From: Mesotoga infera
GTDB lineage: Bacteria > Thermotogota > Thermotogae > Petrotogales > Kosmotogaceae
Length of the DNA stretch: 64,000 bases
Direction of reading: 5' to 3'
Assembly: GCF_900157305.1 (NCBI RefSeq)
Contig: NZ_LS974202.1
Coordinates: 558,001 to 622,000, forward strand
Under the pieces are notes generated by a model. The model was not told the DNA's origin, did no database searches, and worked only from the letters and a program-made list of their open reading frames with translations. Both the position numbers and the translations under genes were made by a program. Below are positions 1 to 64,000 of the stretch, in pieces (position 1 is the stretch's first letter; each line of letters begins with the position of its first letter).

Positions 1-2052
1 GAAGCTCAACGACCCTGCAAGAGAGCCATCTTCCGCGAAAACAGGCCACTCGAGATCCACGGCCTGGAAGCCTTCAACGGCCAGAAATCCCTCGCTCAGA
101 ACCGGTCTGCCTGTTTCATGAAGTCTTATGAGTTGTTCCTGATCGCCTATCCATTCCCCCTCAACATAACTGTAATCCTGAGGATGAATCGATCTAAGTA
201 TAAAATCTAAGTCTATGTAAGACACATCGACCACTTCCGGGTTCGCTTCGTACAGTCTCTTCAGTAACGATCGTACTTCTTCGTCATCGTCCAGTACTTT
301 TCTCATATCCTCGGCGCCTTTGGCAAGAGAGGCGTCGAGTCTGTTGAAATGTTCCTGGATCTCTTTCTGCACCTCACTCAAGAGGAGCTCGGGACGTTGA
401 TCTCTTGTTGTTGGCAGAAGCTCCCGTGCGACGACGAAAGTCCAGCCGGTTTTCAGCGATCGCCTGTAAGTTGCAAGATGGAGAACATCGTTTGCGGTGA
501 AGAGAAAGTCACCTTTATCCCTATCGAGGGCTGCAAGCCTTTCGGACATACCAGGAACCGGAACCTCCAGAGAGCCCAGAAGCAGCGATGTATCGTCCGA
601 TAGCGCCAGCGTGTTCTGTCCGTCGAAGGCGTAGAAATGAACCCCCGGCAGTTGTTTGAAATCCGAAATCAGTTCGAAGTTCCATTCATCTAAGAAGGCC
701 GAAATACCGACAAAACCGGATATATTGCCCTCTTTAAGGACAGTAGTTGCGAAGACGACCGAGCGTTTTCCGGTGGATCTGCTCAAAACCTGGTATCCCA
801 GAACTTCCTCGCCCTTCAGAAGCGCCGGAAAGTAGCCTCTGTCGGAAAGGTTCAAACCTGTCCGGTCTCTCTGGACGGTGTAGTAATCCCCGTCGGGTTC
901 CACGTACATGGCCAGTCCTTCATAACCCCGGTTGAAGCTGCTAAGAAGAGGTTTCATCCTCGACCACTCTCCCGATATCACTTCTGGAGAGCTGGCCAGC
1001 ACCCTCAGCGAGGTCATTATTCCGTGGACGCGCTCCTGAAAAGAAGTTACCAGCAGATTCAGGGCGGTCCAGACCGGCACAGACGATTGCGAGATCAGGT
1101 CATCGACTTCCTCGAGCCTGTAAGAATCCAGTTCGACACCCGTCGAGAGAAGAGCCTCGATGTTGACCATCGATCGGCCATTTGAGGAGTTTTCAGGTGG
1201 TATCTCTTCGGGGGAAAGTCCGGAGAGTATTTTCAAGGCGATTACACCTGCCTGTTTGCCCTCTTCGAAAGCGGAGTTCACAACGCCCGCCATTGCACCG
1301 TCAGCCACCACGAAATCCAGAACGGAAAAGACGGGCAAATCTGTATTTTCAACCGTCCATTCGGTAACATATTCAGTGCTTACCGTTCTTCCATTTTCGT
1401 CTTTTAGCGTTCTATCGGCGAGGATAACTATGGCATTTCCTTCTCCGGATAAGTTTTTCACAACTTCTTTCCATTCGTTGAAGCTGCCGACCACATGTAT
1501 TTTCGTAGATACATCGTCGAAGGAAGTCGCCTCCAGCTGTTCTCTCATACCGGCGACGGTTTCGCTGTCGTCGCCGATGAAATGGATTTCCCTGACCTGC
1601 GGAAAGAAATCGAGAAGCATCGCAACCGTCTCTTTCGAGAAGAGGGTTTCCCTGACGCCCGTGGCGTTACTGCGCGGGTACGAATACCTTTCTAGATCTA
1701 GGTTAACACCGCAGTAAACTAACGGCAGAGTGGTGAAGTCTTTCGCGAAATACTCCTGCGCATTATCGTCGCATGCTATAACTATATCGGGTTGGAAAGC
1801 CTCGACCTCCTGGGCAGCCATTTTTCCAGCCTTTATTTTCCACTCTTCGTTTGTTTGAAGGCGCGTGTCCAAATAGAAGACCTTCCATTCGATAGCTTCG
1901 TCGTTAAAAACACTCTTGATGCCTTCAAGCATCTCTCTAGACCATATATAATCTTCGTCGTAACTATGAATTACCATGATTCTGGTGGCGAAAACACAAG
2001 TGAAAGAAAGAACGAACAACAGAAAGAATGCCGCGATCGCTTTACTCTTCAT
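1..2052 (-). CDS. Periplasmic ABC-binding-like / Cache sensor protein, 5' part (3' end outside window)
   Basis: The reading frame is open from an ATG at 2052 to the window edge (684 residues). Residues 1-22 form a signal peptide or first membrane anchor (MKSKAIAAFFLLFVLSF...). Residues about 23-300 resemble the ABC_sub_bind/TrpX type of periplasmic binding fold (IMVIHSYDEDYIW, later VIACDDNAQEYF). The rest looks like one or two Cache-type extracellular sensor domains (around MYVEPDGDYYTV and VSYIDLDFIL). This order is typical of membrane sensors whose output (HisKA, GGDEF or HAMP/MCP) sits at the C-terminus, here beyond position 1, so the output type cannot be told. No transport partner lies upstream. 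The ligand is unknown. The alternative is a lone secreted binding protein, but the Cache-like half argues for a sensor. Confidence 0.7.
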   Translation of the reverse strand, partial: MKSKAIAAFFLLFVLSFTCVFATRIMVIHSYDEDYIWSREMLEGIKSVFNDEAIEWKVFYLDTRLQTNEEWKIKAGKMAAQEVEAFQPDIVIACDDNAQEYFAKDFTTLPLVYCGVNLDLERYSYPRSNATGVRETLFSKETVAMLLDFFPQVREIHFIGDDSETVAGMREQLEATSFDDVSTKIHVVGSFNEWKEVVKNLSGEGNAIVILADRTLKDENGRTVSTEYVTEWTVENTDLPVFSVLDFVVADGAMAGVVNSAFEEGKQAGVIALKILSGLSPEEIPPENSSNGRSMVNIEALLSTGVELDSYRLEEVDDLISQSSVPVWTALNLLVTSFQERVHGIMTSLRVLASSPEVISGEWSRMKPLLSSFNRGYEGLAMYVEPDGDYYTVQRDRTGLNLSDRGYFPALLKGEEVLGYQVLSRSTGKRSVVFATTVLKEGNISGFVGISAFLDEWNFELISDFKQLPGVHFYAFDGQNTLALSDDTSLLLGSLEVPVPGMSERLAALDRDKGDFLFTANDVLHLATYRRSLKTGWTFVVARELLPTTRDQRPELLLSEVQKEIQEHFNRLDASLAKGAEDMRKVLDDDEEVRSLLKRLYEANPEVVDVSYIDLDFILRSIHPQDYSYVEGEWIGDQEQLIRLHETGRPVLSEGFLAVEGFQAVDLEWPVFAEDGSLAGSLSF

Positions 2053-2168
2053 GATTTCTCCCCCTTTTCCCTCTAGAAAGATTTCAACGCTTGAATTATA
2101 GCTCAGGATAGATCGAATCCAGAGGCATAATCAACACATGGAATGAGCTTATCTAGCATCTCAGAATG

Positions 2169-2202
2169 AAAAAGACCCCGCGCGCTCCTTAAGCGGGGTC
2201 TT
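2169..2202 (-). terminator. Rho-independent terminator of the pspA operon
   Basis: The arms AAGACCCCGC (2172-2181) and GCGGGGTCTT (2193-2202) form a 10-bp stem with an 11-nt loop. Read on the minus strand the hairpin is followed by a run of T, just downstream of the pspA stop. Confidence 0.85.
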
Positions 2203-2232
2203 GATACTTGGTAGGATCAATATCTTTTGCAG

Positions 2233-2910
2233 TTACTTTTCGAGTTCACTCTTCATTCTGTTCAGTTCTTCTTCAACGGAGAAAGAGCTCTTCGAGGCAT
2301 ACTTCTCTTCCAGCGCTTTTGCCTTGTCGATGGGTTCGCTGTTCAATTCTGCCATCGCGGTTGCCTCGTCCAGCATCTTCTGGGCTTTATCCTCCATTCT
2401 GTTGAAGGCGTCCATTGCTCCTTGCGTTCTTCCAGAAGTTGAGGTCGCTTCGTTGATCGTCTTCTGAGTCTTGGCCACCGAGACTTTAGCCTTTATCATC
2501 TCGCGTCTTGCCTTCAGAGCTTCGATGTTTTCCACCAGTTTATCGTGCATCTGGCGCATCTTTATGGCGTTTTCATGGGCCGCCGCGTAGGCAGTCATAA
2601 GACCGGCGCCGGCATCTTCAAGCTCCTGTTTTTTGGCGATGAAAATGCGGGCATCATCTTCATTCCCGGCCATAAGAGCTCTTTTTGCATAGTTGGCGTA
2701 TTTAGCAACTTCGGCTGCGTTTTCGTCCACGAGTCGCTTGGTGCGGGTTTCTTCGGCCATAACAGAGGCCGTCCCCCTCTTTACCTCGGCTAGATCCTCA
2801 ATCATCTCCCGCATGTACTGGTCGATCATTTTGGATGGATCTTCGAATTTGTCCAGTAATGCATTGATGTTAGACTTGATAATGTCGTTGAATCTTTCCA
2901 AAATACCCAT
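2233..2910 (-). CDS. pspA: PspA/IM30 family envelope-stress protein
   Basis: This is a 225-residue protein with the PspA/Vipp1 signature from residue 1 (MGILERFNDIIKSNINALLDKFEDP) and an almost entirely helical, charged coiled-coil body. The length is normal for the family. PspA proteins assemble on the inner face of the cytoplasmic membrane as ESCRT-III-like polymers and preserve membrane integrity under stress. No PspB/PspC or PspF-like partner is visible; the gene instead follows, 67 bp downstream on the same strand, a Gly/Ser-rich two-span membrane protein, so that protein is the likely membrane partner. A strong terminator lies directly behind it. The family call is firm; the partner is inference. 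Confidence 0.92.
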   Translation of the reverse strand: MGILERFNDIIKSNINALLDKFEDPSKMIDQYMREMIEDLAEVKRGTASVMAEETRTKRLVDENAAEVAKYANYAKRALMAGNEDDARIFIAKKQELEDAGAGLMTAYAAAHENAIKMRQMHDKLVENIEALKARREMIKAKVSVAKTQKTINEATSTSGRTQGAMDAFNRMEDKAQKMLDEATAMAELNSEPIDKAKALEEKYASKSSFSVEEELNRMKSELEK

Positions 2911-2977
2911 CCTCTTTTTCCTCCCTTTAGTTTAAGCCTGACCGTCATTGACAAATCTGCTCATCTTGGCCTAAACG

Positions 2978-4084
2978 TCATTTTTCGTTGCTATTGTTTT
3001 CCTCGTATTTTTTCGAGAGATCTTCGACTTCTTTATCGCCGAACTTCTCCAGCGGTACTTTGAGCATCTCTTCCGTCCGTTTGGCCTCGAGATATTTCTG
3101 TCTTCTCACCCGGCTCCACCAGGCGAATAGTATAAGAATGGCGACTACGATTCCGAAGACTATCAGCACGTTTATCCAGGGCGACTTGGTGACCGTCATA
3201 ATCCTGTTGGCCGCATCCGTGAAGACTTTGCTGAAGAAAGCTTCATCTGTCAGGCCGGTATCGTAGTAGTAGCGGTCTATATAATCTAGCAGAATATCGG
3301 CCGCCTCTTCATCGATTACGGTTTTGGCCTGAACTCCGGCAACGTATCTGTCCATGTACCTTTCCTCGTATTCGAAGAAAACTAGTAATAAGTGGGCTTC
3401 ATCCGTGAAAAGCCTTTCGTAAAGTTCATGTGTGAAGGCATCCAATTGTTCTTCGGACGGAAAGTGCGACCCGTTAATCGTATCGGTTATATAAAGATAA
3501 GGTTGTACACCTGTCTTTTTGTAGAAGTGCTTCATTCCTTCAAGAAGCAGGTTTTGATTGGTGATCCAGCCCAGCTCGTCCGTGAAATAAGCGGTCTCCT
3601 TCACAGAGCCATCGGGTAAAGGCTTCCTCACGATCGTCGATCTGGTGATCTCGTTCTTGGAGAGAGTCTGTATGTTTGGCGCCCCCTGGGTGGAAACGAT
3701 AACTATCACTATAATCACGGCTACAACGATTATCCCTAAAGCCACAAAACTGCAGCCACTGCAACCGCCACATCCACTGCCGCCCCCGACACTCTGATTG
3801 ACTCCTCCACCGCTGTTACTGACACGTCTGAAAGCACCTAGTCCTCCGATGATGGGAGTTCCGATTTTTCTGTTACTGGTTTTGTTGCCAGAACTATTTG
3901 AGCTACTCCCGGTTCCACCGCCGAAGAAGCCGCCACTGCTTCTCCTGCTACTGCTGTAAGAGGAACCACCTCCACTGCTGGATCTGCCGCTGGAAAAAGA
4001 ACCGCCGCTCCGTCCGCCACTGCTCCTGTTACTCGAAGAAGAACCACCGCTGCTCCTGCTACCTGAACCTCCACCTCTAGGCAT
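2978..4084 (-). CDS. Gly/Ser-rich two-span membrane protein linked to PspA (TPM-like)
   Basis: 368 residues with no signal peptide. Residues 1-105 are a low-complexity Gly/Ser/Arg tract ending in a cysteine knot-like stretch (GCGGCSGCS). A hydrophobic helix follows at about 113-133, then an extracytoplasmic domain of about 170 residues rich in acidic and aromatic residues (YLYITDTING, HLLLVFFEYEERYMDRYVAG), a second helix at about 306-327 (VLIVFGIVVAILILFAWW) and a charged C-terminal tail. The middle domain resembles TPM_phosphatase-type domains in its pattern (HLLLVFFEYEERY), but this is weak. It lies upstream of pspA on the same strand, so a membrane-stress role is likely. The start ATG has GGGAG upstream. 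Function unknown. Confidence 0.65.
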   Translation of the reverse strand: MPRGGGSGSRSSGGSSSSNRSSGGRSGGSFSSGRSSSGGGSSYSSSRRSSGGFFGGGTGSSSNSSGNKTSNRKIGTPIIGGLGAFRRVSNSGGGVNQSVGGGSGCGGCSGCSFVALGIIVVAVIIVIVIVSTQGAPNIQTLSKNEITRSTIVRKPLPDGSVKETAYFTDELGWITNQNLLLEGMKHFYKKTGVQPYLYITDTINGSHFPSEEQLDAFTHELYERLFTDEAHLLLVFFEYEERYMDRYVAGVQAKTVIDEEAADILLDYIDRYYYDTGLTDEAFFSKVFTDAANRIMTVTKSPWINVLIVFGIVVAILILFAWWSRVRRQKYLEAKRTEEMLKVPLEKFGDKEVEDLSKKYEENNSNEK

Positions 4085-4568
4085 TTCCCTATCTCCCTTT
4101 TAAATACAGGCATACTTCCAACTAATTATAGTCACTTGAATATGTAAATCCAACCGATCAATACACCGTTAACTATTATCCCGGATCCGGTTCGGGTAAA
4201 ATGAGCTATTATGTTCCCCCGTCTTGATGGTTGTTATCCTTATTTCAACTCGTTTGCTCGATTTATCGTACAATCTATTAAATCGACTTCCGAGTAAAGA
4301 ATCATGGATCAGTCCGTCGAAAGTGGTTACAGGTAGAAGGTTTCAAGTATCATAGAGCTGTCACCTGTCCGGAGTCATTTGAGAAGAGCGAAGTATATTT
4401 CAGCTCATAATGTGACTATTTCATAGATGCTTCCTTCTTGCGAGCCTTGACAGGGTTTGTGAGGTTTAATCTTACCTCTATCTCTTGATAGTAAAATGGC
4501 GTGGTGTGGTTTAATATTTAATCGGGGCGTGTATAAGCCTCTTAGTATTGTTTGGGAGAAACATTGAT
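4085..4568. other. Intergenic region between divergent genes
   Basis: About 480 bp without a gene. It should hold the divergent promoters of the Gly/Ser-rich membrane protein and the hydrolase. A TTGACA box occurs at 4447-4452 but I see no good -10 at the right distance. The short palindrome CCGGATCCGG lies near 4180. Nothing else is recognised. Confidence 0.5.
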
Positions 4569-5855
4569 TTGAAAAGGATCGTACCGACCATTTTACTTTT
4601 GTGCGTTTCCACGACTTTTCTGTACGCCAGGTCTGAGGCTCTGGCCGAGAGGTATCTCCAACTGTTCCTGCGAGGGAGTTTTTATCTGGCGAACGAGATG
4701 CAGAGCGTGAAAGCGCGGAAAGACTATACTGTGGACGACATGCAGAAGGAGCTGGAGCGCCTTAGGGAGAATTATGGCAATTATCTCTTCATTTTTTCCA
4801 CCGAAACCAGCGAAATACGTGGATACACTGTTTATATCTTTCATTCGCAATTTGAGAAGGGCTACATAGATTTCAACATAGTGATCGACAGTTTCGGAAA
4901 GGTCGATGCTTTTGTCGTACAGCCAACTCTCCAACCAGGTGCTATCCCCGATTACATAGATACGAGTCGGTTCGACGAGTTCGAGATAACCATCGGGAAC
5001 GACAAATGGAAACTTCCAGGGGTTTTGACCGTGCCGAAGAACCTTGACAGATATCCTCTGGTAATTCTCATACATGACTCGGGCGCCCTCGACAGAGATT
5101 CGACGATCGGACCGAACAAGCCATTCAGAAACATAGCCTGGGGACTGGCGACACGCGGTGTGGCTGTGATGCGTTATGACAAAAGGACTTTTGTCTTCGG
5201 AGAGAAGCTATCTCAAGCTTTGCCAAGTATCGAGACTGAGGTTATAGAAGATGTGATGAACGCTGTGAATATGGCATCGAAGATGCCTGCCGTCTCTTCT
5301 ATCTTTCTCGTCGGTCATGGACTGGGTGGCAAGATAGCCCCGATCGTGGCGGCCAGAAACGAGAATGTAGATGGTATAGTACTCATGGCGACACCGGCCA
5401 GACGGGAACTGGAGGTGATAATAGACCGCCAAAAGTACGTTTCTGAGCTCTTCTACTCGGACAGAGAACAGCAGCAACTGGAGCTTCTGATCGATTACCT
5501 CCAGAGGGCCTTGGATGGGAAGCTGCCTCCTGGAGCGCCCGTTCTGGCAGCGACGGCAGGTTATTACTACGAAATAGATGCCCTTGATCCGATAGAAACG
5601 ATAAAGAAATTGAATATACCGGTTTTGATTCTTCAGGGCGGCGCAGATTACGAATCGACGATCGATGATTATATGACTTTCATGAACTCTCTCTGGACCA
5701 GTTTAAACGTTTACTTCCAGCTCCTTCCAGATCTGGACCACTACTTCATGCGGGTAGAGAGAGAAAAATCGACTCCCGACGACTACTACGAGTTCCGCCA
5801 CGTCGATCTTGAGCTCGTCGAGAGTCTTTTCTCCTGGATCTTCGTCTTCGACTGA
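4569..5855 (+). CDS. Secreted alpha/beta-hydrolase-fold protein lacking the nucleophile serine
   Basis: I place the start at TTG 4569: it gives a clean signal peptide (MKRIVPTILLLCVSTTFLYA) and lies 10 nt after GGGAG; an in-frame TTG at 4548 would add seven residues and lacks such a site. The N-terminal 120 residues resemble the DUF3887-like domain found before hydrolases of this group; the hydrolase fold follows (VILIHDSGALDRD, VMRYDKR). The nucleophile elbow reads GHGLGG where the family has GHSLGG, so the catalytic Ser is Gly (codon 5319-5321). The acid (GGADYESTIDDY) and the His (LPDLDHYFM) regions look intact. It may be a non-catalytic binding protein. It stands alone, convergent with oppF. 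Confidence 0.75.
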   Translation: MKRIVPTILLLCVSTTFLYARSEALAERYLQLFLRGSFYLANEMQSVKARKDYTVDDMQKELERLRENYGNYLFIFSTETSEIRGYTVYIFHSQFEKGYIDFNIVIDSFGKVDAFVVQPTLQPGAIPDYIDTSRFDEFEITIGNDKWKLPGVLTVPKNLDRYPLVILIHDSGALDRDSTIGPNKPFRNIAWGLATRGVAVMRYDKRTFVFGEKLSQALPSIETEVIEDVMNAVNMASKMPAVSSIFLVGHGLGGKIAPIVAARNENVDGIVLMATPARRELEVIIDRQKYVSELFYSDREQQQLELLIDYLQRALDGKLPPGAPVLAATAGYYYEIDALDPIETIKKLNIPVLILQGGADYESTIDDYMTFMNSLWTSLNVYFQLLPDLDHYFMRVEREKSTPDDYYEFRHVDLELVESLFSWIFVFD

Positions 5856-5873
5856 TCTCTTTGCATCACCAAA

Positions 5874-6869
5874 TCAGCCGTATAGAAAGCAGGAAACGTA
5901 ATGCCCACTTCCCGTTTCTGTGAGCCGGGGCGCTTCTTTCGAGCACCTATCGAAGGCTTTGGGGCATCTTTTAACGAAGCGACAGTTATCCGGTGGATCG
6001 ACAGGCGAGGGAATATCTCCCTTGACGAGCTCTCTCTTACCGATCTTTCTCATGTGGGGATTGGGAATCGGTATCGAGGACAAAAGTCCCTGTGTGTAAG
6101 GATGCAAAGGATTTCTGAAAAGCTCGTCCGTTTCGGCAGTCTCCACTATCTTGCCCAGATACATGACCGATATCCTGTCGCAGATGTGTTTTACCACAGC
6201 CAGATCGTGGGCGATGAAAAGGTATGTGAGCTGGAAGTCGTGCTTCAGGTCCTCCAGAAGGTTTATTACCTGGGCCTGAACGGAAACATCCAATGCCGAT
6301 ACCGGTTCGTCGCAGATCACGAGTTCGGGATTCAGAATTATCGCTCGGGCGATACCTATCCTCTGTCTCTGCCCCCCGGAAAACTCGTGCGGATAGCGGT
6401 ACATGTATTCCGGTCTCAGGCCAACCTTCTCGAGTATCCCCGCGATCATCTCTTTCCGCTCGTCCCTGCCTTTGCCTATGGAATGAACGCGCAGGCCTTC
6501 CGAAAGTATATCCTGTACGGTTATCCTGGGGTTCAGAGAAGCGTAAGGGTCCTGGAAAACCATCTGGATTTCCTTTCTAAAAGGTCTCATTTGCGATTCC
6601 TTGAGTGAAAAGATATCGATTGCCCCTCCAATGACACCCTTACCCCTGTAAATGAACTTGCCCCCGGTCGGCTGGTAAAGCTTTATGAGCGTACGACCGA
6701 TGGTGGTCTTGCCACAGCCCGACTCTCCGACCAGCCCAAGCGTTTCGCCCCTGTAGATATGCAGATCAACCCCATCGACTGCCTTAAGGTTCGATTTCTT
6801 TCTAAAACCGCTCTTGATGGGAAACCACTTCTTCAATTGATGAATCTCCACCATAGGGGTATCAGCCAT
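5874..6869 (-). CDS. oppF: Peptide ABC transporter ATPase, OppF/DppF type
   Basis: 331 residues. Walker [10 protein letters not shown] at 48-56, Q-loop in MVFQDPYASLNP, signature FSGGQRQRIGIARA from 163, Walker B VICDEP at 184-189 and the H-loop His at 221 are all present, so the ATPase should be active. The C-terminus has the oligopeptide-transporter extension with four cysteines (CRFVKRCPKAFDRC and a final C), known in OppD/DppD-type subunits as a site that can hold an Fe-S cluster. It is the last gene of the binding protein - M14 - oppBCDF operon and overlaps oppD by 8 bp. It would pair with OppD to drive import of peptides across the cytoplasmic membrane. Confidence 0.95.
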   Translation of the reverse strand: MADTPMVEIHQLKKWFPIKSGFRKKSNLKAVDGVDLHIYRGETLGLVGESGCGKTTIGRTLIKLYQPTGGKFIYRGKGVIGGAIDIFSLKESQMRPFRKEIQMVFQDPYASLNPRITVQDILSEGLRVHSIGKGRDERKEMIAGILEKVGLRPEYMYRYPHEFSGGQRQRIGIARAIILNPELVICDEPVSALDVSVQAQVINLLEDLKHDFQLTYLFIAHDLAVVKHICDRISVMYLGKIVETAETDELFRNPLHPYTQGLLSSIPIPNPHMRKIGKRELVKGDIPSPVDPPDNCRFVKRCPKAFDRCSKEAPRLTETGSGHYVSCFLYG

Positions 6870-7854
6870 CTATCTCACTCCCTTCGGCCAGCCAGCAACG
6901 CACCGTGTGACCTTCCTCCGGTCTATAGATCTGTGGCGTCTCCTTCCTGCACTTCTCCATGGCCATGGGGCAACGCGGCTCGAAGCGGCAACCTGAGGGG
7001 AATTTAGAAGGATGAGGTACATAGCCCGTGATAACGCTTAGTTTCTTCTGATCGCGCTTCTCCACCTCTATACGGGGTATCGAGTGGATCAGTCCTCTGG
7101 TGTATGGGTGAAGGGGATTGTCGAATATTCTGAATACATCGGCGCTCTCGACTATCTGGCCGGCATACATCACCAGTACCCTGTCGCACATCTCGGCTAT
7201 CACGCCAAGATCGTGAGTGATAATTATCGTGGCCGTGTCGAGCTTGTTTTTGAGATCATTCATGAGTTCGAGAACCTGGGCCTGTATAGTCACGTCCAGT
7301 GCGGTCGTGGGCTCATCGGCTATGAGCAGAGCCGGTCTGCAGGCAAGTGCCATCGCTATCATCACTCTCTGTCTCATTCCACCGGATAGCTGATGCGGAA
7401 ACTCTTTAGTCCGCTTTGCCGGCTCCGGTATGCCGACTAACCGGAGCATTTCAACACTTCTCTCCATGGCCTCTTCATCGTTAAGACCCTCGTGTAACTT
7501 GTAAACCTCCGAAATCTGCCAGCCTATAGTGTAGAGGGGGTTCAGGGAGGTCATCGGCTCTTGAAAGACCATAGAGATGGATTTGCCCCGGATCTTGTGG
7601 AGGTCCGATTTCTCCAGTGTCGCTATATCCCTGCCCCTGAAGGAGATCTTCGTTTCATCTCCGAGTATGGCGTTCTTGGGGAGGAGCTTTATTATCGAGA
7701 AGGCCGTTATCGTCTTGCCACAGCCCGATTCTCCGACTATTCCGAGTGTCTCGCCTTCAAAAAGCCTGAACGAGACTCCATCGACCGGTGTTATCTTTCC
7801 CAGTTGCGTTTTGAAGGTTATCTTCAGGTTTTCGACTTTGAGTATCTCTTGCAT
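6862..7854 (-). CDS. oppD: Peptide ABC transporter ATPase, OppD/DppD type
   Basis: About 330 residues with GESGCGKT (Walker A), [16 protein letters not shown] (signature), [12 protein letters not shown] (Walker B) and TIIITHD (H-loop), and the peptide-transporter C-terminal domain with the Cys pattern [14 protein letters not shown]. The start is ambiguous: TTG 7863, ATG 7860 and ATG 7854 are in frame. GTGAGAG is best spaced for 7854, whereas the TTGA overlap with the oppC stop favours 7863. It works with OppF as the ATPase heterodimer of the importer. It is the fifth gene of the operon. Confidence 0.95.
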
Positions 7855-7859
7855 ATTCA

Positions 7860-8792
7860 TCAACTCTCACTAACAAATTTCGGATCGAGTGCGTCCCTCA
7901 GTCCGTCACCGAGAAAGTTCACGCTCAGAACTGTGAGAAATATGAAAAAGCCCGGAAAGAAGGTCAGCCACCAGGGATTGGTGCCTGTTGCCGTTCCTAA
8001 TATGTAGTTCATCGCCTTCTGGAGCATATTACCCCAGGAAGGCATCGGGGGTTGTATCCCCAATCCCAGGTAGCTCAACGACGATTCCGAGAGGATCGCG
8101 TACGACATGTTCAACGTGGCCGAGACGATAACTATCGGTATGACATTAGGCAGCACATGTCTGAGTATTATTCTCGCACTCCTCACACCCATTGCCCGGG
8201 CTGACATCACATACTCCGTCTCTCTTATGGAAAGCACAAGTCCCCTGACCAGTCTCGCCACGCCCATCCAGCCGAAGACTGTCAGAACGAGTATGATGTT
8301 CATGATACCCGAGCCGAAGACGAGCGTCAGGGTAAGGAGTATAGGGAACATGGGAATCGAGAGCATTACATCGACGAACCTCATGAGTAATCTATCGATC
8401 AGACCACCGTAAAAGCCTGAAAGCAGACCGATCAGAGTTCCGACCAGCGTCGTGATTATCGAAGAAGCCAAACCGACGAAGAGAGAGATCCGGCCACCGT
8501 ACATAATCCTGACGAGAACGTCGTGTCCCAGCTCGTCCGTTCCCAGAGGATGCCCGGGACTCAGGGGTGGTTTGAAGAGTGATGAGAAGTCCATGTCCTC
8601 AAAGCCTACCTTCACGAAGAGCGGACCGAAAATGGTGAAGGCCACTACTATTATAAGCACGACCGCTCCGAACATGGCCAGTTTGTGGCTTCTGAACTTA
8701 ACCCATACTAGCTGCCAGTAGCTGTTTATATGTATTGGGCGGGCCTTTTCCTCGAGTTCTTCCAATTTCTTCCGATAAAATAGCTTCGGCAT
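7860..8792 (-). CDS. oppC: Peptide ABC transporter permease, OppC/DppC type
   Basis: 310 residues with a cytoplasmic N-terminal OppC_N segment and a first membrane helix near 38-58 (HKLAMFGAVVLIIVVAFTIF), a short external linker (GHPLGTDELGHDVLVRIMYG, the hallmark of OppC), and five further helices. The EAA coupling loop reads AMGVRSARIILRHVLPNVIP. It forms the transmembrane channel with OppB; the two genes are 2 bp apart. Confidence 0.95.
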   Translation of the reverse strand: MPKLFYRKKLEELEEKARPIHINSYWQLVWVKFRSHKLAMFGAVVLIIVVAFTIFGPLFVKVGFEDMDFSSLFKPPLSPGHPLGTDELGHDVLVRIMYGGRISLFVGLASSIITTLVGTLIGLLSGFYGGLIDRLLMRFVDVMLSIPMFPILLTLTLVFGSGIMNIILVLTVFGWMGVARLVRGLVLSIRETEYVMSARAMGVRSARIILRHVLPNVIPIVIVSATLNMSYAILSESSLSYLGLGIQPPMPSWGNMLQKAMNYILGTATGTNPWWLTFFPGFFIFLTVLSVNFLGDGLRDALDPKFVSES

Positions 8793-8794
8793 AT

Positions 8795-9781
8795 TCAGGC
8801 CCCCTTTCTTCCCATTCTTATCCTCGGATCGACCAGTACATAGAGCAGATCGGCAATGAGGTTAGAGATCAGAGTTATTATAGCCAGGAACATGAGGCAG
8901 CTTATAGCCAGATTGTAGTCGCTGGATATGACGGCCTGGTACATGAGGCGACCCATACCCGGCCAGGAGAAAACCGTTTCGATTATCAGCGCTCCCCCGA
9001 AGAAATAGGGGATATCGAGCGCAATGATCGTTATGATAGGTATCATAGCGTTCTTCAAAGCATGTTTTATTATTACTTTCCTGTCGGGAACTCCCTTGGC
9101 GTAGGCCGTCCTGACGTAGTCCTGATCCAGCACTTCAAGCAGGGAGGTCCTTATGTACCTGACCCAGGAGGCCACCTGAACCAACCCCAGAACGGCCGCC
9201 GGTAAAATTAGATACCTCAATCTGTCCGCGAAAACATTCCAAAAACCCGTGACACCATAAGTTGCCATCCCCGAAACGGGCAACCACTTCAGGTTGACAC
9301 TGAAGATAATTATCGCGATCAGGGCGAACCAGAAGCTCGGCAGCGAAATCCCGATGAAGGCGAAAACCGTGGTAGTGTAGTCGAAGAACGAGTATTTCTT
9401 CACTGCCGACAGTATGCCAATCGGCAATGCAACGGCCAGACCGATCAGCCAGGCCGTGATCGTGAGTATCAGGGTGTTGGGAAGCCTGGAAGCGATCAGG
9501 TCTATCACAGGTGTCTTGTACATACTGGAATATCCTAGATCCCCCGTAATTACGCTCTTCAGCCAGGTGAAATACTTGAGCGGTAGCGGGTCGTCTAGCC
9601 GGTAGTACTCCCTGAGCTCTTTCATCCTTTGGGGATCGTTCGCCATCGCTCTAGGATTCTGCATACGCATCTGAAGCAGCGGATCGCCCGGCATCGAGTT
9701 CATTATTACGAAGATTATTATGGATATCGCGAAGAAGATCGGTATGAGCTCGAGGAAGCGCTTCAGGAAATATACCTTCAC
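8795..9781 (-). CDS. oppB: Peptide ABC transporter permease, OppB/DppB type
   Basis: 328 residues beginning with the OppB N-terminal helix (MKVYFLKRFLELIPIFFAISIIIFVIMNSMPGDP is the region; the MPGDP motif is typical). Six membrane helices are apparent, and the EAA loop is AKGVPDRKVIIKHALKNAMIP. It overlaps the upstream M14 peptidase by 4 bp, so translation of transporter and peptidase is coupled. Confidence 0.95.
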   Translation of the reverse strand: MKVYFLKRFLELIPIFFAISIIIFVIMNSMPGDPLLQMRMQNPRAMANDPQRMKELREYYRLDDPLPLKYFTWLKSVITGDLGYSSMYKTPVIDLIASRLPNTLILTITAWLIGLAVALPIGILSAVKKYSFFDYTTTVFAFIGISLPSFWFALIAIIIFSVNLKWLPVSGMATYGVTGFWNVFADRLRYLILPAAVLGLVQVASWVRYIRTSLLEVLDQDYVRTAYAKGVPDRKVIIKHALKNAMIPIITIIALDIPYFFGGALIIETVFSWPGMGRLMYQAVISSDYNLAISCLMFLAIITLISNLIADLLYVLVDPRIRMGRKGA

Positions 9782-11148
9782 TTATCGCTCTTCCTTTGCA
9801 GATAATCCGCCAGGTTCAGCCCTGCGAGCAACTGGACGCAGACGAGACTCTTTATTGGAATAGTCGTGTAATTCAAGTTCTCCTCGAGATACTCAATCTT
9901 CCTGTCAAAGGCTTCGTCGGCCATGTTTGATATCGCGTTCAACTTTGTCGAGCCGTCGTTGTTCTCTGCTATGAGGCGTCTCAACATACCGAGCATAAGT
10001 GATTGATAGAACTGGCTCACTATTTTGTTGTCGAAGACCTCGGCCTTTTTGGCCTTTCTTTCGAGGGAGGGATCGTTTTCTATCCAGTTCTTCTGAGCCT
10101 GCAACTGATCTGGATAGGTCTCAAGAACGTTCTTGAAGACCCGGTAGAAGGGGGAGTTTCTATCCTTTATCTCCGGTTCTAACGAGTTCATAATCTCTTT
10201 GGTGAAGTTGAAAGATTCAACGGACTTTTCGTAGTTGAACATGAGGGCCTCTTTTCTGGAGATATCAGCCTCTGACTGGTCTTCGACGCGCGGATCGTAG
10301 TAATAAGGCATTTCACAGACTAGTGAGAAGGTGTTGGCAACACTCGAGGCGTAGTCGTCCGAGCTCGTTCCGGCCTTTATCACGCTTGCAGGGTCTTTGC
10401 CCGGTCCCAGGTTCTTTTCGAGGTAATCGTAGTCCTGTGCCATTCCGAAGAGCTTGAATATGGCGGGAGCCAGTTCCTTCAAATACGGCGCTTCAGGTTC
10501 TCCGAGGTTCAGAGGGAGACCGAAGAGGCCGGGCAACTTGCTGAAGGTCTCGTAAAGCTCGGGAACATCGTCGCTTATATAATAATAGACGCCTCCGAAG
10601 CCGGAATTGTGGAGAGAGTACATGAACTGGGGTTTCTTATCCTCCATCAATCTCATTAGCACTTCGGTCTCCGGGAGCGGAGAGTGAAAGTGAAGAGTCT
10701 TGTAGTCGATCGGGAAGGTCCATTCGACCTGTTCGTGGCCCGGCGGTCGGTAGAAGTTGGCCGCGTATTTTCTTATGGAAGAGGAGTCATTGAACCAGCC
10801 TTCGTTCAACTTGGTGCCATCGACATCTATCACTTTTATCATATGCCAGGTGTAGTCGAACTCGCTCAACAGCGAGTCGTCGCTGGCAAGTCTCTCGCTC
10901 AGGTAGTCGAGCATCATCGCGCCTATCGGTTCATTAGGGTGGGGACAACCGAAAAGGAGTGCGTTTTTGGGACCTTTGCCTATCTCGAGAACGTATATAG
11001 GATGACCGGCCCTGGATTTACCCGCTTCGTAAACCTTCACTCTATCTGGGTATTTCTCAGCCAGAGCCAGAGACCTTCTGTCCATCTCTTCGACGGTGAA
11101 AAATCTCTTGTAGTCTGGAACTGTTTCTATGAGTTCAGTGAATTTCAT
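9778..11148 (-). CDS. M14-family zinc carboxypeptidase, cytoplasmic, in the peptide-uptake operon
   Basis: 456 residues without a signal peptide. The M14 zinc site is visible: HPNE with His70 and Glu73 (FGCPHPNEPIGAM), third ligand His180 (YSLHNSGFGG), and the general base Glu279 (VCEMPYYYD). A C-terminal helical part of about 150 residues follows. It lies between the binding protein and oppB and overlaps oppB by 4 bp, so it most likely trims peptides as they enter the cytoplasm. Because it has no export signal it is not a surface protease. The substrate preference cannot be read from the sequence. Confidence 0.85.
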   Translation of the reverse strand: MKFTELIETVPDYKRFFTVEEMDRRSLALAEKYPDRVKVYEAGKSRAGHPIYVLEIGKGPKNALLFGCPHPNEPIGAMMLDYLSERLASDDSLLSEFDYTWHMIKVIDVDGTKLNEGWFNDSSSIRKYAANFYRPPGHEQVEWTFPIDYKTLHFHSPLPETEVLMRLMEDKKPQFMYSLHNSGFGGVYYYISDDVPELYETFSKLPGLFGLPLNLGEPEAPYLKELAPAIFKLFGMAQDYDYLEKNLGPGKDPASVIKAGTSSDDYASSVANTFSLVCEMPYYYDPRVEDQSEADISRKEALMFNYEKSVESFNFTKEIMNSLEPEIKDRNSPFYRVFKNVLETYPDQLQAQKNWIENDPSLERKAKKAEVFDNKIVSQFYQSLMLGMLRRLIAENNDGSTKLNAISNMADEAFDRKIEYLEENLNYTTIPIKSLVCVQLLAGLNLADYLQRKSDK

Positions 11149-11172
11149 GTCAAACCTCCGGAATTATGATAG

Positions 11173-11200
11173 GGCGGGGACGGAATCGCCCGTCCCCGCC
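11173..11200 (-). promoter_or_regulatory. Very stable intercistronic hairpin between binding-protein gene and M14/opp genes
   Basis: Perfect 11-bp GC-rich arms (11173-11183 and 11190-11200) with a 6-nt loop lie 10 nt after the binding-protein stop on the minus strand and 24 nt before the M14 ATG. No U-run follows, so it is more likely an mRNA-stabilising or partial-attenuation element that allows high binding-protein and low transporter expression. Confidence 0.7.
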
Positions 11201-11209
11201 GAAAGAAAA

Positions 11210-13294
11210 TTACTTCTGTATGTACCAGTTCTGGATTATCCAACCCAATCCATTGTCGTAACCGGAATCGAAGCTCTTTATGTACTTCTTCGCAAAGTGC
11301 GGAGTTGGTGCAACGACCAGCGGGAGTACCGGCAGCTCTTCGGTCCAGAGTGCGAAGTGCTTTTCGTAAAGAGCGACTTTCTTGGCCGGATCAAGCTCTC
11401 TGGCAGCTGCATAGATGATTTCGTCGTTCTCGGCGTTGGACCAGCCAGTGTAATTCGTACCACCCCAGTAGTTGGCGTCGGACGGTATCAGATCTGTGGT
11501 CCAGTAATTGGAAGCATCATCGCTGACTCCATAGCCCCAGCCTGAGAGGAGCGCATCGAAATTTCCGTAAGGCATTATTTCAGTCCAGACTACCAGAGAG
11601 GGTTTGAGATCGACCTTGACGGATATGCCGACCTGCTTGAGCATGCTCTGAATCATCTGTGCCATCATCTGATACTGCGTGCTGCCAGCCGGACCAACGA
11701 TGGAGAATTCGAAAACAACCCCGTCCTTCTCGAGGATGCCTTTGTTGTTCAGTTTCCAGCCAGCCTCGGCCAGTAATTCCTTCGCTTTGGCGGGGTTGTA
11801 TTCGTAGTGCTTTACAAGTGGACTCTTGAGGGCATCTCTCATCTGGTGGAGATCGGTGATCCATGTATCCACGACTTCGGCCAGGCCCGAGTAAACGACG
11901 TTGCTTATCTGCTGTCTGTCTATCGCGTAGAGAACTGCCTGTCTGACTCTCTTGTCACCGAAGAATTTGTTGGGTTTCGAAGTGTCGTTCGGGTCTCTTA
12001 GGTTGAGGTTCAGATTGTCGTAGGCGATGTTCGGAGTGAAGAAAACATTGAACACGTTCGAAAGCTGGTTCTTAAGCTGTATTGACTGCTTGAGGTCTAG
12101 CGTGTATCTTCCGAAATCGATTTCACCGTTCAACGTGGAAGCGAAGGTGACGTCACTGTCGGGAATTATCTTCATCACTATTTGGTCTATATTCGGTCTG
12201 CCCATGTAGTAATCGTTGAAAGCTTCGAGAATGACGTACTGGCCTTCGACATATTCTTTTAACATGTATGGACCGGTCATAACTGGATTTTTGGTGGCCT
12301 TCTCAACGAAACTGTCCCAAAGACCGCTGGCCTTGGCCTGTTCAAAATCCTTCCTGTAAATGTGTTCGGGGATCTGGAACCAGCCGAAGTAATAGGCGTA
12401 AACCGAGGACCCCAACTCTGCATTGCTAAGAGGCTCTGGAAGAGTTATAGAAAAGGTGAGATCGTCGATTATCGTGACCTCGGAAACGGAATTTTCAAAG
12501 TAGTTGGCGGTCACCGGAGCTCCACTGGTCATTACTTCCCACTGGAATTTGGCGTCTCTGGCCGTTACAGGTGTACCGTCGTGCCACTTCATACCCTTTC
12601 GAAGTTCGTAAGTAATGGTCAGCGAACCGTCTTCGTTCATCTTCATGAGACCGTTTTCGAGGCTTGGCATTCTCTTTATCATTCTCGGGAAATAGAAGCC
12701 GTTGTTGTCCGTTCCCGTGTACCCGTCTCCGATGATGTTACAGATCGTCCATGTAAGACCTGAAGAGGTGAAGAGTGTGTTGAAACCAGGCGCGTCGGCG
12801 GCGACAGCAGTTGTGGCAATTCCACCCTTTACTGGAGGATTCATCGCCATGTAGATGGAAACGGCAGCTTCTTTCTTAGTGATAGGAGAAGTGGGCTCTA
12901 TTACGTGGCCGTACCTGAAATCGAGGAGCTGTCTGTTGCTCCTGTAGGCTACCGTCAATGCACCCCATGCTTCTTTGGGGGCTTCCCATTCGTCGATAGC
13001 GGTTGTGCAGATCTCTTCAACGGCGTTCGCTTCTGCTTCCAGTCCAAGAACCTTGACCAAGGCAACAGCGAAATCGGCTCTCGTGACTTCTCCCGTTCCA
13101 GTTATAAGCTGCCCCTTACCGGGGAAGGCCTTTTCTACGGCGGTCTTGAACTCTCCGAAGGTCAGTGGAGAATCATCCACTGCGGTGATTATACCCTTTC
13201 CCTCTATTACGGGAATAGCCTCTTCGGAAGAGATCTGGGCAAAAGTCATGATTGCAAAGAGCAGCAGAAACGAGAAAATTAGGAGCTTTTTCAT
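11210..13294 (-). CDS. Peptide-binding lipid-free SBP (family 5) with N-terminal SLH region
   Basis: The start is ATG 13294 with GGAGGTG 8 nt upstream; a longer frame from 13336 has no such site. 694 residues: signal peptide MKKLLIFSFLLLFAIMTFAQ, then about 130 residues with S-layer-homology-like repeats (GKGIITAVDDSPLTFGEFKTAV region; GEVTRADFAVALVKVLGL; SPITKKEAAVSIYMAM), then the SBP_bac_5 domain from about residue 170 (LTITYELRKGMKWHDGTPV, a family-5 hallmark). It captures peptides (or oligosaccharides, as some family-5 proteins do) for OppBCDF. There is no lipobox, so the SLH region would be the cell-surface anchor. First gene of the operon. Confidence 0.9.
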   Translation of the reverse strand: MKKLLIFSFLLLFAIMTFAQISSEEAIPVIEGKGIITAVDDSPLTFGEFKTAVEKAFPGKGQLITGTGEVTRADFAVALVKVLGLEAEANAVEEICTTAIDEWEAPKEAWGALTVAYRSNRQLLDFRYGHVIEPTSPITKKEAAVSIYMAMNPPVKGGIATTAVAADAPGFNTLFTSSGLTWTICNIIGDGYTGTDNNGFYFPRMIKRMPSLENGLMKMNEDGSLTITYELRKGMKWHDGTPVTARDAKFQWEVMTSGAPVTANYFENSVSEVTIIDDLTFSITLPEPLSNAELGSSVYAYYFGWFQIPEHIYRKDFEQAKASGLWDSFVEKATKNPVMTGPYMLKEYVEGQYVILEAFNDYYMGRPNIDQIVMKIIPDSDVTFASTLNGEIDFGRYTLDLKQSIQLKNQLSNVFNVFFTPNIAYDNLNLNLRDPNDTSKPNKFFGDKRVRQAVLYAIDRQQISNVVYSGLAEVVDTWITDLHQMRDALKSPLVKHYEYNPAKAKELLAEAGWKLNNKGILEKDGVVFEFSIVGPAGSTQYQMMAQMIQSMLKQVGISVKVDLKPSLVVWTEIMPYGNFDALLSGWGYGVSDDASNYWTTDLIPSDANYWGGTNYTGWSNAENDEIIYAAARELDPAKKVALYEKHFALWTEELPVLPLVVAPTPHFAKKYIKSFDSGYDNGLGWIIQNWYIQK

Positions 13295-13343
13295 TTTGAA
13301 ACACCTCCAAGAAAGATGATGTGGTACCGCAATCATAGAAACT

Positions 13344-13352
13344 ATTATATAT
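13344..13352 (-). promoter_or_regulatory. Candidate promoter -10 of the peptide-uptake operon
   Basis: On the minus strand TATAAT occupies 13349-13344, inside TGATATATAAT, which could also be read as an extended -10 (TGnTATATA). It lies about 50 nt before the ATG at 13294. No good -35 box is seen at 17 nt. Confidence 0.45.
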
Positions 13353-13416
13353 CAGAACGGCTTCAGCTCGGGAAGATAAAGGCAATCGATAAGTACATTT
13401 AACCTAACTACCCCGA

Positions 13417-14268
13417 TCACAAAAATGAGAAGAAAATCTTTTCATAAGCTTCTTGAACTTTCAAAGTAATTGTACCTGGCGCATCGAAATGAACGTCGTC
13501 TATGGAATGCACGGGCATGACACGTGAGACGGTGCTGACCAGAAAGACTTCGTCTGCGGTGAGAAACTCCTCCAACCCAACCCTTCTTTCGTGCAGTTCA
13601 TAGCCGAGCCCGTGAATTATCTTTGTGACTTTTTCCCGGGTTATTCCCGGCAGTATATTGTCTATCTCCGGCGTATGTAGGACTCCGTCCTTCACCATGA
13701 AATAGTTGGAGCTTCCGCCTTCGGTAACGTACCTGTAGTTGCGCTCTTCTCTATACATGAGGGCTTCATACCCTCCGTTCGAGTAGGCATAGTTCTTGGC
13801 CAGGACGTTCGGAAGAAGGTTTATCGTCTTGTGCTCGCAGAGCTTATGTCTCAAATCCGGGTAGGTCAGCAGCTTAACTCCCTTCTTCCAGTTTTCCCTA
13901 TCTATGTGCCTCAGGGGGAGTGCCAACATAAAGAAAGTGGAAGGTGTTCTCTTGGGGGGATATCTATGATCTCTGTGAAGGTCGGTCCCACGTGTAAGTT
14001 CCAGGTACAGCTCTCCGTCTTCAATTCCGTTCTTCTTTATAAGCTCGTGAGCGGCGTTTTTGATGTATTCGCTGCAATAAGGGAGATCAATATCGAAGTG
14101 AATGGCGCTCTTTTGCATTCTCGAAAAGTGATCTTCGAAAAAGAGAATCTTGCTTTCAATGGTTCTTATCACCTCGAAAAGGCCGTCGGCGAAGGTCAAA
14201 CCCCTGTTCTCTAGCTTGATATGTCTGTCCTTTTCTTCGACGAACTCCCCATCCAGAAATGCCCACAT
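13417..14268 (-). CDS. Class IV aminotransferase, D-amino-acid transaminase-like
   Basis: 283 residues of the PLP fold-type IV family. FADGLFEVIRT near the N-terminus, the PLP-lysine segment CEHKTINLLPNVLAK, and VTEGGSSNYF match D-alanine transaminases (Dat) better than branched-chain enzymes; the late motif is DEVFLVSTVSRVMPV. It would interconvert D-alanine/2-oxoglutarate with pyruvate/D-glutamate for peptidoglycan. ADC lyase (PabC) is the main alternative, but no pabA/B is near. ATG start with GGAGG 7 nt upstream. It is probably transcribed separately from the opp operon. Confidence 0.8.
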   Translation of the reverse strand: MWAFLDGEFVEEKDRHIKLENRGLTFADGLFEVIRTIESKILFFEDHFSRMQKSAIHFDIDLPYCSEYIKNAAHELIKKNGIEDGELYLELTRGTDLHRDHRYPPKRTPSTFFMLALPLRHIDRENWKKGVKLLTYPDLRHKLCEHKTINLLPNVLAKNYAYSNGGYEALMYREERNYRYVTEGGSSNYFMVKDGVLHTPEIDNILPGITREKVTKIIHGLGYELHERRVGLEEFLTADEVFLVSTVSRVMPVHSIDDVHFDAPGTITLKVQEAYEKIFFSFL

Positions 14269-14411
14269 AATATAACCTCCAAAAGTGAAATCAGTTTCTC
14301 CCTAAGGTTATTATGCAATAGGAAGCTGTCTTTTGGAACGGAAGGGTTGAAAACAATGTTAGAATATACTCGAAACGGGCAGGCCAGATCAAACTAACCC
14401 CTCGTCTGTAG

Positions 14412-14651
14412 TTTTTTTCCGGTGAACAACACTGGCACGGGGTACTCCGGAAATTCTTCGAGGTTTCTAAAAAGTCAATCCATGGTGCCCAGGTTCTGCC
14501 CGAGGGTATTCTATCGTAGTGGCTGAACGAATGGATGATCGATCGGGTAGGAGTCGGAAGGGAAGTGGAAACAGCCGGGTTCGATTTCAAAGAAGCGAAC
14601 ATCCACAGGACGGCCGGAAATCTTTTCGGCAGGAGGGTGAGGGTATTATGA
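14412..14651 (+). pseudogene. Remnant ORF with an in-frame amber, coupled to the HEXXH peptidase gene
   Basis: In one + frame, 14412-14651 reads like protein (EQHWHGVLRKFF..., then after TAG, WLNEWMIDRVGVGREVE...GFDFKEANIHR). It is broken only by a TAG at about 14517-14519 and preceded by a stop at 14409. Its terminal TGA overlaps the ATG of the next gene (ATGA at 14648-14651), the usual geometry of coupled operon genes. I do not recognise the family. It could be chance, but the coupling and the amino-acid pattern suggest a decayed or truncated gene. The region 14269-14411 shows nothing else. Confidence 0.35.
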
Positions 14652-17095
14652 AAAAGCTTTTTATTTTACTTCTATTTATATTGCCCGTTCTTGTTTTGGC
14701 CAGGAACGTATTGGTTTTTCCAAACGCCGACATTTACTATCCCGAGGGCTATGAAGACCTCGCGGTCTATATAGGCAACACTTTCGAATCTATAAGGCAG
14801 GAAGCCATAGACCTAATCGGGAACGATCCCGGGAGAATCAACATCGTGCTCCTTGAAAAAGGAACCGATACAAACGGGATAGCCTTTCCGTTCAACCATA
14901 AGACGATCCATATATATCTCTGGCCATCGGATGCCGCGTTGTCAACCAGGATGAACGTCTCCAACCCTTACAGGCAGTTACTGATCCACGAATTCACGCA
15001 CATCATCCATCTGACCTATACCACGGGCTTACCGGCCTTTATCTCTAGAGTCCTTCTGGGAACGGAGCTACTGTCGCCCCAGAATCTTTCGCCCTTTATA
15101 GAAGGCGTGACAGTCTTCGCAGAGTCTACCAATTATCTTTCAGAGGGAAGATTGAACAACCCTCTTTGGGGAAAGGAACTGGCCTATCAGAATTACGCGG
15201 CCGGCGTATTTCCAGAACTGGCCTATGTTCTCGCCACTTCAAGGGAGGATTACAGGGGTGGCGCGCTTTACTACAACTACATGGCGGCCTTTTACGATTA
15301 TCTCGTTCGGCGCTTCGGAATAGACGCAGTCAAGAATTTTCATCGTGAGATATCGGGCAAGTTGCTGCCCGTGATCGGTACGATCACCTCGGCTAAAAAC
15401 GCTTTCGGTGCCACCCTTGACGATCTGTATAATGACTGGGAGAAAGAAGTGGCTTTGAGATCCACCACCTACGCAACTCTGACAGAAATCAAAATCATCG
15501 AGAACGGACAGATCATAGACATGGCCGGTACGGGAGACGGCGTAGTCTTCTCTTATGTACGCAACGGAGAGGCCAGTGCATGGGTAGGCGCCTACGATCG
15601 CGGTCTTGGCGAGATAAACGACGATGGTTTCGATACAAGGCTCTCCGATTTCGGTGCCATTTCAATCAAATGGAAAGACGGGAGCACATATCTTATGACT
15701 TCAGTAGCAGAGAGAGGCCGCGTTTCACGTGAGATATGGCAGCAGCGCTCGGCGGTCAACGTCAGACTCCTCGATAAAGGCGAGATATCGGCTTTCGATG
15801 TCTTCAACGGAAAGCTTGTGACGGCCGTTTACAACAAAAAAGAAGGCATATCGACAATCTACTTCGATAAGATGGAGGTTCTAAGACTCCCCTGGCTGGT
15901 CAGGGATATGATCATCATGGAGGATGGCAGTTACGTCATGCTCCTCTCCAGAAACGGTATCAACGGAGCGATAGGCTTTTTTGGTGATGGAGAGTTCAAG
16001 ATAATTCTCGACGATCCTTACATGAAGGGCCGGGGAATCGATGTCCGGAACGGACTGGTAGTTTATACGGCCGCTTACGAAGCGGAGTATATGGACGCCT
16101 TCGCGGTGGATCTTTCCACCGGGGAGATTTGCAGACTCACCGAGGGAGCCAACCTGGAGAAGGCCGTTCTATCTGAGGACTATATATACGGTTACGGACA
16201 ATCACGCCTGGCGAAGGGTATGTCCATTTACCGGTTCGACTACTCGATCGTTCCTTATGAAGTTAAAGAGGTGGAGAGCGACAGTTTCGATCCGGCCGAA
16301 TCGGAGTACGAAATGGGAGATTACCTTAAGAAGTCCTTCCTTCACTTCGTGAACCCTGTACTTCGGACTCCCCTGGTCGAGTACGATGGTAAGGACTTTT
16401 CACTGGGCTTTTTGTTCTTGAATATGTCGCTTGACGGAGAACACTCGCTCACCGTGAATCCCTCGTTCAATTTCGGAACGTTAAAGCCTTCCCTTACTGT
16501 TCAGTACAATGGAAGAATAATAGGTGGTATAGATCTCGCTCTTGATCTCAATCTGGGCAAGACCGACCTTCCTTTGGGGAGTGCCGCGATATCTACCGAG
16601 TTGTTCCAGATGCCGATCAACCCTTCTACGAGGTTCCGTTCTTCGGTAACTCTACAGATAGATACTTCTGGTGACCTGTCCATGAAAGTGCCGCTCTCTC
16701 TGGGAGGAAACATCTTCAAACTGACACTCAATCCTGGATTTAAGTTAACGGCAGGGAAGATAGGATTGATTCTATCACTCGATGCGCTGTTCGTTCCGAC
16801 ACTGGAAACGCTGGTGGAGATTGGGATGGGCTTCGACGAGGAATTATACTGGTATGCGGGAGGGGCGCAGGTGCTCTTCAGGATAGACCGGGGTTGGAGT
16901 CCCCTTCTCTTCTTCAAGGAGGTCGGGTTGGGTGCAAAAGTCCTCGGCAAGAACCTGATCTTCGATGGCGCACTGGCTTACCTCTTTATGAACATCGGTA
17001 CTACAATTGGACTTGGCGATTTGTATCCCAAAATCGGCCTCAGCTATTTCGACGGCAAATTCGGTTTCTACTTCAGTATAGATGGCACTCCCTGA
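14648..17095 (+). CDS. Secreted HEXXH zinc peptidase (peptidase MA-like) with beta-rich C-terminus
   Basis: Start ATG 14648 (AGGAGG 11 nt upstream) gives the signal peptide MKKLFILLLFILPVLVLA; an upstream in-frame ATG at 14531 would bury it. 815 residues. The gluzincin motif HEFTH is at 114-118 (LLIHEFTHIIHL) with a likely third ligand in FIEGVTVFAES. The middle (about 310-590) has beta-propeller-like strands, and the last 230 residues alternate polar and hydrophobic residues and end in an aromatic-rich strand (FGFYFSIDGTP), resembling an outer-membrane beta-barrel. Probably a surface peptidase of the toga. Followed 69 bp later by the Gly-repeat protein. Confidence 0.75.
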   Translation: MKKLFILLLFILPVLVLARNVLVFPNADIYYPEGYEDLAVYIGNTFESIRQEAIDLIGNDPGRINIVLLEKGTDTNGIAFPFNHKTIHIYLWPSDAALSTRMNVSNPYRQLLIHEFTHIIHLTYTTGLPAFISRVLLGTELLSPQNLSPFIEGVTVFAESTNYLSEGRLNNPLWGKELAYQNYAAGVFPELAYVLATSREDYRGGALYYNYMAAFYDYLVRRFGIDAVKNFHREISGKLLPVIGTITSAKNAFGATLDDLYNDWEKEVALRSTTYATLTEIKIIENGQIIDMAGTGDGVVFSYVRNGEASAWVGAYDRGLGEINDDGFDTRLSDFGAISIKWKDGSTYLMTSVAERGRVSREIWQQRSAVNVRLLDKGEISAFDVFNGKLVTAVYNKKEGISTIYFDKMEVLRLPWLVRDMIIMEDGSYVMLLSRNGINGAIGFFGDGEFKIILDDPYMKGRGIDVRNGLVVYTAAYEAEYMDAFAVDLSTGEICRLTEGANLEKAVLSEDYIYGYGQSRLAKGMSIYRFDYSIVPYEVKEVESDSFDPAESEYEMGDYLKKSFLHFVNPVLRTPLVEYDGKDFSLGFLFLNMSLDGEHSLTVNPSFNFGTLKPSLTVQYNGRIIGGIDLALDLNLGKTDLPLGSAAISTELFQMPINPSTRFRSSVTLQIDTSGDLSMKVPLSLGGNIFKLTLNPGFKLTAGKIGLILSLDALFVPTLETLVEIGMGFDEELYWYAGGAQVLFRIDRGWSPLLFFKEVGLGAKVLGKNLIFDGALAYLFMNIGTTIGLGDLYPKIGLSYFDGKFGFYFSIDGTP

Positions 17096-17164
17096 TCGCC
17101 TATGATCTGGGATTGCAATAATTGCTGAGGAAAAATGGTATCTGTAGTCTGGAGGCGAATCGAA

Positions 17165-17941
17165 ATGATAGATGAGAAAAAGATAAAGGCGTACGGTCGT
17201 GCCGTTATGATGAGGATCCTGGCCGACAGAGAAACGAAGAAGAGAATGGAGAGAGAAGTTCTCTCAATTATCAGGGACAAAGTCTTCGATAGCGGTCGCA
17301 ACGACCCTTACGAAGTTCTAGGCGATCCATCCGTCTTTGCCAGGGAGTATCTGGACGAAATGCGGACCATCTACCCTAAGGCCAGGTATATAGGAGGAGG
17401 CGGCGGAAGAACCACAGGTCGCTCCTACGGCTACGAGTACACTTCAAAGGCAACAATCGCGGGAGTCCCTCTGGTTCATATAAACACAAGGCCGCTCGGT
17501 CTGGCTAAAGGGATAATAGCCATCGGGAGTGTCGCAGTGGGTGTTATCTCGCTCGGCGGCATTTCGCTGGGCGTAATCTCGCTGGGCGGCATTTCGCTGG
17601 CACTCTCTCTATCGCTGGGCGGGGTCTCGGCGAGCCTCTGGGTAGCCTTCGGTGGTTTGTCCGTGGCTCTTTACATGGCCATCGGTGGTCTGGCGATCGC
17701 CTACGACATAGCCATCGGCGGCGCGGCTCTGGCGAACAACTATGCGCTCGGCGGTTTCGCTTCGGCCAGAGTGGCCATAGGCGGCGAGGCAAGGGGGATG
17801 ATCGCAATCTATTATCAGAAGGGCTTTGGAGATTATCTTTTGAAACTCCCGGCTACGGCTCACCAGATAGTGGGCTTCATCACTACGAAAACCGGGGGTA
17901 TTAGCGGACTCTTTGAGTGGATTATAAGGCTTCTCTTCTGA
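17165..17941 (+). CDS. Membrane-associated protein with tandem 11-residue Gly-Gly repeats
   Basis: Start ATG 17165 follows GGAGG (17151-17155); the upstream GTG/ATG options lack one. 258 residues. The first 75 residues are charged and helical, with a pattern like N-terminal HAAS/DUF1700-type domains (YEVLGDPSVFAREYLDEM). Residues about 105-220 hold about eight copies of an 11-residue unit with the core [A/S][L/I/F]GG (SLGGISLGVI, AFGGLSVALYM, AIGGLAIAYDI, AIGGAALANNY). Glycine pairs every 10-11 residues suggest packed membrane helices or a short-rung beta structure. A 30-bp near-exact DNA duplication lies in the first repeats (about 17546-17600). Function unknown. Confidence 0.65.
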   Translation: MIDEKKIKAYGRAVMMRILADRETKKRMEREVLSIIRDKVFDSGRNDPYEVLGDPSVFAREYLDEMRTIYPKARYIGGGGGRTTGRSYGYEYTSKATIAGVPLVHINTRPLGLAKGIIAIGSVAVGVISLGGISLGVISLGGISLALSLSLGGVSASLWVAFGGLSVALYMAIGGLAIAYDIAIGGAALANNYALGGFASARVAIGGEARGMIAIYYQKGFGDYLLKLPATAHQIVGFITTKTGGISGLFEWIIRLLF

Positions 17942-18030
17942 TAGGAAGTGTTCAGAGAAAATTATCAAAGAAAAACTCCCCGTTACTCGTTTTATGGTAG
18001 TATTTCAGAGTAAGAAAATTGAATAAAGCA

Positions 18031-18102
18031 TCGCCTGTATAATCGCGGGAATATGGCCCGCGAGTCTCTACCGGCAACCGTAAATTGCCTGGCTACAGGT
18101 GA
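18031..18102 (+). promoter_or_regulatory. Purine (guanine-class) riboswitch aptamer, copy 1 of 2
   Basis: P1 is 18031-18038 with 18095-18102 (8 bp); P2 is CGCGGG 18044-18049 with CCCGCG 18057-18062 around the loop AATATGG; P3 begins at 18072 with L3 CCGTAAA. The J1/2 segment TATAAT, the J2/3 segment TCTCTACC and the kissing loops match the purine family. The base at the position 74 equivalent (18093) is C and that at 51 (18069) is T, which by established rules means guanine/hypoxanthine rather than adenine. One extra T sits between P3 and J3/1. A possible extended -10 (TGGTAGTAT, 17995-18003) lies just upstream. Confidence 0.93.
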
Positions 18103-18120
18103 CTTTTCGTTTTTATAACC

Positions 18121-18156
18121 GAACGAGAGTTGCCTGAGGCTCTCGTTTTTATTTTT
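18121..18156 (+). terminator. Terminator of riboswitch copy 1
   Basis: ACGAGAG (18123-18129) pairs with CTCTCGT (18140-18146), followed by TTTTT ATTTTT. It lies 20 nt after aptamer 1, the standard place for a purine riboswitch transcription terminator. The antiterminator pairing is not obvious to me. Confidence 0.88.
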
Positions 18157-18228
18157 CACCTGTATAATCGCGGGAATATGGCCCGCGAGTCTCTACCGGC
18201 AACCGTAAAATTGCCTGGCTATGGGTGA
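18156..18228 (+). promoter_or_regulatory. Purine (guanine-class) riboswitch aptamer, copy 2 of 2
   Basis: Nearly identical to copy 1 over about 60 nt from P1 through J3/1. It differs by one extra A in L3 (CCGTAAAA) and in the 3' strand of P1 (ATGGGTGAG), which pairs with more G-U wobbles at the ligand-proximal end. P2 is 18169-18174 with 18182-18187; the specificity base C is at 18219 and T at 18194. It starts only 54 nt after copy 1, directly behind the first terminator. Confidence 0.93.
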
Positions 18229-18243
18229 GTCCTGTGATTTAAC

Positions 18244-18271
18244 GACCCCGCGGGCTCGCCTTTGCGGGGTC
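18244..18271 (+). promoter_or_regulatory. GC-rich hairpin after riboswitch copy 2 (expression platform)
   Basis: GACCCCGC (18244-18251) pairs with GCGGGGTC (18264-18271) across a 12-nt loop. It ends 10 nt before the purE Shine-Dalgarno GGAGG (18282-18286). There is no U-tract, so it may be a weak or pausing terminator, or act on translation; copy 1 by contrast has a canonical terminator. Confidence 0.65.
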
Positions 18272-18292
18272 AGTCTATTGTGGAGGTTTTCA

Positions 18293-18793
18293 ATGGCTTT
18301 AGTGGCTGTGGTTATGGGGAGCAAGTCCGACCTCCCCGTGGCCCGAAGATGTACCGAAACACTCGAAAGACTTTCCGTTGGTTTTGAATTGAGAATCATG
18401 TCCGCGCATCGCACACCTTCTTTTGTAATGGAATACGCACTCTCGGTGAGGGAAAAAGGAATAGATGTGATAGTGGCCATAGCAGGGAAGGCGGCTCATC
18501 TGGCCGGTGTGATCGCCGCCTGCACATGCCTGCCGGTAATAGGCCTTCCGGTCAAATCCTCCACGCTCGATGGGTTGGATTCGCTGCTATCCACAGTTCA
18601 GATGCCTAAAGGTGTGCCGGTGGCCACGGTGGCGATCGATGGTGCCGAGAACGCAGCGCTCCTGGCTGCCAGGATACTGTCCATAAAATACCCGCAAGTG
18701 AGGGAAAGACTGGAATCGTATATTCGGCAAATGCGAGAGGAAGTCTTGAATAGCGACGAAGAGTTACGTTCGAATACAGAGGGAGGGATTTGA
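18293..18793 (+). CDS. purE: PurE, phosphoribosylaminoimidazole carboxylase / N5-CAIR mutase
   Basis: Start ATG 18293 with GGAGG upstream. 166 residues: GSKSDL, SAHRTP (catalytic His), and GLPVKSSTLDGLDSLLSTVQMP match class I PurE, and the short VAIDGAENAALL region resembles the T. maritima enzyme. However, the active-site loop usually written AGGAAHLPG reads AGKAAHLAG here. It makes CAIR, either from N5-CAIR (class I, needing PurK) or from AIR and CO2. No purK is in the operon or window. First gene behind the tandem riboswitch; 1 bp before purC. Confidence 0.95.
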   Translation: MALVAVVMGSKSDLPVARRCTETLERLSVGFELRIMSAHRTPSFVMEYALSVREKGIDVIVAIAGKAAHLAGVIAACTCLPVIGLPVKSSTLDGLDSLLSTVQMPKGVPVATVAIDGAENAALLAARILSIKYPQVRERLESYIRQMREEVLNSDEELRSNTEGGI

Positions 18794-18794
18794 G

Positions 18795-19511
18795 TTGATA
18801 GCGAGAGATCTGCTTTACGAGGGAAAGGCCAAGAAGGTCTTCCTGACAGACAGGGACGACAGATACCTTATAAGGTACAAGGATGACGCAACGGCCTTCA
18901 ATGGAGAGAAAAAGGGCAGCATCATCGGAAAGGGCGCCATTAACAACACCATGTCGGCCTACTTTTTCCAGCTACTTCAGAGCGAAGGTGTGGAGAGCCA
19001 TTTTGTGGAACAGACGAGTTCGACCGAGATGGTTGTCAGAAGGGTGGAGATAATCCCGCTCGAGGTTATAGTGAGAAACATCGCCGCCGGTTCTATGTCC
19101 GCAAGACTGGGAATTGCCGAAGGAACGCAACTCGCCAGGCCGGTCGTCGAGTTCTCCTACAAGAGGGACGATCTGGGCGATCCGCTGGTCAACGACGACC
19201 ATATCCTGGCACTAGGCCTTGCAGATGAAGAAGAACTCGCCAAGTTGAGAGAGATGGCGTTGAGGGTGAATACGATACTTAGGGAGTATTTATCGAAAGC
19301 CGGAATAACACTGGTGGATTTCAAACTGGAGTTCGGCAGGCTGGATAACGGGGAGATCCTGCTGGCCGACGAGATCAGTCCCGATACTTGCCGGTTCTGG
19401 GATAGCGAGACGGGAGAGAAGATGGATAAGGATCGTTTCAGGAGGGATCTGGGAAACATCGAGGAAGGTTACAGGAAGGCTTTGAAAAGAGTCCTCGGAG
19501 GTGGAAAATGA
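18795..19511 (+). CDS. purC: SAICAR synthetase PurC
   Basis: 238 residues from TTG 18795 with GGGAGGG upstream. The SAICAR synthetase pattern is clear: [50 protein letters not shown] and [12 protein letters not shown]. It joins CAIR and aspartate with ATP. The stop overlaps purS by 4 bp. Confidence 0.97.
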
Positions 19512-19753
19512 AGGCAACCGTCTATGTAACTCTCAAAAACGGCATCGCCGATCCACAGGGGCTGGCGGTGAGGAACGCACTCGATTCAATGGGTTTCGAC
19601 GGGGTGAAGAGAGTGCGAATAGGCAAAATAATAGAGATAGAGCTGGAAGATGGCTGTCCGGACGGTTCAAAAGTAGAAGAAATGTGTCGTTCCCTTCTGG
19701 CCAATACGGTCATGGAGGATTTTACCTTCGAAATGAGCGGCGAGAAAAGATGA
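19508..19753 (+). CDS. purS: PurS, FGAM synthase small subunit
   Basis: 81 residues ([39 protein letters not shown]), the typical small PurS that bridges PurL and PurQ in the three-part FGAM synthetase. It has 4-bp overlaps with both purC and purQ, so all three subunits are translated together. Confidence 0.97.
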
Positions 19754-20466
19754 AGGTGGCCATCGTGGTATTTCCGGGGTCAAACTGCGATCTCGATGCT
19801 TATCAAGCCATCTTAGAGAGCGGAGAAGAGGCAAGTTACGTGTGGCATATGGAAAAGAGCCTCGAAGGTTTCGACGCGGTAATACTTCCGGGAGGCTTTT
19901 CCTACGGCGACTACCTCAGATGCGGCGCGATAGCCCGTTTCTCGCCCATCATGGCGTCCGTCAGGAAGATGGCCGAAAATGGAAGGCCCGTTCTTGGTAT
20001 CTGCAACGGTTTCCAGATACTGACTGAGGCCGGTCTCCTGCCGGGAGTTTTACTCAGGAACAGGGATCTAAAATTTATCTGCAAGAACGTCTATTTGAGG
20101 GTCGAATCGACCATGAGCCCTTTCACGAAGGCATTAGAAAGCGGAAGTGTTCTCAAGATACCGATCGCTCACGGGGACGGAAACTACTTCGTCGATGGAG
20201 AAACACTCCGCAGCCTCGAAGAGAACGGCCAGGTGATCTTCCGCTACTGCTCCGCCGACGGGGAAGTCTCCCCACAGTTCAACCCCAACGGATCGATCTC
20301 GAACATTGCCGGGGTCTCCAACGCACGGGGAAATGTTCTGGGAATGATGCCACACCCGGAGAGAGTCTGCGCGGAGATCACGGGAGGCACCGACGGGCTC
20401 CTTCTCTTCAAGTCAATGATCTCTTTCCTGAAGGGGGGTATGGCCGGTGAGCTCGTCAACTCTTGA
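19750..20466 (+). CDS. purQ: PurQ, FGAM synthase glutaminase subunit
   Basis: The true start is ATG 19750, overlapping the purS stop (ATGA); 238 residues. Class I glutamine amidotransferase: FPGSNCD, nucleophile Cys in GICNGFQ, and the His-Glu pair in PHPER. It supplies ammonia from glutamine to PurL. It overlaps purL by 20 bp. Confidence 0.97.
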
Positions 20467-22651
20467 TTACTCGCCGTTGGGTCTCAGCCATTCTGAGTTC
20501 GATCTGATTTGCGAGAAGCTCGGTAGGGAGCCGAATCCACTTGAACTGGCCATGTTCGGGGTGATGTGGTCCGAGCATTGCAGTTACAAAAACTCAAAAG
20601 CTCTACTCAAAACGCTTCCGACAGGCGGCAGCTCTATCCTTCAGGGTCCAGGCGAGAACGCCGGGATTGTCGATATCGGTGAGGGGTTGGCTGTAGTGAT
20701 GAAAGTCGAAAGCCACAACCACCCTTCGGCCGTCGAGCCCTACCAGGGCGCTGCAACCGGCGTCGGTGGAATCATAAGAGATATCTTCACCATGGGGGCA
20801 AGACCGATCGCTCTGCTAAATTCGTTGAGGTTCGGCGAGCTGGATAAGGCCAGGACCAGGTATCTCTTCGAGAACGTGGTGAAGGGTATAGGAGATTACG
20901 GCAACTGTATGGGGATACCGACCGTGGCCGGAGAGATCTACTTTGACGATCACTATACGGGCAACCCCCTGGTCAACGCGATGTGCGTGGGAATAATGAG
21001 GCACGAAGAGGTCAAGTACGCCAGGGCAAAAGGAATCGGCAACCCTGTAATGCTCGTGGGGGCAACCACCGGGCGCGATGGCATGGGTGGGGCGGCCTTC
21101 GCCTCTGTCGAGCTGACCGAGCAGTCTCTGGAGAGGAAATCGGCCGTTCAGGTCGGAGATCCCTTCATGGAGAAGCTTCTTCTGGAAGCCTGTATAGAAC
21201 TCTTCAAGACCGATGCCGTGGTCGCAATTCAGGACCTCGGCGCGGCCGGGTTGACCTCTTCGTGCTGTGAGATGGCCAGCCGCGGGAAGAGCGGAATATG
21301 GATAGAACTATCTTGTATTCCGCTAAGAGAAGAGGCCATGACACCGGTAGAAATAATGCTCTCGGAGTCTCAGGAGAGGATGCTGGTCGTCGTGAAACGG
21401 GGAAGAGAGAAGGAGGTTGGGGCGATCTTCGAGAAATGGGGACTCAGCGGAACGGTGATAGGAGAGGTGACAGATGACGGACTCCTCACCGTACTGGAGA
21501 GAGGAAAAGTCGTTGCCTCGCTGCCTGCGAGACTGCTGGCCGACGACGCCCCTGTTTATACGAGAGAGTCAACCAGGCCGGCCTATCTGGAGAGTGTTGG
21601 ACGTTTCGATCTACTCGAAAGTGAAGATATGAATATTGAGGAGACGCTGATCGCGCTCCTGCAAAGACCGACGATAGCCGGTAAAGAATGGGTTTACAGT
21701 CAGTACGACCATATGGTGAGGACAAGTACGGTGACGGGGCCGGGAAGCGATGCGGCCGTAATACGCATTAGGGGTACAAACAGAGCGATAGCCCTCACGA
21801 TAGATGGTAACGGTTCTTACTGTTATCTCGATCCATTCATGGGGGCTGCGATAGCAGTCGCTGAAGCCGCACGAAACCTGGTCTGTTCGGGTGCCAGGCC
21901 GCTTGCGATAACCGACGGTCTGAACTTCGGAAACCCTGAAAAGAGAGAGATCTACTGGCAGTTCAAAGAGACGATCGCCGGTCTGACCGCTGCATGCGAT
22001 GTTCTGGAGACACCGGTAATAAGCGGAAACGTTTCCTTCTACAACGAAACCGAAACCGGGGCTATATTCCCCACTCCCATCGTTGGAATGGTGGGTGTGA
22101 TAGAGGACATTTCGAAGGTGACGGGGAGCTTTTTTATCAACGAGGGCGACGTGATACTCCTCCTCGGCGAGAATACCAATGAACTGGGCGGTAGCGAATA
22201 TCTCAGAATGCTCACAGGTAGAACGATCGGAGAGTGTCCCACGATAGATCTCGAAAGGGAGAAGAGGGTTCAAAGGCTCTGTCTTGAAGCCATAGGAAGA
22301 AGGCTACTCGACTCGGCCCACGATTGCAGCGAGGGTGGACTGGCCGTTGCACTTTCAGAATGCTGTTTTGGAAAAGGTCTCGGGGCGAAAATCGAACTTA
22401 ACGATACATTGCCGATCGATGCGCTTCTTTTCGGGGAGGCCCAGTCGAGGATCGTGGTCTCACTGAAGGAGTCGAAGCTCGACTCTCTCCTCGAGCTGGC
22501 CGGGGAGTTCGGCGTACCCGCTCGGATCCTGGGCAGGGTCGGCAGTAATGAGCTAAAGATAGATGTGTGGGGCAGGGAGGTCTTGTCCGCGACGGTTGGA
22601 GAGCTAGAAGCTCGCTGGAGGGGGGCGATCGAATGCGCGATGAGATCATGA
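20447..22651 (+). CDS. purL: PurL, FGAM synthase ATP-binding subunit (small type)
   Basis: 734 residues, the usual length of small PurL that needs PurS and PurQ. GTG start at 20447 preceded by AAGGGGGG within purQ. Motifs: [56 protein letters not shown], and the second half [20 protein letters not shown]. It converts FGAR to FGAM using ATP and ammonia. Confidence 0.97.
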
Positions 22652-24054
22652 GAGAGGAATTGAAGGAAGAATGCGGCGTTTTCGGTATAGTCTCTAGAGA
22701 GGGAAGGGCCTCCAGGACTACCTACTACGGGCTCTTCGCCCTTCAGCACAGGGGTCAGGAGAGTGCGGGAATAGCCGTATCGGAAGATGGAGACATACAT
22801 CTGCACAAAGCCATGGGTCTGGTAGGAGAAGTCTTCGACGACGCGAAGCTGGAAGAATTGAAGGGAGATCTCGCGGTCGGTCATGTCCGCTACTCCACCT
22901 CCGGGGACAGTAGTGTGATCAACGCACAGCCTCTCGTTTTCAAGACCAGGCAAGGAACGATTGCCCTCTGTCATAACGGCAACCTGGCCAACTCTTTGGC
23001 TCTGCGGGAAAGTCTGAAAGAAAAAGGGTCTATCTTCCAGACAACTGTAGATACAGAGGTAATCGCGGCGCTCCTGGCCGGCAGTTCCGACAGCGATCTG
23101 GTGATATCTATAAGGAGCGTGATGAAGGAACTGAAAGGCGCTTACGCTCTAATAATAATGACACGCGACAGGTTGATCGGTGTTAGAGATCCTCTGGGTA
23201 TAAGACCTTTGTGTATAGGAAGGAAAGAAAAAGATCTGATGCTCTCCTCTGAGAGTTGCGCCTTCGAAACTGTCGGGGGGAGCCTTCTGAGGGACGTAAT
23301 GCCCGGTGAAATCGTCGTGATCGACAGGTCGGGAATGAAGAGCTATCCTCCGGAAGAGAAGAACGAAGAGAAACTATGTATCTTCGAGTTCATATACTTC
23401 GGCAGGCCCGACAGCGTAATGAAGGGTCAGAGTCTTTACATGAGCCGAAAAAGGGCCGGAAAAATACTTTGCAGAGAGGTTCCGGCCGACGCCGACTTCG
23501 TCTGTTCCGTTCCCGATTCCGGTACGCCTTCGGCCATAGGCTTCTCCGAGGCCTCGGGAATACCTTTTCTCGAGGGGCTTGTGAAGAACAGGTACGTAGG
23601 CCGAACGTTCATAAAGCCTTCTCAAAATCAGAGAGAGATCGGAGTGGCGCTTAAGCTAAACGTACTGGAAGAAGTTGTGAGAGGGAAATCGATCGTTCTC
23701 GTTGACGATTCTATCGTCAGGGGAACTACCATAAAAAGACTTATCTCCAGACTCAGGGCATGCGGAGCGGGAAAGATACACCTGCGGATCAGCGCGCCGC
23801 CCGTCATGTGGCCCTGCTTTTTCGGAATAGACACTCCATCCAGGGACGAGCTCCTCGGGGCGCGCTTCTCTGTGGAGGAGATCGGACGACTGGTGGGAGC
23901 AGACAGCATCGGTTACCTAAGTCTGGAAGGACTAATAGAGGCCACTTCCAGTTCAGGCTTCTGCACAGGCTGCTTCTCGGGACAGTACCCGTTGGATATA
24001 GAGGGCGCCGACGGAAGGTACGCGTTGGATACCGCTCAGAAGGTGAGAACATGA
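22633..24054 (+). CDS. purF: PurF, amidophosphoribosyltransferase
   Basis: I start it at ATG 22633, 7 nt after a long GGAGGGGGG; ATG 22648 would overlap the purL stop but lacks a site. 473 residues with a short propeptide before the N-terminal nucleophile Cys (EECGVFGI), the glutaminase domain and the PRPP motif [12 protein letters not shown]. The four cysteines of the Bacillus-type [4Fe-4S] enzyme are present ([27 protein letters not shown]), so it is probably an Fe-S protein matured by propeptide removal. It catalyses the committed step of purine synthesis. Confidence 0.97.
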
Positions 24055-25076
24055 GCGATTACAGGAGTTCCGGAGTCGATATAGACGCTGGGGACAGGGC
24101 CGTCGAGCTCATGAAGCGACACGTGGAAACTACCAGGACGCCCGGGGTGTTGGGAGGCATTGGCTCCTTCGGAGGACTATTCCGTCCTGATCTTGCCGGG
24201 ATGGAAGAACCCGTGCTGGTTTCGGGAACTGACGGAGTCGGCACTAAATTGAAACTGGCCTTCGCGATGGACATTCACGATAGCGTTGGAGTAGATTGCG
24301 TGGCCATGTGTGTCAACGACATAATTTCAATGGGTGCGACACCGCTGTTCTTTCTCGATTACATAGCTATCGGAAGGCTTGAACCCGGGAAGATCGAGAA
24401 AATCGTTAGCGGTGTATGCGAAGGATGCAGACAGGCCTCCAGCGCCCTTATCGGAGGAGAGACGGCCGAGATGCCCGGGCTGTATGCCGAAAGTGAATAC
24501 GACCTGGCCGGTTTTGCAGTAGGATTGGTAGATAGACAGGAGATTATCGACGGCTCGACGATAGAGAAAGGAGACATTCTCGTAGGATGGCCCTCTTCGG
24601 GCTTTCACTCCAACGGCTTTTCACTCGTTCGGAAGATCATCTCGGATGAAAAAATAGATCTTTACGAGACCATTCCAGGCTTCTCGAGACCGATAGGTCT
24701 CGAGCTGCTCACACCCACAAGAATATACGTCTCGCTCTTGGAAAGATTGAAAAAGCTCTGTAAACCAAAAGGGATCGCACACATCACCGGCGGGGGACTT
24801 CTAGAAAATCTTCCCAGGGTAATACCCGAAGGCCTTAAGTGCGAGATACACACCGACTCCTGGGAGGTGCCGCCTGTGATCGAGTTCATTGTCGAGAGGG
24901 GTGGCGTCGAAGTCAGGGAGGCCTACAGGACCTTCAACATGGGGATCGGCCTGGTTACCGCGTTCTCTCCCGACGATGCCGATACTGTCCTGCAAGGAAT
25001 GAAGGATGAAAAACCGGTTGAGATCGGTGTGGTGGTGGCCGGGGAGGGTGGTGTTACGCTTTGCCGAAGAGGATAG
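24051..25076 (+). CDS. purM: PurM, AIR synthetase
   Basis: 341 residues from ATG 24051 (ATGA overlap with purF). AIR synthetase features: YRSSGVDIDAGDRAV, GTDGVGTKLKLA, VDCVAMCVNDI, GGETAEMPG and VGWPSSGFHSNGFSL. It closes FGAM to AIR with ATP. It overlaps purN by 16 bp. Confidence 0.97.
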   Translation: MSDYRSSGVDIDAGDRAVELMKRHVETTRTPGVLGGIGSFGGLFRPDLAGMEEPVLVSGTDGVGTKLKLAFAMDIHDSVGVDCVAMCVNDIISMGATPLFFLDYIAIGRLEPGKIEKIVSGVCEGCRQASSALIGGETAEMPGLYAESEYDLAGFAVGLVDRQEIIDGSTIEKGDILVGWPSSGFHSNGFSLVRKIISDEKIDLYETIPGFSRPIGLELLTPTRIYVSLLERLKKLCKPKGIAHITGGGLLENLPRVIPEGLKCEIHTDSWEVPPVIEFIVERGGVEVREAYRTFNMGIGLVTAFSPDDADTVLQGMKDEKPVEIGVVVAGEGGVTLCRRG

Positions 25077-25714
25077 CCGTACTTGTATCCGGTAACGGGA
25101 GCAACCTTGAAAGATTGATCGAACTCTCCGTGTCAGGTTTCATAGATGGAGAGATATCGCTGGTAATCTCGAGCAACGAAAAGGCCTTCGCGCTTGAGAG
25201 AGCGAAGAGGCACTCTATACCCTCGCACGTAGTGCATTACGGCGGTCGATCTGGTGGCGATTACAGTGATGCGATCCTCCAGATCGTCGAGGATTGTCGA
25301 ATAGACCTGATCGTCCTCGCAGGGTTTCTTAAAATTCTCTCGGGAAATATCATCGAGCGCTTCAGGAACAGGATAATAAATCTGCACCCTTCTCTGATAC
25401 CCTCCTTCTGCGGAAAGGGAATGTACGGAGAGAAAGTTCACAGGGCGGTTATCGAGAGCGGAGTCAGGATAACCGGCGCAACGGTTCACTTCGTTGACGG
25501 AGGAACCGACACCGGTCCGATAATACTGCAGGAATCCGTTCCCGTCTTTTGCGACGATTCGGTCGAAAGTCTCTCCGGAAGGGTGGCTCAGGTCGAGCAC
25601 AGATTGCTTCCGAAGGCCGTCTCTCTCTTCTGCGAGAACAGGTTGACGGTCATGGGAAAGAGAGTTTTGATAACAGGAGGTTTCTATGAAGACAGCGTTG
25701 TTGAGCGTCTCTAA
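25061..25714 (+). CDS. purN: PurN, GAR transformylase (folate-dependent)
   Basis: 217 residues from TTG 25061 with GGGGAGGG 12 nt upstream. VSGNGSNLERLI, the catalytic Asn-His-Asp set (INLHPSLIPSF, GATVHFV, DTGPII) and the formyl-THF enzyme pattern are present. It is about 15 residues longer at the C-terminus than usual, running 29 bp into purH. It forms FGAR from GAR and 10-formyl-THF. Confidence 0.95.
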   Translation: MPKRIAVLVSGNGSNLERLIELSVSGFIDGEISLVISSNEKAFALERAKRHSIPSHVVHYGGRSGGDYSDAILQIVEDCRIDLIVLAGFLKILSGNIIERFRNRIINLHPSLIPSFCGKGMYGEKVHRAVIESGVRITGATVHFVDGGTDTGPIILQESVPVFCDDSVESLSGRVAQVEHRLLPKAVSLFCENRLTVMGKRVLITGGFYEDSVVERL

Positions 25715-27206
25715 CAAAGAAGGTATAGTCGATTTTGCGAAACAACTTTCGGATAGAGGTTTTCGGATACTCTCCAGTGGAGGCACACAGAGGGAGCTGG
25801 CCGCTTCGGGGGTAGAGGTTTTGGCCGTATCTGATCTGACCGGTTTCCCAGAGTGCTTTGACGGACGGGTGAAGACTCTCCATCCGGCCGTTCATGCCGG
25901 AATACTTGCCAAGAGAGAGTTGCCTGAACACATGAAGAAGCTGGCGCAACTTGGAATCGACACGATTGATCTCGTGGCCGTTAACCTTTACCCCTTCAAG
26001 GAGGCGATCTCCGGCAACGGCGCGACGCTGGAGGAGGCGATAGAAAATATAGATATAGGAGGTCCGGCCATGCTCCGTTCGGCCGCGAAGAATTATGGCG
26101 ATGTGATCGCACTGGTCGATCCGTCAGACTACACAGGCGTCATAAAGGAGCTCGATGCCGGCGGCCCTTCCAGAGCATTCAGACTGAAGCTGGCGGCGAA
26201 GGTCTTCAGGCACGTGGCCCACTACGATTCGATAATAGCATCTCATCTAAGTGGGCTGTGCGGGGAGAGTCTGACTGAAAAGATAAACATTACGATTGAG
26301 AAGGTCCAGGACCTCAGGTACGGCGAAAATCCCCACCAGAGGGCGGCTCTTTACCGCTATCCCTTGAGTTATCCACTCGGGGGATATGTTCAGATACAGG
26401 GAAAGGAACTCTCCTTCAACAACCTCACCGACGCGGGAGCGGCAATGGAACTTTTGAGAGAGTTCACCAGCAATACGGCCCTGATAACGTTGAAGCACAC
26501 CAATCCTTGCGGTGTAGGTCTGGCCGATACGACTTTAGAAGCCTGGAAAAAGGCGTATGGTTGTGATCGGGTATCCGTGTTCGGAGGCATAGTGGCGACC
26601 AACGGAACCGTGGATAGCGAGCTGGCAGGAGAGTTGAAAAACGTCTTTCTCGAGGTAATAATGGCGCCGGTCTTCACATCACGAGCGCTTGAGATACTTT
26701 CTACCAAAAAGAACATAAGAATCCTGAAGATCGATCCCGTTTTCAAGTGCAACGAGTACGATTTCAAGTCGATACCCGGTGGAATGGTTGTTCAGGGCAG
26801 AGATAACGCAATGCTGGGAGAAGGACTGAGAATCGTAACGGCAAAAAAACCCGACGAGAGGGAAATGGAAGATATGCTCTTCGCATGGAAGGTTGTGAAA
26901 CACGTCAAATCGAACGCCATAGTTCTGGCCAGGCAAGGCCAGACCCTTGGAATAGGACCGGGTCAGACCAGCAGAATCTGGGCTCTGGAGAATGCGATAA
27001 GACAATCGAATTACGATCTGAAGGGTGCCGTTATGGCGTCGGATGGTTTCTTTCCCTTCCAGGACTGTGTTGAAGCGGCCGCGAAGGCCGGGATAGGTGC
27101 CATCATCCAGCCCGGCGGATCGATCAAAGACGAAGACTCCATAGAGGCAGCCGACAGACTCGGGCTTTCATTGGTCTTCACTGGCATGCGTCACTTCAAG
27201 CATTGA
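25686..27206 (+). CDS. purH: PurH, bifunctional AICAR transformylase / IMP cyclohydrolase
   Basis: 506 residues, ATG with AGGAGG upstream. The N-terminal cyclohydrolase domain (VSNKEGIVDFAKQL, GRVKTLHPAVHAG) and C-terminal transformylase (DLRYGENPHQRAALY, TLKHTNPCGVG, IGPGQTSR) are both complete, so the last two steps to IMP are on one chain. Confidence 0.97.
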   Translation: MKTALLSVSNKEGIVDFAKQLSDRGFRILSSGGTQRELAASGVEVLAVSDLTGFPECFDGRVKTLHPAVHAGILAKRELPEHMKKLAQLGIDTIDLVAVNLYPFKEAISGNGATLEEAIENIDIGGPAMLRSAAKNYGDVIALVDPSDYTGVIKELDAGGPSRAFRLKLAAKVFRHVAHYDSIIASHLSGLCGESLTEKINITIEKVQDLRYGENPHQRAALYRYPLSYPLGGYVQIQGKELSFNNLTDAGAAMELLREFTSNTALITLKHTNPCGVGLADTTLEAWKKAYGCDRVSVFGGIVATNGTVDSELAGELKNVFLEVIMAPVFTSRALEILSTKKNIRILKIDPVFKCNEYDFKSIPGGMVVQGRDNAMLGEGLRIVTAKKPDEREMEDMLFAWKVVKHVKSNAIVLARQGQTLGIGPGQTSRIWALENAIRQSNYDLKGAVMASDGFFPFQDCVEAAAKAGIGAIIQPGGSIKDEDSIEAADRLGLSLVFTGMRHFKH

Positions 27207-27217
27207 GGACGAAAATC

Positions 27218-28477
27218 ATGAGAATACTTGTCATAGGGAACGGCGGCCGCGAGGCCGCACTTGCCTGGAAACTCTCCCAAAGCGAAGGGCTGGAGAAGCT
27301 ATTTTGCGCACCGGGAAACCCCGGAACATCGTCAATAGCGGAAAACGTTCCCCTGGAACCCTGCGATATAGAGGGTCTGCTGGCCTTCGCGATGAAACAT
27401 GGAATAGACCTCACTGTCGTTGGTCCCGAGAAACCTCTCTCAATGGGCATAGTAGATCGCTTCAGGGGAATGGGTCTGGCCGTATTCGGTCCCACCAGAG
27501 ATTGTGCCCGGCTCGAAACCAGTAAGATCTTCGCCAAAAGGTTCATGAACCTCCACGGCATTCCCACGGCCCGTCACGCGAGCGCCAGATATTACTTGCA
27601 GGCTCTTGCCGAGCTGGAGAATTTTGAGCTACCCCTGGTGATAAAGGCCGACGGACTGGCGGCCGGTAAGGGCGTCTTCATAGCAGAACGGCAGGAGGAA
27701 GCGCATCAAATACTCAGGGATTTGCTTATCGAAGACTCTCTAAAAGAGGCCGGCTCCAGGGTTGTTATAGAGGAATTTCTTAATGGAAGAGAGCTTTCCG
27801 TATTCGTCCTGTCTGACGGAAAGCGGGTGGTGGAACTCGCAGAGGCCCGCGATTTCAAAAAAGCCTTCGACGGAGACCTCGGTCCCAACACCGGTGGAAT
27901 GGGCGCCATTTCTCCAGTCCCCGATTATACGGAGCGGCTCCGCGAAGAGTTCAGGAGCAATATCCTTCGCCCAACAGTTGAAGGACTGACTAAAGAAGGC
28001 CTCTCCTACACGGGGCTTCTGTATTTCGGCCTCATAAATACACCGGCCGGGTTGAAAGTTCTGGAATTCAACTGCCGTTTCGGCGATCCCGAAACGCAGG
28101 CTATAATGCCCAGGATCGACTTCGACCTGGCCCGAGTTCTGTACGATTGCGCCAAAGGCCAACTGAAAGAAGAGCGGCTAAGGCTAAAGCGGGAGTGCGC
28201 CGTAACTGTCGTCGCCTGTTCGCAAGGGTACCCAGGTCGGTACATGACGGGTTGCGAGGTATCTGGACTATCCGAGAGCGACTGCATCCTCTTCCAGGCC
28301 GGTACGGGGTGCAGCGAAGAGAAAATCGTAACGACGGGCGGCAGGGTGCTGGCCGTAACGGGCCTTGAAAGTGATTTTTACCGAGCAAAGAGGAAGGCTT
28401 ACGGTGCACTGGAAAGGATCCGTTTCAAAGGGATGACATTCAGGAAAGACATAGGAGTCGAATTTGATGTAAACTAG
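27218..28477 (+). CDS. purD: PurD, GAR synthetase
   Basis: ATG 27218 preceded by GAGGA; 419 residues. ATP-grasp enzyme: GNGGREAALAWKL at the N-terminus (the usual REHAL reads REAAL), DLTVVGPEKPLSMGIVD, KADGLAAGKGVF, GPNTGGMGA and FNCRFGDPETQ. It joins phosphoribosylamine and glycine. In many operons purD is last; here purB and purA follow. Confidence 0.96.
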   Translation: MRILVIGNGGREAALAWKLSQSEGLEKLFCAPGNPGTSSIAENVPLEPCDIEGLLAFAMKHGIDLTVVGPEKPLSMGIVDRFRGMGLAVFGPTRDCARLETSKIFAKRFMNLHGIPTARHASARYYLQALAELENFELPLVIKADGLAAGKGVFIAERQEEAHQILRDLLIEDSLKEAGSRVVIEEFLNGRELSVFVLSDGKRVVELAEARDFKKAFDGDLGPNTGGMGAISPVPDYTERLREEFRSNILRPTVEGLTKEGLSYTGLLYFGLINTPAGLKVLEFNCRFGDPETQAIMPRIDFDLARVLYDCAKGQLKEERLRLKRECAVTVVACSQGYPGRYMTGCEVSGLSESDCILFQAGTGCSEEKIVTTGGRVLAVTGLESDFYRAKRKAYGALERIRFKGMTFRKDIGVEFDVN

Positions 28478-28502
28478 AGTTTGTCAGCACGGGAGGTTGA
28501 TT

Positions 28503-29801
28503 ATGATCGAGCGTTACGCGCTTTCGCCATTGAAGGAGCTCTGGGAACTCAAGGCCCAGTACGGGAGATGGCTTGAGGTTGAGCTTGCGGTGGTAAAGGC
28601 CTATGAAGAGACCGGCCGTGCGCCGGCAGGAACGACGGAAAAGATAAGATCTAAGGCGAGAATAGATGTCGAAGGTATCGCGGAGATCGAAAAGGTAGTC
28701 GATCACGATGTCATCGCCTTTATAAAATACGTTACGCGTGAGATGGGCGACGAAGCTCGCTATTTTCACCTAGGCCTCACATCGTCGGACATAGTCGATA
28801 CGGCCCTTTCGCTGGCCGTGCGTGAGTCGGGCCTGGCGATAATACGGGCTCTGACGGAGCTTTCGCAGGCTCTAGGGGAGCAGGCTCTCATCTACAAGGA
28901 TACTGTATGCATGGGACGGACCCATGGGATACACGCCGAGCCGACCTCCTTCGGTCTGAAATTCCTTTCCTTCATGGTCGAGACCGATAGGAACATAAAA
29001 CGACTCAGCAGGAGCGTGGAGACTTGCTCGGTCGGAAAACTGAGCGGTGCCGTGGGCAACTACGCCAACATATCGCCAGAGGTTGAGGCTATCGCCCTCA
29101 GGGAGATAGGTCTGAGGCCGACGGAGGTATCGACGCAGATCGTTCCGAGGGATATCCACGCCGAATTCATCTCGGCCATAGCGATAGCGGCCTCTTCGAT
29201 CGAGAGGATGGTCGTCGAGTTTCGGCATCTCCAGCGGACGGAAGTCCTGGAGGTCCAGGAACCTTTCAAAAAGGGACAGAGAGGCTCTTCGGCCATGCCC
29301 CACAAGAAGAATCCCATAATCTGCGAGCGTCTGACCGGAATGGCCCGGCTTCTGAGAGGTTATGCCGCCGCTGCCCTGGAGGATATAGCCCTCTGGCATG
29401 AAAGAGATATCTCTCATTCCAGCGTCGAGAGAATAATGTTGCCTGACGCCACTATGCTCCTGTACTATATGGCGAAGAAGTCTCTCGATCTGGTGAGGGA
29501 TCTGGTAGTGTATCCCGAGAGGATGCTGGAAAACTTCAAAGCCTCCAGAAATCTGGTCTTCTCCCAGCGTGTAATGCTGACGCTTGTCGAAAAAGGCATG
29601 ACAAGGGAGGAAGCGTACAGACTCGTCCAGGAGCTCTCCATGAAATGCTGGAACGAGGGTCGCGACTTCAAAGAAGCCGTTGAGAAAAGTCGTGAGATAG
29701 GAAAGTACATTGATCCGGACGAAATAGATGAACTGTTCGATCCCGAGTATTACCTGAGAAACGTAGATCCGATCTTCAAAAGAATCTTGGACGGAGGCTG
29801 A
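28503..29801 (+). CDS. purB: PurB, adenylosuccinate lyase
   Basis: Start ATG 28503 (GGGAGG 6 nt upstream; the TTG at 28497 abuts it). 432 residues, with TSSDIVDTALSL, GRTHGIHAEPTSFG and the signature GSSAMPHKKNP. It acts twice: SAICAR to AICAR, and adenylosuccinate to AMP. 4 bp from purA. Confidence 0.97.
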   Translation: MIERYALSPLKELWELKAQYGRWLEVELAVVKAYEETGRAPAGTTEKIRSKARIDVEGIAEIEKVVDHDVIAFIKYVTREMGDEARYFHLGLTSSDIVDTALSLAVRESGLAIIRALTELSQALGEQALIYKDTVCMGRTHGIHAEPTSFGLKFLSFMVETDRNIKRLSRSVETCSVGKLSGAVGNYANISPEVEAIALREIGLRPTEVSTQIVPRDIHAEFISAIAIAASSIERMVVEFRHLQRTEVLEVQEPFKKGQRGSSAMPHKKNPIICERLTGMARLLRGYAAAALEDIALWHERDISHSSVERIMLPDATMLLYYMAKKSLDLVRDLVVYPERMLENFKASRNLVFSQRVMLTLVEKGMTREEAYRLVQELSMKCWNEGRDFKEAVEKSREIGKYIDPDEIDELFDPEYYLRNVDPIFKRILDGG

Positions 29802-29805
29802 TCCA

Positions 29806-31059
29806 ATGCAGAGACTGGCCATTGTGGGAGCCCAATGGGGCGACGAAGGAAAGGGAAAGGTAGTCAATTACTTCTCGAAGGATTTCGAGTGGATAGTCAG
29901 GTTCTCCGGCGGGGCCAATGCCGGCCACACAATATACGTCGATGGCAAGAAATATGTGAATCATCTTCTGCCTTCGATACAACCCAGGAACGCTTCCAGG
30001 GGCTTTCTTGGGGCCGGAATGGTAATAGACGTGGAGCAGCTAATTAACGAGTTCGAGACTCTGGAGGCCGACTTCCCGGGCATCTCCTGCCGGTTCTACA
30101 TAGACCCGGAGGCCTTCGCAGTTCTCCCCTGGCACAAAGAGGAGGACGTGCTGCTCGAGACTATGCGTAAAGAGCCTATCGGAACCACGGGCAGAGGGAT
30201 TGGCCCCTCCTACACCGACAAAGTGTCGCGAGAAGGCCTGAAACTCTATACACTCTTCGACGAGAACCTGCTCAGGGAGAGGTTGGAATCGATCTACCAT
30301 ATGAAACAGAATATATACAACAACAGGCTCACCGTTTCGCCGGAGGATATGTTCAAATACCTCCAGAAGCTGCGCGGCGAACTGGAAAGACTGAAGGTAA
30401 ATTTCACCAGCGCCGTAGATATGTCGCGCGTCTTCAGGAGTACATCGGTACTCTTCGAAGGAGCCCAGGGCGTTCTGCTCGATCTCGATTTCGGAACTTA
30501 TCCCTTCGTGACCTCCGGAGCATGCATGGCACATGGCGTTTCGTCGGTCGGTTTCTCTACATTCGAGCTAGACAGCGTTTACGGCGTGCTGAAGGCCTAC
30601 ACCACAAGAGTGGGGGCCGGTCCCTTTCCCACCGAGGACTTCACCGAAACTGGAGAGAAGATACGCGAGATAGGCAAGGAGTACGGCGCCACCACCGGAA
30701 GGCCGAGGAGGGTGGGCTGGCTCGACCTGCCGGCGTTGAGGTACGCCAGGATCAGATCGGGGCTCACCGGATTCGTCATAACCAAAGGCGATGTGCTCAA
30801 CGGACTGGAAGAAGTCAAAGTCTGCGTGGCTTACGATGTGGATGGGGTGGTGAAGGAAGTGCCCTCTACCTCGTACGATTTCTTCAGGGCAAAGCCAATC
30901 TATGAGACGGTAAAGGGCTGGCCCACGACCGACCACATAAACTTCCTGAAGTACATGACCTTCATCGAGAGAGAGACCGGCGTCGAGATCGACTACATCT
31001 CCTACGGTCCTAAAACCGAAGAGATGAAGACCAGGAACGACCTGATAATAAATATTTGA
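29806..31059 (+). CDS. purA: PurA, adenylosuccinate synthetase
   Basis: 417 residues: GAQWGDEGKGKVVNYF (GTP loop), GGANAGHTIYVDG, GTTGRGIGPSYTDK, FEGAQGVLLDLDFGTYPFVTS and TTGRPRRVGWLD. It makes adenylosuccinate from IMP, aspartate and GTP. Its presence takes the operon through to AMP. Confidence 0.97.
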   Translation: MQRLAIVGAQWGDEGKGKVVNYFSKDFEWIVRFSGGANAGHTIYVDGKKYVNHLLPSIQPRNASRGFLGAGMVIDVEQLINEFETLEADFPGISCRFYIDPEAFAVLPWHKEEDVLLETMRKEPIGTTGRGIGPSYTDKVSREGLKLYTLFDENLLRERLESIYHMKQNIYNNRLTVSPEDMFKYLQKLRGELERLKVNFTSAVDMSRVFRSTSVLFEGAQGVLLDLDFGTYPFVTSGACMAHGVSSVGFSTFELDSVYGVLKAYTTRVGAGPFPTEDFTETGEKIREIGKEYGATTGRPRRVGWLDLPALRYARIRSGLTGFVITKGDVLNGLEEVKVCVAYDVDGVVKEVPSTSYDFFRAKPIYETVKGWPTTDHINFLKYMTFIERETGVEIDYISYGPKTEEMKTRNDLIINI

Positions 31060-31091
31060 TCCCCTGACGGGGAAAGGAGGGAAGGCAGAGC

Positions 31092-32480
31092 ATGGATATA
31101 CGACTCAACAACACGATGTCGAGAGAGAAGGAAGTCTTCAAACCGCTGACTGCGGGGGAGGTGAAACTCTACACCTGTGGACTGACCGTTTACAACTACG
31201 CACACATAGGCAACTTGAGGGCCTATATCTTTGCCGATACCCTCAAGAGGATGTTCCTTTTCAACGGCTACAAAGTGAACCACGTGATGAATATTACAGA
31301 TGTCGGCCACCTCACCGGCGACGAAGATGAAGGCGAAGACAAGATGGAGGCCGGTGCCAGACGAGAAGGAAAGACCGTCTGGGAGATCGTCGATTTCTAC
31401 ACGAAGGCTTTTTTCAAAGATTTGGAAAGATTGCGTATACTCTTCCCCACGACCACGTGCAGGGCGACCGAACACGTGAGCGACATGATAGAGATGATAA
31501 AAAAGATAGAGGCCAACGGCTACACTTACATTGCCGGCGGAAACGTCTATTTCGACACGTCCAAACTTCCCGATTACGGCAAACTCGCCAGACTGCAACT
31601 AGATGAAGATAGAATGAGATCGAGGGTGGAAAGCGATCCATACAAGAGAAACCCCTTCGACTTCGTGCTCTGGTTCACCCGGTACAAATACACCAACCAC
31701 GCGATGCAGTGGGATTCGCCCTGGGGAAGAGGCTTCCCCGGCTGGCACATAGAGTGCTCGGCCATGTCCTCCAAATACCTGGGCGAGAGGTTCGACATAC
31801 ACACCGGCGGGATCGACCATATCCCCATACATCACACCAATGAAATAGCCCAGAGCGAGGCGGCCTTCGGCCACGAGTGGGTCAATTACTGGTTGCACTC
31901 GGAGTTTCTCGTGATCGGAGAGGGCGAAAAGATGTCGAAATCGCTGGGCAACTTCATCACCCTCCAGACGCTGATCGACATGGGTTACGATCCAATGGAT
32001 TACAGGTATTACCTGCTAGGCGCCCATTACAGAAAACAGCTGGCCTTCACCTTCGAAGCTCTCGATGGTGCGAGGAACGCCATGAAAAGACTCAAGATAA
32101 GCATAGCCGAATTGAAGGAGATTCAAAGCCCTTCAGCCGTAGCCGATCCTGAACTGCTTGAAGAGTTCCACGAGGCCATCAACGACGATCTCAACACGCC
32201 AAAAGCCCTGGCGGTGCTATGGAAGGTTATCGATAGCGAAGATCTGTCGGCCGGTGAAAAACTCGCGCTGATAGAGCAATTTGAAAGGGTGCTGGCGCTC
32301 GGACTGGCTGAAGTCGAGAGCGACACGATACCCGGAGAGATCGAGGAGCTCGCTCTGCAGCGAAAGCAGGCCAGGAAAGATAGAAACTGGAAAAGGGCCG
32401 ACGAATTGAGGGAACTGATCTCGGAGAAGGGGTACGAAATCCTCGACGACCGCGACGGGTATAAAATAAGAAAAAAGTGA
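31092..32480 (+). CDS. cysS: Cysteinyl-tRNA synthetase
   Basis: 462 residues, ATG with GGAGG 12 nt upstream and 32 bp after purA, so likely on the same transcript. Class I features: YAHIGNLRAY (HIGH-type) and EKMSKSLGN (KMSKS). Zinc ligands appear kept: Cys in YTCGLTVY, Cys in HIECSAM, and His/Glu in HHTNE. Two spots differ from the common form: CGLTVY for CGPTVY and GGIDHIPIHHTNE for GGxDLxFPHHENE, a variant seen in some divergent bacterial clades. An unusual operon mate for purine genes. Confidence 0.95.
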   Translation: MDIRLNNTMSREKEVFKPLTAGEVKLYTCGLTVYNYAHIGNLRAYIFADTLKRMFLFNGYKVNHVMNITDVGHLTGDEDEGEDKMEAGARREGKTVWEIVDFYTKAFFKDLERLRILFPTTTCRATEHVSDMIEMIKKIEANGYTYIAGGNVYFDTSKLPDYGKLARLQLDEDRMRSRVESDPYKRNPFDFVLWFTRYKYTNHAMQWDSPWGRGFPGWHIECSAMSSKYLGERFDIHTGGIDHIPIHHTNEIAQSEAAFGHEWVNYWLHSEFLVIGEGEKMSKSLGNFITLQTLIDMGYDPMDYRYYLLGAHYRKQLAFTFEALDGARNAMKRLKISIAELKEIQSPSAVADPELLEEFHEAINDDLNTPKALAVLWKVIDSEDLSAGEKLALIEQFERVLALGLAEVESDTIPGEIEELALQRKQARKDRNWKRADELRELISEKGYEILDDRDGYKIRKK

Positions 32481-32512
32481 AGACCGGCCGCGAAAGCATC
32501 GCCCCGGTCTTC
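32479..32512 (-). terminator. Terminator shared by cysS and the convergent GNAT gene
   Basis: GAAGACCGG (32479-32487) pairs with CCGGTCTTC (32504-32512). On the minus strand it is followed by TTTTTT, so it is best for the minus-strand gene; it also overlaps the cysS stop. Confidence 0.75.
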
Positions 32513-32527
32513 CGTTGTGTCCGTTCT

Positions 32528-33532
32528 TTAGAGGGCCGGCACCCAGATCACGGGCCGGCCCTTTCTGGGTATTTCTTTCTTTTCGAAGATCATTATGTCG
32601 AAGGGTATTTTGAAACTCAGAGGGCCGATCGCGGGCTTCAGGCTGCCCAGAGTGCTGTCCCGTGCAAAATTGAGTAGAGTCACTTTCTCTTTCCAGGCTT
32701 CTTTGTGGATCTCCGCGACCACTCTTCTGGCGGCACGGGGAGTCCTGTAATCGAGAATGAGCACATCCCATATCCTGAGCCTTTCCTTCATTCCCGGTAC
32801 ACGCGCCAGAGGCGAAAGGAGATACTTGCCTATTACCTGGAAAAATCTCAATCCGGGTGACAACTTCGCTATCCCGAAGTCCGACTCTCCCGAAGTGTCG
32901 AAGACAAGCGCGCTGGCTCCCTCTCCAGTGAAGAGTTTCAACCTCTTCTCTTCTATCATGGGTTCGAAGACGCGCACATGCTTCGGAACGAGATCGAAAC
33001 GGCTTGACATGCCGCTGTAAAGCCCGAGCACTCTGTCCATATCGGGCCTTTCCACACAGACTCCGGTATTTTTGATGCGGTGAAGAACGGGGCAGGCGTA
33101 GAAATCCAGCGTCGCAAATCGAGAAAAGCCCATGTGTGCCAGGATCTTCTTCGAGGCCGTATTGTCAGCCTTTACGGAGGCGTAGGCGAAATCGAATTCG
33201 CTCTCCCCGTATCTGTTTTCGAGCTCCTGTATTATCGCCTTCAACCATCGGGCTATCTTCATCCTGTAGGCCGGATTGGTTCTCAAACCGAAGAGATATA
33301 TCGCTTTTCTCGGTACGGAATCGACAAGGTACTCGTCGAAGGCTATACCGATGCAGCCTATTATGTCACCCTTCTCCTCTGCAACAAGAATGGAGCCTTT
33401 ACTGTAATACTTCAGCCTGTCGAAGAAGTTTTCTTTGTAGCCTACGACCCAGATCTTACCCTCCTGCGCCGATCTACGCTCGATATCCAGAAGTTTTTCG
33501 TTATCCTCTTTTGTGGCGAACCTTATATCCAA
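32528..33532 (-). CDS. GNAT-family acetyltransferase with a second degenerate domain
   Basis: 334 residues from TTG 33532 (GGGGAGAGG upstream). Residues 1-150 are a GNAT domain (VAEEKGDIIGCIGIAF; LRTNPAYRMKIARWLK as the acetyl-CoA loop; ASVKADNTASKKILAHMGF). Residues 150-334 look like a second, diverged GNAT-like half ending with PVIWVPAL. Substrate unknown. It lies 15 bp downstream of the S9 peptidase and is probably co-transcribed, which might hint at N-acylated peptide metabolism, but this is only context. Confidence 0.75.
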   Translation of the reverse strand: MDIRFATKEDNEKLLDIERRSAQEGKIWVVGYKENFFDRLKYYSKGSILVAEEKGDIIGCIGIAFDEYLVDSVPRKAIYLFGLRTNPAYRMKIARWLKAIIQELENRYGESEFDFAYASVKADNTASKKILAHMGFSRFATLDFYACPVLHRIKNTGVCVERPDMDRVLGLYSGMSSRFDLVPKHVRVFEPMIEEKRLKLFTGEGASALVFDTSGESDFGIAKLSPGLRFFQVIGKYLLSPLARVPGMKERLRIWDVLILDYRTPRAARRVVAEIHKEAWKEKVTLLNFARDSTLGSLKPAIGPLSFKIPFDIMIFEKKEIPRKGRPVIWVPAL

Positions 33533-33547
33533 TATGCCTCTCCCCGT

Positions 33548-35515
33548 CTATTTTTTGAGATGGGTGTCGAACCATTCGACGATGGCTTTTAGTCGCTTTT
33601 CACGGTGCACCGGCATCCCGCCCCTGGAAAGTTCGTGGTTTTCACCGGGGAAGAGTACCATCCTGGCCTCTTTTCCGAGGTATCTCAGGACGGTGAAAAA
33701 TTGCATCGCCTCAGGCACCCAGCACCTGTAGTCTTCCAGAGAGTGTATGAACAGTATGGGTGTTTCGACATTAGGCGCGTAAGTGAGCGGCGACTGGCGG
33801 AGATAGCCCTCCAGGTTCTGGAAAAAATCGTCGCCTATCTGGTCGGGCGCGAAATAGTATCCTATATCTGTCGTTCCGAAGAAAGAGATCCAGCTGGATA
33901 TCGATCGCTGTGAAACGGCCGCCTTGAAAACATCGGTGTGGCCGACGATCCAGTTGGTCATGAAACCGCCGTAGGAACCGCCCGTGACGCCCAGTCTCTC
34001 CTCATCTATGAAATCATATTCATTCACGACAAACTCAAGGACTTCCATAATATCGTCGAAATCGCGTTCGCCGTAGTGGCCTCTTATGTCGGCGAAATCC
34101 GTGCCGTATCCCGAGCTCCCCCTGGGATTGCAGTAAACTACCGCATATCCCGAAGCCGCGAGAGCCTGGAACTCGTGCATGTAGCCGTTACCATAGGCCG
34201 TCTTGGGACCTCCGTGTATTTCTACTACCGCCGGGTATCTGCCCTTTTCGTCGAAGTCAACAGGCTTCATTATCCAGCCATCGATGACGACACCGTCGGA
34301 GGCCTGGACTTTGAAGCTTTCTGGCGCCGATAGCTGATAGCCTTTCATCCAGGAATTGAAATTGGTTATTTTTTTTGTGCCGGTCGCTTTGCTGCAGAAT
34401 AGCTCGAGAGGCTGTACCGGTGTCATCTTCGTGTAAACGAGATCACCCGAATCGTTGATGTCGAAGCAATCGATGCTCCCGTCGGATAGCATAACATCCT
34501 CCACTTCACCGGTCTTATCCATCGAGATGATTGTGGAGTCCGGTCCCGAGGTAATTATCGAATATAGCTTTCCATTTTTAACCCTGAGCGACTTTCCAGA
34601 CAGGCCCCTGACATCGCTGTTGAGACTGTTTCCAAAATAGAGATCGAGATCCCTGCGGAGAGGCTTCATCTCTTTGCTCTCCAGATCCACGAAGTTGAAA
34701 TAAGGGTTCGTAGGAAAGCCCTTAGCCAGATCGGTGCCTAGAACGAAGAGCTCGTCGCAGGAGGCCCATACACAGGCGTACACGGATATCGAATCGTCTC
34801 CGATCCTCTCAGGACTTCCGCCTTTCAGATCGAGAATATACAGGTTGTTCCAGCGCGGGCGTCTCTCTGCATCCTCTTTGACGATGATGGCAGCTCTCTT
34901 TCTGTCTGGCGAGATCTCGACCGATTGCACATCGCCCTTGACTGCTTCCAGGGGTTTCATCTTGCCGGTCGCGACGTTCAGCATGTAAAGTTGCGAGATC
35001 CTGTTTTCGGTGAAGCCCGATCCATTCGAAACAAAGGGGATTTTGTCTATCACGTAGGTTCTCTTCTCGACCGGTTCCTCCTCGACTGGTTTCTCCGGGT
35101 TCTCGCCGGGAGCCGCTTTCGTGGTAAAGAGTATATTTTCCTCGTCAACCCAGGATATCGACGAGAATCCCCCTTTGAGAGTCTTAACCAGCCTACTTTC
35201 ACCTCCACCGAGCTTCAGCAGGTAGAGTTCCGTGCCTTTCGTGCCTTTCGTGCCTTTCGCGTCTTTCTCTCTCCTGGAAGTGAAGAGCAAACTCTTGCCT
35301 TCAGGATCGACCACGGGCGAGCCGTCTTTATCGCCCCTGGTGAGCTGGGTGACCTTACATGTGGAGAGGTCGCCGGACCAGATGTTGCTCAGGTATTTGT
35401 TGTTCTCCCTGTCTATGGTCTTGTGAACGAAGAGAAATTCCTTTCCGTTCGGGAGAAAGTTTACATCGCCGACGGCCGAGTATCTGTGAACGTCTTCGAG
35501 CCTTATTTTCTTCAA
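33548..35515 (-). CDS. S9C-type prolyl oligopeptidase family serine peptidase
   Basis: I prefer TTG 35515, 8 nt after AAGGAG; GTG 35524 overlaps that site. 655 residues: N-terminal beta-propeller (repeats such as SPVVDPEGKSLLFTSRR) and a C-terminal alpha/beta hydrolase with Ser in GGSYGGFMTNW, Asp in HSLEDYRCWVPEA and His in GENHELSRGG. No signal peptide, so cytoplasmic; it cleaves or deblocks short peptides (acylaminoacyl-peptidase type). A triple 9-bp repeat (35231-35257) encodes KGT three times in a surface loop. Confidence 0.92.
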   Translation of the reverse strand: MKKIRLEDVHRYSAVGDVNFLPNGKEFLFVHKTIDRENNKYLSNIWSGDLSTCKVTQLTRGDKDGSPVVDPEGKSLLFTSRREKDAKGTKGTKGTELYLLKLGGGESRLVKTLKGGFSSISWVDEENILFTTKAAPGENPEKPVEEEPVEKRTYVIDKIPFVSNGSGFTENRISQLYMLNVATGKMKPLEAVKGDVQSVEISPDRKRAAIIVKEDAERRPRWNNLYILDLKGGSPERIGDDSISVYACVWASCDELFVLGTDLAKGFPTNPYFNFVDLESKEMKPLRRDLDLYFGNSLNSDVRGLSGKSLRVKNGKLYSIITSGPDSTIISMDKTGEVEDVMLSDGSIDCFDINDSGDLVYTKMTPVQPLELFCSKATGTKKITNFNSWMKGYQLSAPESFKVQASDGVVIDGWIMKPVDFDEKGRYPAVVEIHGGPKTAYGNGYMHEFQALAASGYAVVYCNPRGSSGYGTDFADIRGHYGERDFDDIMEVLEFVVNEYDFIDEERLGVTGGSYGGFMTNWIVGHTDVFKAAVSQRSISSWISFFGTTDIGYYFAPDQIGDDFFQNLEGYLRQSPLTYAPNVETPILFIHSLEDYRCWVPEAMQFFTVLRYLGKEARMVLFPGENHELSRGGMPVHREKRLKAIVEWFDTHLKK

Positions 35516-35577
35516 ACCAACCACTCCTTGTCAAAATCTTCCGAAATTTCTCGTCCAGACTGTACACTCGGGTAAAA

Positions 35578-35594
35578 TGATATCAATGATATCA
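35578..35594. promoter_or_regulatory. Tandem TGATATCA palindromes upstream of pcp
   Basis: Two perfect 8-bp palindromes TGATATCA (35578-35585 and 35587-35594) are separated by one A. They lie 30 nt before the pcp ATG and in the divergent gap with the S9 peptidase gene, overlapping TAAAAT (35573-35578), a possible -10. An operator is likely; the regulator is unknown. Confidence 0.45.
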
Positions 35595-35623
35595 TTGTCT
35601 TATAGAGATTGCGAGGTGGAGAA

Positions 35624-36226
35624 ATGGTTATCCTGAGTCATTTTGAACCCTTCGGCGGCGACGGGATCAACGCATCGGAGATCGTCGCGCGTAAAGTAGC
35701 CGGCACAAGATCCGACCTGAGGGTGGTCGAACTTCCCACGGTCTTCGACGACGCCTTCATCCCTTTGATGACGGAAATCGAGAGAATAAAGCCAGAAGCG
35801 ATAATCATGCTCGGTCAGGCCGCAGGAAGGACGACCGTAACTCCCGAGAAGGTGGCGATAAACTGGAAGGAATCGACAACTGCCGATAACAACGGTTACA
35901 TAGCCCGTGGAGAGAGAATCTCGATCTCGGGCGCCGATGCTTACTTTTCTACGCTCCCTCTTGCGAAGATAATCGACTCACTTCAGAAAGAGGAGCTGCC
36001 AGTATCTCTCTCTTTCACGGCCGGTACCTTTGTCTGCAACTATCTCTTCTACAGAACGATGGAGTATCTGACCTCGACAAGCAAGTGTCTTCCGGCCGGG
36101 TTCGTGCACATACCCTGTATCCCCCGGCAGGCGGTTGGAAAGAACGGTCTGGCATCTATGGACGTGGCCCTGTCGGCCGAAATTCTATCCCGGATCATAG
36201 ACGTTATCGTTGGTGGTGGAAGATGA
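35624..36226 (+). CDS. pcp: Pyroglutamyl-peptidase I (C15)
   Basis: Start ATG 35624 (GAGGTGGAG upstream), 200 residues. The C15 triad is present: Glu in TVTPEKVAINW, Cys in FTAGTFVCNYLFY and His in FVHIPCIP; SHFEPFGGDGINAS is the usual N-terminus. It removes N-terminal pyroglutamate from peptides in the cytoplasm. It is coupled by ATGA to the nitrilase-family gene and divergent from the S9 peptidase, forming a peptide-catabolism pair. Confidence 0.93.
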   Translation: MVILSHFEPFGGDGINASEIVARKVAGTRSDLRVVELPTVFDDAFIPLMTEIERIKPEAIIMLGQAAGRTTVTPEKVAINWKESTTADNNGYIARGERISISGADAYFSTLPLAKIIDSLQKEELPVSLSFTAGTFVCNYLFYRTMEYLTSTSKCLPAGFVHIPCIPRQAVGKNGLASMDVALSAEILSRIIDVIVGGGR

Positions 36227-36972
36227 TCATCGGTGGAGCGGCCTTCGATATAGCCTGGGAGGACCCGGTAAAAAACATGGAAAAGATCGCGTATATCTTC
36301 GATCGGGCCTTTGAAAACCATGTGGAGTTACTGGTCTTTCCCGAGATGTCTTTGAGCGGCTTCTCACTAAATCCCGAAAAGACCTACATACCCGACAGCG
36401 AGGTCTTTTTCGGTGGACAGGTGAGGAGAACTTCGATCGCGGCCATCTACGGTCACGTGAAGAGAGAGCGGTCCGGTTATGTCAACTGCGCGTCCTTCTT
36501 GTCAACAGACCGTGGACCGGTCACCTACGGAAAGCGCAAACTCTTCACTTACGGCGACGAGCACAGAAGCTACTTTCCCGGCAGTCAGGCCAGTTCTTTT
36601 ATTCATCGCGGTGTCGAAATATCTCTCAATGTATGTTACGATCTCCGCTTCCCCGAACTTTTCAGAGAGAACGTGCCGGCCGAACTGATGGTGGTGATAG
36701 CAAACTGGCCGACCACAAGAGCCAGACACTGGGAAGTTCTTCTCAGGGCCAGGGCGGTCGAGAATCAATGCTTCGTCTTGGGGGTAAACAGGACTGGCAG
36801 CGACGGAAAGGGAATAGAGTACAGCGGCACGGAGTCCATGCTGATCGATCACAACGGAGACGAGATCGAGGTGGAAAGGATTGGAGAGCTACTTATTTGG
36901 GAGTTGAAAGATGAGGCTATGGAAAGAATGAGAGCCTGGAGAAGAAAGTTTCCGGCCCTCGAAGATATGTAA
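36223..36972 (+). CDS. Carbon-nitrogen hydrolase (omega-amidase-like)
   Basis: The start is ATG 36223 overlapping the pcp stop; 249 residues. Nitrilase-superfamily triad: Glu (LVFPEMSLSG), Lys (TYGKRKLF) and Cys (LNVCYDLRFPELF). CYDLRFPE is typical of the Nit2/YafV omega-amidase branch, which hydrolyses 2-oxoglutaramate and related amides. Coupling with pcp suggests work on glutamine-derived products, since pyroglutamate comes from Gln; this link is inference. Confidence 0.85.
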   Translation: MIIGGAAFDIAWEDPVKNMEKIAYIFDRAFENHVELLVFPEMSLSGFSLNPEKTYIPDSEVFFGGQVRRTSIAAIYGHVKRERSGYVNCASFLSTDRGPVTYGKRKLFTYGDEHRSYFPGSQASSFIHRGVEISLNVCYDLRFPELFRENVPAELMVVIANWPTTRARHWEVLLRARAVENQCFVLGVNRTGSDGKGIEYSGTESMLIDHNGDEIEVERIGELLIWELKDEAMERMRAWRRKFPALEDM

Positions 36973-36980
36973 GCCCCGGT

Positions 36981-37241
36981 TCATTTACCGTTTCTGTTTT
37001 CGATTCGGTTCAGTACCTCTCTTTGAAAAAACTCTTCGACGTTTTCCGGCGAAAGCCGGTAATACCTCTGGCCATCGACCTCCACCACCACACCCTCCGA
37101 ACATGGCCCCATGCAGAAAGATGCCCTGAAATCGATGCTGTCGGTCAGAGAGGTTTCGTCGATCAGCTCCTGCAATCTTTTTGCGATCTTCGATGCACCA
37201 AGAAAATAACACGCACTTCCCATACAGATCTTTATTAACAT
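36981..37241 (-). CDS. Thioredoxin-like [2Fe-2S] ferredoxin (NuoE-type domain)
   Basis: A longer open frame reaches 37463, but ATG 37241 (TGGAG upstream) starts at the conserved core and avoids overlap with the response regulator; 86 residues. Four cysteines in CMGSACYFLGA and FCMGPCSEGVVV match the 2Fe-2S thioredoxin fold of NuoE/HndA and stand-alone ferredoxins. It could serve electron-bifurcating hydrogenases or NADH enzymes, none of which are here. Confidence 0.88.
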   Translation of the reverse strand: MLIKICMGSACYFLGASKIAKRLQELIDETSLTDSIDFRASFCMGPCSEGVVVEVDGQRYYRLSPENVEEFFQREVLNRIENRNGK

Positions 37242-37395
37242 AAGTACAACTCCAGTTGTGATTAGTTTCACAATAATATTATATTCTATTCCTGCCATTT
37301 TCCTGTTGAATGATCTGTAAAAAAACATACTCATCACATGGGATTTCTCTGCACGCCCCCACCGTGATATTATTCTCACGAAGGGTGGGATCGTC

Positions 37396-38073
37396 TTGAA
37401 GATACTCGTCGTGGAAGATGAACACGACCTGGGACTGCTTCTCAAAGAGGTCCTCGAGAACAATAACTACGCGGTAGAACTCTCCGCAGACGGAGAGGAA
37501 GGCCTTTACATGGCCCTGAATGGCCCCTTTGATCTTGTGGTGCTCGACGTTCTCCTGCCGGGTTTATCTGGTTGGGAAGTGCTCGAGGGGATGAGACGAA
37601 AGGGCTGTGCTACACCCGTGCTGATGCTTACGGCACTGGATGGCGTCGATAACAAAATAAGGGGTTTCAATCTGGGAGCCGATGATTACCTTTCCAAGCC
37701 CTTCGATATGCGCGAACTTCTGGCTAGGATACAATCGCTTCTGAGAAGAACCGGACCCGTCGCGTCGTCGACGAATGAGCTCGTTTGCGGTGATCTGGTG
37801 CTGAATATGTCCGACAAGAGTGTATATCGGGGCTCGACGAAAATCGAGCTGAGAAAGAAAGAGTACCAGATACTCGAATACCTGATGATCAACAGGGGGA
37901 GGGTGATTTCCAAGAGCGAGCTCGAAGATCATATCTGGAACGAAGAGGACGAGCTCTGGTCCGATGTCATCCGGAGCCATATAAAGAACCTGCGCAAGAA
38001 GATAGATGGTGGTTACAGAAAGAAACTGATAAAGACCGTGAGGGGTATGGGCTATGAGATCAGTGAAGAGTGA
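37396..38073 (+). CDS. OmpR/PhoB-family response regulator
   Basis: 225 residues from TTG 37396. Receiver domain with the acidic pair (VVEDEHD), phosphoacceptor Asp51 (LVVLDVLLPG), Thr (MLTALD) and Lys (LSKPFD); C-terminal winged helix (IELRKKEYQILEYLMINRGRVISKSELEDHIW). It overlaps the sensor kinase gene by 20 bp. Target genes are unknown; the pair may control itself or the small ORF after the kinase. Confidence 0.95.
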   Translation: MKILVVEDEHDLGLLLKEVLENNNYAVELSADGEEGLYMALNGPFDLVVLDVLLPGLSGWEVLEGMRRKGCATPVLMLTALDGVDNKIRGFNLGADDYLSKPFDMRELLARIQSLLRRTGPVASSTNELVCGDLVLNMSDKSVYRGSTKIELRKKEYQILEYLMINRGRVISKSELEDHIWNEEDELWSDVIRSHIKNLRKKIDGGYRKKLIKTVRGMGYEISEE

Positions 38074-39331
38074 AGAGCTCTCCTTTAAAAACGCAAGAAT
38101 ACGATGGACAACATTCTTCACCATGGTCGTCGTTTCCATAGTATCGATCCTGTGCGTGATAGTCTTCTTTTTTGCACTGCGATACGAAACCAAGGCTTCT
38201 TACGCCGGTCTGAACCAGATGGCCGACAGGATAGCCACGAGAATCGGCAGAGCACCCCTGATAACACTGGAGAGGATTCTTAGAAACTACGCCGAGAATC
38301 CCGATCTCTTCACCGCCGAGAACGAGTACATGCAGTTTCTCAGCACTTCAGGCGAAAGTATACTGCAGCTTGGAGGGAAGCTGATCAGCGTAATTCCTCT
38401 AAAAGAAGGTTTTGCAAACGGTCTGGTGGTGGATTACTCAGACAGGGAAAGCGAATACAGGCTTCTTACAAGAGCGCTCACCGGTCTAGCCGGTCAGTCG
38501 GTCTTGTTCATGAGGGTCGGTAAACCGGTGAGCGAACTCAGCACCATCATGAGAAACCTGTTTTGGGCACTCCTGAGTCTTGTTTTACTGACAGCCGCGA
38601 TCTCGTGGGCGATCGGTCTGGCGCTTGCTGGATACGTTCTGAACCCCTTGAAGGAGAGCTACCAGAGACTTCAGCGTTTCACTGCCGATGCTTCACATGA
38701 GCTCAAAACACCACTCTCGATAATTAGGCTCAGCCTCGATATGCTTGGAGAAAAGGAGCTCGATCCCGAGGTTTCGAGTAAAATCGGTATGATCGACACT
38801 GCGACCAGAAACATGCAAAACCTCGCGAACCAGCTGATAACTATGGCGAGAATACAGGGCTCGCAGGAAAGTAAGATAAAAGCCGAACAGGTAAACATAA
38901 AGAGATTGCTGGAGGACATCGCTTTGTCTTACAGACCGCTCTCCGATCCGAGAGGGATAAAGATCGAAATAGAATGCGAAGACGACCTCCTTTCGAGCGT
39001 GATGAAAGAGCCGCTCACCACATCGCTGGGCAATCTTTTAGAGAATGCCATCAAATTCAGCTACGACGGAACCAGAGTCGTTCTTAAAAGTTTTTTAAGA
39101 GACGGGTATCTCCACATTCAGGTGATAGACAACGGTCCGGGCATAGAACTCGAGGAGCGTGAAAAGATCTTTGAAAGGTTCTACAAATCTGAAAAATCTC
39201 ACAATAGTACGGGGAGCGGAATGGGACTCGCCATCGTCAGAGAGCTGGTGGGAACCATGAAAGGGGAAATAAATCTCGTAAGCGAACCAGGCAAAGGCAG
39301 TACCTTTGAAATAAAACTGAGGGCCGGGTAG
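38054..39331 (+). CDS. Sensor histidine kinase
   Basis: 425 residues. Membrane helices at about 21-41 and 169-192 bracket a periplasmic sensor region of about 125 residues; there is almost no HAMP, as the phosphorylated His215 (DASHELKTPLSIIRLS) follows shortly. The ATPase boxes are intact: N (NLLENAIKFS), G1 (DNGPGIE), F and G2 (GSGMGLAIV). Partner of the preceding response regulator. Signal unknown. Confidence 0.95.
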   Translation: MRSVKSEELSFKNARIRWTTFFTMVVVSIVSILCVIVFFFALRYETKASYAGLNQMADRIATRIGRAPLITLERILRNYAENPDLFTAENEYMQFLSTSGESILQLGGKLISVIPLKEGFANGLVVDYSDRESEYRLLTRALTGLAGQSVLFMRVGKPVSELSTIMRNLFWALLSLVLLTAAISWAIGLALAGYVLNPLKESYQRLQRFTADASHELKTPLSIIRLSLDMLGEKELDPEVSSKIGMIDTATRNMQNLANQLITMARIQGSQESKIKAEQVNIKRLLEDIALSYRPLSDPRGIKIEIECEDDLLSSVMKEPLTTSLGNLLENAIKFSYDGTRVVLKSFLRDGYLHIQVIDNGPGIELEEREKIFERFYKSEKSHNSTGSGMGLAIVRELVGTMKGEINLVSEPGKGSTFEIKLRAG

Positions 39332-39335
39332 AGAT

Positions 39336-39491
39336 TTGATTCAAGAAGAGAAAAAGAGCCATCCAGACTCAGATCACGAACCTGCCCACGGTAATGGGGG
39401 CAAAGATCAAGAGTATCTCGAAGCGATACTAGACGATAATCAAACCGTAAAAGCCTTACCAATCACAGTGCGGCCTCTAGATCTCCGATAG
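39336..39491 (+). CDS. Possible small acidic/His-rich protein (51 aa) behind the kinase
   Basis: A TTG-initiated frame begins 4 bp after the kinase stop: MIQEEKKSHPDSDHEPAHGN is its first part and EYLEAILDDNQ follows. It is hydrophilic with four His in 25 residues. It overlaps the convergent threonine synthase 3' end by 29 bp. The Shine-Dalgarno is weak. It could be a chance frame, but its position and composition make a small partner protein possible. Confidence 0.3.
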   Translation: MIQEEKKSHPDSDHEPAHGNGGKDQEYLEAILDDNQTVKALPITVRPLDLR

Positions 39492-40638
39492 ATATGCTTT
39501 CTACCGATAAACTATGTCTTTCAAGTATCGAGGGGTATTTTAGTCCAGACCCGGTGATCACCGAGACTATCCGTACCTTCTTCAGAGGGGTCAGTTCTTT
39601 CAACTTTTTTATCGCCGCGACCGATGTCACAGCGGCCGGTTGAGCGAACAGCCCCTCTCCGGCCAGTCTCGATTGCGCCTCCAGTATTTCTTCATCTTTC
39701 AGGCAAAGGGTCAGACCGCCGTTTTTTTTGAGCATCCGAAGAACGGCATTCCCGCTCGGCGGGAAGGGATTCTCTATGGCGTGTGCTATTGTGGAGGGAT
39801 CTGGAACCCTCTCTATTTTCTCCCAACCTGAATCGAAGGCGTTGTGTATCGGTGCGCAGCCGCAGGCCTGAACGGCAACCATGACTGGCATTCTTTCAGA
39901 AAGGCCGGCCTCTTTGATCTCTCTGAAGCCCTTCTCGATACCCCGAATGTTGCCGCCCGAACTGGTCGGAACGATGACGAAATCTGGCACTTTTTCACCG
40001 AGCTGTAGATAAATCTCGAAAGCGATGGTCTTCGATCCTTCGACTCTCATCGGTACGTCTGAATTGGAGAAGTATATGCCCTTAGAAGGACCTGTTTCGA
40101 GGGTTCTGCGGTAGAGTTCGCTATAATCTCCATCGACTTTGATGACCCTCGGCCCGTATATGGCGATGGGGCGGATCTTCTCTGAGGGTATGCCTTTTGA
40201 CACAAGTATCGTTGTATTCATCCCCATCCGCGCGCCGTAGGCGGCCACCGAAGCCGCCATGTTGCCGGTAGATACCGTCCCGAAGCCTTTGTACCCCTTT
40301 TCAACGGCGTCCAGCAGAGTGAGATAGGTTCCCCTGTCTTTGAAAGACCAGGTGGGATTTGCGGATTCGTTTTTGAGATAGAGCTCGAAGTCGAACTCGG
40401 AGACGAACGCGAACGACCTGGGCATGGGCGTCCATCCCTCCCCCATTGAAAGAGACGATTCATCTTTCAACGGGGGAAGAAACGACGAAAAACAGTTCAA
40501 GATACCCTGTCTTTCAGGATAGAACCTTTTAGATCCCCTATTAGACAGGACTTCCAGAGGCTCTCCACAGCCACACCTGAAAGCGGGAGAGTCACCTGGA
40601 TATTCTTTTCCACAACCGGTGCAGATCAATCGATACAA
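39463..40638 (-). CDS. thrC: Threonine synthase (PLP, with zinc-ribbon N-terminus)
   Basis: 391 residues from TTG 40638. Residues 1-30 form a zinc ribbon (ICTGCGKEY, FRCGCGEPL). The PLP Lys is in WSFKDRGTYLTLL, the phosphate-binding loop in VSTGNMAASVAAYGA and a Ser/Gly loop in PTSSGGNIRG. It matches class II-like threonine synthases of thermophiles; cysteate synthase and diaminopropionate-type enzymes are alternatives, but the ribbon and context favour ThrC. Upstream 16 bp lies a GNAT gene on the same strand. Confidence 0.85.
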   Translation of the reverse strand: MYRLICTGCGKEYPGDSPAFRCGCGEPLEVLSNRGSKRFYPERQGILNCFSSFLPPLKDESSLSMGEGWTPMPRSFAFVSEFDFELYLKNESANPTWSFKDRGTYLTLLDAVEKGYKGFGTVSTGNMAASVAAYGARMGMNTTILVSKGIPSEKIRPIAIYGPRVIKVDGDYSELYRRTLETGPSKGIYFSNSDVPMRVEGSKTIAFEIYLQLGEKVPDFVIVPTSSGGNIRGIEKGFREIKEAGLSERMPVMVAVQACGCAPIHNAFDSGWEKIERVPDPSTIAHAIENPFPPSGNAVLRMLKKNGGLTLCLKDEEILEAQSRLAGEGLFAQPAAVTSVAAIKKLKELTPLKKVRIVSVITGSGLKYPSILERHSLSVESISIGDLEAAL

Positions 40639-40654
40639 TTCTTCCTCCGGGAGT

Positions 40655-41455
40655 TCAGATGCTTATCTGGCTGATAGTATACTGGAGTACCTCTTGAAAA
40701 CCCAACCTCTTCGCTATAAGGACCGATGGATTGTTAGAGGCTTCACACTGCCAGTCAACTATCAAACCCTTCGAACAACTCTCTTTGACGCAGGCCAAAG
40801 TGACCTTTCTACCAAAGCCCAGCCTTTTGAAGCCTTTCAGTGTTTCGGCCCCGAGTTCTATATGGTTCTTTGACCTGTAAACCCCTATACACAGGCTCAC
40901 GATTTTGCTGCCTTCCACGGCACAAAAGCCGAGACTTTTCTCCAGGAAACTCTCGACATTTGGCCAGAAAGAGAGGATCCATCCTGTAAGATGTTCGATG
41001 TTTTCCAGACCACTCTCCAATAACTCCGCGGTGACTTTAACGGCCGAATCACTTTCAATGGCGCTTGGGCCGAAGCCAGACGGGTTGAGTCTGAACAGGT
41101 ACCTGAGCATAGGTTTCGGTTCCAGATCGCTTAGAAGATCCCTCGCGCATCTCTTCGCCTTTCCGGTCGAGTAGAAGTTGAGCACGGGAATACCCTTTTC
41201 TCTGGCGGACGGAATCAGGTACTTTTCCAGAAATTCGGCATACTCTCCCTTAGACTCCTCTCCGGGATCTCCACCTATCAACACAGTGTCGTTGCAATTC
41301 CAGACAATAACCGAATCGGGTTTCTCTTCGTTGCAAACGAACAACTTCCCCAATGTGTTTCCTTCTAAAATCGATGGCACAACAAGATTATAAGAAATCT
41401 CACCCAGCAAAGGTCTGACACGGGAGAAGTCCTCAGAATGGAGTTCGACTAACAT
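40655..41455 (-). CDS. GNAT acetyltransferase (PF12746-like)
   Basis: 266 residues, ATG with GGAG upstream. The N-terminal 120 residues form a GNAT_acetyltran-like part (LFVCNEEKPDSVIVWNCNDTVLIGG); the C-terminal half holds the acetyl-CoA domain (CAVEGSKIVSLCIGV, ETLKGFKRLGFGRKVTLACV, WQCEASNNPSVLIAKRLGF). Likely co-transcribed with thrC. Substrate unknown. Confidence 0.8.
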   Translation of the reverse strand: MLVELHSEDFSRVRPLLGEISYNLVVPSILEGNTLGKLFVCNEEKPDSVIVWNCNDTVLIGGDPGEESKGEYAEFLEKYLIPSAREKGIPVLNFYSTGKAKRCARDLLSDLEPKPMLRYLFRLNPSGFGPSAIESDSAVKVTAELLESGLENIEHLTGWILSFWPNVESFLEKSLGFCAVEGSKIVSLCIGVYRSKNHIELGAETLKGFKRLGFGRKVTLACVKESCSKGLIVDWQCEASNNPSVLIAKRLGFQEVLQYTISQISI

Positions 41456-41580
41456 CTGTAATCTCCTTTCGTCTGGGCTAGTTAATCAATTCTACTTCAT
41501 ATCCACTTTACAATGCAACACAATGTGATATGACAATGTTTTTCACAGGAAAATGGTAAATTATTCGAGGAGGTGATGGT

Positions 41581-41790
41581 TTGGAGAGTAACGGCTATAT
41601 CGACGTCGATGGGGTGACTTACAAACTCGTGAGCAGACAGAAAAGCAGGCACAAGCAAATTAAGATAAGAACGCGCGGTCCGATGGGAGTGAGATTGGTG
41701 AGAGAAGAGAGCTTTTTCAAGAGTAACAGGGAATACTTGAAAACCCTCGTGAACGATTCACAGGTTAGCATTCCGCTGGGAAAAGAGTGA
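41581..41790 (+). CDS. Small basic protein, YgjP-N-terminus-like
   Basis: 69 residues from TTG 41581 with a very good GAGGAGGTGA. It is basic with no cysteine or membrane helix. GYIDVDGVTYKLVSRQKSRHKQIKIR resembles the beta-hairpin start of YgjP-type (DUF45) metallopeptidases, but the HEXXH part is absent and the frame stops cleanly. Either an independent small protein or a truncated gene. A possible -10 TAAATT lies about 20 nt before the start. Confidence 0.55.
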   Translation: MESNGYIDVDGVTYKLVSRQKSRHKQIKIRTRGPMGVRLVREESFFKSNREYLKTLVNDSQVSIPLGKE

Positions 41791-42029
41791 AACCTCCGCG
41801 CATATGGCCGGTTTTGAATCTGAAGAAATTATTTGTGGCCGGAATAATCCGACCGAATAACGAATCGAGTTATGTGCTTTTTGGCACGGAATTTCATATA
41901 ATGGATTTAGAGAATCCAGAGTATGAATAATACTATCGAAAGATTTATTGAAACTCGGGCCGTGGTAGGATGATTTTTTAGATCTGTTTTATAGATAGAG
42001 AAGTGGTTTTCAATTAAGGGAGGTAAAGC
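41791..42029. other. Intergenic region with TATAAT box upstream of the inhibitor gene
   Basis: 239 bp with TATAAT at 41897-41902; the -35 at 17 nt (GTGCTT) is poor. A GGCCGG hexamer occurs twice (about 41806 and 41837). Nothing else seen. Confidence 0.35.
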
Positions 42030-42704
42030 ATGAAGAAAAGTTTTGTCCTTGTTTTGCTACTGGTCTCAGCGTTTACGGTTCTATTCTCGAGTGAATTGAA
42101 AGATTCGGGCAACTGGATGAAAGCGACACAGCTGGCCGTTCTCGAGATCGATGAAAACCCCACCACCGGTTACCTGTGGCACATAAGCGTGGAACCTTCC
42201 GGTGTTCTCCGCAATTTTCTCGAAGAATACATGACAGGTTCGGCCTTTCCGGGCGCACCGTCTGTCAAGGGCTGGATAATGACGGCCGCTAAAGAAGGAA
42301 AGGCGCTGCTCACTCTCAAACTCTACAGAGACTGGGAGGGAGAGAGGAAAGCCATAGATTTCAGGGCGGTGACGGTAGATGTGAGCGGAGAGGAGAAGGG
42401 CCAGGTGGATCTGAAGATAGTGTTGAACGAGCTGGAGCTCGGATCGACTGCGACCGTGACTCTGGAAGAAAATGGCAGCACCGGTTACACCTGGGGATAT
42501 CACATTCTTGGAGAGGGCCTTCAGGAAATCAAGAAAGAGACCATCGCGGATACCAGCGGTCTGGTCGGGGCTCCCGCGAAAGTCATATGGACCTTCCAGG
42601 CCGTAGATAAGGGTTATACAACCATTGTGTTCAGATACTTCAGATCGTGGGAAGGAGAAGGATCGGCTGTTGACTTCAGGGCCTTCAACGTGCTAGTCGA
42701 GTGA
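42030..42704 (+). CDS. Secreted double-domain chagasin-like (I42) cysteine-protease inhibitor
   Basis: 224 residues with signal peptide MKKSFVLVLLLVSAFTVLFS and GGGAGG 8 nt upstream. Two tandem domains each carry the I42 loops: NPTTGYLWH with later YRDWEGE (domain 1) and NGSTGYTWGYH with YFRSWEGE (domain 2), each ending AxDFRA. Chagasin family members block papain-like cysteine proteases; tandem fusion could bind two enzymes. It is followed 40 bp later by a diguanylate cyclase. Confidence 0.85.
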   Translation: MKKSFVLVLLLVSAFTVLFSSELKDSGNWMKATQLAVLEIDENPTTGYLWHISVEPSGVLRNFLEEYMTGSAFPGAPSVKGWIMTAAKEGKALLTLKLYRDWEGERKAIDFRAVTVDVSGEEKGQVDLKIVLNELELGSTATVTLEENGSTGYTWGYHILGEGLQEIKKETIADTSGLVGAPAKVIWTFQAVDKGYTTIVFRYFRSWEGEGSAVDFRAFNVLVE

Positions 42705-42744
42705 GCGAAGTTAGCAAAAAAGTACGATCCGGGGTGAATTTCTC

Positions 42745-44526
42745 TTGAAAATACGTTTCGGCTGGTTTCGAGTTTCAGTCTTTCTCATATGTGTCTTCCT
42801 TGCGGGGGTATTCGTTTTCGTTGTACCCTCGGAGAAACCCTCAAGGCTTTTGGCCGTTATCAGCGAGTCGGTTCTGGTCGGCGCATCTCTTGTGGTGGCT
42901 TTCGTGCTCAAGAGGAGTCTCGTTCACCCCGGAATTCCCACGGGACTCCTGCTTATATCCCTGTCGGTCTATATGGATCTTTTGCAATCCATAACCGGGC
43001 TCATGCTCTTCGAGACGCTCGCCGTTGCCCTGTCTGTCATGGCGGTAATTATTCTACTGTATTATATAGTGCTGCATGTGAGGAATCTGAGAATCATGAT
43101 GATCGAGCATGAGATCATTATAAACGATTCCAATATAGGGGTAATCTTGCGCAATCTCAAAGATAACAGCTTTCGTTTCAACGAAGCGGCTCGCAGGATA
43201 CTCGGCTATGAACCCGAAGAACTGAAAAGCCTCTCCATTTGCGATATTGTACTCCCTCAAGACTTGGGATTTCACGATGAGATGATAGAGAGAGTTATGA
43301 AAGGTGAAGCGATATTCCCGTTCGAGGCGAGATACGCCGGAAAGAATCGAAAACAGATAGACGTTCAGGTGAGCGCCTCGCTCGTTAAAAACGGCAAGGG
43401 AATTCCCGATTATATTATGCTTGCCTTCAGAGATATAACCAGGATCAAGGCGATGGAACTATCTCTAATGGAACTGAACAAGTTCCACAGGGCTTTGAAC
43501 GAAGTGGTGACGGAAGCTCTAGAGAGCGGCTTTGATGACAACACATACCACGATTTTCTTTTCAAGTGTGTTGAAGCCTTTCCCGGAGCTGACGCCGGTA
43601 TATTCTTGCTTAAAGAGGAAGATGAGAGGTTCCATTACGTCGCGGCCTGCAACTACGACTTTGAAGAACTCAAAAAGGTATCCTTCGCCACCGATGAACT
43701 GATTCAGGCCAACAGCGACAGGGTGATGGTGATAAAGGATTACGCTGTTGATTACGAGATGGACGATGAGCGTCAGAGAATACTCCTTACGGCCGGCCGC
43801 CTCAGAGAAATCAAAAGCACCATAACCATTCCCATACTCATCGACGGCAAGGTCATGATGTACTTCAACCTCGACAGTCTAGAATCATCGACCGCTTTCG
43901 ACAATCCCGAAATCCAGGAAATCGCAGCCAGTTTCGGCAGGGCGGTGGCCGTTCTCCTTTCGAGGCTCCGGCTGGAGAGAGAGCTGAACAAACAGCGCGA
44001 ACTGTTGGAAAAGCTTTCTCTGGAGGATCCACTCACGGGCCTTCCCAACAGACGGTATTTCTTCGATTACTCGGCCAGACAGATCGAGTACCTCCGTAGA
44101 ATGGGCGAAGAAATGACGATTCTCTATCTGGACCTCAATGACTTCAAAGGTGTCAACGATACGATGGGACATGATTTTGGAGATGAATTGTTGAAGGAAG
44201 TCGGAAAGGGATTGAATTCCATATGCCGCAGTAGCGATCTAATAGCCAGAATGGGCGGCGACGAATTTGTTTACGTTCTGCCCTCTACCGGAAAAGAAGA
44301 GGCCGCCGAAGTTATAAAGAGGATAAGGAATTCCTTCAAAGAGCCTTTCATTGTTGAGAACAAAAGTATCTATCTTTCGACGAGCATAGGGATAGCCCTC
44401 TTTCCCGAGGACGGCAAGAGTGTACGCGAACTGCTGATAGTGGCCGACGAGAGAATGTACTCCAACAAGGGCCGAACGAACGGAAAGACAAATAAATCCA
44501 GAATCGAGGATGACCTCTCCTGTTAG
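42745..44526 (+). CDS. Membrane PAS-GAF-GGDEF diguanylate cyclase
   Basis: 593 residues from TTG 42745. About four membrane helices (8-28, 36-56, 62-82, 86-110), PAS at about 125-245 (FNEAARRILGYEPEEL), GAF at about 260-410, then GGDEF. The active site MGGDEF is intact and RSSD lies five residues before it, the RxxD product-inhibition site, so an active, feedback-regulated c-di-GMP synthase is expected. It ends in a 4-bp convergent overlap (TTAG) with the nitroreductase gene. Confidence 0.93.
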   Translation: MKIRFGWFRVSVFLICVFLAGVFVFVVPSEKPSRLLAVISESVLVGASLVVAFVLKRSLVHPGIPTGLLLISLSVYMDLLQSITGLMLFETLAVALSVMAVIILLYYIVLHVRNLRIMMIEHEIIINDSNIGVILRNLKDNSFRFNEAARRILGYEPEELKSLSICDIVLPQDLGFHDEMIERVMKGEAIFPFEARYAGKNRKQIDVQVSASLVKNGKGIPDYIMLAFRDITRIKAMELSLMELNKFHRALNEVVTEALESGFDDNTYHDFLFKCVEAFPGADAGIFLLKEEDERFHYVAACNYDFEELKKVSFATDELIQANSDRVMVIKDYAVDYEMDDERQRILLTAGRLREIKSTITIPILIDGKVMMYFNLDSLESSTAFDNPEIQEIAASFGRAVAVLLSRLRLERELNKQRELLEKLSLEDPLTGLPNRRYFFDYSARQIEYLRRMGEEMTILYLDLNDFKGVNDTMGHDFGDELLKEVGKGLNSICRSSDLIARMGGDEFVYVLPSTGKEEAAEVIKRIRNSFKEPFIVENKSIYLSTSIGIALFPEDGKSVRELLIVADERMYSNKGRTNGKTNKSRIEDDLSC

Positions 44527-45188
44527 CGCATGATAAGCCTGTATTTTTCACCGGCCGCTTTCTCTATCGATACATTTTTGAAGAATTCTTTCGCCGCGAG
44601 AAAGGCGTGGGCGAGAACTATCCCCAGATCCAACCAGTGGTGATTACCAAGAAGATCGGACTTTGTCCAGATGTATAAGCCGTCCTTCTGCACGCTGAAT
44701 TTCCAGGGTTGTCTGTTCATGGCCGAGGGTGCAAGCCTGCAGGCTTCAAGTATCTGTAGTAGTTTCTCGTCCTGGGGGATAGGCCCTTCAACAAGAGCCG
44801 GGAGTTCTTTTCTCTTTCCCATACCGGTCAACAGATCGTTCAGAGAAAGTTTGCCGGTCTCCTCTTTACCCACAACTATCCCGGCCGGAGCGGCGTTGAT
44901 CTTTATACTCGCGTTCCAGCAAGTGGCGAGATTCATTTTGGTGAGCTCAAGTACTATCTGCTCGCCCTGAAAACCGTACTCCACAAGGCATGAGGATTTG
45001 TCCGGGCAGGGAGCGTATATGACACCCGAACCCTTGTTGTGATCGGTTAGAATCCACTCCAGATGACGGGAATGGAGAGAAGAAACACCGGCCATGAATT
45101 CCTTGATATGTTTTTTCTCATCTTCGGAGAGGTTGTAAGGTAGGAATTTTCTTGTAGAATGCCTAATCCTTATCGTCTCGATTATCAT
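44523..45188 (-). CDS. Nitroreductase-family flavoprotein
   Basis: Start ATG 45188 with GGAGGAGGAG; a longer frame to 45335 has no support. 221 residues: IRIRHSTRKF at the N-terminus, LVEYGFQGEQIVLELTKMNLATCWNAS and LEACRLAPSAMNRQPWKF are typical of the putative TM nitroreductase branch (FMN/NAD(P)H). The role is unknown; cytoplasmic. Confidence 0.85.
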   Translation of the reverse strand: MIIETIRIRHSTRKFLPYNLSEDEKKHIKEFMAGVSSLHSRHLEWILTDHNKGSGVIYAPCPDKSSCLVEYGFQGEQIVLELTKMNLATCWNASIKINAAPAGIVVGKEETGKLSLNDLLTGMGKRKELPALVEGPIPQDEKLLQILEACRLAPSAMNRQPWKFSVQKDGLYIWTKSDLLGNHHWLDLGIVLAHAFLAAKEFFKNVSIEKAAGEKYRLIMR

Positions 45189-45327
45189 TACTCCTCCTCC
45201 TTTCGCTTCACCAGGTACCGGCCTGGGGAATTTCTTTAAGCATTGACTACATTCCGAGGCTTCAACTGTTATGCGAACTTCCTGTCTGTATATTAGATTG
45301 AATCCACTGCGACTTTTGTTCGAGCGA

Positions 45328-46602
45328 TCATTCACCGGATATATTGAAGCCTTCTATCATCATAGATTTTGGCCCCAGGTAATCGCTTTCCAGTTCGACT
45401 TCGCGCGATAGATAAAGAGATTTGATGTCTCTCAGATTGCCCGTGATCGACCCGCCGGTCACCGGTATTCTTTTTGTCCCATCGAAATACCAGCCCAGTC
45501 TTATCTCTCCCCCGAAATCGCCGGTCGTCTCGTCCACTTCGACGGCGGAAAAATTGGGAACTTCCAGGTGCGGGCTGGATCTCATCTCTTCGATACCCAT
45601 ACTGCCAGGGAGCAGAGAAAAGTTCATTGCCGATCCGGTGGTTTCGACACCGAGGTAGCTGGAGTACCTCAAGTTGCCCCAGTACCCCTTGAGCAGACCG
45701 TTCTTGACTATATCTCTTCTCATCAATTTGAAACCATCCTCGTCGAAGGGGGCTGAAAAGTAAGATCCTTCCAGGTCTGGAACGAGGCTCAAGTTTATTC
45801 TGTCGCCTGTCTCGTCTCCCTGCACCGACTCTCCGGGCTCAACCTGCGAGATCCTATCGTACTTCATCCTGGCGCTCGACTGGTTGAGATAGTACCGCGC
45901 GACTTCTTTGGTCGGGTCGCCGGTGAGTATTACCGGTATCGCCTTAAGGGAGGGAGTCGATACGGCCTGAGATCTATCGATCGCCTTTCCCAGGAGATCG
46001 GTGATTCTTTCCTCTATTGTTCTCTTTTCTGGAAGCGATAGCAACAACTGGTCGTACAGCTCAACCTCTTCCTTCCCGGAGGCATTCACGATCGTCTCGA
46101 TATACGTTCTGTATCGGGTGTAGGATACATCGACACCTTCGGAGTTGATTGTCCTGTGGCCGTTCCTGGTTACGAACAGTTCCATCGAGTTGAGCCAGGC
46201 CCTCTCGCGGTTATCGGCCCTGAAAATCGCCCCTATCGCGTCCGATGAGAGTTCCTGAAGGTCGTGATCAGGCGGTTCCAGTCGTTCCACCATAGAAGAA
46301 ACTAACGGATACCAAGGATTCTTCACGAAACCGGCCGCAAAGGCAGTCTCGTCTATCGCGACCTGCAATTCGTCATCCGACATCGTGGGCGATAATCTGG
46401 TGCTGGAACTGCCCCTGTACTTCTTTCCAGATTCGTAGAAATCTCTGTAAACGGTGAGGTCGAAATGCCTCACTTTCTTCGCCCGACTCAGATCCAGTTC
46501 TCTCTTGACGAAGAAATATTCCTGACCTTCGATGAATTTCTCCTCTATTTTCCAGCCGTTTATATCGGCTTTCTGAAGACGTGAGATTATCTTTTCAAGC
46601 AT
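45328..46602 (-). CDS. TldE/PmbA-like subunit of a TldD/TldE metalloprotease
   Basis: Start ATG 46602, sharing one base with the tldD stop (TAATG); 424 residues. It has the TldD/PmbA fold pattern (SRLSPTMSDDELQVAIDET region; GVETTGSAMNFSLLPG; TGDFGGEIRLGWYFDGTKRIPVTGGSITGN) and lacks the HExxxH, as TldE subunits do. It pairs with TldD as a cytoplasmic heterodimeric protease that degrades unfolded or ribosomal peptides and matures some peptide natural products. No such precursor is seen nearby. Confidence 0.88.
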   Translation of the reverse strand: MLEKIISRLQKADINGWKIEEKFIEGQEYFFVKRELDLSRAKKVRHFDLTVYRDFYESGKKYRGSSSTRLSPTMSDDELQVAIDETAFAAGFVKNPWYPLVSSMVERLEPPDHDLQELSSDAIGAIFRADNRERAWLNSMELFVTRNGHRTINSEGVDVSYTRYRTYIETIVNASGKEEVELYDQLLLSLPEKRTIEERITDLLGKAIDRSQAVSTPSLKAIPVILTGDPTKEVARYYLNQSSARMKYDRISQVEPGESVQGDETGDRINLSLVPDLEGSYFSAPFDEDGFKLMRRDIVKNGLLKGYWGNLRYSSYLGVETTGSAMNFSLLPGSMGIEEMRSSPHLEVPNFSAVEVDETTGDFGGEIRLGWYFDGTKRIPVTGGSITGNLRDIKSLYLSREVELESDYLGPKSMMIEGFNISGE

Positions 46603-48032
46603 TATCCCAACCTCGCTTTGGCTTTTATGTAAGGTCCTCCGGAGGAAACCTTTGCGAATTCTTTGTGGCCTTTGCCGCAGGCACCGGTTCCGGAGAGCTC
46701 GATTTCTCCGGAGACCATGGAAATCGATTTCAACAGGGTGGGAACATAACCGGTCATCATCACGGGAGATACGACCTTTCCGGTTAATTTCCCATCCTTT
46801 ATCTCTCTGCCGTAGGCGATCACACACTGGATTCCCCAATTTTTCGGATCTTCCATACCGCTGTAATAATTCTCCAGGAGATATCCATACTCGATAGAAG
46901 AGATCATCTCTTCCAGAGAGTCGGACCCGGGGGCAAAGTAAGTGTTCGTCATTCTGGCGTACGCTTTGCGTTCGAAAGACTCCCTTTTTCCATTTCCGGT
47001 GGGTTCGGTGCCCAGAACCGTCGCCGATATGATATCGGATATGCCTCGCTTCAAAATACCCCTGTCGATGATCACTGTGTCGTGGGCCAAAGTCCCTTCA
47101 TCGTCGAAAACATACGATGAGACTTCCCTTGCAGAAGCGGCACCATCGTGCATTGTGACAAGCTCTGAGGCAACTTCTCTGTCTATGTACTCCACGGCTT
47201 TCGCCCTTCCCTTTAAGAACATATCCATTTCCACGCCGTGACCGAAGGCTTCGTGAGCTATAAGTCCCGCCACATCAGGAGAACAGATAACATCGTAAAC
47301 ACCGGGCTCGATTCGCCCGGCCGATAGCAACATGCGCGCGTTTTCAACGACTTTGTCGATCTTGCTTTCCATTTCGTCGAGTATTTCCAGTCCTTTGAGA
47401 CCCGAAAAGCCCTCGATACCGTATTTGGTGTTTCCGTCGCGCCTGGCCAGCACGTAAAGATACCCCTGAGACCACATGTACGATTGATAAAGGTCTTTCT
47501 TGGCCGATACGAAGAGCTTGCTGACCCTCACGTTCTCCATAAGCGTCATCACGTTAACTATCTCTTCGGAAATCGCATGGGCTCTGTCCCTTATGGAGGC
47601 AAGTTTCTGGATTATCTCGCCCGGACTCATCTTACCGGGCAGTATCGCCACCTCGCCTTCGAAATCGATCTCGCTTTTCTCTTCCTCAGGCGGTGTCAGA
47701 GAAGTGTAAGAGAGCGAAAGCTCCTTCACGCTCTTCGAAGCGCTTCCCGTTCTTTTCCTTACGTATTCGGCGATTTCCTCGAGGGAGTCTTCATCTACTT
47801 CGTTGAATGAATACTCGAAGTATGTCTGCCCGTCATGCACCCTGATCACGAATCCCCTTTCCGACCAGTCGCTTCCCTTCACGGTGATTCCGGTTGTAGT
47901 GACCTTGTAGGCTTTGCCCGCCACATCGGTTCCGAGGATGGAGACATATGGATACGTCTCTCCTAGAAGCTCTACCAGCTTCTTCAAAGCGGGCTTTTTA
48001 TCGAGTAAAAACCGAGATTTTCCAACTTTCAT
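46602..48032 (-). CDS. tldD: TldD-like metalloprotease, catalytic subunit
   Basis: 476 residues. The zinc motif HEAFGHGVEMD (HExxxH) and a late Cys (GTGACGKGHKEF) are in place. Partner TldE follows with a 1-bp overlap. A TATAAT on the minus strand (48085-48080) lies about 50 nt before the ATG; GGAGG is 7 nt upstream. Confidence 0.92.
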   Translation of the reverse strand: MKVGKSRFLLDKKPALKKLVELLGETYPYVSILGTDVAGKAYKVTTTGITVKGSDWSERGFVIRVHDGQTYFEYSFNEVDEDSLEEIAEYVRKRTGSASKSVKELSLSYTSLTPPEEEKSEIDFEGEVAILPGKMSPGEIIQKLASIRDRAHAISEEIVNVMTLMENVRVSKLFVSAKKDLYQSYMWSQGYLYVLARRDGNTKYGIEGFSGLKGLEILDEMESKIDKVVENARMLLSAGRIEPGVYDVICSPDVAGLIAHEAFGHGVEMDMFLKGRAKAVEYIDREVASELVTMHDGAASAREVSSYVFDDEGTLAHDTVIIDRGILKRGISDIISATVLGTEPTGNGKRESFERKAYARMTNTYFAPGSDSLEEMISSIEYGYLLENYYSGMEDPKNWGIQCVIAYGREIKDGKLTGKVVSPVMMTGYVPTLLKSISMVSGEIELSGTGACGKGHKEFAKVSSGGPYIKAKARLG

Positions 48033-48192
48033 TGTCTACCTCCTGATTTTCCGTTGTAACTTGCCCTGTTCTGAAGACCATTATACTATAGTTAATCAAT
48101 AAATGAAATAACTGAAAATACCACTTGATATTATTTACTATATGGCTCATAATATAGAAAGTAATTGAAGTTAAACTAAAATAGCGTTTTTC

Positions 48193-48232
48193 TGGTTGAC
48201 CGGGGATTAACATCCCCGGAGAAATTCAACCA
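48193..48232 (+). promoter_or_regulatory. Two-tier hairpin in the natA leader
   Basis: Inner stem CCGGGGAT (48200-48207) / ATCCCCGG (48212-48219) with the loop TAAC, and outer stem TGGTTGA (48193-48199) / TCAACCA (48226-48232) with a one-sided internal loop. It ends 2 nt before the AAGGAGG of natA. It could be an operator palindrome or an RNA element that masks the ribosome site; it is not a known riboswitch that I recognise. Confidence 0.6.
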
Positions 48233-48246
48233 CAAGGAGGTACAGG

Positions 48247-48996
48247 ATGGTCGAGATCAGTTCAATAGAGAAGACCTTCGAAAGCAGAAAGAAAAAGGTG
48301 AAAGCCGTCGATGGAGTGAGCTTCAAGGCGCAACCGGGCAGAATATACGGGTTGCTCGGTCCCAACGGGGCGGGCAAGACGACTACTTTGCGTATCATCG
48401 CCACTCTTTTGAAACCGGATTCGGGTAAAGCGCAGGTGATGGGGTTCGATTCGGTCAAAGATGCGACCCAGGTACGCAAGAGGATCGGTTTCCTTACCAG
48501 CGACATGAAACTTTCCGGCAACTTGACCCCCAGAGAGTTGCTCCAGTTCTTCGGAGAACTCAACCATATGCAGAACGGCGATATAAAGAAGGCTATCAGG
48601 GAAATGGCCGAATATCTGGACATGGGGGAATTTCTGGACAAACAGGTCGGAAAGCTCTCAAGCGGTATGAAACAAAAGGCAGCGATGGCCGTGAGCCTTA
48701 TTCACAACCCCGAAGTAATAATCTTCGACGAACCTACGAACGGTCTGGACATACTGACCGCGAGAACTGTAACGGAGTTCTTGAAGGATTATCGCAGGCA
48801 GGGGAAGACGATAATAATATCGACTCATATAATGGCTGTCGCCGAAAAACTATGTGACAACGTCGGTATAATATTCAAAGGCCGCCTGGTCGAAAACGAT
48901 TCGCTCGAGGGCCTGTACGGGAAGTTCAACGAGGACAACCTTGAAGACCTCTTCTTCAAAGTGGCCGAAAGAGAGGGGATAATGGAAAATGCTTAG
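48247..48996 (+). CDS. ABC exporter ATPase, NatA-like
   Basis: 249 residues: GLLGPNGAGKTTT at 36-46, signature KLSSGMKQKAAMAVSL, Walker B VIIFDEPTNGLD and TIIISTH. It resembles the ATPase of NatAB (Na+ efflux) and related ABC-2 exporters. It overlaps the permease gene by 8 bp. Substrate not proven. Confidence 0.9.
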   Translation: MVEISSIEKTFESRKKKVKAVDGVSFKAQPGRIYGLLGPNGAGKTTTLRIIATLLKPDSGKAQVMGFDSVKDATQVRKRIGFLTSDMKLSGNLTPRELLQFFGELNHMQNGDIKKAIREMAEYLDMGEFLDKQVGKLSSGMKQKAAMAVSLIHNPEVIIFDEPTNGLDILTARTVTEFLKDYRRQGKTIIISTHIMAVAEKLCDNVGIIFKGRLVENDSLEGLYGKFNEDNLEDLFFKVAEREGIMENA

Positions 48997-50176
48997 AGAC
49001 GTCCTCATCATCTTCAGGAAAGAACTGAAAAACGTTTTCAAAGATGGAAGGACCATATTCGCGGTCCTCATACTTCCCATGCTGATCATGCCGATTATTT
49101 TCTTGGTGATCAACACCGTCAGCACCTCGCAGGCCAAATCCTTCGAAGAGACCGTGTACGAGGTGAATCTGGTGAATCTTCCCGATGAACGCTTCGAAGG
49201 GATACTCGCCGGTCTGATTAAGTACAGGGCCGTTCAGAACACAGACAAAGAGGCGGTTTTATCCAGAGACAATTATTTGATCGTGGAGTTCCCTGCCGAC
49301 AGCGATCAGAGAATCGCGAGGGGCGAAGGTCTAGACGCGAAGGTTTACTTCAATTCGACTTCGAGAGGCTCTTCCTACGGCGCCCAGATGATTAGAAACG
49401 CCCTCTCGAATTACTCGAGTCTCTTGCTCGCCGACAGGCTGGCACAGCACGGTTTGTCGCTGGCCGATCTCAATATGGTCAGCGTTCAGCAGGAGGATGT
49501 CGCCCCCGAAGAGTCACGCGGAACGGAGTTTCTCGCGGTTTTGATACCGTACTTTCTGCTGATATATATATTCTCCGGAGCAATGAACATAGGCCTTGAT
49601 ACCACCGCAGGCGAGAAGGAAAGGGGCAGCATGCCGGTCCTGCTCGTGAATCAGGTCTCCAGGACTTCGATAGCGATGGGCAAAATCCTCTATGTGATGA
49701 TGATCGCGGTGCTCAACAGTGTCTTCACCTTCATTGGCCTGATGATCGCTTTCAGACTGGGAGGACCGGCCTTCGGCGCCGGAGAGATGAACTTCTCGTC
49801 TCTTTCTCCTTCCACTCTGGCCGGACTTTTCGTAACACTTCTCACTATGGCAGGGCTGGCAGCTTCGATCATCGTGCTCCTCGGTTCGCTGGCCAGAAAC
49901 ATAAAGGAGGGCGGCGGCTACATACTTCCGATCTACATTTTCGCCGTAGTCCTGGGCGTTGCCACCATGCAAATGGAATCGCCGGACAACCCGCTCCTGT
50001 ACATCATCCCGCTAATAAACTCGATATTCGTCATGAAGGACATAATAACCTTGCAGTTCGTGAGCTGGCGCTTTTTGCTTATGCTCTTGAGCAACCTGAC
50101 ATATGTTTCGGTCCTGATATTCGCGCTGGCAAAGGTGTTCAACAGCGAGAAGATAATGGATTCCTCCGGGTCGTAA
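48989..50176 (+). CDS. ABC-2 exporter permease, NatB-like
   Basis: 395 residues: first helix after a short N-terminus (FAVLILPMLIMPIIFLVIN), a large extracytoplasmic loop (about 40-180), then about five helices, with the ABC-2 motif (LDTTAGEKERGSMPVLLVNQVSRTS region, characteristic of NatB/CPBP-less exporters). It forms the exporter with the preceding ATPase. Na+ efflux is the best guess by family. Confidence 0.88.
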   Translation: MLRDVLIIFRKELKNVFKDGRTIFAVLILPMLIMPIIFLVINTVSTSQAKSFEETVYEVNLVNLPDERFEGILAGLIKYRAVQNTDKEAVLSRDNYLIVEFPADSDQRIARGEGLDAKVYFNSTSRGSSYGAQMIRNALSNYSSLLLADRLAQHGLSLADLNMVSVQQEDVAPEESRGTEFLAVLIPYFLLIYIFSGAMNIGLDTTAGEKERGSMPVLLVNQVSRTSIAMGKILYVMMIAVLNSVFTFIGLMIAFRLGGPAFGAGEMNFSSLSPSTLAGLFVTLLTMAGLAASIIVLLGSLARNIKEGGGYILPIYIFAVVLGVATMQMESPDNPLLYIIPLINSIFVMKDIITLQFVSWRFLLMLLSNLTYVSVLIFALAKVFNSEKIMDSSGS

Positions 50177-50196
50177 AACCGGCCGGATCGATAAAC

Positions 50197-50224
50197 TCGA
50201 AGCGCCCGATCAGGGCGCTTCGAT
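50197..50224 (+). terminator. Terminator after natAB
   Basis: TCGAAGCGCCC (50197-50207) pairs with GGGCGCTTCGA (50213-50223), followed by TTACTTTT. It overlaps the last codons of the convergent PqaA-like gene. Confidence 0.75.
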
Positions 50225-51499
50225 TACTTTTACGGGCGTGGAGATCAGCAGCTCTTTGCCGTTGAAAGTGAAAACTCCCTCTATGTAGAAGGCGTTGAAT
50301 GAGACTTTATCGACAGTTATCTCCTCTTCTTTCCCTATAGTTTTATATTCGAAGAAGGCCTTTCGGAAATCCCTCACGGTCGAGAGAGAGTGAAAAAAAC
50401 GCAATTCCACGAGCCTCGAGTCTCTCTCATCGACATTAAAACGCACCTTCACGTTCGAGGCCGTCTCTTCGAGAAAGATCTCGATAGATGGTAATTCCAG
50501 CCCGGTATTTAAATGGGATATCATCCCCTGGATCGCCTGAGTGACCCTGTAAACTTCGGTGCCGTGACCGGCGTTGGGTGCGTACACCATGCCGGAGTAA
50601 CCGGGAAGGTCGTAGATATAAAGGTTGGCCGCATCCACGGGCCAGTATGGATCGTTGGTCCCCACAACGATGAGCTTGGGAAGGTCGAGCGAATCCCTGT
50701 AAGTGAAGGGATCCACCAGCTCCAGAAGTTCTCGTTTATTCGGATCGTCGAAGTCGTTGAGTATGCCACTATCCACATACTCCCTTATGGAACGGCTGAA
50801 ACTTCCCCAAAATTCAATCTGGTGACGCATCTGGTCGACGAGGTTGAGGTTGTCGTAGGCTATTGGAACGATACCCTCCACTCTCTCATCGATCGCCGCC
50901 GTGAGCCAGGTGGTCCACCCCCGTTTCGATCCTCCGCTCAGAACGAACCCCTCGACGCTGTCGCCGCTGCTCGTGGCGTAATCCTGGATTAGATTCATCG
51001 AAACTACCGTCGATTCGACCATCGGTACGAGCGCCGGCCACCGTGGATCACCGGTTCTGAGAAACTCCAGAAAAGTATGACTGATCAGCCAGTCCTCCCT
51101 CTTTCCTCCAAAGAGCGGCTGGTTGGGAACATCGAAGAGAACGGCCACGTACGCCCTGTTCTGGAGCGCCATTAGCCGGAATACCGCCAGCTCATCCTCG
51201 GAATAAGAGTAGTCGCCCGTTATGAAGATCAGAGCCACTCTCGACTGAACACTCGGGGGCCGGATGATAAGCAGGTGGTTCTGCCATTCGATGCCCTGCC
51301 AGGTGAAAGGAGTGAAAAGAAGGGTTTCTATCCTTATCAGTCCCGCCGACGGAGTATCCACGACCCGGGCTCCGGCTTCGGCCAGAGTTTCCGGAAGCGA
51401 TTCCTCGTACACTAGTTCACGTAGATTGACGGCGCACGAAAAAGTGGCGGGCAGAAGAAAGAGAAAGAGGAATAGATAACCGATTTTCGACCTAATCAC
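50210..51499 (-). CDS. PhoPQ-activated protein (PqaA)-type hydrolase, exported
   Basis: The start is GTG 51499 (GGAGG 9 nt upstream), giving a signal sequence IRSKIGYLFLFLFLLPATFSCA that may be a lipoprotein signal (FSC). 429 residues of the PhoPQ_related alpha/beta-hydrolase family: GFVLSGGSKRGWTTW with the presumed nucleophile Ser, LPKLIVVGTNDPYWPVDAA (Asp) and NAGHGTE (His). Biochemical role poorly known. It overlaps the WYL regulator gene by 8 bp, so is probably controlled by it. Confidence 0.85.
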   Translation of the reverse strand: MIRSKIGYLFLFLFLLPATFSCAVNLRELVYEESLPETLAEAGARVVDTPSAGLIRIETLLFTPFTWQGIEWQNHLLIIRPPSVQSRVALIFITGDYSYSEDELAVFRLMALQNRAYVAVLFDVPNQPLFGGKREDWLISHTFLEFLRTGDPRWPALVPMVESTVVSMNLIQDYATSSGDSVEGFVLSGGSKRGWTTWLTAAIDERVEGIVPIAYDNLNLVDQMRHQIEFWGSFSRSIREYVDSGILNDFDDPNKRELLELVDPFTYRDSLDLPKLIVVGTNDPYWPVDAANLYIYDLPGYSGMVYAPNAGHGTEVYRVTQAIQGMISHLNTGLELPSIEIFLEETASNVKVRFNVDERDSRLVELRFFHSLSTVRDFRKAFFEYKTIGKEEEITVDKVSFNAFYIEGVFTFNGKELLISTPVKVIEAP

Positions 51500-52172
51500 T
51501 ATCGACAACCTCCAGTAAAGTATTGGCGGCGTTGCGTATCCGATCAACCGCAGAGGCCTCTCCCTTGAGGCTTATGCCTCTGTTGTTCAAGATGAAATCG
51601 ATCAAGACTTCGAGATCGAAGAAGTAGTGAGTGAAAAGCTCGCCCGCCTTTTCGAAGACGGCTTTTTCGACCACGGCATCGACGGGTAGCTTCCTCTTCC
51701 AGAGCATAGGCTCTTTATTGTACTTTCTCCTGGATTTATGGATTTCTTTTATTTCGCTGATCTGAATGAAGAGAAACCCATCTTCCTCTCCCAAACCGGC
51801 GAATATCTCTTGCCTTTCGTCGGAACAGGCCGGATGAAAGTAAACGGCTCTACCGTTTTCCAGCAGGACTCTGAGGACCTTCTCCTCCTCTATCGCTTTC
51901 ATCAGAGTCTGCCGTATCTCGGTTCTGCTGGGGATTTCTATACCGAGTGAACCTGAGAATAGAGAGGGGATATCGTAAGGCTTAGTATATGAATAACCCG
52001 ATTTCTCTCTGGAGTAAGAGAGAGGAGCCCCGAGATTGGTCCTCAGGTACCTGATATCTCTCTTGGCCTGTCTGGTAGATATACTGAACTTTTTCGCAAA
52101 ATCATCGAGCGAAGGCAACCCATCTTTCGAAAGATTGCTGTGAAGCCATAGAAGACGTACTTCACGGGACAT
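51492..52172 (-). CDS. HTH-WYL transcriptional regulator
   Basis: Start ATG 52172 (GGAGG upstream). 226 residues: N-terminal helix-turn-helix of the HTH_11/DeoR-like kind (LPSLDDFAKKFSISTRQAKRDIRYLRTNL), then a WYL-type ligand domain (VLLENGRAVYFHPACSDERQEIFAGL; KEIHKSRRKYN). WYL domains bind nucleic acid or small ligands. It precedes the PqaA-type gene as a two-gene operon. Confidence 0.82.
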   Translation of the reverse strand: MSREVRLLWLHSNLSKDGLPSLDDFAKKFSISTRQAKRDIRYLRTNLGAPLSYSREKSGYSYTKPYDIPSLFSGSLGIEIPSRTEIRQTLMKAIEEEKVLRVLLENGRAVYFHPACSDERQEIFAGLGEEDGFLFIQISEIKEIHKSRRKYNKEPMLWKRKLPVDAVVEKAVFEKAGELFTHYFFDLEVLIDFILNNRGISLKGEASAVDRIRNAANTLLEVVDSD

Positions 52173-52308
52173 AAGAAACACCTCCTGTCCCCTCAGCACC
52201 GAAACACAAGTAGATCGTAAGCCTGAACAGATGCTAAAATATATCTATTCAATTATACAAAAAACGCCCTAACATGTCCACGATATTCATAGGTAAAAGG
52301 AGTGTCCG

Positions 52309-52962
52309 ATGATTAAAGGTATGATTTTCGACCTCTTTGGCACCTTAGTTAGTAATCACAGACTCTTCGGGCCCGTCTGCGAGAAGATGGCAAAAGATGG
52401 CTCCGCCGATCTTAAAGAGCTGGAAAACGAATTTGTCAGGCTATACAGAAAGTACTTCAAAGACTATCACAAGGCGGCCTTTCAGCCAGAGAAATTCTAT
52501 TACTATCTATTGATGGACGAGATGATTAAAAAATTCAACCTGAGCGGAGACATCGAATCTTACTGCAACTATATGTACTCTTCCTTCGGCAAGCTCCCGG
52601 CCTATCCCGATGCGAAGATCTTGAAGAAACTCTTCAAAGAATACACGATCGCCATAATAACCAACGCCGACACTTCCTTCGTGAACGAAGCAATAAGGAA
52701 CAACAGAATCCCCTACCACGTTCTGCTGACCTCGGAAATGGCGAGATCCTATAAGCCCTCCTGTGAGATATTCAATCGGGCGCTTCATTTGATGGGCCTT
52801 GAGAGAGACGACGTGATATTCGTCGGAGACAGCATCAGGGTGGATATGATGGGTGCGGCCGGAGCCGGTATAAAGGGAGTGCTGATAGATCGTTCGAGAT
52901 CTTATCCCGACTACGCTCCCAGGATCACAAGCCTTGAAGAACTTCAGCACATAGACCTTTGA
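52309..52962 (+). CDS. HAD-superfamily hydrolase
   Basis: 217 residues. Motif I is FDLFGTL (nucleophile Asp8; the usual second Asp is Phe, as in haloacid-dehalogenase/phosphatase-like subgroups), motif II IITNAD, Lys in SYKPSCEIF and motif IV VGDSIRVDMMGA. Probably a small-metabolite phosphatase. AAAGGAG 7 nt upstream of ATG; terminator behind. Confidence 0.88.
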   Translation: MIKGMIFDLFGTLVSNHRLFGPVCEKMAKDGSADLKELENEFVRLYRKYFKDYHKAAFQPEKFYYYLLMDEMIKKFNLSGDIESYCNYMYSSFGKLPAYPDAKILKKLFKEYTIAIITNADTSFVNEAIRNNRIPYHVLLTSEMARSYKPSCEIFNRALHLMGLERDDVIFVGDSIRVDMMGAAGAGIKGVLIDRSRSYPDYAPRITSLEELQHIDL

Positions 52963-53026
52963 GATCGCCTTTCGCCTCGAGTCGCATAAAGAAAATCATT
53001 CCTCCGGAGAGAATTCGGAACAATGA

Positions 53027-53056
53027 AGAAGAGAGCCGCGGCTCTCTTCTTTTTTA
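53027..53056 (+). terminator. Terminator after the HAD gene
   Basis: AAGAAGAGAGCC and GGCTCTCTTCTT form a long stem around a tight loop, then T-rich sequence (53050-53055). Confidence 0.8.
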
Positions 53057-53103
53057 TCCGACAAATCTCAAAACATACTACATAGCTGAACGGCTAGAGG
53101 TTT

Positions 53104-54422
53104 TCACTCGATCGTGAATGCCCATTGACTGCTTCCGGTGTATTGTGAGTTTGAATCTACAACTGCGATTGTTAGAACATAATTGCCCGCGTCTGAAGGT
53201 ATTATCGCTTTGAGGGCAGCCTCTTCATCGCTTAGAAGGCATGAAGCCGAGTAATTTTCCGAAGGTACGTCGGTGATGGTGAACTGGATATCAGTCTCGG
53301 GTATGGAAACGGGTTCTCCCTCGACAGTAATGACTCCCGCAAAGCTTATCGACGGCGATGTGCCGCTCGCTATCAAATTATTTTCGTTGATACGGAACAC
53401 CACGGCCGTTTTTCCCGATGTCGGAGCATAGTCGTTGACATTGCCGAAACTATGCTGGTTGGCGGTTATTATGAATTCCGGAGACGCGTTTGCGAGTGTT
53501 CCGAAGTCACTCTGCTGGTTGGGATAGCCGGGGGCATTTCTCTCCCAGGGGTTTCTGTTATCGGGACGGTTATCGATCGGCGGAATCGGCGGCATGCCTT
53601 CAGGTTGCTGTTGGGGAGCCTGTCTCATGTTCATGAGTGGATCCATCATCCCCGGCCTAGGCATCATTCCCGAAGCGTTACCGCTGTACGACTGCTGCGC
53701 TCCTCCGGAGTAGATTCCTCCTGCAAGATAAAGTCCGTCTCTCTCTTCGACTCCGGCGTTCGTTCCGCCGGAATATACATGATAAACCGTGTCAAGAAGC
53801 AGCTCCGGCGAACTGAAAGTGAGACTCTGGTAGATCTTGCCCGGTCCGAAAATCACGATCTCGTTTCCCTGTTGATCTGTGATGCGTATCAAAGTCCCGG
53901 CGCTTTTTACCGATGCGTAACTCAACTCCATGTACGGCTGCTCCGAAGAGGCGCTGGTTGCGTCGTTTCGACTGCCGAGGGCCACCACCGTGCCACCGTT
54001 GATCTTAATATCCATATCGGCATCGATTCCACCGTCACCGCTCCTGCCGTTGGCCAGTGAAACTAGAGTGCCTCCGTTGATAATCAGGTAACCGTTAGAA
54101 TCGATCCCGTCACCCTCGCTACCATTACCGGCGTCGATATATAGATAGCCGCCGTTGATGGTTATGACGCTTACACCATCTTCGTTGGCGTTGATTCTGT
54201 CGTCCTGCGAGTTGATTCTGATAGCGCCACCTTCGATCGTCAGGTGCATTTCGCTGCACAGTCCCTCGTTGTCGGCCTTGATGGAAAGCGTTCCGGTTCC
54301 CGACTCTTCTCCCCTGATAATTATCGATCTCTTACTTCACGCGACAGACCGGAACTACCGGCAAGAACAAGTGCTCCCGTAACAATCAGAGACAGTAAAA
54401 CAACCAGTGATCTTTTCCTCAA
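53104..54422 (-). pseudogene. Frameshifted carbohydrate-binding (Cthe_2159-like) exported protein
   Basis: TTG 54422 (GGAGG upstream) opens a perfect signal peptide (RKRSLVVLLSLIVTGALVLA), but that frame ends at TAA 54323-54321. The domain frame is open from about 54336 to 53104 and carries the beta-helical repeats of the Cthe_2159 family (TIEGGAIRINSQDD, TINGGYLYIDAG, IINGGTLVSL, KINGGTVVALGS), then a Pro/Gln-rich linker and a terminal beta domain. A one-base frame change between 54324 and 54336 separates them. The N-terminal part of the usual domain also seems missing, so it is likely a decayed gene; a sequencing error would explain only the frameshift. Confidence 0.75.
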
Positions 54423-54590
54423 ATAAATCGCCTTCCTCCGTTTTAAGTTCAGTTAGTTGAAACGAAGGAATTCTAGATCATCATTTTCGATGAAATATAG
54501 AGAGAATGTGTGACATTGTGGGAAAACTCGGCGTCGGAACGTAGGTTAGAGGTGTTCCCCATGGACGGCTTTTTCTAAGGAAAGACCGCG

Positions 54591-55117
54591 ATGCCGGATC
54601 AGGTCCGGCATAACGGGAGGGGAGAGCCTGCCCTGATGAGCCTGCCCTGAAATGTTCCTATTCAGGGTCATTCAGCAATGCTCATCCTCATGTCATCCCG
54701 TAATGATTCTATACTGTCATCCCGGACCCCGATCCGGGATCCCCTCCTTAGAACAAAGAGCAGATTCTGAGTCAAGCTCAGAATGACGGGAATGAGGAAA
54801 GACCGCGAAAATGGGGACTGACGGGCTCCTGACGTCTGTCCCGTTTTTCGTGAAGACCGGGATCCTGGCTGGGAGCACGCCAGGATGACGGGAGGGGAGA
54901 GCCTGCCCTGAAATGCTCCTATTCAGGGTCATCCCGTAATGCTCCTATACGGGATCTCGCTCTTGCTCTTTCAAAGGAGCGGAGATGCCGGATCAGGTCC
55001 GGCATGACGAAAAGGAGCAAAGACCGCGAAAAACCGCGTTTTTCGCGTTCTAGACCCTAGACCCGAAACCCGAGACCCGCTGCTCGTGTCTCGCCCTCTC
55101 TCCTCTTCTCGTTCCGG
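54591..55117. repeat. Palindromic-repeat cluster, left copy
   Basis: About 530 bp without a gene, built of short imperfect palindromes: ATGCCGGA...TCCGGCAT at 54591-54611 and 54985-55005, ATCCCGGA...TCCGGGAT at 54719-54740, ATTCTGAG...CTCAGAAT at 54764-54784, ATCCTGGC...GCCAGGAT at 54862-54886, ATCCCGTA...TACGGGAT at 54931-54955, and CCTGAA...TTCAGG at about 54657 and 54907. Most are followed by GAC(A/G). 54423-54590 shows nothing else. Confidence 0.9.
54928..55117. repeat. Left arm of 190-bp inverted repeat
   Basis: This segment is the reverse complement of 60323-60512 with only two mismatches by my base-by-base comparison. It ends 13 bp before the radical-SAM gene stop. Confidence 0.92.
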
Positions 55118-55129
55118 CTCTTTTCGATC

Positions 55130-56308
55130 TTAAAGCCCGGTCTTGTACGCCCCGACTTTTCTGCGGAGCTCTTCCAGCTCTTTCTGGTGCGAGAAGAGTG
55201 CACATGGACCATCGCCGTTTTCCAGCATGTCTTCGCTCTTTCGAATCTCGACGAAGAGAGGGCTCGAAAGGCCTTCTTTGAGAGACACCTTCTTCATGTT
55301 GTGAGTCGCTATATCCGAAACTGGACACGGCGTCAGATCGCCGTAGGGATTGACATGTATGAAACCTTTTCCAGACGATACACAACCTCCGAACAGTTCT
55401 TCGTCACCCGGAGAGTGGATTATGAAAAGAGACTTATTGGCTTTATAATATAGAATCTTCTCCCTGAAGCTTTTTCTTTCCTCGCTCTTCAATACGGTGT
55501 AGCTCTCTTCACCGCTGGTTATGTTCAAATCCCCCATGGGACTCCGCGAAACGGACGTCGAACCTCCCTCGTCGGTCGGTATATACTCGGTGAAGAATGC
55601 CAATTTAGCGCCGCGGTCTATGAAGTAATCAAGATTTTCGTCTTCCATCCAGAAATGGTGATTCTTTCTTGTTATAGTAACCGATATTCCTCCTACGATT
55701 CCGTTTCTGTGAAGTCTTTCCATGGTATCGACGGCGCTTTCGAAGACTCCTTCGCCCCTTCTATCGTCGGTCAATTCTCTTCCTCCCTCGACGCTGACGA
55801 CCACGACCGTGTTTGTCGTTTTCTTGAGTTTCTGGAGTTCGGTCTCCCCGATAGCCGTGCCGTTGGTGAAGATAACGAAGATCCTGTCCCTGTTATTGAG
55901 GCAGATATCTATCAGGCCCGGTAACATGAAAGGCTCTCCACCGGCGATGAGAAAAGTGTACACTCCCAGTCCTCTTCCCTGATCGATAACGCTCTGCCAG
56001 TCTTGAACAGTCATGACAGATCTGCCCGTAGCCGATTTTCCCGAGTTGCCCAGTGTGTGGGCGAAGCAACCGTCGCAGCTGAGATTGCAGCGGTTGGTGA
56101 TGCTGAGAATCATTATCGGCGGAATCATCACATCTTCTTCCGTCATTAGAGAGGCGCGAATCTCTTCGGCTTCGTTAAAAGCCTTAAGGAGTTTCGGTGC
56201 TCCTCTCAGATATCTGGGATTTTTCACGACCCATGGAAGGAATACTTTCGAAAGTCTAGGGTTGACGCTCGCAAAAGCCGCTCCGATCTTTTCCGGTAAA
56301 AAACTCAT
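55130..56308 (-). CDS. Radical SAM protein with SPASM-like C-terminus
   Basis: About 392 residues; ATG 56308 or TTG 56314 (the run of G at 56327-56321 fits the TTG better). The cluster motif is CNLSCDGC; LIAGGEPFML and VSVEGGRELTDDRRG follow, and the C-terminus has Cys residues in FGGCVSSGKGF, LTPCPVSDIA and GPCALF, like a SPASM/twitch auxiliary cluster. Such enzymes modify peptides or proteins. No peptide precursor is obvious nearby. It stands alone beside the left repeat cluster. Confidence 0.9.
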   Translation of the reverse strand: MSFLPEKIGAAFASVNPRLSKVFLPWVVKNPRYLRGAPKLLKAFNEAEEIRASLMTEEDVMIPPIMILSITNRCNLSCDGCFAHTLGNSGKSATGRSVMTVQDWQSVIDQGRGLGVYTFLIAGGEPFMLPGLIDICLNNRDRIFVIFTNGTAIGETELQKLKKTTNTVVVVSVEGGRELTDDRRGEGVFESAVDTMERLHRNGIVGGISVTITRKNHHFWMEDENLDYFIDRGAKLAFFTEYIPTDEGGSTSVSRSPMGDLNITSGEESYTVLKSEERKSFREKILYYKANKSLFIIHSPGDEELFGGCVSSGKGFIHVNPYGDLTPCPVSDIATHNMKKVSLKEGLSSPLFVEIRKSEDMLENGDGPCALFSHQKELEELRRKVGAYKTGL

Positions 56309-56452
56309 ATTCAATTAGATCCCCCCCAACGAAATGAAGTTTATTCCCGGAATATGATTATTTTGTTACTTAATAATTTATTTTACTTGAAATCGGTTTA
56401 TCGATCAGTGTTTTTTCTAACTGCGGGGCGAGTAGATACGACTTGTCTATTG

Positions 56453-57289
56453 CTAATGATCGGCGGCTGGACGGAGTAGCATGAATCTGTAAGAGCCGTA
56501 AAAATCCTTTTCGAAAGAGTATTCGTAGCCTTTCAAAGAAGCTGCAAGGTCGGACAATCCCTCCACGCTGTATTCAGCGATCTCCAGATAGACTCGCTTT
56601 CCTTCAGGGAGAAGCTCGAAGAAATCGCGATAAAAATCAAGTCCGTCGCTGCCACCATCGAGTGCCAGGATGGGTTCGTATCCTGCCACTTGCCTGTCGA
56701 GCGATTTCAGCATGAAAGTCTTTATGTAAGGCGGATTGGAGATTATTACCTCGATCTCTTCCAGGGAATTTTCCAGGGCGGCCAAGTTATTCCCGTGGTA
56801 GAAGCTTATGTTGTTCAGACCGTTTCCGGCGGCGTTCTCCATTGCAACTTCCAGCGCAGCCAGAGACAAATCGCTGGCCAGAACGTGAGAATGAGAAAGA
56901 TGACTGGCTAGTGCGCAGGCTATGGCGCCGCTTCCGGTGGCCACGTCGGCGAATACGGTCGAACCTCTCTCTCTATCGATAACCATTTGCGCCAGTTCCT
57001 CAGTCTCCGGTCTGGGTATGAGAACCGAAGTGTTCACCTTCAACCGAACACCGAGAAAATTCCTCCGACCAATTACATAGTCCAAAGGCTCACCGTCGAT
57101 CAACCTTTCAATCGCACAGTCCATGGAAAGACACAATCGGACGGGAATTTCCGTCGTTCCGACGATAATTTCGCTGTCGCTTAAAGAGAGTAGCTCTCTG
57201 AAAAGAAGACGAACGATAAAGCGGGAACCGTCAATCCCCGCTCTATCGAGTCTCTCTATGCTGTTTTTCAGAAGTTCTTTCGCTTTCAA
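56453..57289 (-). CDS. prmC: PrmC, release-factor glutamine methyltransferase
   Basis: 278 residues: N-terminal helical domain, SAM site (FADVATGSGAIACALA) and catalytic NPPY (VIISNPPYIKT). It methylates the GGQ glutamine of RF1/RF2. Last gene of the rnhB-mazG-foldase-DUF59-prmC operon; 4-bp overlap with DUF59. Confidence 0.95.
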   Translation of the reverse strand: MKAKELLKNSIERLDRAGIDGSRFIVRLLFRELLSLSDSEIIVGTTEIPVRLCLSMDCAIERLIDGEPLDYVIGRRNFLGVRLKVNTSVLIPRPETEELAQMVIDRERGSTVFADVATGSGAIACALASHLSHSHVLASDLSLAALEVAMENAAGNGLNNISFYHGNNLAALENSLEEIEVIISNPPYIKTFMLKSLDRQVAGYEPILALDGGSDGLDFYRDFFELLPEGKRVYLEIAEYSVEGLSDLAASLKGYEYSFEKDFYGSYRFMLLRPAADH

Positions 57290-57585
57290 AGTCCCAGAAT
57301 CTTCCTCACATCATCGCTGGCCATCTCGGGGGTCCAGGGCGGATCGAAAGTCAGTTCCATCTTCACGTCCTTTATCCCTTCGATCTCGCTGACCTTTCTT
57401 CTGGCGTCTTCAAGCATGAGACCGGCCAGAGGGCACATCGGTGTGGTCATGGTCATCTTAATCCTCACGTCGCTGTCTTCTACTTCCACTGCATATATTA
57501 GACCGAGTGAGACGATGTCGAAACCTATTTCAAGGTCGTACACCTGGCTCAGGGCTTCCATCACTTTTTCTTTAGTGATACTCAA
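57286..57585 (-). CDS. MIP18/DUF59-family Fe-S assembly protein (SufT/PaaD-like)
   Basis: 99 residues, with the family Cys in MTTPMCPLAGLM and DVKMELTFDPPWTPEMAS. Family members help load Fe-S clusters. Overlaps by 4 bp on both sides couple it with the foldase and prmC. Confidence 0.92.
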   Translation of the reverse strand: MSITKEKVMEALSQVYDLEIGFDIVSLGLIYAVEVEDSDVRIKMTMTTPMCPLAGLMLEDARRKVSEIEGIKDVKMELTFDPPWTPEMASDDVRKILGL

Positions 57586-58610
57586 GGCTGTTCTCCTCCA
57601 ATGTTATCGTAATATCTCGTGATAGTCGAATTCTGCTTGAACGGCTCGAACTCTTCCGCCCTCCAGCTCTTCCAGAGAAGATCTTTCTTCTCGTTGATCA
57701 GGGTCTCTTCTATTTCCCCGCGCATCTCGTCCAAACTCTTGGTGCCGGCCGGTGTATAGGAGACCAGATAGATCACTGCGTACCTGTTGTCCATCGTCAC
57801 GACGGAAGGAAGCAACTCGCCCCTGGTGGTTTTGAAGAGCGATCTCACCAGCTCCGGATTGACGCTTTCGATCTCCTGCCTCGTATAGCTTTTGTTTTGA
57901 ACGTCGGGGAAAGTGTCGAGTACCGCGGCCGGGTTCGAGTCTCTGGAAGCCGCTTTCCATACGGAGTAAGCTTCCGAGAAGGAGTCGAACAGGAGGAGTT
58001 TCACAGTAACCTTCTCTTCCGCCACCGCGTATCTGGAAGAATTGGCCTGGTAGTACTGGAGTACTTCATCTTCGCTCACCGTTGCACTGTCTGTAACGGC
58101 TAGATAAAGAGTGTTCAGGGCTTCCCTGTAGGCCAGATCTCTTACAACCTTAGATTCGTAAGACGCAAGACCGTCTATGTAGCCCTTGAGTATATAAAAA
58201 AGATCGGCATCGGATTTGGCTATATTCAGCTCGGTTAGCGTATCCATGATGGATTTGTTGACCGTTTCCCTTATCGCTTGAATGTCTATCTCAATTCCAA
58301 CCTCCCGAGCATATTGCATCACCAGTGTCTCTTCTATTAGAGCCTCTAGAGAGCGCTTTTCGTACTCGGCCAGCAAGTTTTGCCCGACTTCGGTATTGAT
58401 AAGAATATCGGAAAAGACCGGGTCAACCTCTTCTATACGCTTCGAGATCTCCGTATAACTCGGCAGAACCTTTGAAAGAAAGGTATCCATATAAATGATT
58501 TCACCATTCACCGTGGCCGCCACGGTATCGTTTGAAGCATTCTCGGTCTGAGCAATAACGGGGATAACAGTAGAAAGTATAAACAGGACAGCGATAAGCA
58601 GCCTCTTCAA
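57582..58610 (-). CDS. Exported SurA/PpiD-like foldase
   Basis: The start is TTG 58610 (GGAGGG 6 nt upstream, overlapping the mazG stop as TTGA), giving signal peptide KRLLIAVLFILSTVIPVIAQ; 342 residues. It has a SurA_N-like chaperone part (AATVNGEIIYMDTFLSKVLPS; LIEETLVMQYARE) and a parvulin-like middle (EDEVLQYYQANSSRYA; EKVTVKLLLFDS). The PPIase active site is not clearly kept, so a chaperone role is safer. Acts outside the cytoplasmic membrane. Confidence 0.82.
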   Translation of the reverse strand: MKRLLIAVLFILSTVIPVIAQTENASNDTVAATVNGEIIYMDTFLSKVLPSYTEISKRIEEVDPVFSDILINTEVGQNLLAEYEKRSLEALIEETLVMQYAREVGIEIDIQAIRETVNKSIMDTLTELNIAKSDADLFYILKGYIDGLASYESKVVRDLAYREALNTLYLAVTDSATVSEDEVLQYYQANSSRYAVAEEKVTVKLLLFDSFSEAYSVWKAASRDSNPAAVLDTFPDVQNKSYTRQEIESVNPELVRSLFKTTRGELLPSVVTMDNRYAVIYLVSYTPAGTKSLDEMRGEIEETLINEKKDLLWKSWRAEEFEPFKQNSTITRYYDNIGGEQP

Positions 58611-59392
58611 TTTGTACCCTCCTTCGCTTTTTCCCACAGATGATTCAGCTCATCTATGGTCATGCCTTCTAATTCTAAACCGTACTTCTCAATATGACTC
58701 TCCATCTCGTTGAAACGGTTCACGAATTTTTCGGTTGATTTTCTCAAGGCCGATTCGGGATCCACCTCGAGAAATCGGGAGAGATTAACTACCGTGAAGA
58801 GCAGATCTCCTATCTCTTCTTCGATCTTTTTCCTGTCACCAGATTTCACGGCTTGATCGAGTTCCTCTATCTCTTCGTCGAGCTTTTTACGTGGGCCGTC
58901 TATCCTGGTCCAGTCGAATCCCACGGCCGACGCGTTCTCCTGTACACGCCGCGCGAGGCTGAGCGCCGGAAGAGCCTTGTTGATCTTCCCGATCGAAGAT
59001 CTCTGTCCCGACTCCTCGCTTTTTTCGGCCGCTTTGATCTCTTCCCACTGGCGGTAGGAGTAACCGGGGGAGTTAGAGAAAACGTGTGGATGTCTTCTCA
59101 CGAGTTTGTCGGTTAGAACCTTAATCACATCGTTTATATCGAAAGCGTCCCTTTCGGCGGCCACCTGTGCGTGAAAAATCACCTGTAACATGACATCTCC
59201 CAGCTCTTCGACCAGTTCGACATCGTCCCGCCGGTCGATCGCTTCCAGGACTTCGTAAGCCTCCTCTATCATGTACGGTTTGAGACTTTCGTGAGACTGA
59301 GCTATGTCCCATTCACAGCCTCCCGGCGAACGGAGCCTCTTCATAGTCTCTATCAATTTCAACCAGTTTTCCTTCAATTCTTCATTATTCAC
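58607..59392 (-). CDS. mazG: MazG nucleoside-triphosphate pyrophosphohydrolase
   Basis: 261 residues with two MazG domains: GGCEWDIAQSHESLKPYMIEEAYE with EELGDVMLQ, and a second KKLDEEIEELDQA with EEEIGDLLFTVVN. It hydrolyses (d)NTPs to NMPs, housecleaning altered nucleotides. Overlaps rnhB by 4 bp. Confidence 0.95.
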   Translation of the reverse strand: MNNEELKENWLKLIETMKRLRSPGGCEWDIAQSHESLKPYMIEEAYEVLEAIDRRDDVELVEELGDVMLQVIFHAQVAAERDAFDINDVIKVLTDKLVRRHPHVFSNSPGYSYRQWEEIKAAEKSEESGQRSSIGKINKALPALSLARRVQENASAVGFDWTRIDGPRKKLDEEIEELDQAVKSGDRKKIEEEIGDLLFTVVNLSRFLEVDPESALRKSTEKFVNRFNEMESHIEKYGLELEGMTIDELNHLWEKAKEGTN

Positions 59393-60090
59393 CTCAGTAC
59401 CTCCGGAGTAAGCAACCCCGCCCTGAACAGGCGGTCTTCGTTCACTGCGCTATCTCTCAACCATCTCGAAACCAGTTCCGGTCTTGCACTTTCCCTTATC
59501 GGCCTGTAGGTCAACCTGTGCCACGTGCTTGGGCCGTACCTTGCTATCGCCTGTAGATGTTTCTCGGTTCCATAACCCTTGTGCTTTTCGTAACCGTATT
59601 CGGGATAGAGGTTCCCCAGATCTTTCATCAACCTGTCCCTGAAAACTTTAGCCATGATCGATGCGCTGGCGATCGATGCGCTCAGCCTGTCGCCTCCAAC
59701 GATGCACCTGCCCCTTATCTTCAAATTCAGGTATTTTCCGTCGATAATCACGTAAGACGGTCTCACGCTCAGTCCGTCAAGAGCCCGGTTCATGGCCAGT
59801 TTCGTGGCATTCAGAATGTTCAGAAGATCTATCTCCTCCGGCGTCGAAAGACCGATCCCGACGTATGCGCGATCGATTATTTCCTCGTAAAGCGATTCCC
59901 TGTCCTTTGCGGAAAGAAGCTTGGAATCGTTGACACCCCTCACCGAACCGCGCAATATTACCGCAGCCGCAACCACCGGACCGGCCAGCGGCCCTCTGCC
60001 TGCTTCATCCAACCCTGCGATAGTTCCGAACCTCTCTATGAATGTCGAGTCAAAACTTTCAAGCGTTTCATAGTCTTCTGAAGATCCCAT
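59389..60090 (-). CDS. rnhB: Ribonuclease HII
   Basis: 233 residues from ATG 60090 (a further ATG at 60105 lies inside the -10 box, so I prefer the inner one). IAGLDEAGRGPLAGPVVAAA carries the first acidic residues, and YVIIDGKYLNL and ASIMAKVFRDRLM follow. Removes RNA from RNA-DNA hybrids. First gene of the operon and apparently leaderless. Confidence 0.95.
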   Translation of the reverse strand: MGSSEDYETLESFDSTFIERFGTIAGLDEAGRGPLAGPVVAAAVILRGSVRGVNDSKLLSAKDRESLYEEIIDRAYVGIGLSTPEEIDLLNILNATKLAMNRALDGLSVRPSYVIIDGKYLNLKIRGRCIVGGDRLSASIASASIMAKVFRDRLMKDLGNLYPEYGYEKHKGYGTEKHLQAIARYGPSTWHRLTYRPIRESARPELVSRWLRDSAVNEDRLFRAGLLTPEVLR

Positions 60091-60096
60091 AAAGCG

Positions 60097-60102
60097 ATTA
60101 TA
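60097..60102 (-). promoter_or_regulatory. TATAAT -10 box directly before rnhB
   Basis: A perfect TATAAT on the minus strand ends 6 nt before ATG 60090, and no Shine-Dalgarno precedes that ATG. Transcription would start at or next to the A of ATG. TTGTGA about 19 nt upstream is a weak -35. Confidence 0.55.
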
Positions 60103-60215
60103 CATCAGACTTTGTTTACCTTCACAAACCGGAGTTTGCCGGAGATAACAAGAGCGAAAAGAGCCGTGCGGCGTCCTGCCCCAGAGCGTGGACCCGTTCT
60201 TGGGGACCTGAGACT

Positions 60216-60269
60216 AGAGGTAAGAGGCGGGAGGTGTGAAGAGCGTGAAGATCTTGATCTTCTTACCTC
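60216..60269. repeat. Nested inverted repeat
   Basis: AGAGGTAAGA (60216-60225) and TCTTACCTCT (60260-60269) are exact inverted repeats around an inner GAAGATC/GATCTTC hairpin (60247-60262). Its role is unknown. Confidence 0.6.
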
Positions 60270-60322
60270 TGACCTCATTCCTTTTACCTCTGTTTAGAGA
60301 CAGATGAGAAGAGCGAGAAGAA

Positions 60323-60512
60323 CCGGAACGAGAAGAGGAGAGAGGGCGAGACACGAGCAGCGGGTCTCGGGTTTCGGGTCTAGGGTCTAGAACGCGAAAA
60401 ACGCGGTTTTTCGCGGTCTTTGCTCCTTTTCGTCATGCCGGACCTGATCCGGCATCTCCGCTCCTTTGAAAGAGCAAGAACGAGATCCCGTATAAGAGCA
60501 TTACGGGATGAC
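60323..60512. repeat. Right arm of 190-bp inverted repeat
   Basis: Reverse complement of 54928-55117 with two mismatches (opposite 60480 and about 60495). Confidence 0.92.
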
Positions 60513-61050
60513 AGTGCGGGGGCGTTACAGGACGACAGTCCCCTTCCGCCATGCCGGACTCACTTGATGTCATTCTGAGCTTGACTCAGAATCTGCTCTT
60601 TGTTCTAAGGAGGGGATCCCGGATCGGGGTCCGGGATGACAGTATAGGAGCACTACGGGATGACATGAGGATGAGCATTGCGGGATGACCCTGAATAAGA
60701 GTATTTCAGGCCAGGCTCATCAGGACAGGCTCCACGGGATGACAGGATGTGAACGGTTAACGGAATTACCCTGAATAAGATCCCTGAATAGGAACATTTC
60801 AGGGCAGGCTCATCAGGGCAGGCTCTCCCCTCCCGTCATCCTGGCGTGCTCCCAGCCAGGATCCCGGTCTTCGCGAAAAACGAAAAACGTCTTTAGTCCT
60901 TCGTCCCAGAGCGTGAACCCGTCCTTGGGAAGAGCGAGATCCCGTATAAGAGCATTGCGGGATGACAGTCCCTTCACGTCATTCTGGCATGTTCCTCGCC
61001 AGAATCCCGCCTTTTCCTCCTTCCCGTCATGCCGGACACCGATCCGGCAT
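60513..61050. repeat. Palindromic-repeat cluster, right copy
   Basis: Holds the same modules as the left cluster in inverted and reshuffled order. 60569-60690 mirrors 54666-54787 over about 120 bp (Ser-free, non-coding; ATTCTGAG and ATCCCGGA palindromes), and 60781-60880 mirrors parts of 54601-54670 and 54842-54900. Further palindromes: ATTCTGGC...GCCAGAAT at about 60980-61005 and ATGCCGGA...TCCGGCAT at 61028-61050. No gene is seen in 60106-61240. Confidence 0.88.
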
Positions 61051-61175
61051 CCCCGTCCTTCTCGTGAGCGAAGCGAACTCTCGACGCTCTTTCTCTCGTG
61101 TTTTACTTACAACCTACAACGTTCTTTTGAACGGTTCCTGTCCCCCTCTCAGTCATAATGAATCAGGCCGAAAGT

Positions 61176-61186
61176 GTTATAATAAC
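61176..61186 (+). promoter_or_regulatory. Palindrome over the marR -10 box (probable operator)
   Basis: GTTATAATAAC is a perfect inverted repeat (GTTAT-A-ATAAC) and contains TATAAT (61178-61183). It lies 55 nt before the marR ATG, so self-repression by the MarR protein is likely. Confidence 0.6.
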
Positions 61187-61240
61187 TTATCAGTAACGTG
61201 TCAATTCCAAACCAACGCTTGGGAGTATGGAGGTGTGGAG

Positions 61241-61699
61241 ATGTCCCGAGGTGAGGTCAGAAAAGAGGATGCAGCAACTCTGGAGAAAAATCTGCGAATC
61301 ATTTCTACAAGGATAAGAAGAGAAGGTCGAAAGGTTCTGAGGGACTTTCCGATAACTCCCGCGCAATTCGATGTTCTCCAGACACTTTTCTTTCAGGGCG
61401 AAAAGAGGATGAGCGATATAAGTCGCAATCTGGGGATAACCAAGAGTACCACTACCGGCCTCGTGAAAAGGCTCATAGACGCCGGCTTCATTGAAAGAAG
61501 ACGCTCTGAAAGAGATCGAAGATCTTTCATAATAGATATTTCCAGTTCGGGAAAATCCCTCATCGAGAAAGTTATCGACAGAAGAGTGGAATATCTGCGT
61601 TCCGTGATGACAGAGATCAGTACCGAACAGGTTATATCCCTCGAGCAAATAGTCTCCCTTCTTCTCGAAGTGATGGACAGTAAGAAAACGGCAGAGTAA
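61241..61699 (+). CDS. MarR-family transcriptional regulator
   Basis: Start ATG 61241 (GGAGGTGTGGAG upstream); the long upstream frame is in the repeat cluster and not coding. 152 residues with the winged helix (ITPAQFDVLQTLFFQGEKRMSDISRNLGITKSTTTGLVKRLIDAGFIERRRSERDRR region; the wing is SERDRRSF). It is 20 bp from the OstA-like gene, its likely target along with itself. Confidence 0.93.
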   Translation: MSRGEVRKEDAATLEKNLRIISTRIRREGRKVLRDFPITPAQFDVLQTLFFQGEKRMSDISRNLGITKSTTTGLVKRLIDAGFIERRRSERDRRSFIIDISSSGKSLIEKVIDRRVEYLRSVMTEISTEQVISLEQIVSLLLEVMDSKKTAE

Positions 61700-61719
61700 C
61701 CCTTTATCGGAGGTAAAGA

Positions 61720-63674
<1,955 letters not shown>

Positions 63675-63675
63675 C

Positions 63676-64000
63676 TTGCCCAACGCCTTCTTCGTGGAAG
63701 TCTCGGGCAATACCGTGAGGCTCGACGATATCGAAGTCAATCATCTGAGAGTTATACGCGCGAAAAAGGGAGATAGACTCACAGGGACGGATGGCAGGGG
63801 CGGCATATACAAATTCGTGCTGGAGGGAGTCGGAAAGCACGAAGCCACCGGCACGGTAATCGAAAAAGAATTCGTGGAAAGAGATGGCAGAACGATAATA
63901 ATAGCCGTGGCAGCAACGAAATGGCCGCGGCTTCGTATTTTGCTTGAGAAGGCGACGGAACTCGGAGTGGATCGCATAGAGCTTTTTCAGGGCCGGCGTT
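63676..64000 (+). CDS. rsmE: RsmE, 16S rRNA m3U1498 methyltransferase, 5' part
   Basis: TTG 63676 with AGGAGG in the end of serS; 108 residues to the window edge. NHLRVIRAKKGDRLTGTDGRGG and WPRLRILLEKATELGVDRIELF are the typical RsmE N-terminal PUA-like domain and start of the SPOUT domain. The knot itself lies outside the window. Confidence 0.88.
   Translation, partial: MPNAFFVEVSGNTVRLDDIEVNHLRVIRAKKGDRLTGTDGRGGIYKFVLEGVGKHEATGTVIEKEFVERDGRTIIIAVAATKWPRLRILLEKATELGVDRIELFQGRR

Follow-up and report, generated by a model that had tools for sequence, protein, structure and literature searches.

The window, by which we mean the whole 64,000-nucleotide stretch of Mesotoga infera DNA analyzed here, carries on its plus strand, where the leader features described below also lie, a 12-gene operon, purECSQLFMNHDBA (18293-31059), every gene of which gives an NCBIfam match above the cutoff. 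The operon runs from purE (18293-18793), whose ATG at 18293 is preceded by the Shine-Dalgarno (SD) sequence GGAGG at 18282-18286, to purA (29806-31059), with cysS following at 31092, about 32 nt farther on. Upstream, a gene at 17135-17941 encodes a 268-aa product with glycine-rich hydrophobic repeats and without an NCBIfam match; it is intact in some relatives, and the matched stretch is interrupted by stops in G024, G027, G028, and G031. A cmscan search of the whole window against Rfam recovered two matches to RF00167 ahead of purE, at 18015-18115 (84.9 bits; E value, 7e-14) and 18140-18241 (70.7 bits; E value, 1.9e-10), both above the gathering cutoff of 37 bits and both with a three-way junction with P1 to P3; no other Rfam family reached its gathering score in the whole window. 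These two significant Infernal matches bear out the earlier note, which had placed two guanine-class aptamers at 18031-18102 and 18156-18228, in front of the whole pur operon. A third RF00167 element of the genome lies in another leader, before a gene whose start reads as that of guaA, and has a canonical terminator.

The P1 strands of aptamer 1 (18031-18102) are 18031-18039 and 18094-18102, and those of aptamer 2 (18156-18228) are 18156-18164 and 18220-18228, with two wobble pairs in the latter helix. In both, the J3/1 segment carries, before UA, the C characteristic of the guanine subtype (C18093 and C18219), and the 59-nt cores (GUAUAAUC to GGCUA), described in the note as almost identical, differ only by one extra A in L3 of aptamer 2. 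Both aptamers depart from the Rfam consensus in J2/3, which reads GUCUCUACC versus the consensus GUUUCUACC (C for U), and in J3/1, which is GGCUA versus GACUA, where G replaces A immediately 5' of the specificity C. Neither deviation is unique to this locus, since both recur among relatives within the family; the xpt aptamer of G020 is an example. Judged from the specificity base, both aptamers are of the guanine subtype, with guanine or hypoxanthine as the probable ligand.

Upstream of aptamer 1, we read a putative extended -10 promoter element, TG-g-TAGTAT (17995-18003), whose TGrTAg/aAT form recurs in G026 and in the family's leaders of guaA and xpt. This element is absent from the results of a sigma-70 two-hexamer scan, and a sequence scan found no promoter-like site between the two aptamers, which are presumably borne on one transcript. 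Aptamer 1 is followed by an intrinsic terminator (18121-18156) with orthologues in G026 and G025. It comprises an 11-bp hairpin (18121-18148), the apical loop of which is a near-copy of the P1 5' strand (UUGCCUG versus UCGCCUG), and then UUAUUUUU, with the U-run continuing to 18156 and overlapping the first P1 base of aptamer 2. Its U-tract score (nT, according to d'Aubenton-Carafa) is 4.99. In the minimum-free-energy (MFE) folds of transcripts ending at 18136-18144, an antiterminator (18096-18136) is formed instead, in which the P1 3' strand plus ACUUUUCGUU pairs with AACGAGAGUUGCCUG; this duplex is worth -20.3 kcal/mol and was equaled by 1 of 2,000 dinucleotide shuffles. The pairing is retained in platform 1 of G026, where none of 2,000 shuffles did as well.

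The second platform has a terminator-like GC hairpin, GACCCCGC...GCGGGGUC (18244-18271), which is followed by AGUCUAUUGU without a U-run and the loop of which includes a near-copy of the P1 5' strand (CUCGCC versus UCACC). Its antiterminator (18224-18260), seen in the MFE folds of transcripts ending at 18260-18264, pairs GGUGAGUCC (18224-18232) with GGGCUCGCC (18252-18260), and 11 of 2,000 dinucleotide shuffles were as good. Platform 2 of G025 retains this pairing as GGUGAGUC/GACUCACC (5 of 2,000 shuffles as good), with the two A/G differences between its GACUCACC and the GGGCUCGCC of the window being kept as A-U or G-U pairs; the equivalent hairpin there is stronger and has the tail UCUAUUUC. 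Both hairpins are as the note had them, a canonical U-tract terminator following aptamer 1 and a GC hairpin that lacks a U-run following aptamer 2. The second hairpin stands at the place of a terminator, its U-run having been lost or never present. Because almost no U-tract is found (nT of 0.72 in the window and 0.75 in G025), its termination activity is doubtful, and platform 2 may switch nothing.

When the leader is folded along the growing transcript, the MFE structure of each platform proceeds from P1-P2-P3 to the antiterminator and then to P1 plus hairpin: P1 opens as soon as the downstream hairpin's loop has been synthesized, with the P1 3' strand joining the antiterminator, and P1 and the hairpin return once the 3' arm of the hairpin (18121-18148 or 18244-18271) is made. 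There are thus two sets of mutually exclusive platform folds, one per aptamer. An exception is the second-unit transcript that ends at 18245, for which another fold, almost equal in energy, came out lowest. The same path is followed by platform 1 of G026 and platform 2 of G025. The complementarity between the P1 3' strand and the hairpin loop beats 99.4 to 100% of dinucleotide shuffles and survives substitutions to G-U pairs. On account of this pairing and of the modeled fold path, both units look like OFF switches, a direction that fits biosynthesis genes. In a survey of 82 purine aptamers across the phylum, made with a simple search that misses bulged stems, 53 have an unbulged hairpin with an nT of at least 3 downstream of them, the U-run often leading straight into the SD, which points to transcription attenuation as the rule among the purine riboswitches of the phylum. 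The single guanine riboswitch in the xpt leader of G021 (L041, positions ~1250 to 1450) has a terminator-like hairpin followed by UAUUAUUU, not a U-run, beside the SD; U-runs are present in its relatives from G020 and G022.

In the phylum, 54 of 103 genomes have RF00167 matches; two on the same strand within a single leader were found only in the genus of the window, in keeping with the rarity claimed for such tandems. Three genomes of this genus have the pur operon. Besides the window, these are G026 (PurE 94% identical over the residues matched), in which terminator 1 and both aptamers are present and the contig stops just past aptamer 2, and G025 (PurE 73% identical), in which the contig begins inside terminator 1 and continues through aptamer 2 and the hairpin into purE. 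Platform 2 of G026 and aptamer 1 of G025 lie beyond the contig ends. In the comparison of relatives suggested by the note, G026 shows two copies, G025 shows aptamer 2 with a terminator 1 remnant, and G022 and G018, which carry the other two pur operons of the family, have one aptamer each. These contig ends (G026:C42/C62 and G025:C109) are breaks of draft assemblies within the riboswitch repeat, and tandem copies may on this account be undercounted in draft genomes.

The other genomes of the genus lack purE and a full purH. In five of them (G029, G028, G031, G024, and G023), the syntenic place has the same upstream gene and then, after ~240 nt, purB, followed by purA and cysS in the stretches long enough to show them; the tandem riboswitch and the purECSQLFMNHD block (17941-28503 of the window) are missing there (L155 to L159). 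Based on gene content, these five might be purine auxotrophs. A purB tree sets them apart with support of 98/96 and leaves G025, G000 plus G026, and the five-genome group as an unresolved three-way split. The sequence TGATGTAAACTA, the terminal part of purD in the window, is kept in the purB leader of four of the five purD-less genomes. The purD end itself (28464-28480; TTTGATGTAAACTA, EFDVN and stop) is nearly conserved in those leaders (L155 at ~3070, L156, L157, and L158) and may represent either the scar left by a deletion or a shared promoter for purB.

The earlier note had ascribed the close identity of the aptamers to recent duplication or gene conversion. The first of these is contradicted by the tandem in G026 and by the terminator 1 remnant that accompanies aptamer 2 in G025, which place the duplication before these species. 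The two window cores are 0 substitutions apart, and aptamer 2 of G025 differs from both by five. If the tandem is older than the divergence of G025, copies without conversion would be expected to have diverged no less than orthologues have; the identity favors gene conversion or strong shared constraint; with six sequences compared and aptamer 1 of G025 beyond its contig end, this is a lean rather than a test. A bacillotal donor already carrying a tandem was also considered as the origin and rejected, for none of the 79 purE loci of other genomes has two purine aptamers (four have guanine plus PRPP aptamers and four have one purine aptamer); a PurE tree left the Mesotoga branch unplaced.

Taking these findings together, we propose, with fair confidence, that two independent guanine (or hypoxanthine) OFF riboswitches in series control the pur operon. 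Transcription would start just upstream of aptamer 1, at the inferred promoter. In the absence of ligand, the P1 3' strand would pair, as part of the antiterminator helix, with the 5' arm of the downstream hairpin and its loop, giving readthrough; with ligand bound, P1 would be locked, the hairpin would form, and polymerase would stop at the canonical U-tract terminator of platform 1. Polymerases that escape would face the same decision at aptamer 2, where the platform, poor in its U-tract, would act as a weaker or factor-assisted terminator or as a pause before the purE ribosome site. The net effect would be pseudo-cooperative: the response would steepen modestly and its half-point would fall, and the chief consequence for the 12 genes would be reduced leakage. 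The digital-like shutoff suggested earlier is an overstatement: for two identical independent switches, f = (1/(1 + x))^2, and by this arithmetic the 10 to 90% range shrinks only from 81-fold for a single switch to about 40-fold, with the half-point at 0.41 Kd. The predicted gain in steepness is moderate, and the squared leakage may be the larger benefit.

One alternative, anticipated in the note as combined transcription and translation control, is that aptamer 1 governs transcription termination and aptamer 2 governs initiation of purE translation through its hairpin. The lack of a U-run past hairpin 2 in both the window and G025, and the end of this hairpin just 10 nt before the SD, would suit such a division of labor, and pairs of this kind are recorded for other classes (PMC9481103). 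However, the SD lies outside hairpin 2, and in thermodynamic models that include neither ligand energy nor kinetics, its openness with P1 plus hairpin is at least that in the antiterminator state (0.28 versus 0.11 and 0.66 versus 0.22 in the window; 0.55 versus 0.48 and 0.41 versus 0.40 in G025), i.e., the effect is in the wrong direction for an OFF switch, or there is none. Moreover, such regulation would be limited to purE and the genes translationally coupled to it. Sequestration of the SD by the hairpin thus finds no support in the modeling, and we regard this alternative as unlikely. For platform 2 we therefore prefer the role proposed above, that of a pause site or a weak terminator, perhaps helped by a factor. 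A guanine tandem that is transcriptional at its first unit and translational (or acting by factor-dependent pausing) at its second, with cores kept identical by gene conversion and with distinct P1 helices and platforms, strikes us as more doubtful still. It might also be argued that platform 2 is decaying, with riboswitch 1 alone regulating and aptamer 2 a relic kept similar by gene conversion; the degenerate U-tract, the extra A in L3, and the two wobble pairs of P1 in aptamer 2 would be signs of this. We give this reading little credence: G025, despite its divergent PurE, keeps aptamer 2 with a stronger hairpin and perfect pairing between the P1 3' strand and the loop, and its change in P2 is compensatory (U-A to C-G). 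Finally, a guanine-PRPP tandem can be dismissed for the window, which has no RF00442-type match and has a terminator between its aptamers.

We favor, then, two switches in series, and several parallels are offered by known systems. The locus itself is not described in the titles or abstracts of papers naming Mesotoga together with riboswitch or purine. The single guanine riboswitches that precede purE, guaA, and xpt in the family (G022, G018, G020, and G021; guaA of G000, G025, G026, and G028) have the same core, which is 95% identical to that of G022 over 64 nt, and hairpin loops like the P1 5' strand, but they have one aptamer only where the window has two. The tandem glycine riboswitch likewise has two like aptamers in series; its aptamers, however, share one platform and can bind cooperatively, whereas those of the window have one platform each. 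In the guanine-PRPP tandem, an IMPLY gate (PMC5912903), a guanine aptamer also comes first, but the second aptamer binds PRPP and a single terminator is shared, in contrast to the second guanine aptamer and the intervening terminator of the window. We found such tandems, with the PRPP aptamer recognized by RF00442, before pur genes of Caldanaerobacter, Thermoanaerobacter, and Thermotalea, including upstream of purE in Thermoanaerobacteraceae and Thermotalea.

In other classes, duplicated riboswitches act as independent units in series (PMC2258182; PMC9481103) and give a more digital switch (PMC2258182). The closest counterparts are the seven double guanine riboswitches and one triple guanine riboswitch that the 2022 report (PMC9481103) counts among pseudo-cooperative same-class tandems. 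The tandem of the window is real, conserved, and probably functional, and, with its two same-class aptamers, each with its own platform on what is presumably a single transcript, it is of that rare but already recorded kind. It offers a clear, conserved double guanine riboswitch heading a complete pur operon, with a single copy or none in neighboring species, and could serve to test the contribution of a second copy to leak, half-point, and steepness, as well as the evolution of duplicated RNA sensors. The general picture of tandem riboswitches is unchanged by it. Like the doublets of that report, which the passage on them gives without organism or gene names, it combines two guanine aptamers and their individual expression platforms in one leader; unlike them, its second platform has no U-tract.

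Follow-up and report, generated by a model that had tools for sequence, protein, structure and literature searches.

Tandem guanine-type riboswitch aptamers before the pur operon of Mesotoga infera carry a coupled J3-1 insertion and G73

The pur operon of Mesotoga infera is preceded by two purine riboswitch aptamers, both of which have an extra base on the 3' side of P3 and a G in place of A73. In other bacteria the extra base and G73 occur together as one coupled change. We think it quite probable that the two aptamers are guanine OFF switches in series before the operon, with the extra U and G73 forming one structural unit and the contacts to the ligand unchanged. Plentiful guanine would then act on both riboswitches to shut the de novo purine operon. 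Judged from sequence, the aptamers would belong to a structural subtype of guanine riboswitch that has no name as yet.

Two aptamers before nine pur genes

The DNA that we analysed, called the window here, is a stretch of 64,000 nucleotides from a genome of 2.97 Mb in a single contig. Scanning it with cmscan gave two matches to the Purine covariance model RF00167, both above the gathering score of 37 bits (Table 1). No other Rfam family reached its gathering score in the 64-kb window, and no PRPP (ykkC-type) aptamer was found there at the Rfam threshold. The tandem aptamers precede nine pur genes in the order purE-C-S-Q-L-F-M-N-H. The source genome has a third RF00167 aptamer, located 5' of a frame that is GuaA-like by its translation. 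It retains A73 and lacks the insertion, so one genome contains both aptamer forms. PurE is present in three of ten genomes of the window's genus, and the same three carry aptamers of the purE-leader type. Two genomes were used for comparison of the leader, G025, whose PurE is 73% identical, and G026. Each contains part of the leader, as the contig of G025 starts within terminator 1 and that of G026 stops just past copy 2.

Table 1. Features of the pur leader and operon, in window coordinates
Feature	Position	Strand	Basis or value
Purine riboswitch aptamer copy 1	18015-18115 (core P1 to P1 18031-18102)	+	cmscan RF00167, 84.9 bits, E 7e-14
Copy 1 U22 A23 A24	18040-18042	+	sequence
Copy 1 G46, U47, C48, U51	18064, 18065, 18066, 18069	+	sequence
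Copy 1 A52 C53 C54	18070-18072	+	sequence
Copy 1 P3 GGCAA/UUGCC	18073-18077/18085-18089	+	sequence
Copy 1 L3	18078-18084	+	sequence, Rfam alignment
Copy 1 extra U, G72, G73	18090, 18091, 18092	+	sequence, Rfam alignment
Copy 1 C74	18093	+	sequence
Predicted antiterminator 1, takes P1 3' strand of copy 1	18096-18136	+	-18.3 kcal/mol in the fold of 18094-18152
Intrinsic terminator 1 with U-tract	18121-18148	+	-13.8 kcal/mol
Purine riboswitch aptamer copy 2	18140-18241 (core P1 to P1 18156-18228)	+	cmscan RF00167, 70.7 bits, E 1.9e-10
Copy 2 G46, C48, U51, C54	18189, 18191, 18194, 18197	+	sequence
Copy 2 L3 CCGUAAAA	18203-18210	+	one A longer than copy 1 L3; sequence, Rfam alignment
Copy 2 extra U, G72, G73	18216, 18217, 18218	+	sequence, Rfam alignment
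Copy 2 C74	18219	+	sequence
Predicted alternative pairing 2 (copy 2 P1 3' strand with loop side of hairpin 2)	18223-18261	+	-18.9 kcal/mol
Hairpin 2, terminator-like, poor U-tract	18244-18271	+	-17.9 kcal/mol
GGAGG, likely Shine-Dalgarno of purE	18282-18286	+	sequence; 7 bases 5' of ATG
purE, first gene of the operon	18293-18793	+	TIGR01162, 204.5 bits vs cut-off 149.6
purC, purS, purQ, purL, purF, purM, purN, purH	18795-27206	+	NCBIfam models, each above cut-off

Positions within the aptamers follow xpt numbering, checked against the Rfam alignment. Both copies lack A73 and an uninterrupted base of the P3 stem, which are consensus and not invariant in RF00167. Aligned to the Rfam model, the variant shows an unpaired U and has lost a 5' partner in P3. 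An earlier sequence-only reading of this DNA had pointed out the extra T by P3 and the G for A73 in both copies, a C for U48 in J2/3 and an L3 in copy 2 that is longer by one A, and each of these is present at the positions in Table 1. The same reading listed U48C among changes that might alter specificity. We attach no meaning to U48C and take it as ordinary variation, since position 48 was variable in every aptamer class compared (U 27, C 13 and A 3 among 43 A73 aptamers without insertion). U22, U47, U51, A52 and C74 are unchanged in both copies.

As also noted earlier, the copies differ in the wobble content of P1, with one G-U pair in copy 1 and two in copy 2. The P1 duplex energies in the nearest-neighbour model are -12.2 and -9.4 kcal/mol, a gap of about 2.8 kcal/mol that makes it plausible that the copies would switch at different ligand levels. 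In G026 the P1 letters of both copies are identical to those of the window, and the weak P1 recurs in copy 2 of G025, so this asymmetry is probably older than these species. The P1 3' strand of copy 1 (18094-18102) is also a perfect 9-base complement of the P1 5' strand of copy 2 (18156-18164). This cross-pairing (-12.6 kcal/mol) is formed in the minimum-energy fold of 18028-18165, and it may couple the copies or be a by-product of duplication.

Aptamers 5' of guaA-like genes in the window's genus (L002 1501-1600, which is G000:C1:2156112-2156211, and L035, L036 and L037) have L2 and L3 each one base under the usual length, with AAUCGG or GAUGGG in combination with CCUUAA or CCAUAA. Some of the guaA-type aptamers of this genus have G-G or G-A mismatches in P2, and the one at L037 (G028) has U at position 73.

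The inserted base and G73

We surveyed 103 Thermotogota genomes and found 83 matches to RF00167 in 54 of them; 80 matches were parsed automatically and the other three were read by eye. The extra 3' base by P3 together with G73 occurred in 20 of the 83 aptamers. Four of these are in the window's genus, four in genus g4 of the same family and 11 in family f8, all with U, and one is in G054, where the inserted base is A and accompanies G73 and U72. The coupling is not absolute, as copy 2 of G025 (with U) and the aptamer of G007 (with an inserted A) keep A73. Another four of the 83 have G73 and no extra base (G035, G036, G053, G054), and a single one, in G028, has U at position 73. In Thermotogota the U-G-G form lies 5' of purE and of xpt. 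The U-G-G aptamers before xpt in genus g4 (L038, L039) are followed by attenuators that use the P1 3' strand. Separately, one Thermotogota aptamer (L081, G009:C12:21621-21722) has A at the expected C74, the ligand-pairing base; the longest frame nearby downstream is just 82 codons and starts 678 bases away, so this aptamer may be decayed.

The association was counted in an even sample of 299 Bacillota-type genomes, taken from the phylum to which G103 (Moorella mulderi, from L101) belongs. All 95 matches to an A73 pattern (TCTACC-N6-CCGTAAA-N5..9-GACTA) had six bases on the 3' side and thus no insertion (0/95), whereas 25 of 30 matches to the G73 version, ending in GGCTA, had one (18 one base, seven two bases, five none); both patterns fix the letters of L3 and a six-base 5' arm, and the window's own five-base arm type is outside their coverage. 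A T preceded GG in 18/18 of the one-base cases. Fisher's test gave p 1e-21, and p 9e-10 when identical sequences were counted once (10/14 G73 vs 0/63 A73), although neither value is strict because the sequences are related. Thus, the extra base and G73, which had been described as two changes, are indeed both there, but they are not separate: they are one coupled change.

We ran cmscan on 20 loci, comprising 19 of 20 G73-pattern loci and L033, and RF00167 was found in 20/20. The clostridial U-G-G aptamers lie before purE and a purine-permease-like gene, and several are in leaders resembling guanine-PRPP tandems. RF00442 matched directly 3' of the RF00167 aptamer at L248 and L237, and the PRPP-type motif AAGTGYACCT lay downstream of the aptamer in 8 of 18 inspected loci. 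At L236, from the Clostridiales MAG K_7_2_bin.50 (found as L157), the U-G-G aptamer precedes a frame that, by translation, resembles a xanthine dehydrogenase subunit. This is an unusual neighbour for a guanine riboswitch and is the exception among the contexts inspected.

Conservation was counted over the collected loci after a filter that required P1 and P2 pairing and discarded 27 G73-insertion, 19 G73-no-insertion, 16 G73 shorter-3'-arm and two A73 aptamers. Among the 53 remaining aptamers with G73 and an insertion, G46 and U47 were present in 53/53, U22 in 53, A23 in 52 and A24 in 52. Because the search pattern itself fixes U51, A52, C53, C54, C74 and U75, their invariance among the matches carries no information; the window copies do contain them. 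A24U was found in 19/26 aptamers with G73 and no insertion, compared to 3/43 with A73 and no insertion and 1/53 with G73 and an insertion, in a sample that was chosen for G73 and in which class sizes are not frequencies. By these alignments, G73 accompanied by an inserted base or often by A24U appears to follow a specific covariation rule. Part of the covariation between positions 24 and 73 may already be described by Stoddard 2013, on pocket-adjacent positions. Among the open-access papers that our literature searches returned, titles and opening abstracts contained no description of this coupling or of a Mesotoga purine riboswitch, which is weak evidence.

Published work offers a structural frame for this change. 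The adenine aptamer keeps A24 between A73 and the pair C54-G72 (PMC9588036), and A73 forms a triple with the A52-U22 pair (PMC6817744); the A23-G46-C53 triple needs C53 (PMC3764141). In our model the inserted base would interrupt the stacking of pair 54-72 on pair 55-71, and a G at position 73 would restore the junction by pairing with C53 or by restacking on A24. Nearest-neighbour calculations with the inserted U gave pair 54-72 a probability of 0.09 with A73, and of 0.90 plus a 53-73 pair with G73; this restored pair would explain the coupling. But the conserved A23-G46-C53 triple uses C53 as well, and a 53-73 pair would be in competition with it. As A23 and G46 remain conserved, G73 would either pair with C53 in the free state alone or have another role. 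Position 73 and the base of the P3 stem adjoin the guanine pocket, and their joint change would be a covariation rule for a heavily studied aptamer that bears on the origin of selectivity against hypoxanthine and xanthine.

Predicted expression platforms

A platform is evident for copy 1; the candidate platform of copy 2 is a hairpin with an alternative pairing, and its U-tract is poor. In copy 1 a terminator with a U-tract opposes an antiterminator that takes up the P1 3' strand, and both are kept in G026 with some letters changed. This platform reads as a transcription OFF switch. Terminator 1 is kept in G025 as well. Bound guanine would stabilise P1 of copy 1 and free the terminator arm, and transcription would end near 18148. 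When guanine is absent, the P1 3' strand would go into the antiterminator. We rejected a pairing between the loop of terminator 1 and the P3 5' strand because neither G025 nor G026 keeps it.

Transcripts that read through would reach copy 2, where the weaker P1 would compete with the pairing that breaks hairpin 2. G025 keeps hairpin 2 with a compensatory G-C to A-U change, and it keeps the alternative pairing in other letters (GGUGAGU/ACUCACC). Copy 2 may cause weak termination or affect translation, both being possible because the U-tract of hairpin 2 is poor. Sequestration of the purE Shine-Dalgarno sequence by J2/3 of copy 2 (GUGGAG/CUCUAC, 6 bp) was rejected, as this pairing is not kept in G025.

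We also considered that copy 2 is a decaying duplicate that folds but does not switch, leaving control to copy 1 alone. Its lower score (70.7 vs 84.9 bits), the poor U-tract after hairpin 2 and an L3 that is altered in copy 2 of the window and, differently, in copy 2 of G026 (CCGCAAA) are consistent with decay. By contrast, three genomes have a copy 2 with unaltered core letters, and hairpin 2 and the alternative pairing survive the letter changes in G025, where PurE is 73% identical, making decay distinctly unlikely. We therefore favor two switches in series.

A different arrangement is present in family f8. In 11/11 genomes (G055-G065; L030, L065, L067, L069, L072-L076, L078, L079) the aptamer is followed by GGUAGAGAC, nine bases that perfectly complement J2/3 (GUCUCUACC), a strand of the ligand pocket. 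In the four f8 loci inspected GGUAGAGAC is the 5' arm of a terminator, with its AGAC in or near the loop. These sequences suggest an f8 antiterminator that would pair J2/3 itself and not the P1 strand. The f8 complement is confined to one clade, possibly with a single origin, and L255 carries a similar arm. An antiterminator directed at J2/3 was rejected for the window, where the copies have at most four complementary bases downstream.

Relation to guanine-II, xanthine-II and tandem riboswitches

The ligand contacts named for purine riboswitches are U22, U47, U51 and C74 (PMC3764141, PMC9295807). Because these are unchanged in the window, guanine is the expected ligand. The sequence-only reading had raised a changed specificity, and compounds such as guanosine, xanthine or 2'-deoxyguanosine might be suspected as a new main ligand, since the altered bases adjoin the pocket and xanthine-II aptamers also have J3-1 insertions (PMC9295807). 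However, xanthine-II has U51G with a two-base J2-3 insertion, and 2'-dG-III has changes in all three joining regions (PMC9295807). The U-G-G form sits mostly before genes of the guanine-riboswitch type in the contexts inspected, with L236 the one exception. We rejected a new ligand arising from the extra base and G73, and regard it as extremely improbable: a J3-1 insertion by itself is no ground for reading one.

In J3-1 the window aptamers resemble guanine-II, which keeps U51, has one extra base in J2-3 and shares most other variations of xanthine-II (PMC9295807). A tested guanine-II RNA bound guanine at 8.3 nM or better, and in Paenibacillus the class is an ON switch before PRT genes (PMC9295807). 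We searched four Paenibacillus genomes, including that of DMB5, whose allB RNA was tested as xanthine-II (PMC9295807); the class and gene labels that follow are our reading of sequences and translations. At L282 and L278 a U51G aptamer precedes an allantoinase-like frame, and at L277 a Rieske-like one. The U51 aptamers precede PRT-like frames (L283, L286, L279), except for one (L276) that precedes a Rieske-like frame. The layouts are CUAC-C-GGCAA..UUGCC-U-GG-CUA in the window, CUAC-A-GGCAA..UUGCC-CCA-GG-CUA in guanine-II-like and CGAC-CA-GGCGA..UUGCC-CCA-GG-CUA in xanthine-II-like aptamers, all three having an insertion and then GG before C74. The number of letters between U51 and GGCAA is the same in window and guanine-II-like aptamers; in the window the base next to GGCAA is C54, able to pair with G72.

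These likenesses led us to weigh a guanine-II-like pocket, in which guanine is the ligand but a rearranged junction has lost or weakened C54-G72 and the crossing pair G46-C53, and hypoxanthine and xanthine are rejected much more than by guanine-I. The shared GGCAA..UUGCC, J3-1 insertion and GG before C74 fit such a pocket. Guanine-II is reported to be far stricter against hypoxanthine and xanthine than guanine-I (PMC9295807), and its structures are described as lacking the crossing linker pairs seen in other ligand-bound ones (PMC13374515). Against this, J2-3 of the window keeps C53 C54 where guanine-II-like RNAs have CA, and A23, A24 and G46 are conserved in the U-G-G group. In addition, guanine-II is described as an ON switch at PRT genes, whereas the window aptamers precede purE and their platforms look like OFF switches. 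We consider a guanine-II-like pocket unlikely and prefer two guanine OFF switches with unchanged contacts. A related proposal, to which we give low credence, is that the J3-1 insertion with G73 marks a guanine-aptamer subtype, widespread in Thermotogota and clostridia, with a pocket between guanine-I and guanine-II. If true, this subtype would discriminate more sharply against hypoxanthine and xanthine, and it would reveal the step that gave rise to guanine-II and xanthine-II; the U51-keeping aptamer at L099 may be compared.

The aptamers at L099, L253, L254 and similar clostridial loci have two more bases 3' of P3 before GG, for example CC-A-GGUGU..ACACC-ACA-GG. The layout at L099, CUAC-CA-GGUGU..ACACC-ACA-GG-CUA, is of the xanthine-II type with U51 kept, and at L253 and L254 the aptamer precedes frames that read as purine-permease-like in translation.

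The window aptamers share with guanine-I (RF00167, xpt-type) the three-stem fold, the L2-L3 letters, U22, U47, U51 and C74, the pur context and, for copy 1, an attenuator using the P1 3' strand. They differ by the unpaired U by P3, G73 and, in copy 2, the longer L3. They have in common with guanine-II U51, a J3-1 insertion, GG before C74 and the P3 GGCAA/UUGCC found in L283 and L286. Unlike guanine-II-like RNAs, however, they have a J3-1 insertion of one base (U) and not three (CCA), C54 in place of A, and a purE operon with a predicted OFF platform rather than a PRT gene with an ON switch. Xanthine-II is different in that the window keeps U51 and lacks the two-base J2-3 insertion. The 2'-dG riboswitches have altered pocket letters in the joining regions, whereas U22, U47, U51, A52 and C74 are unchanged in the window, a comparison made with the changes published for 2'-dG-III. 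Known tandem guanine riboswitches comprise seven doublets and one triplet (PMC9481103); like these, the window leader has two guanine-type aptamers, each followed by its own hairpin, but copy 2 may act by another mechanism. The tandem guanine-PRPP riboswitch (PMC5912903) likewise places a guanine-type aptamer, in some clostridial cases of the U-G-G form, in a purine leader, and differs from the window by its PRPP aptamer.
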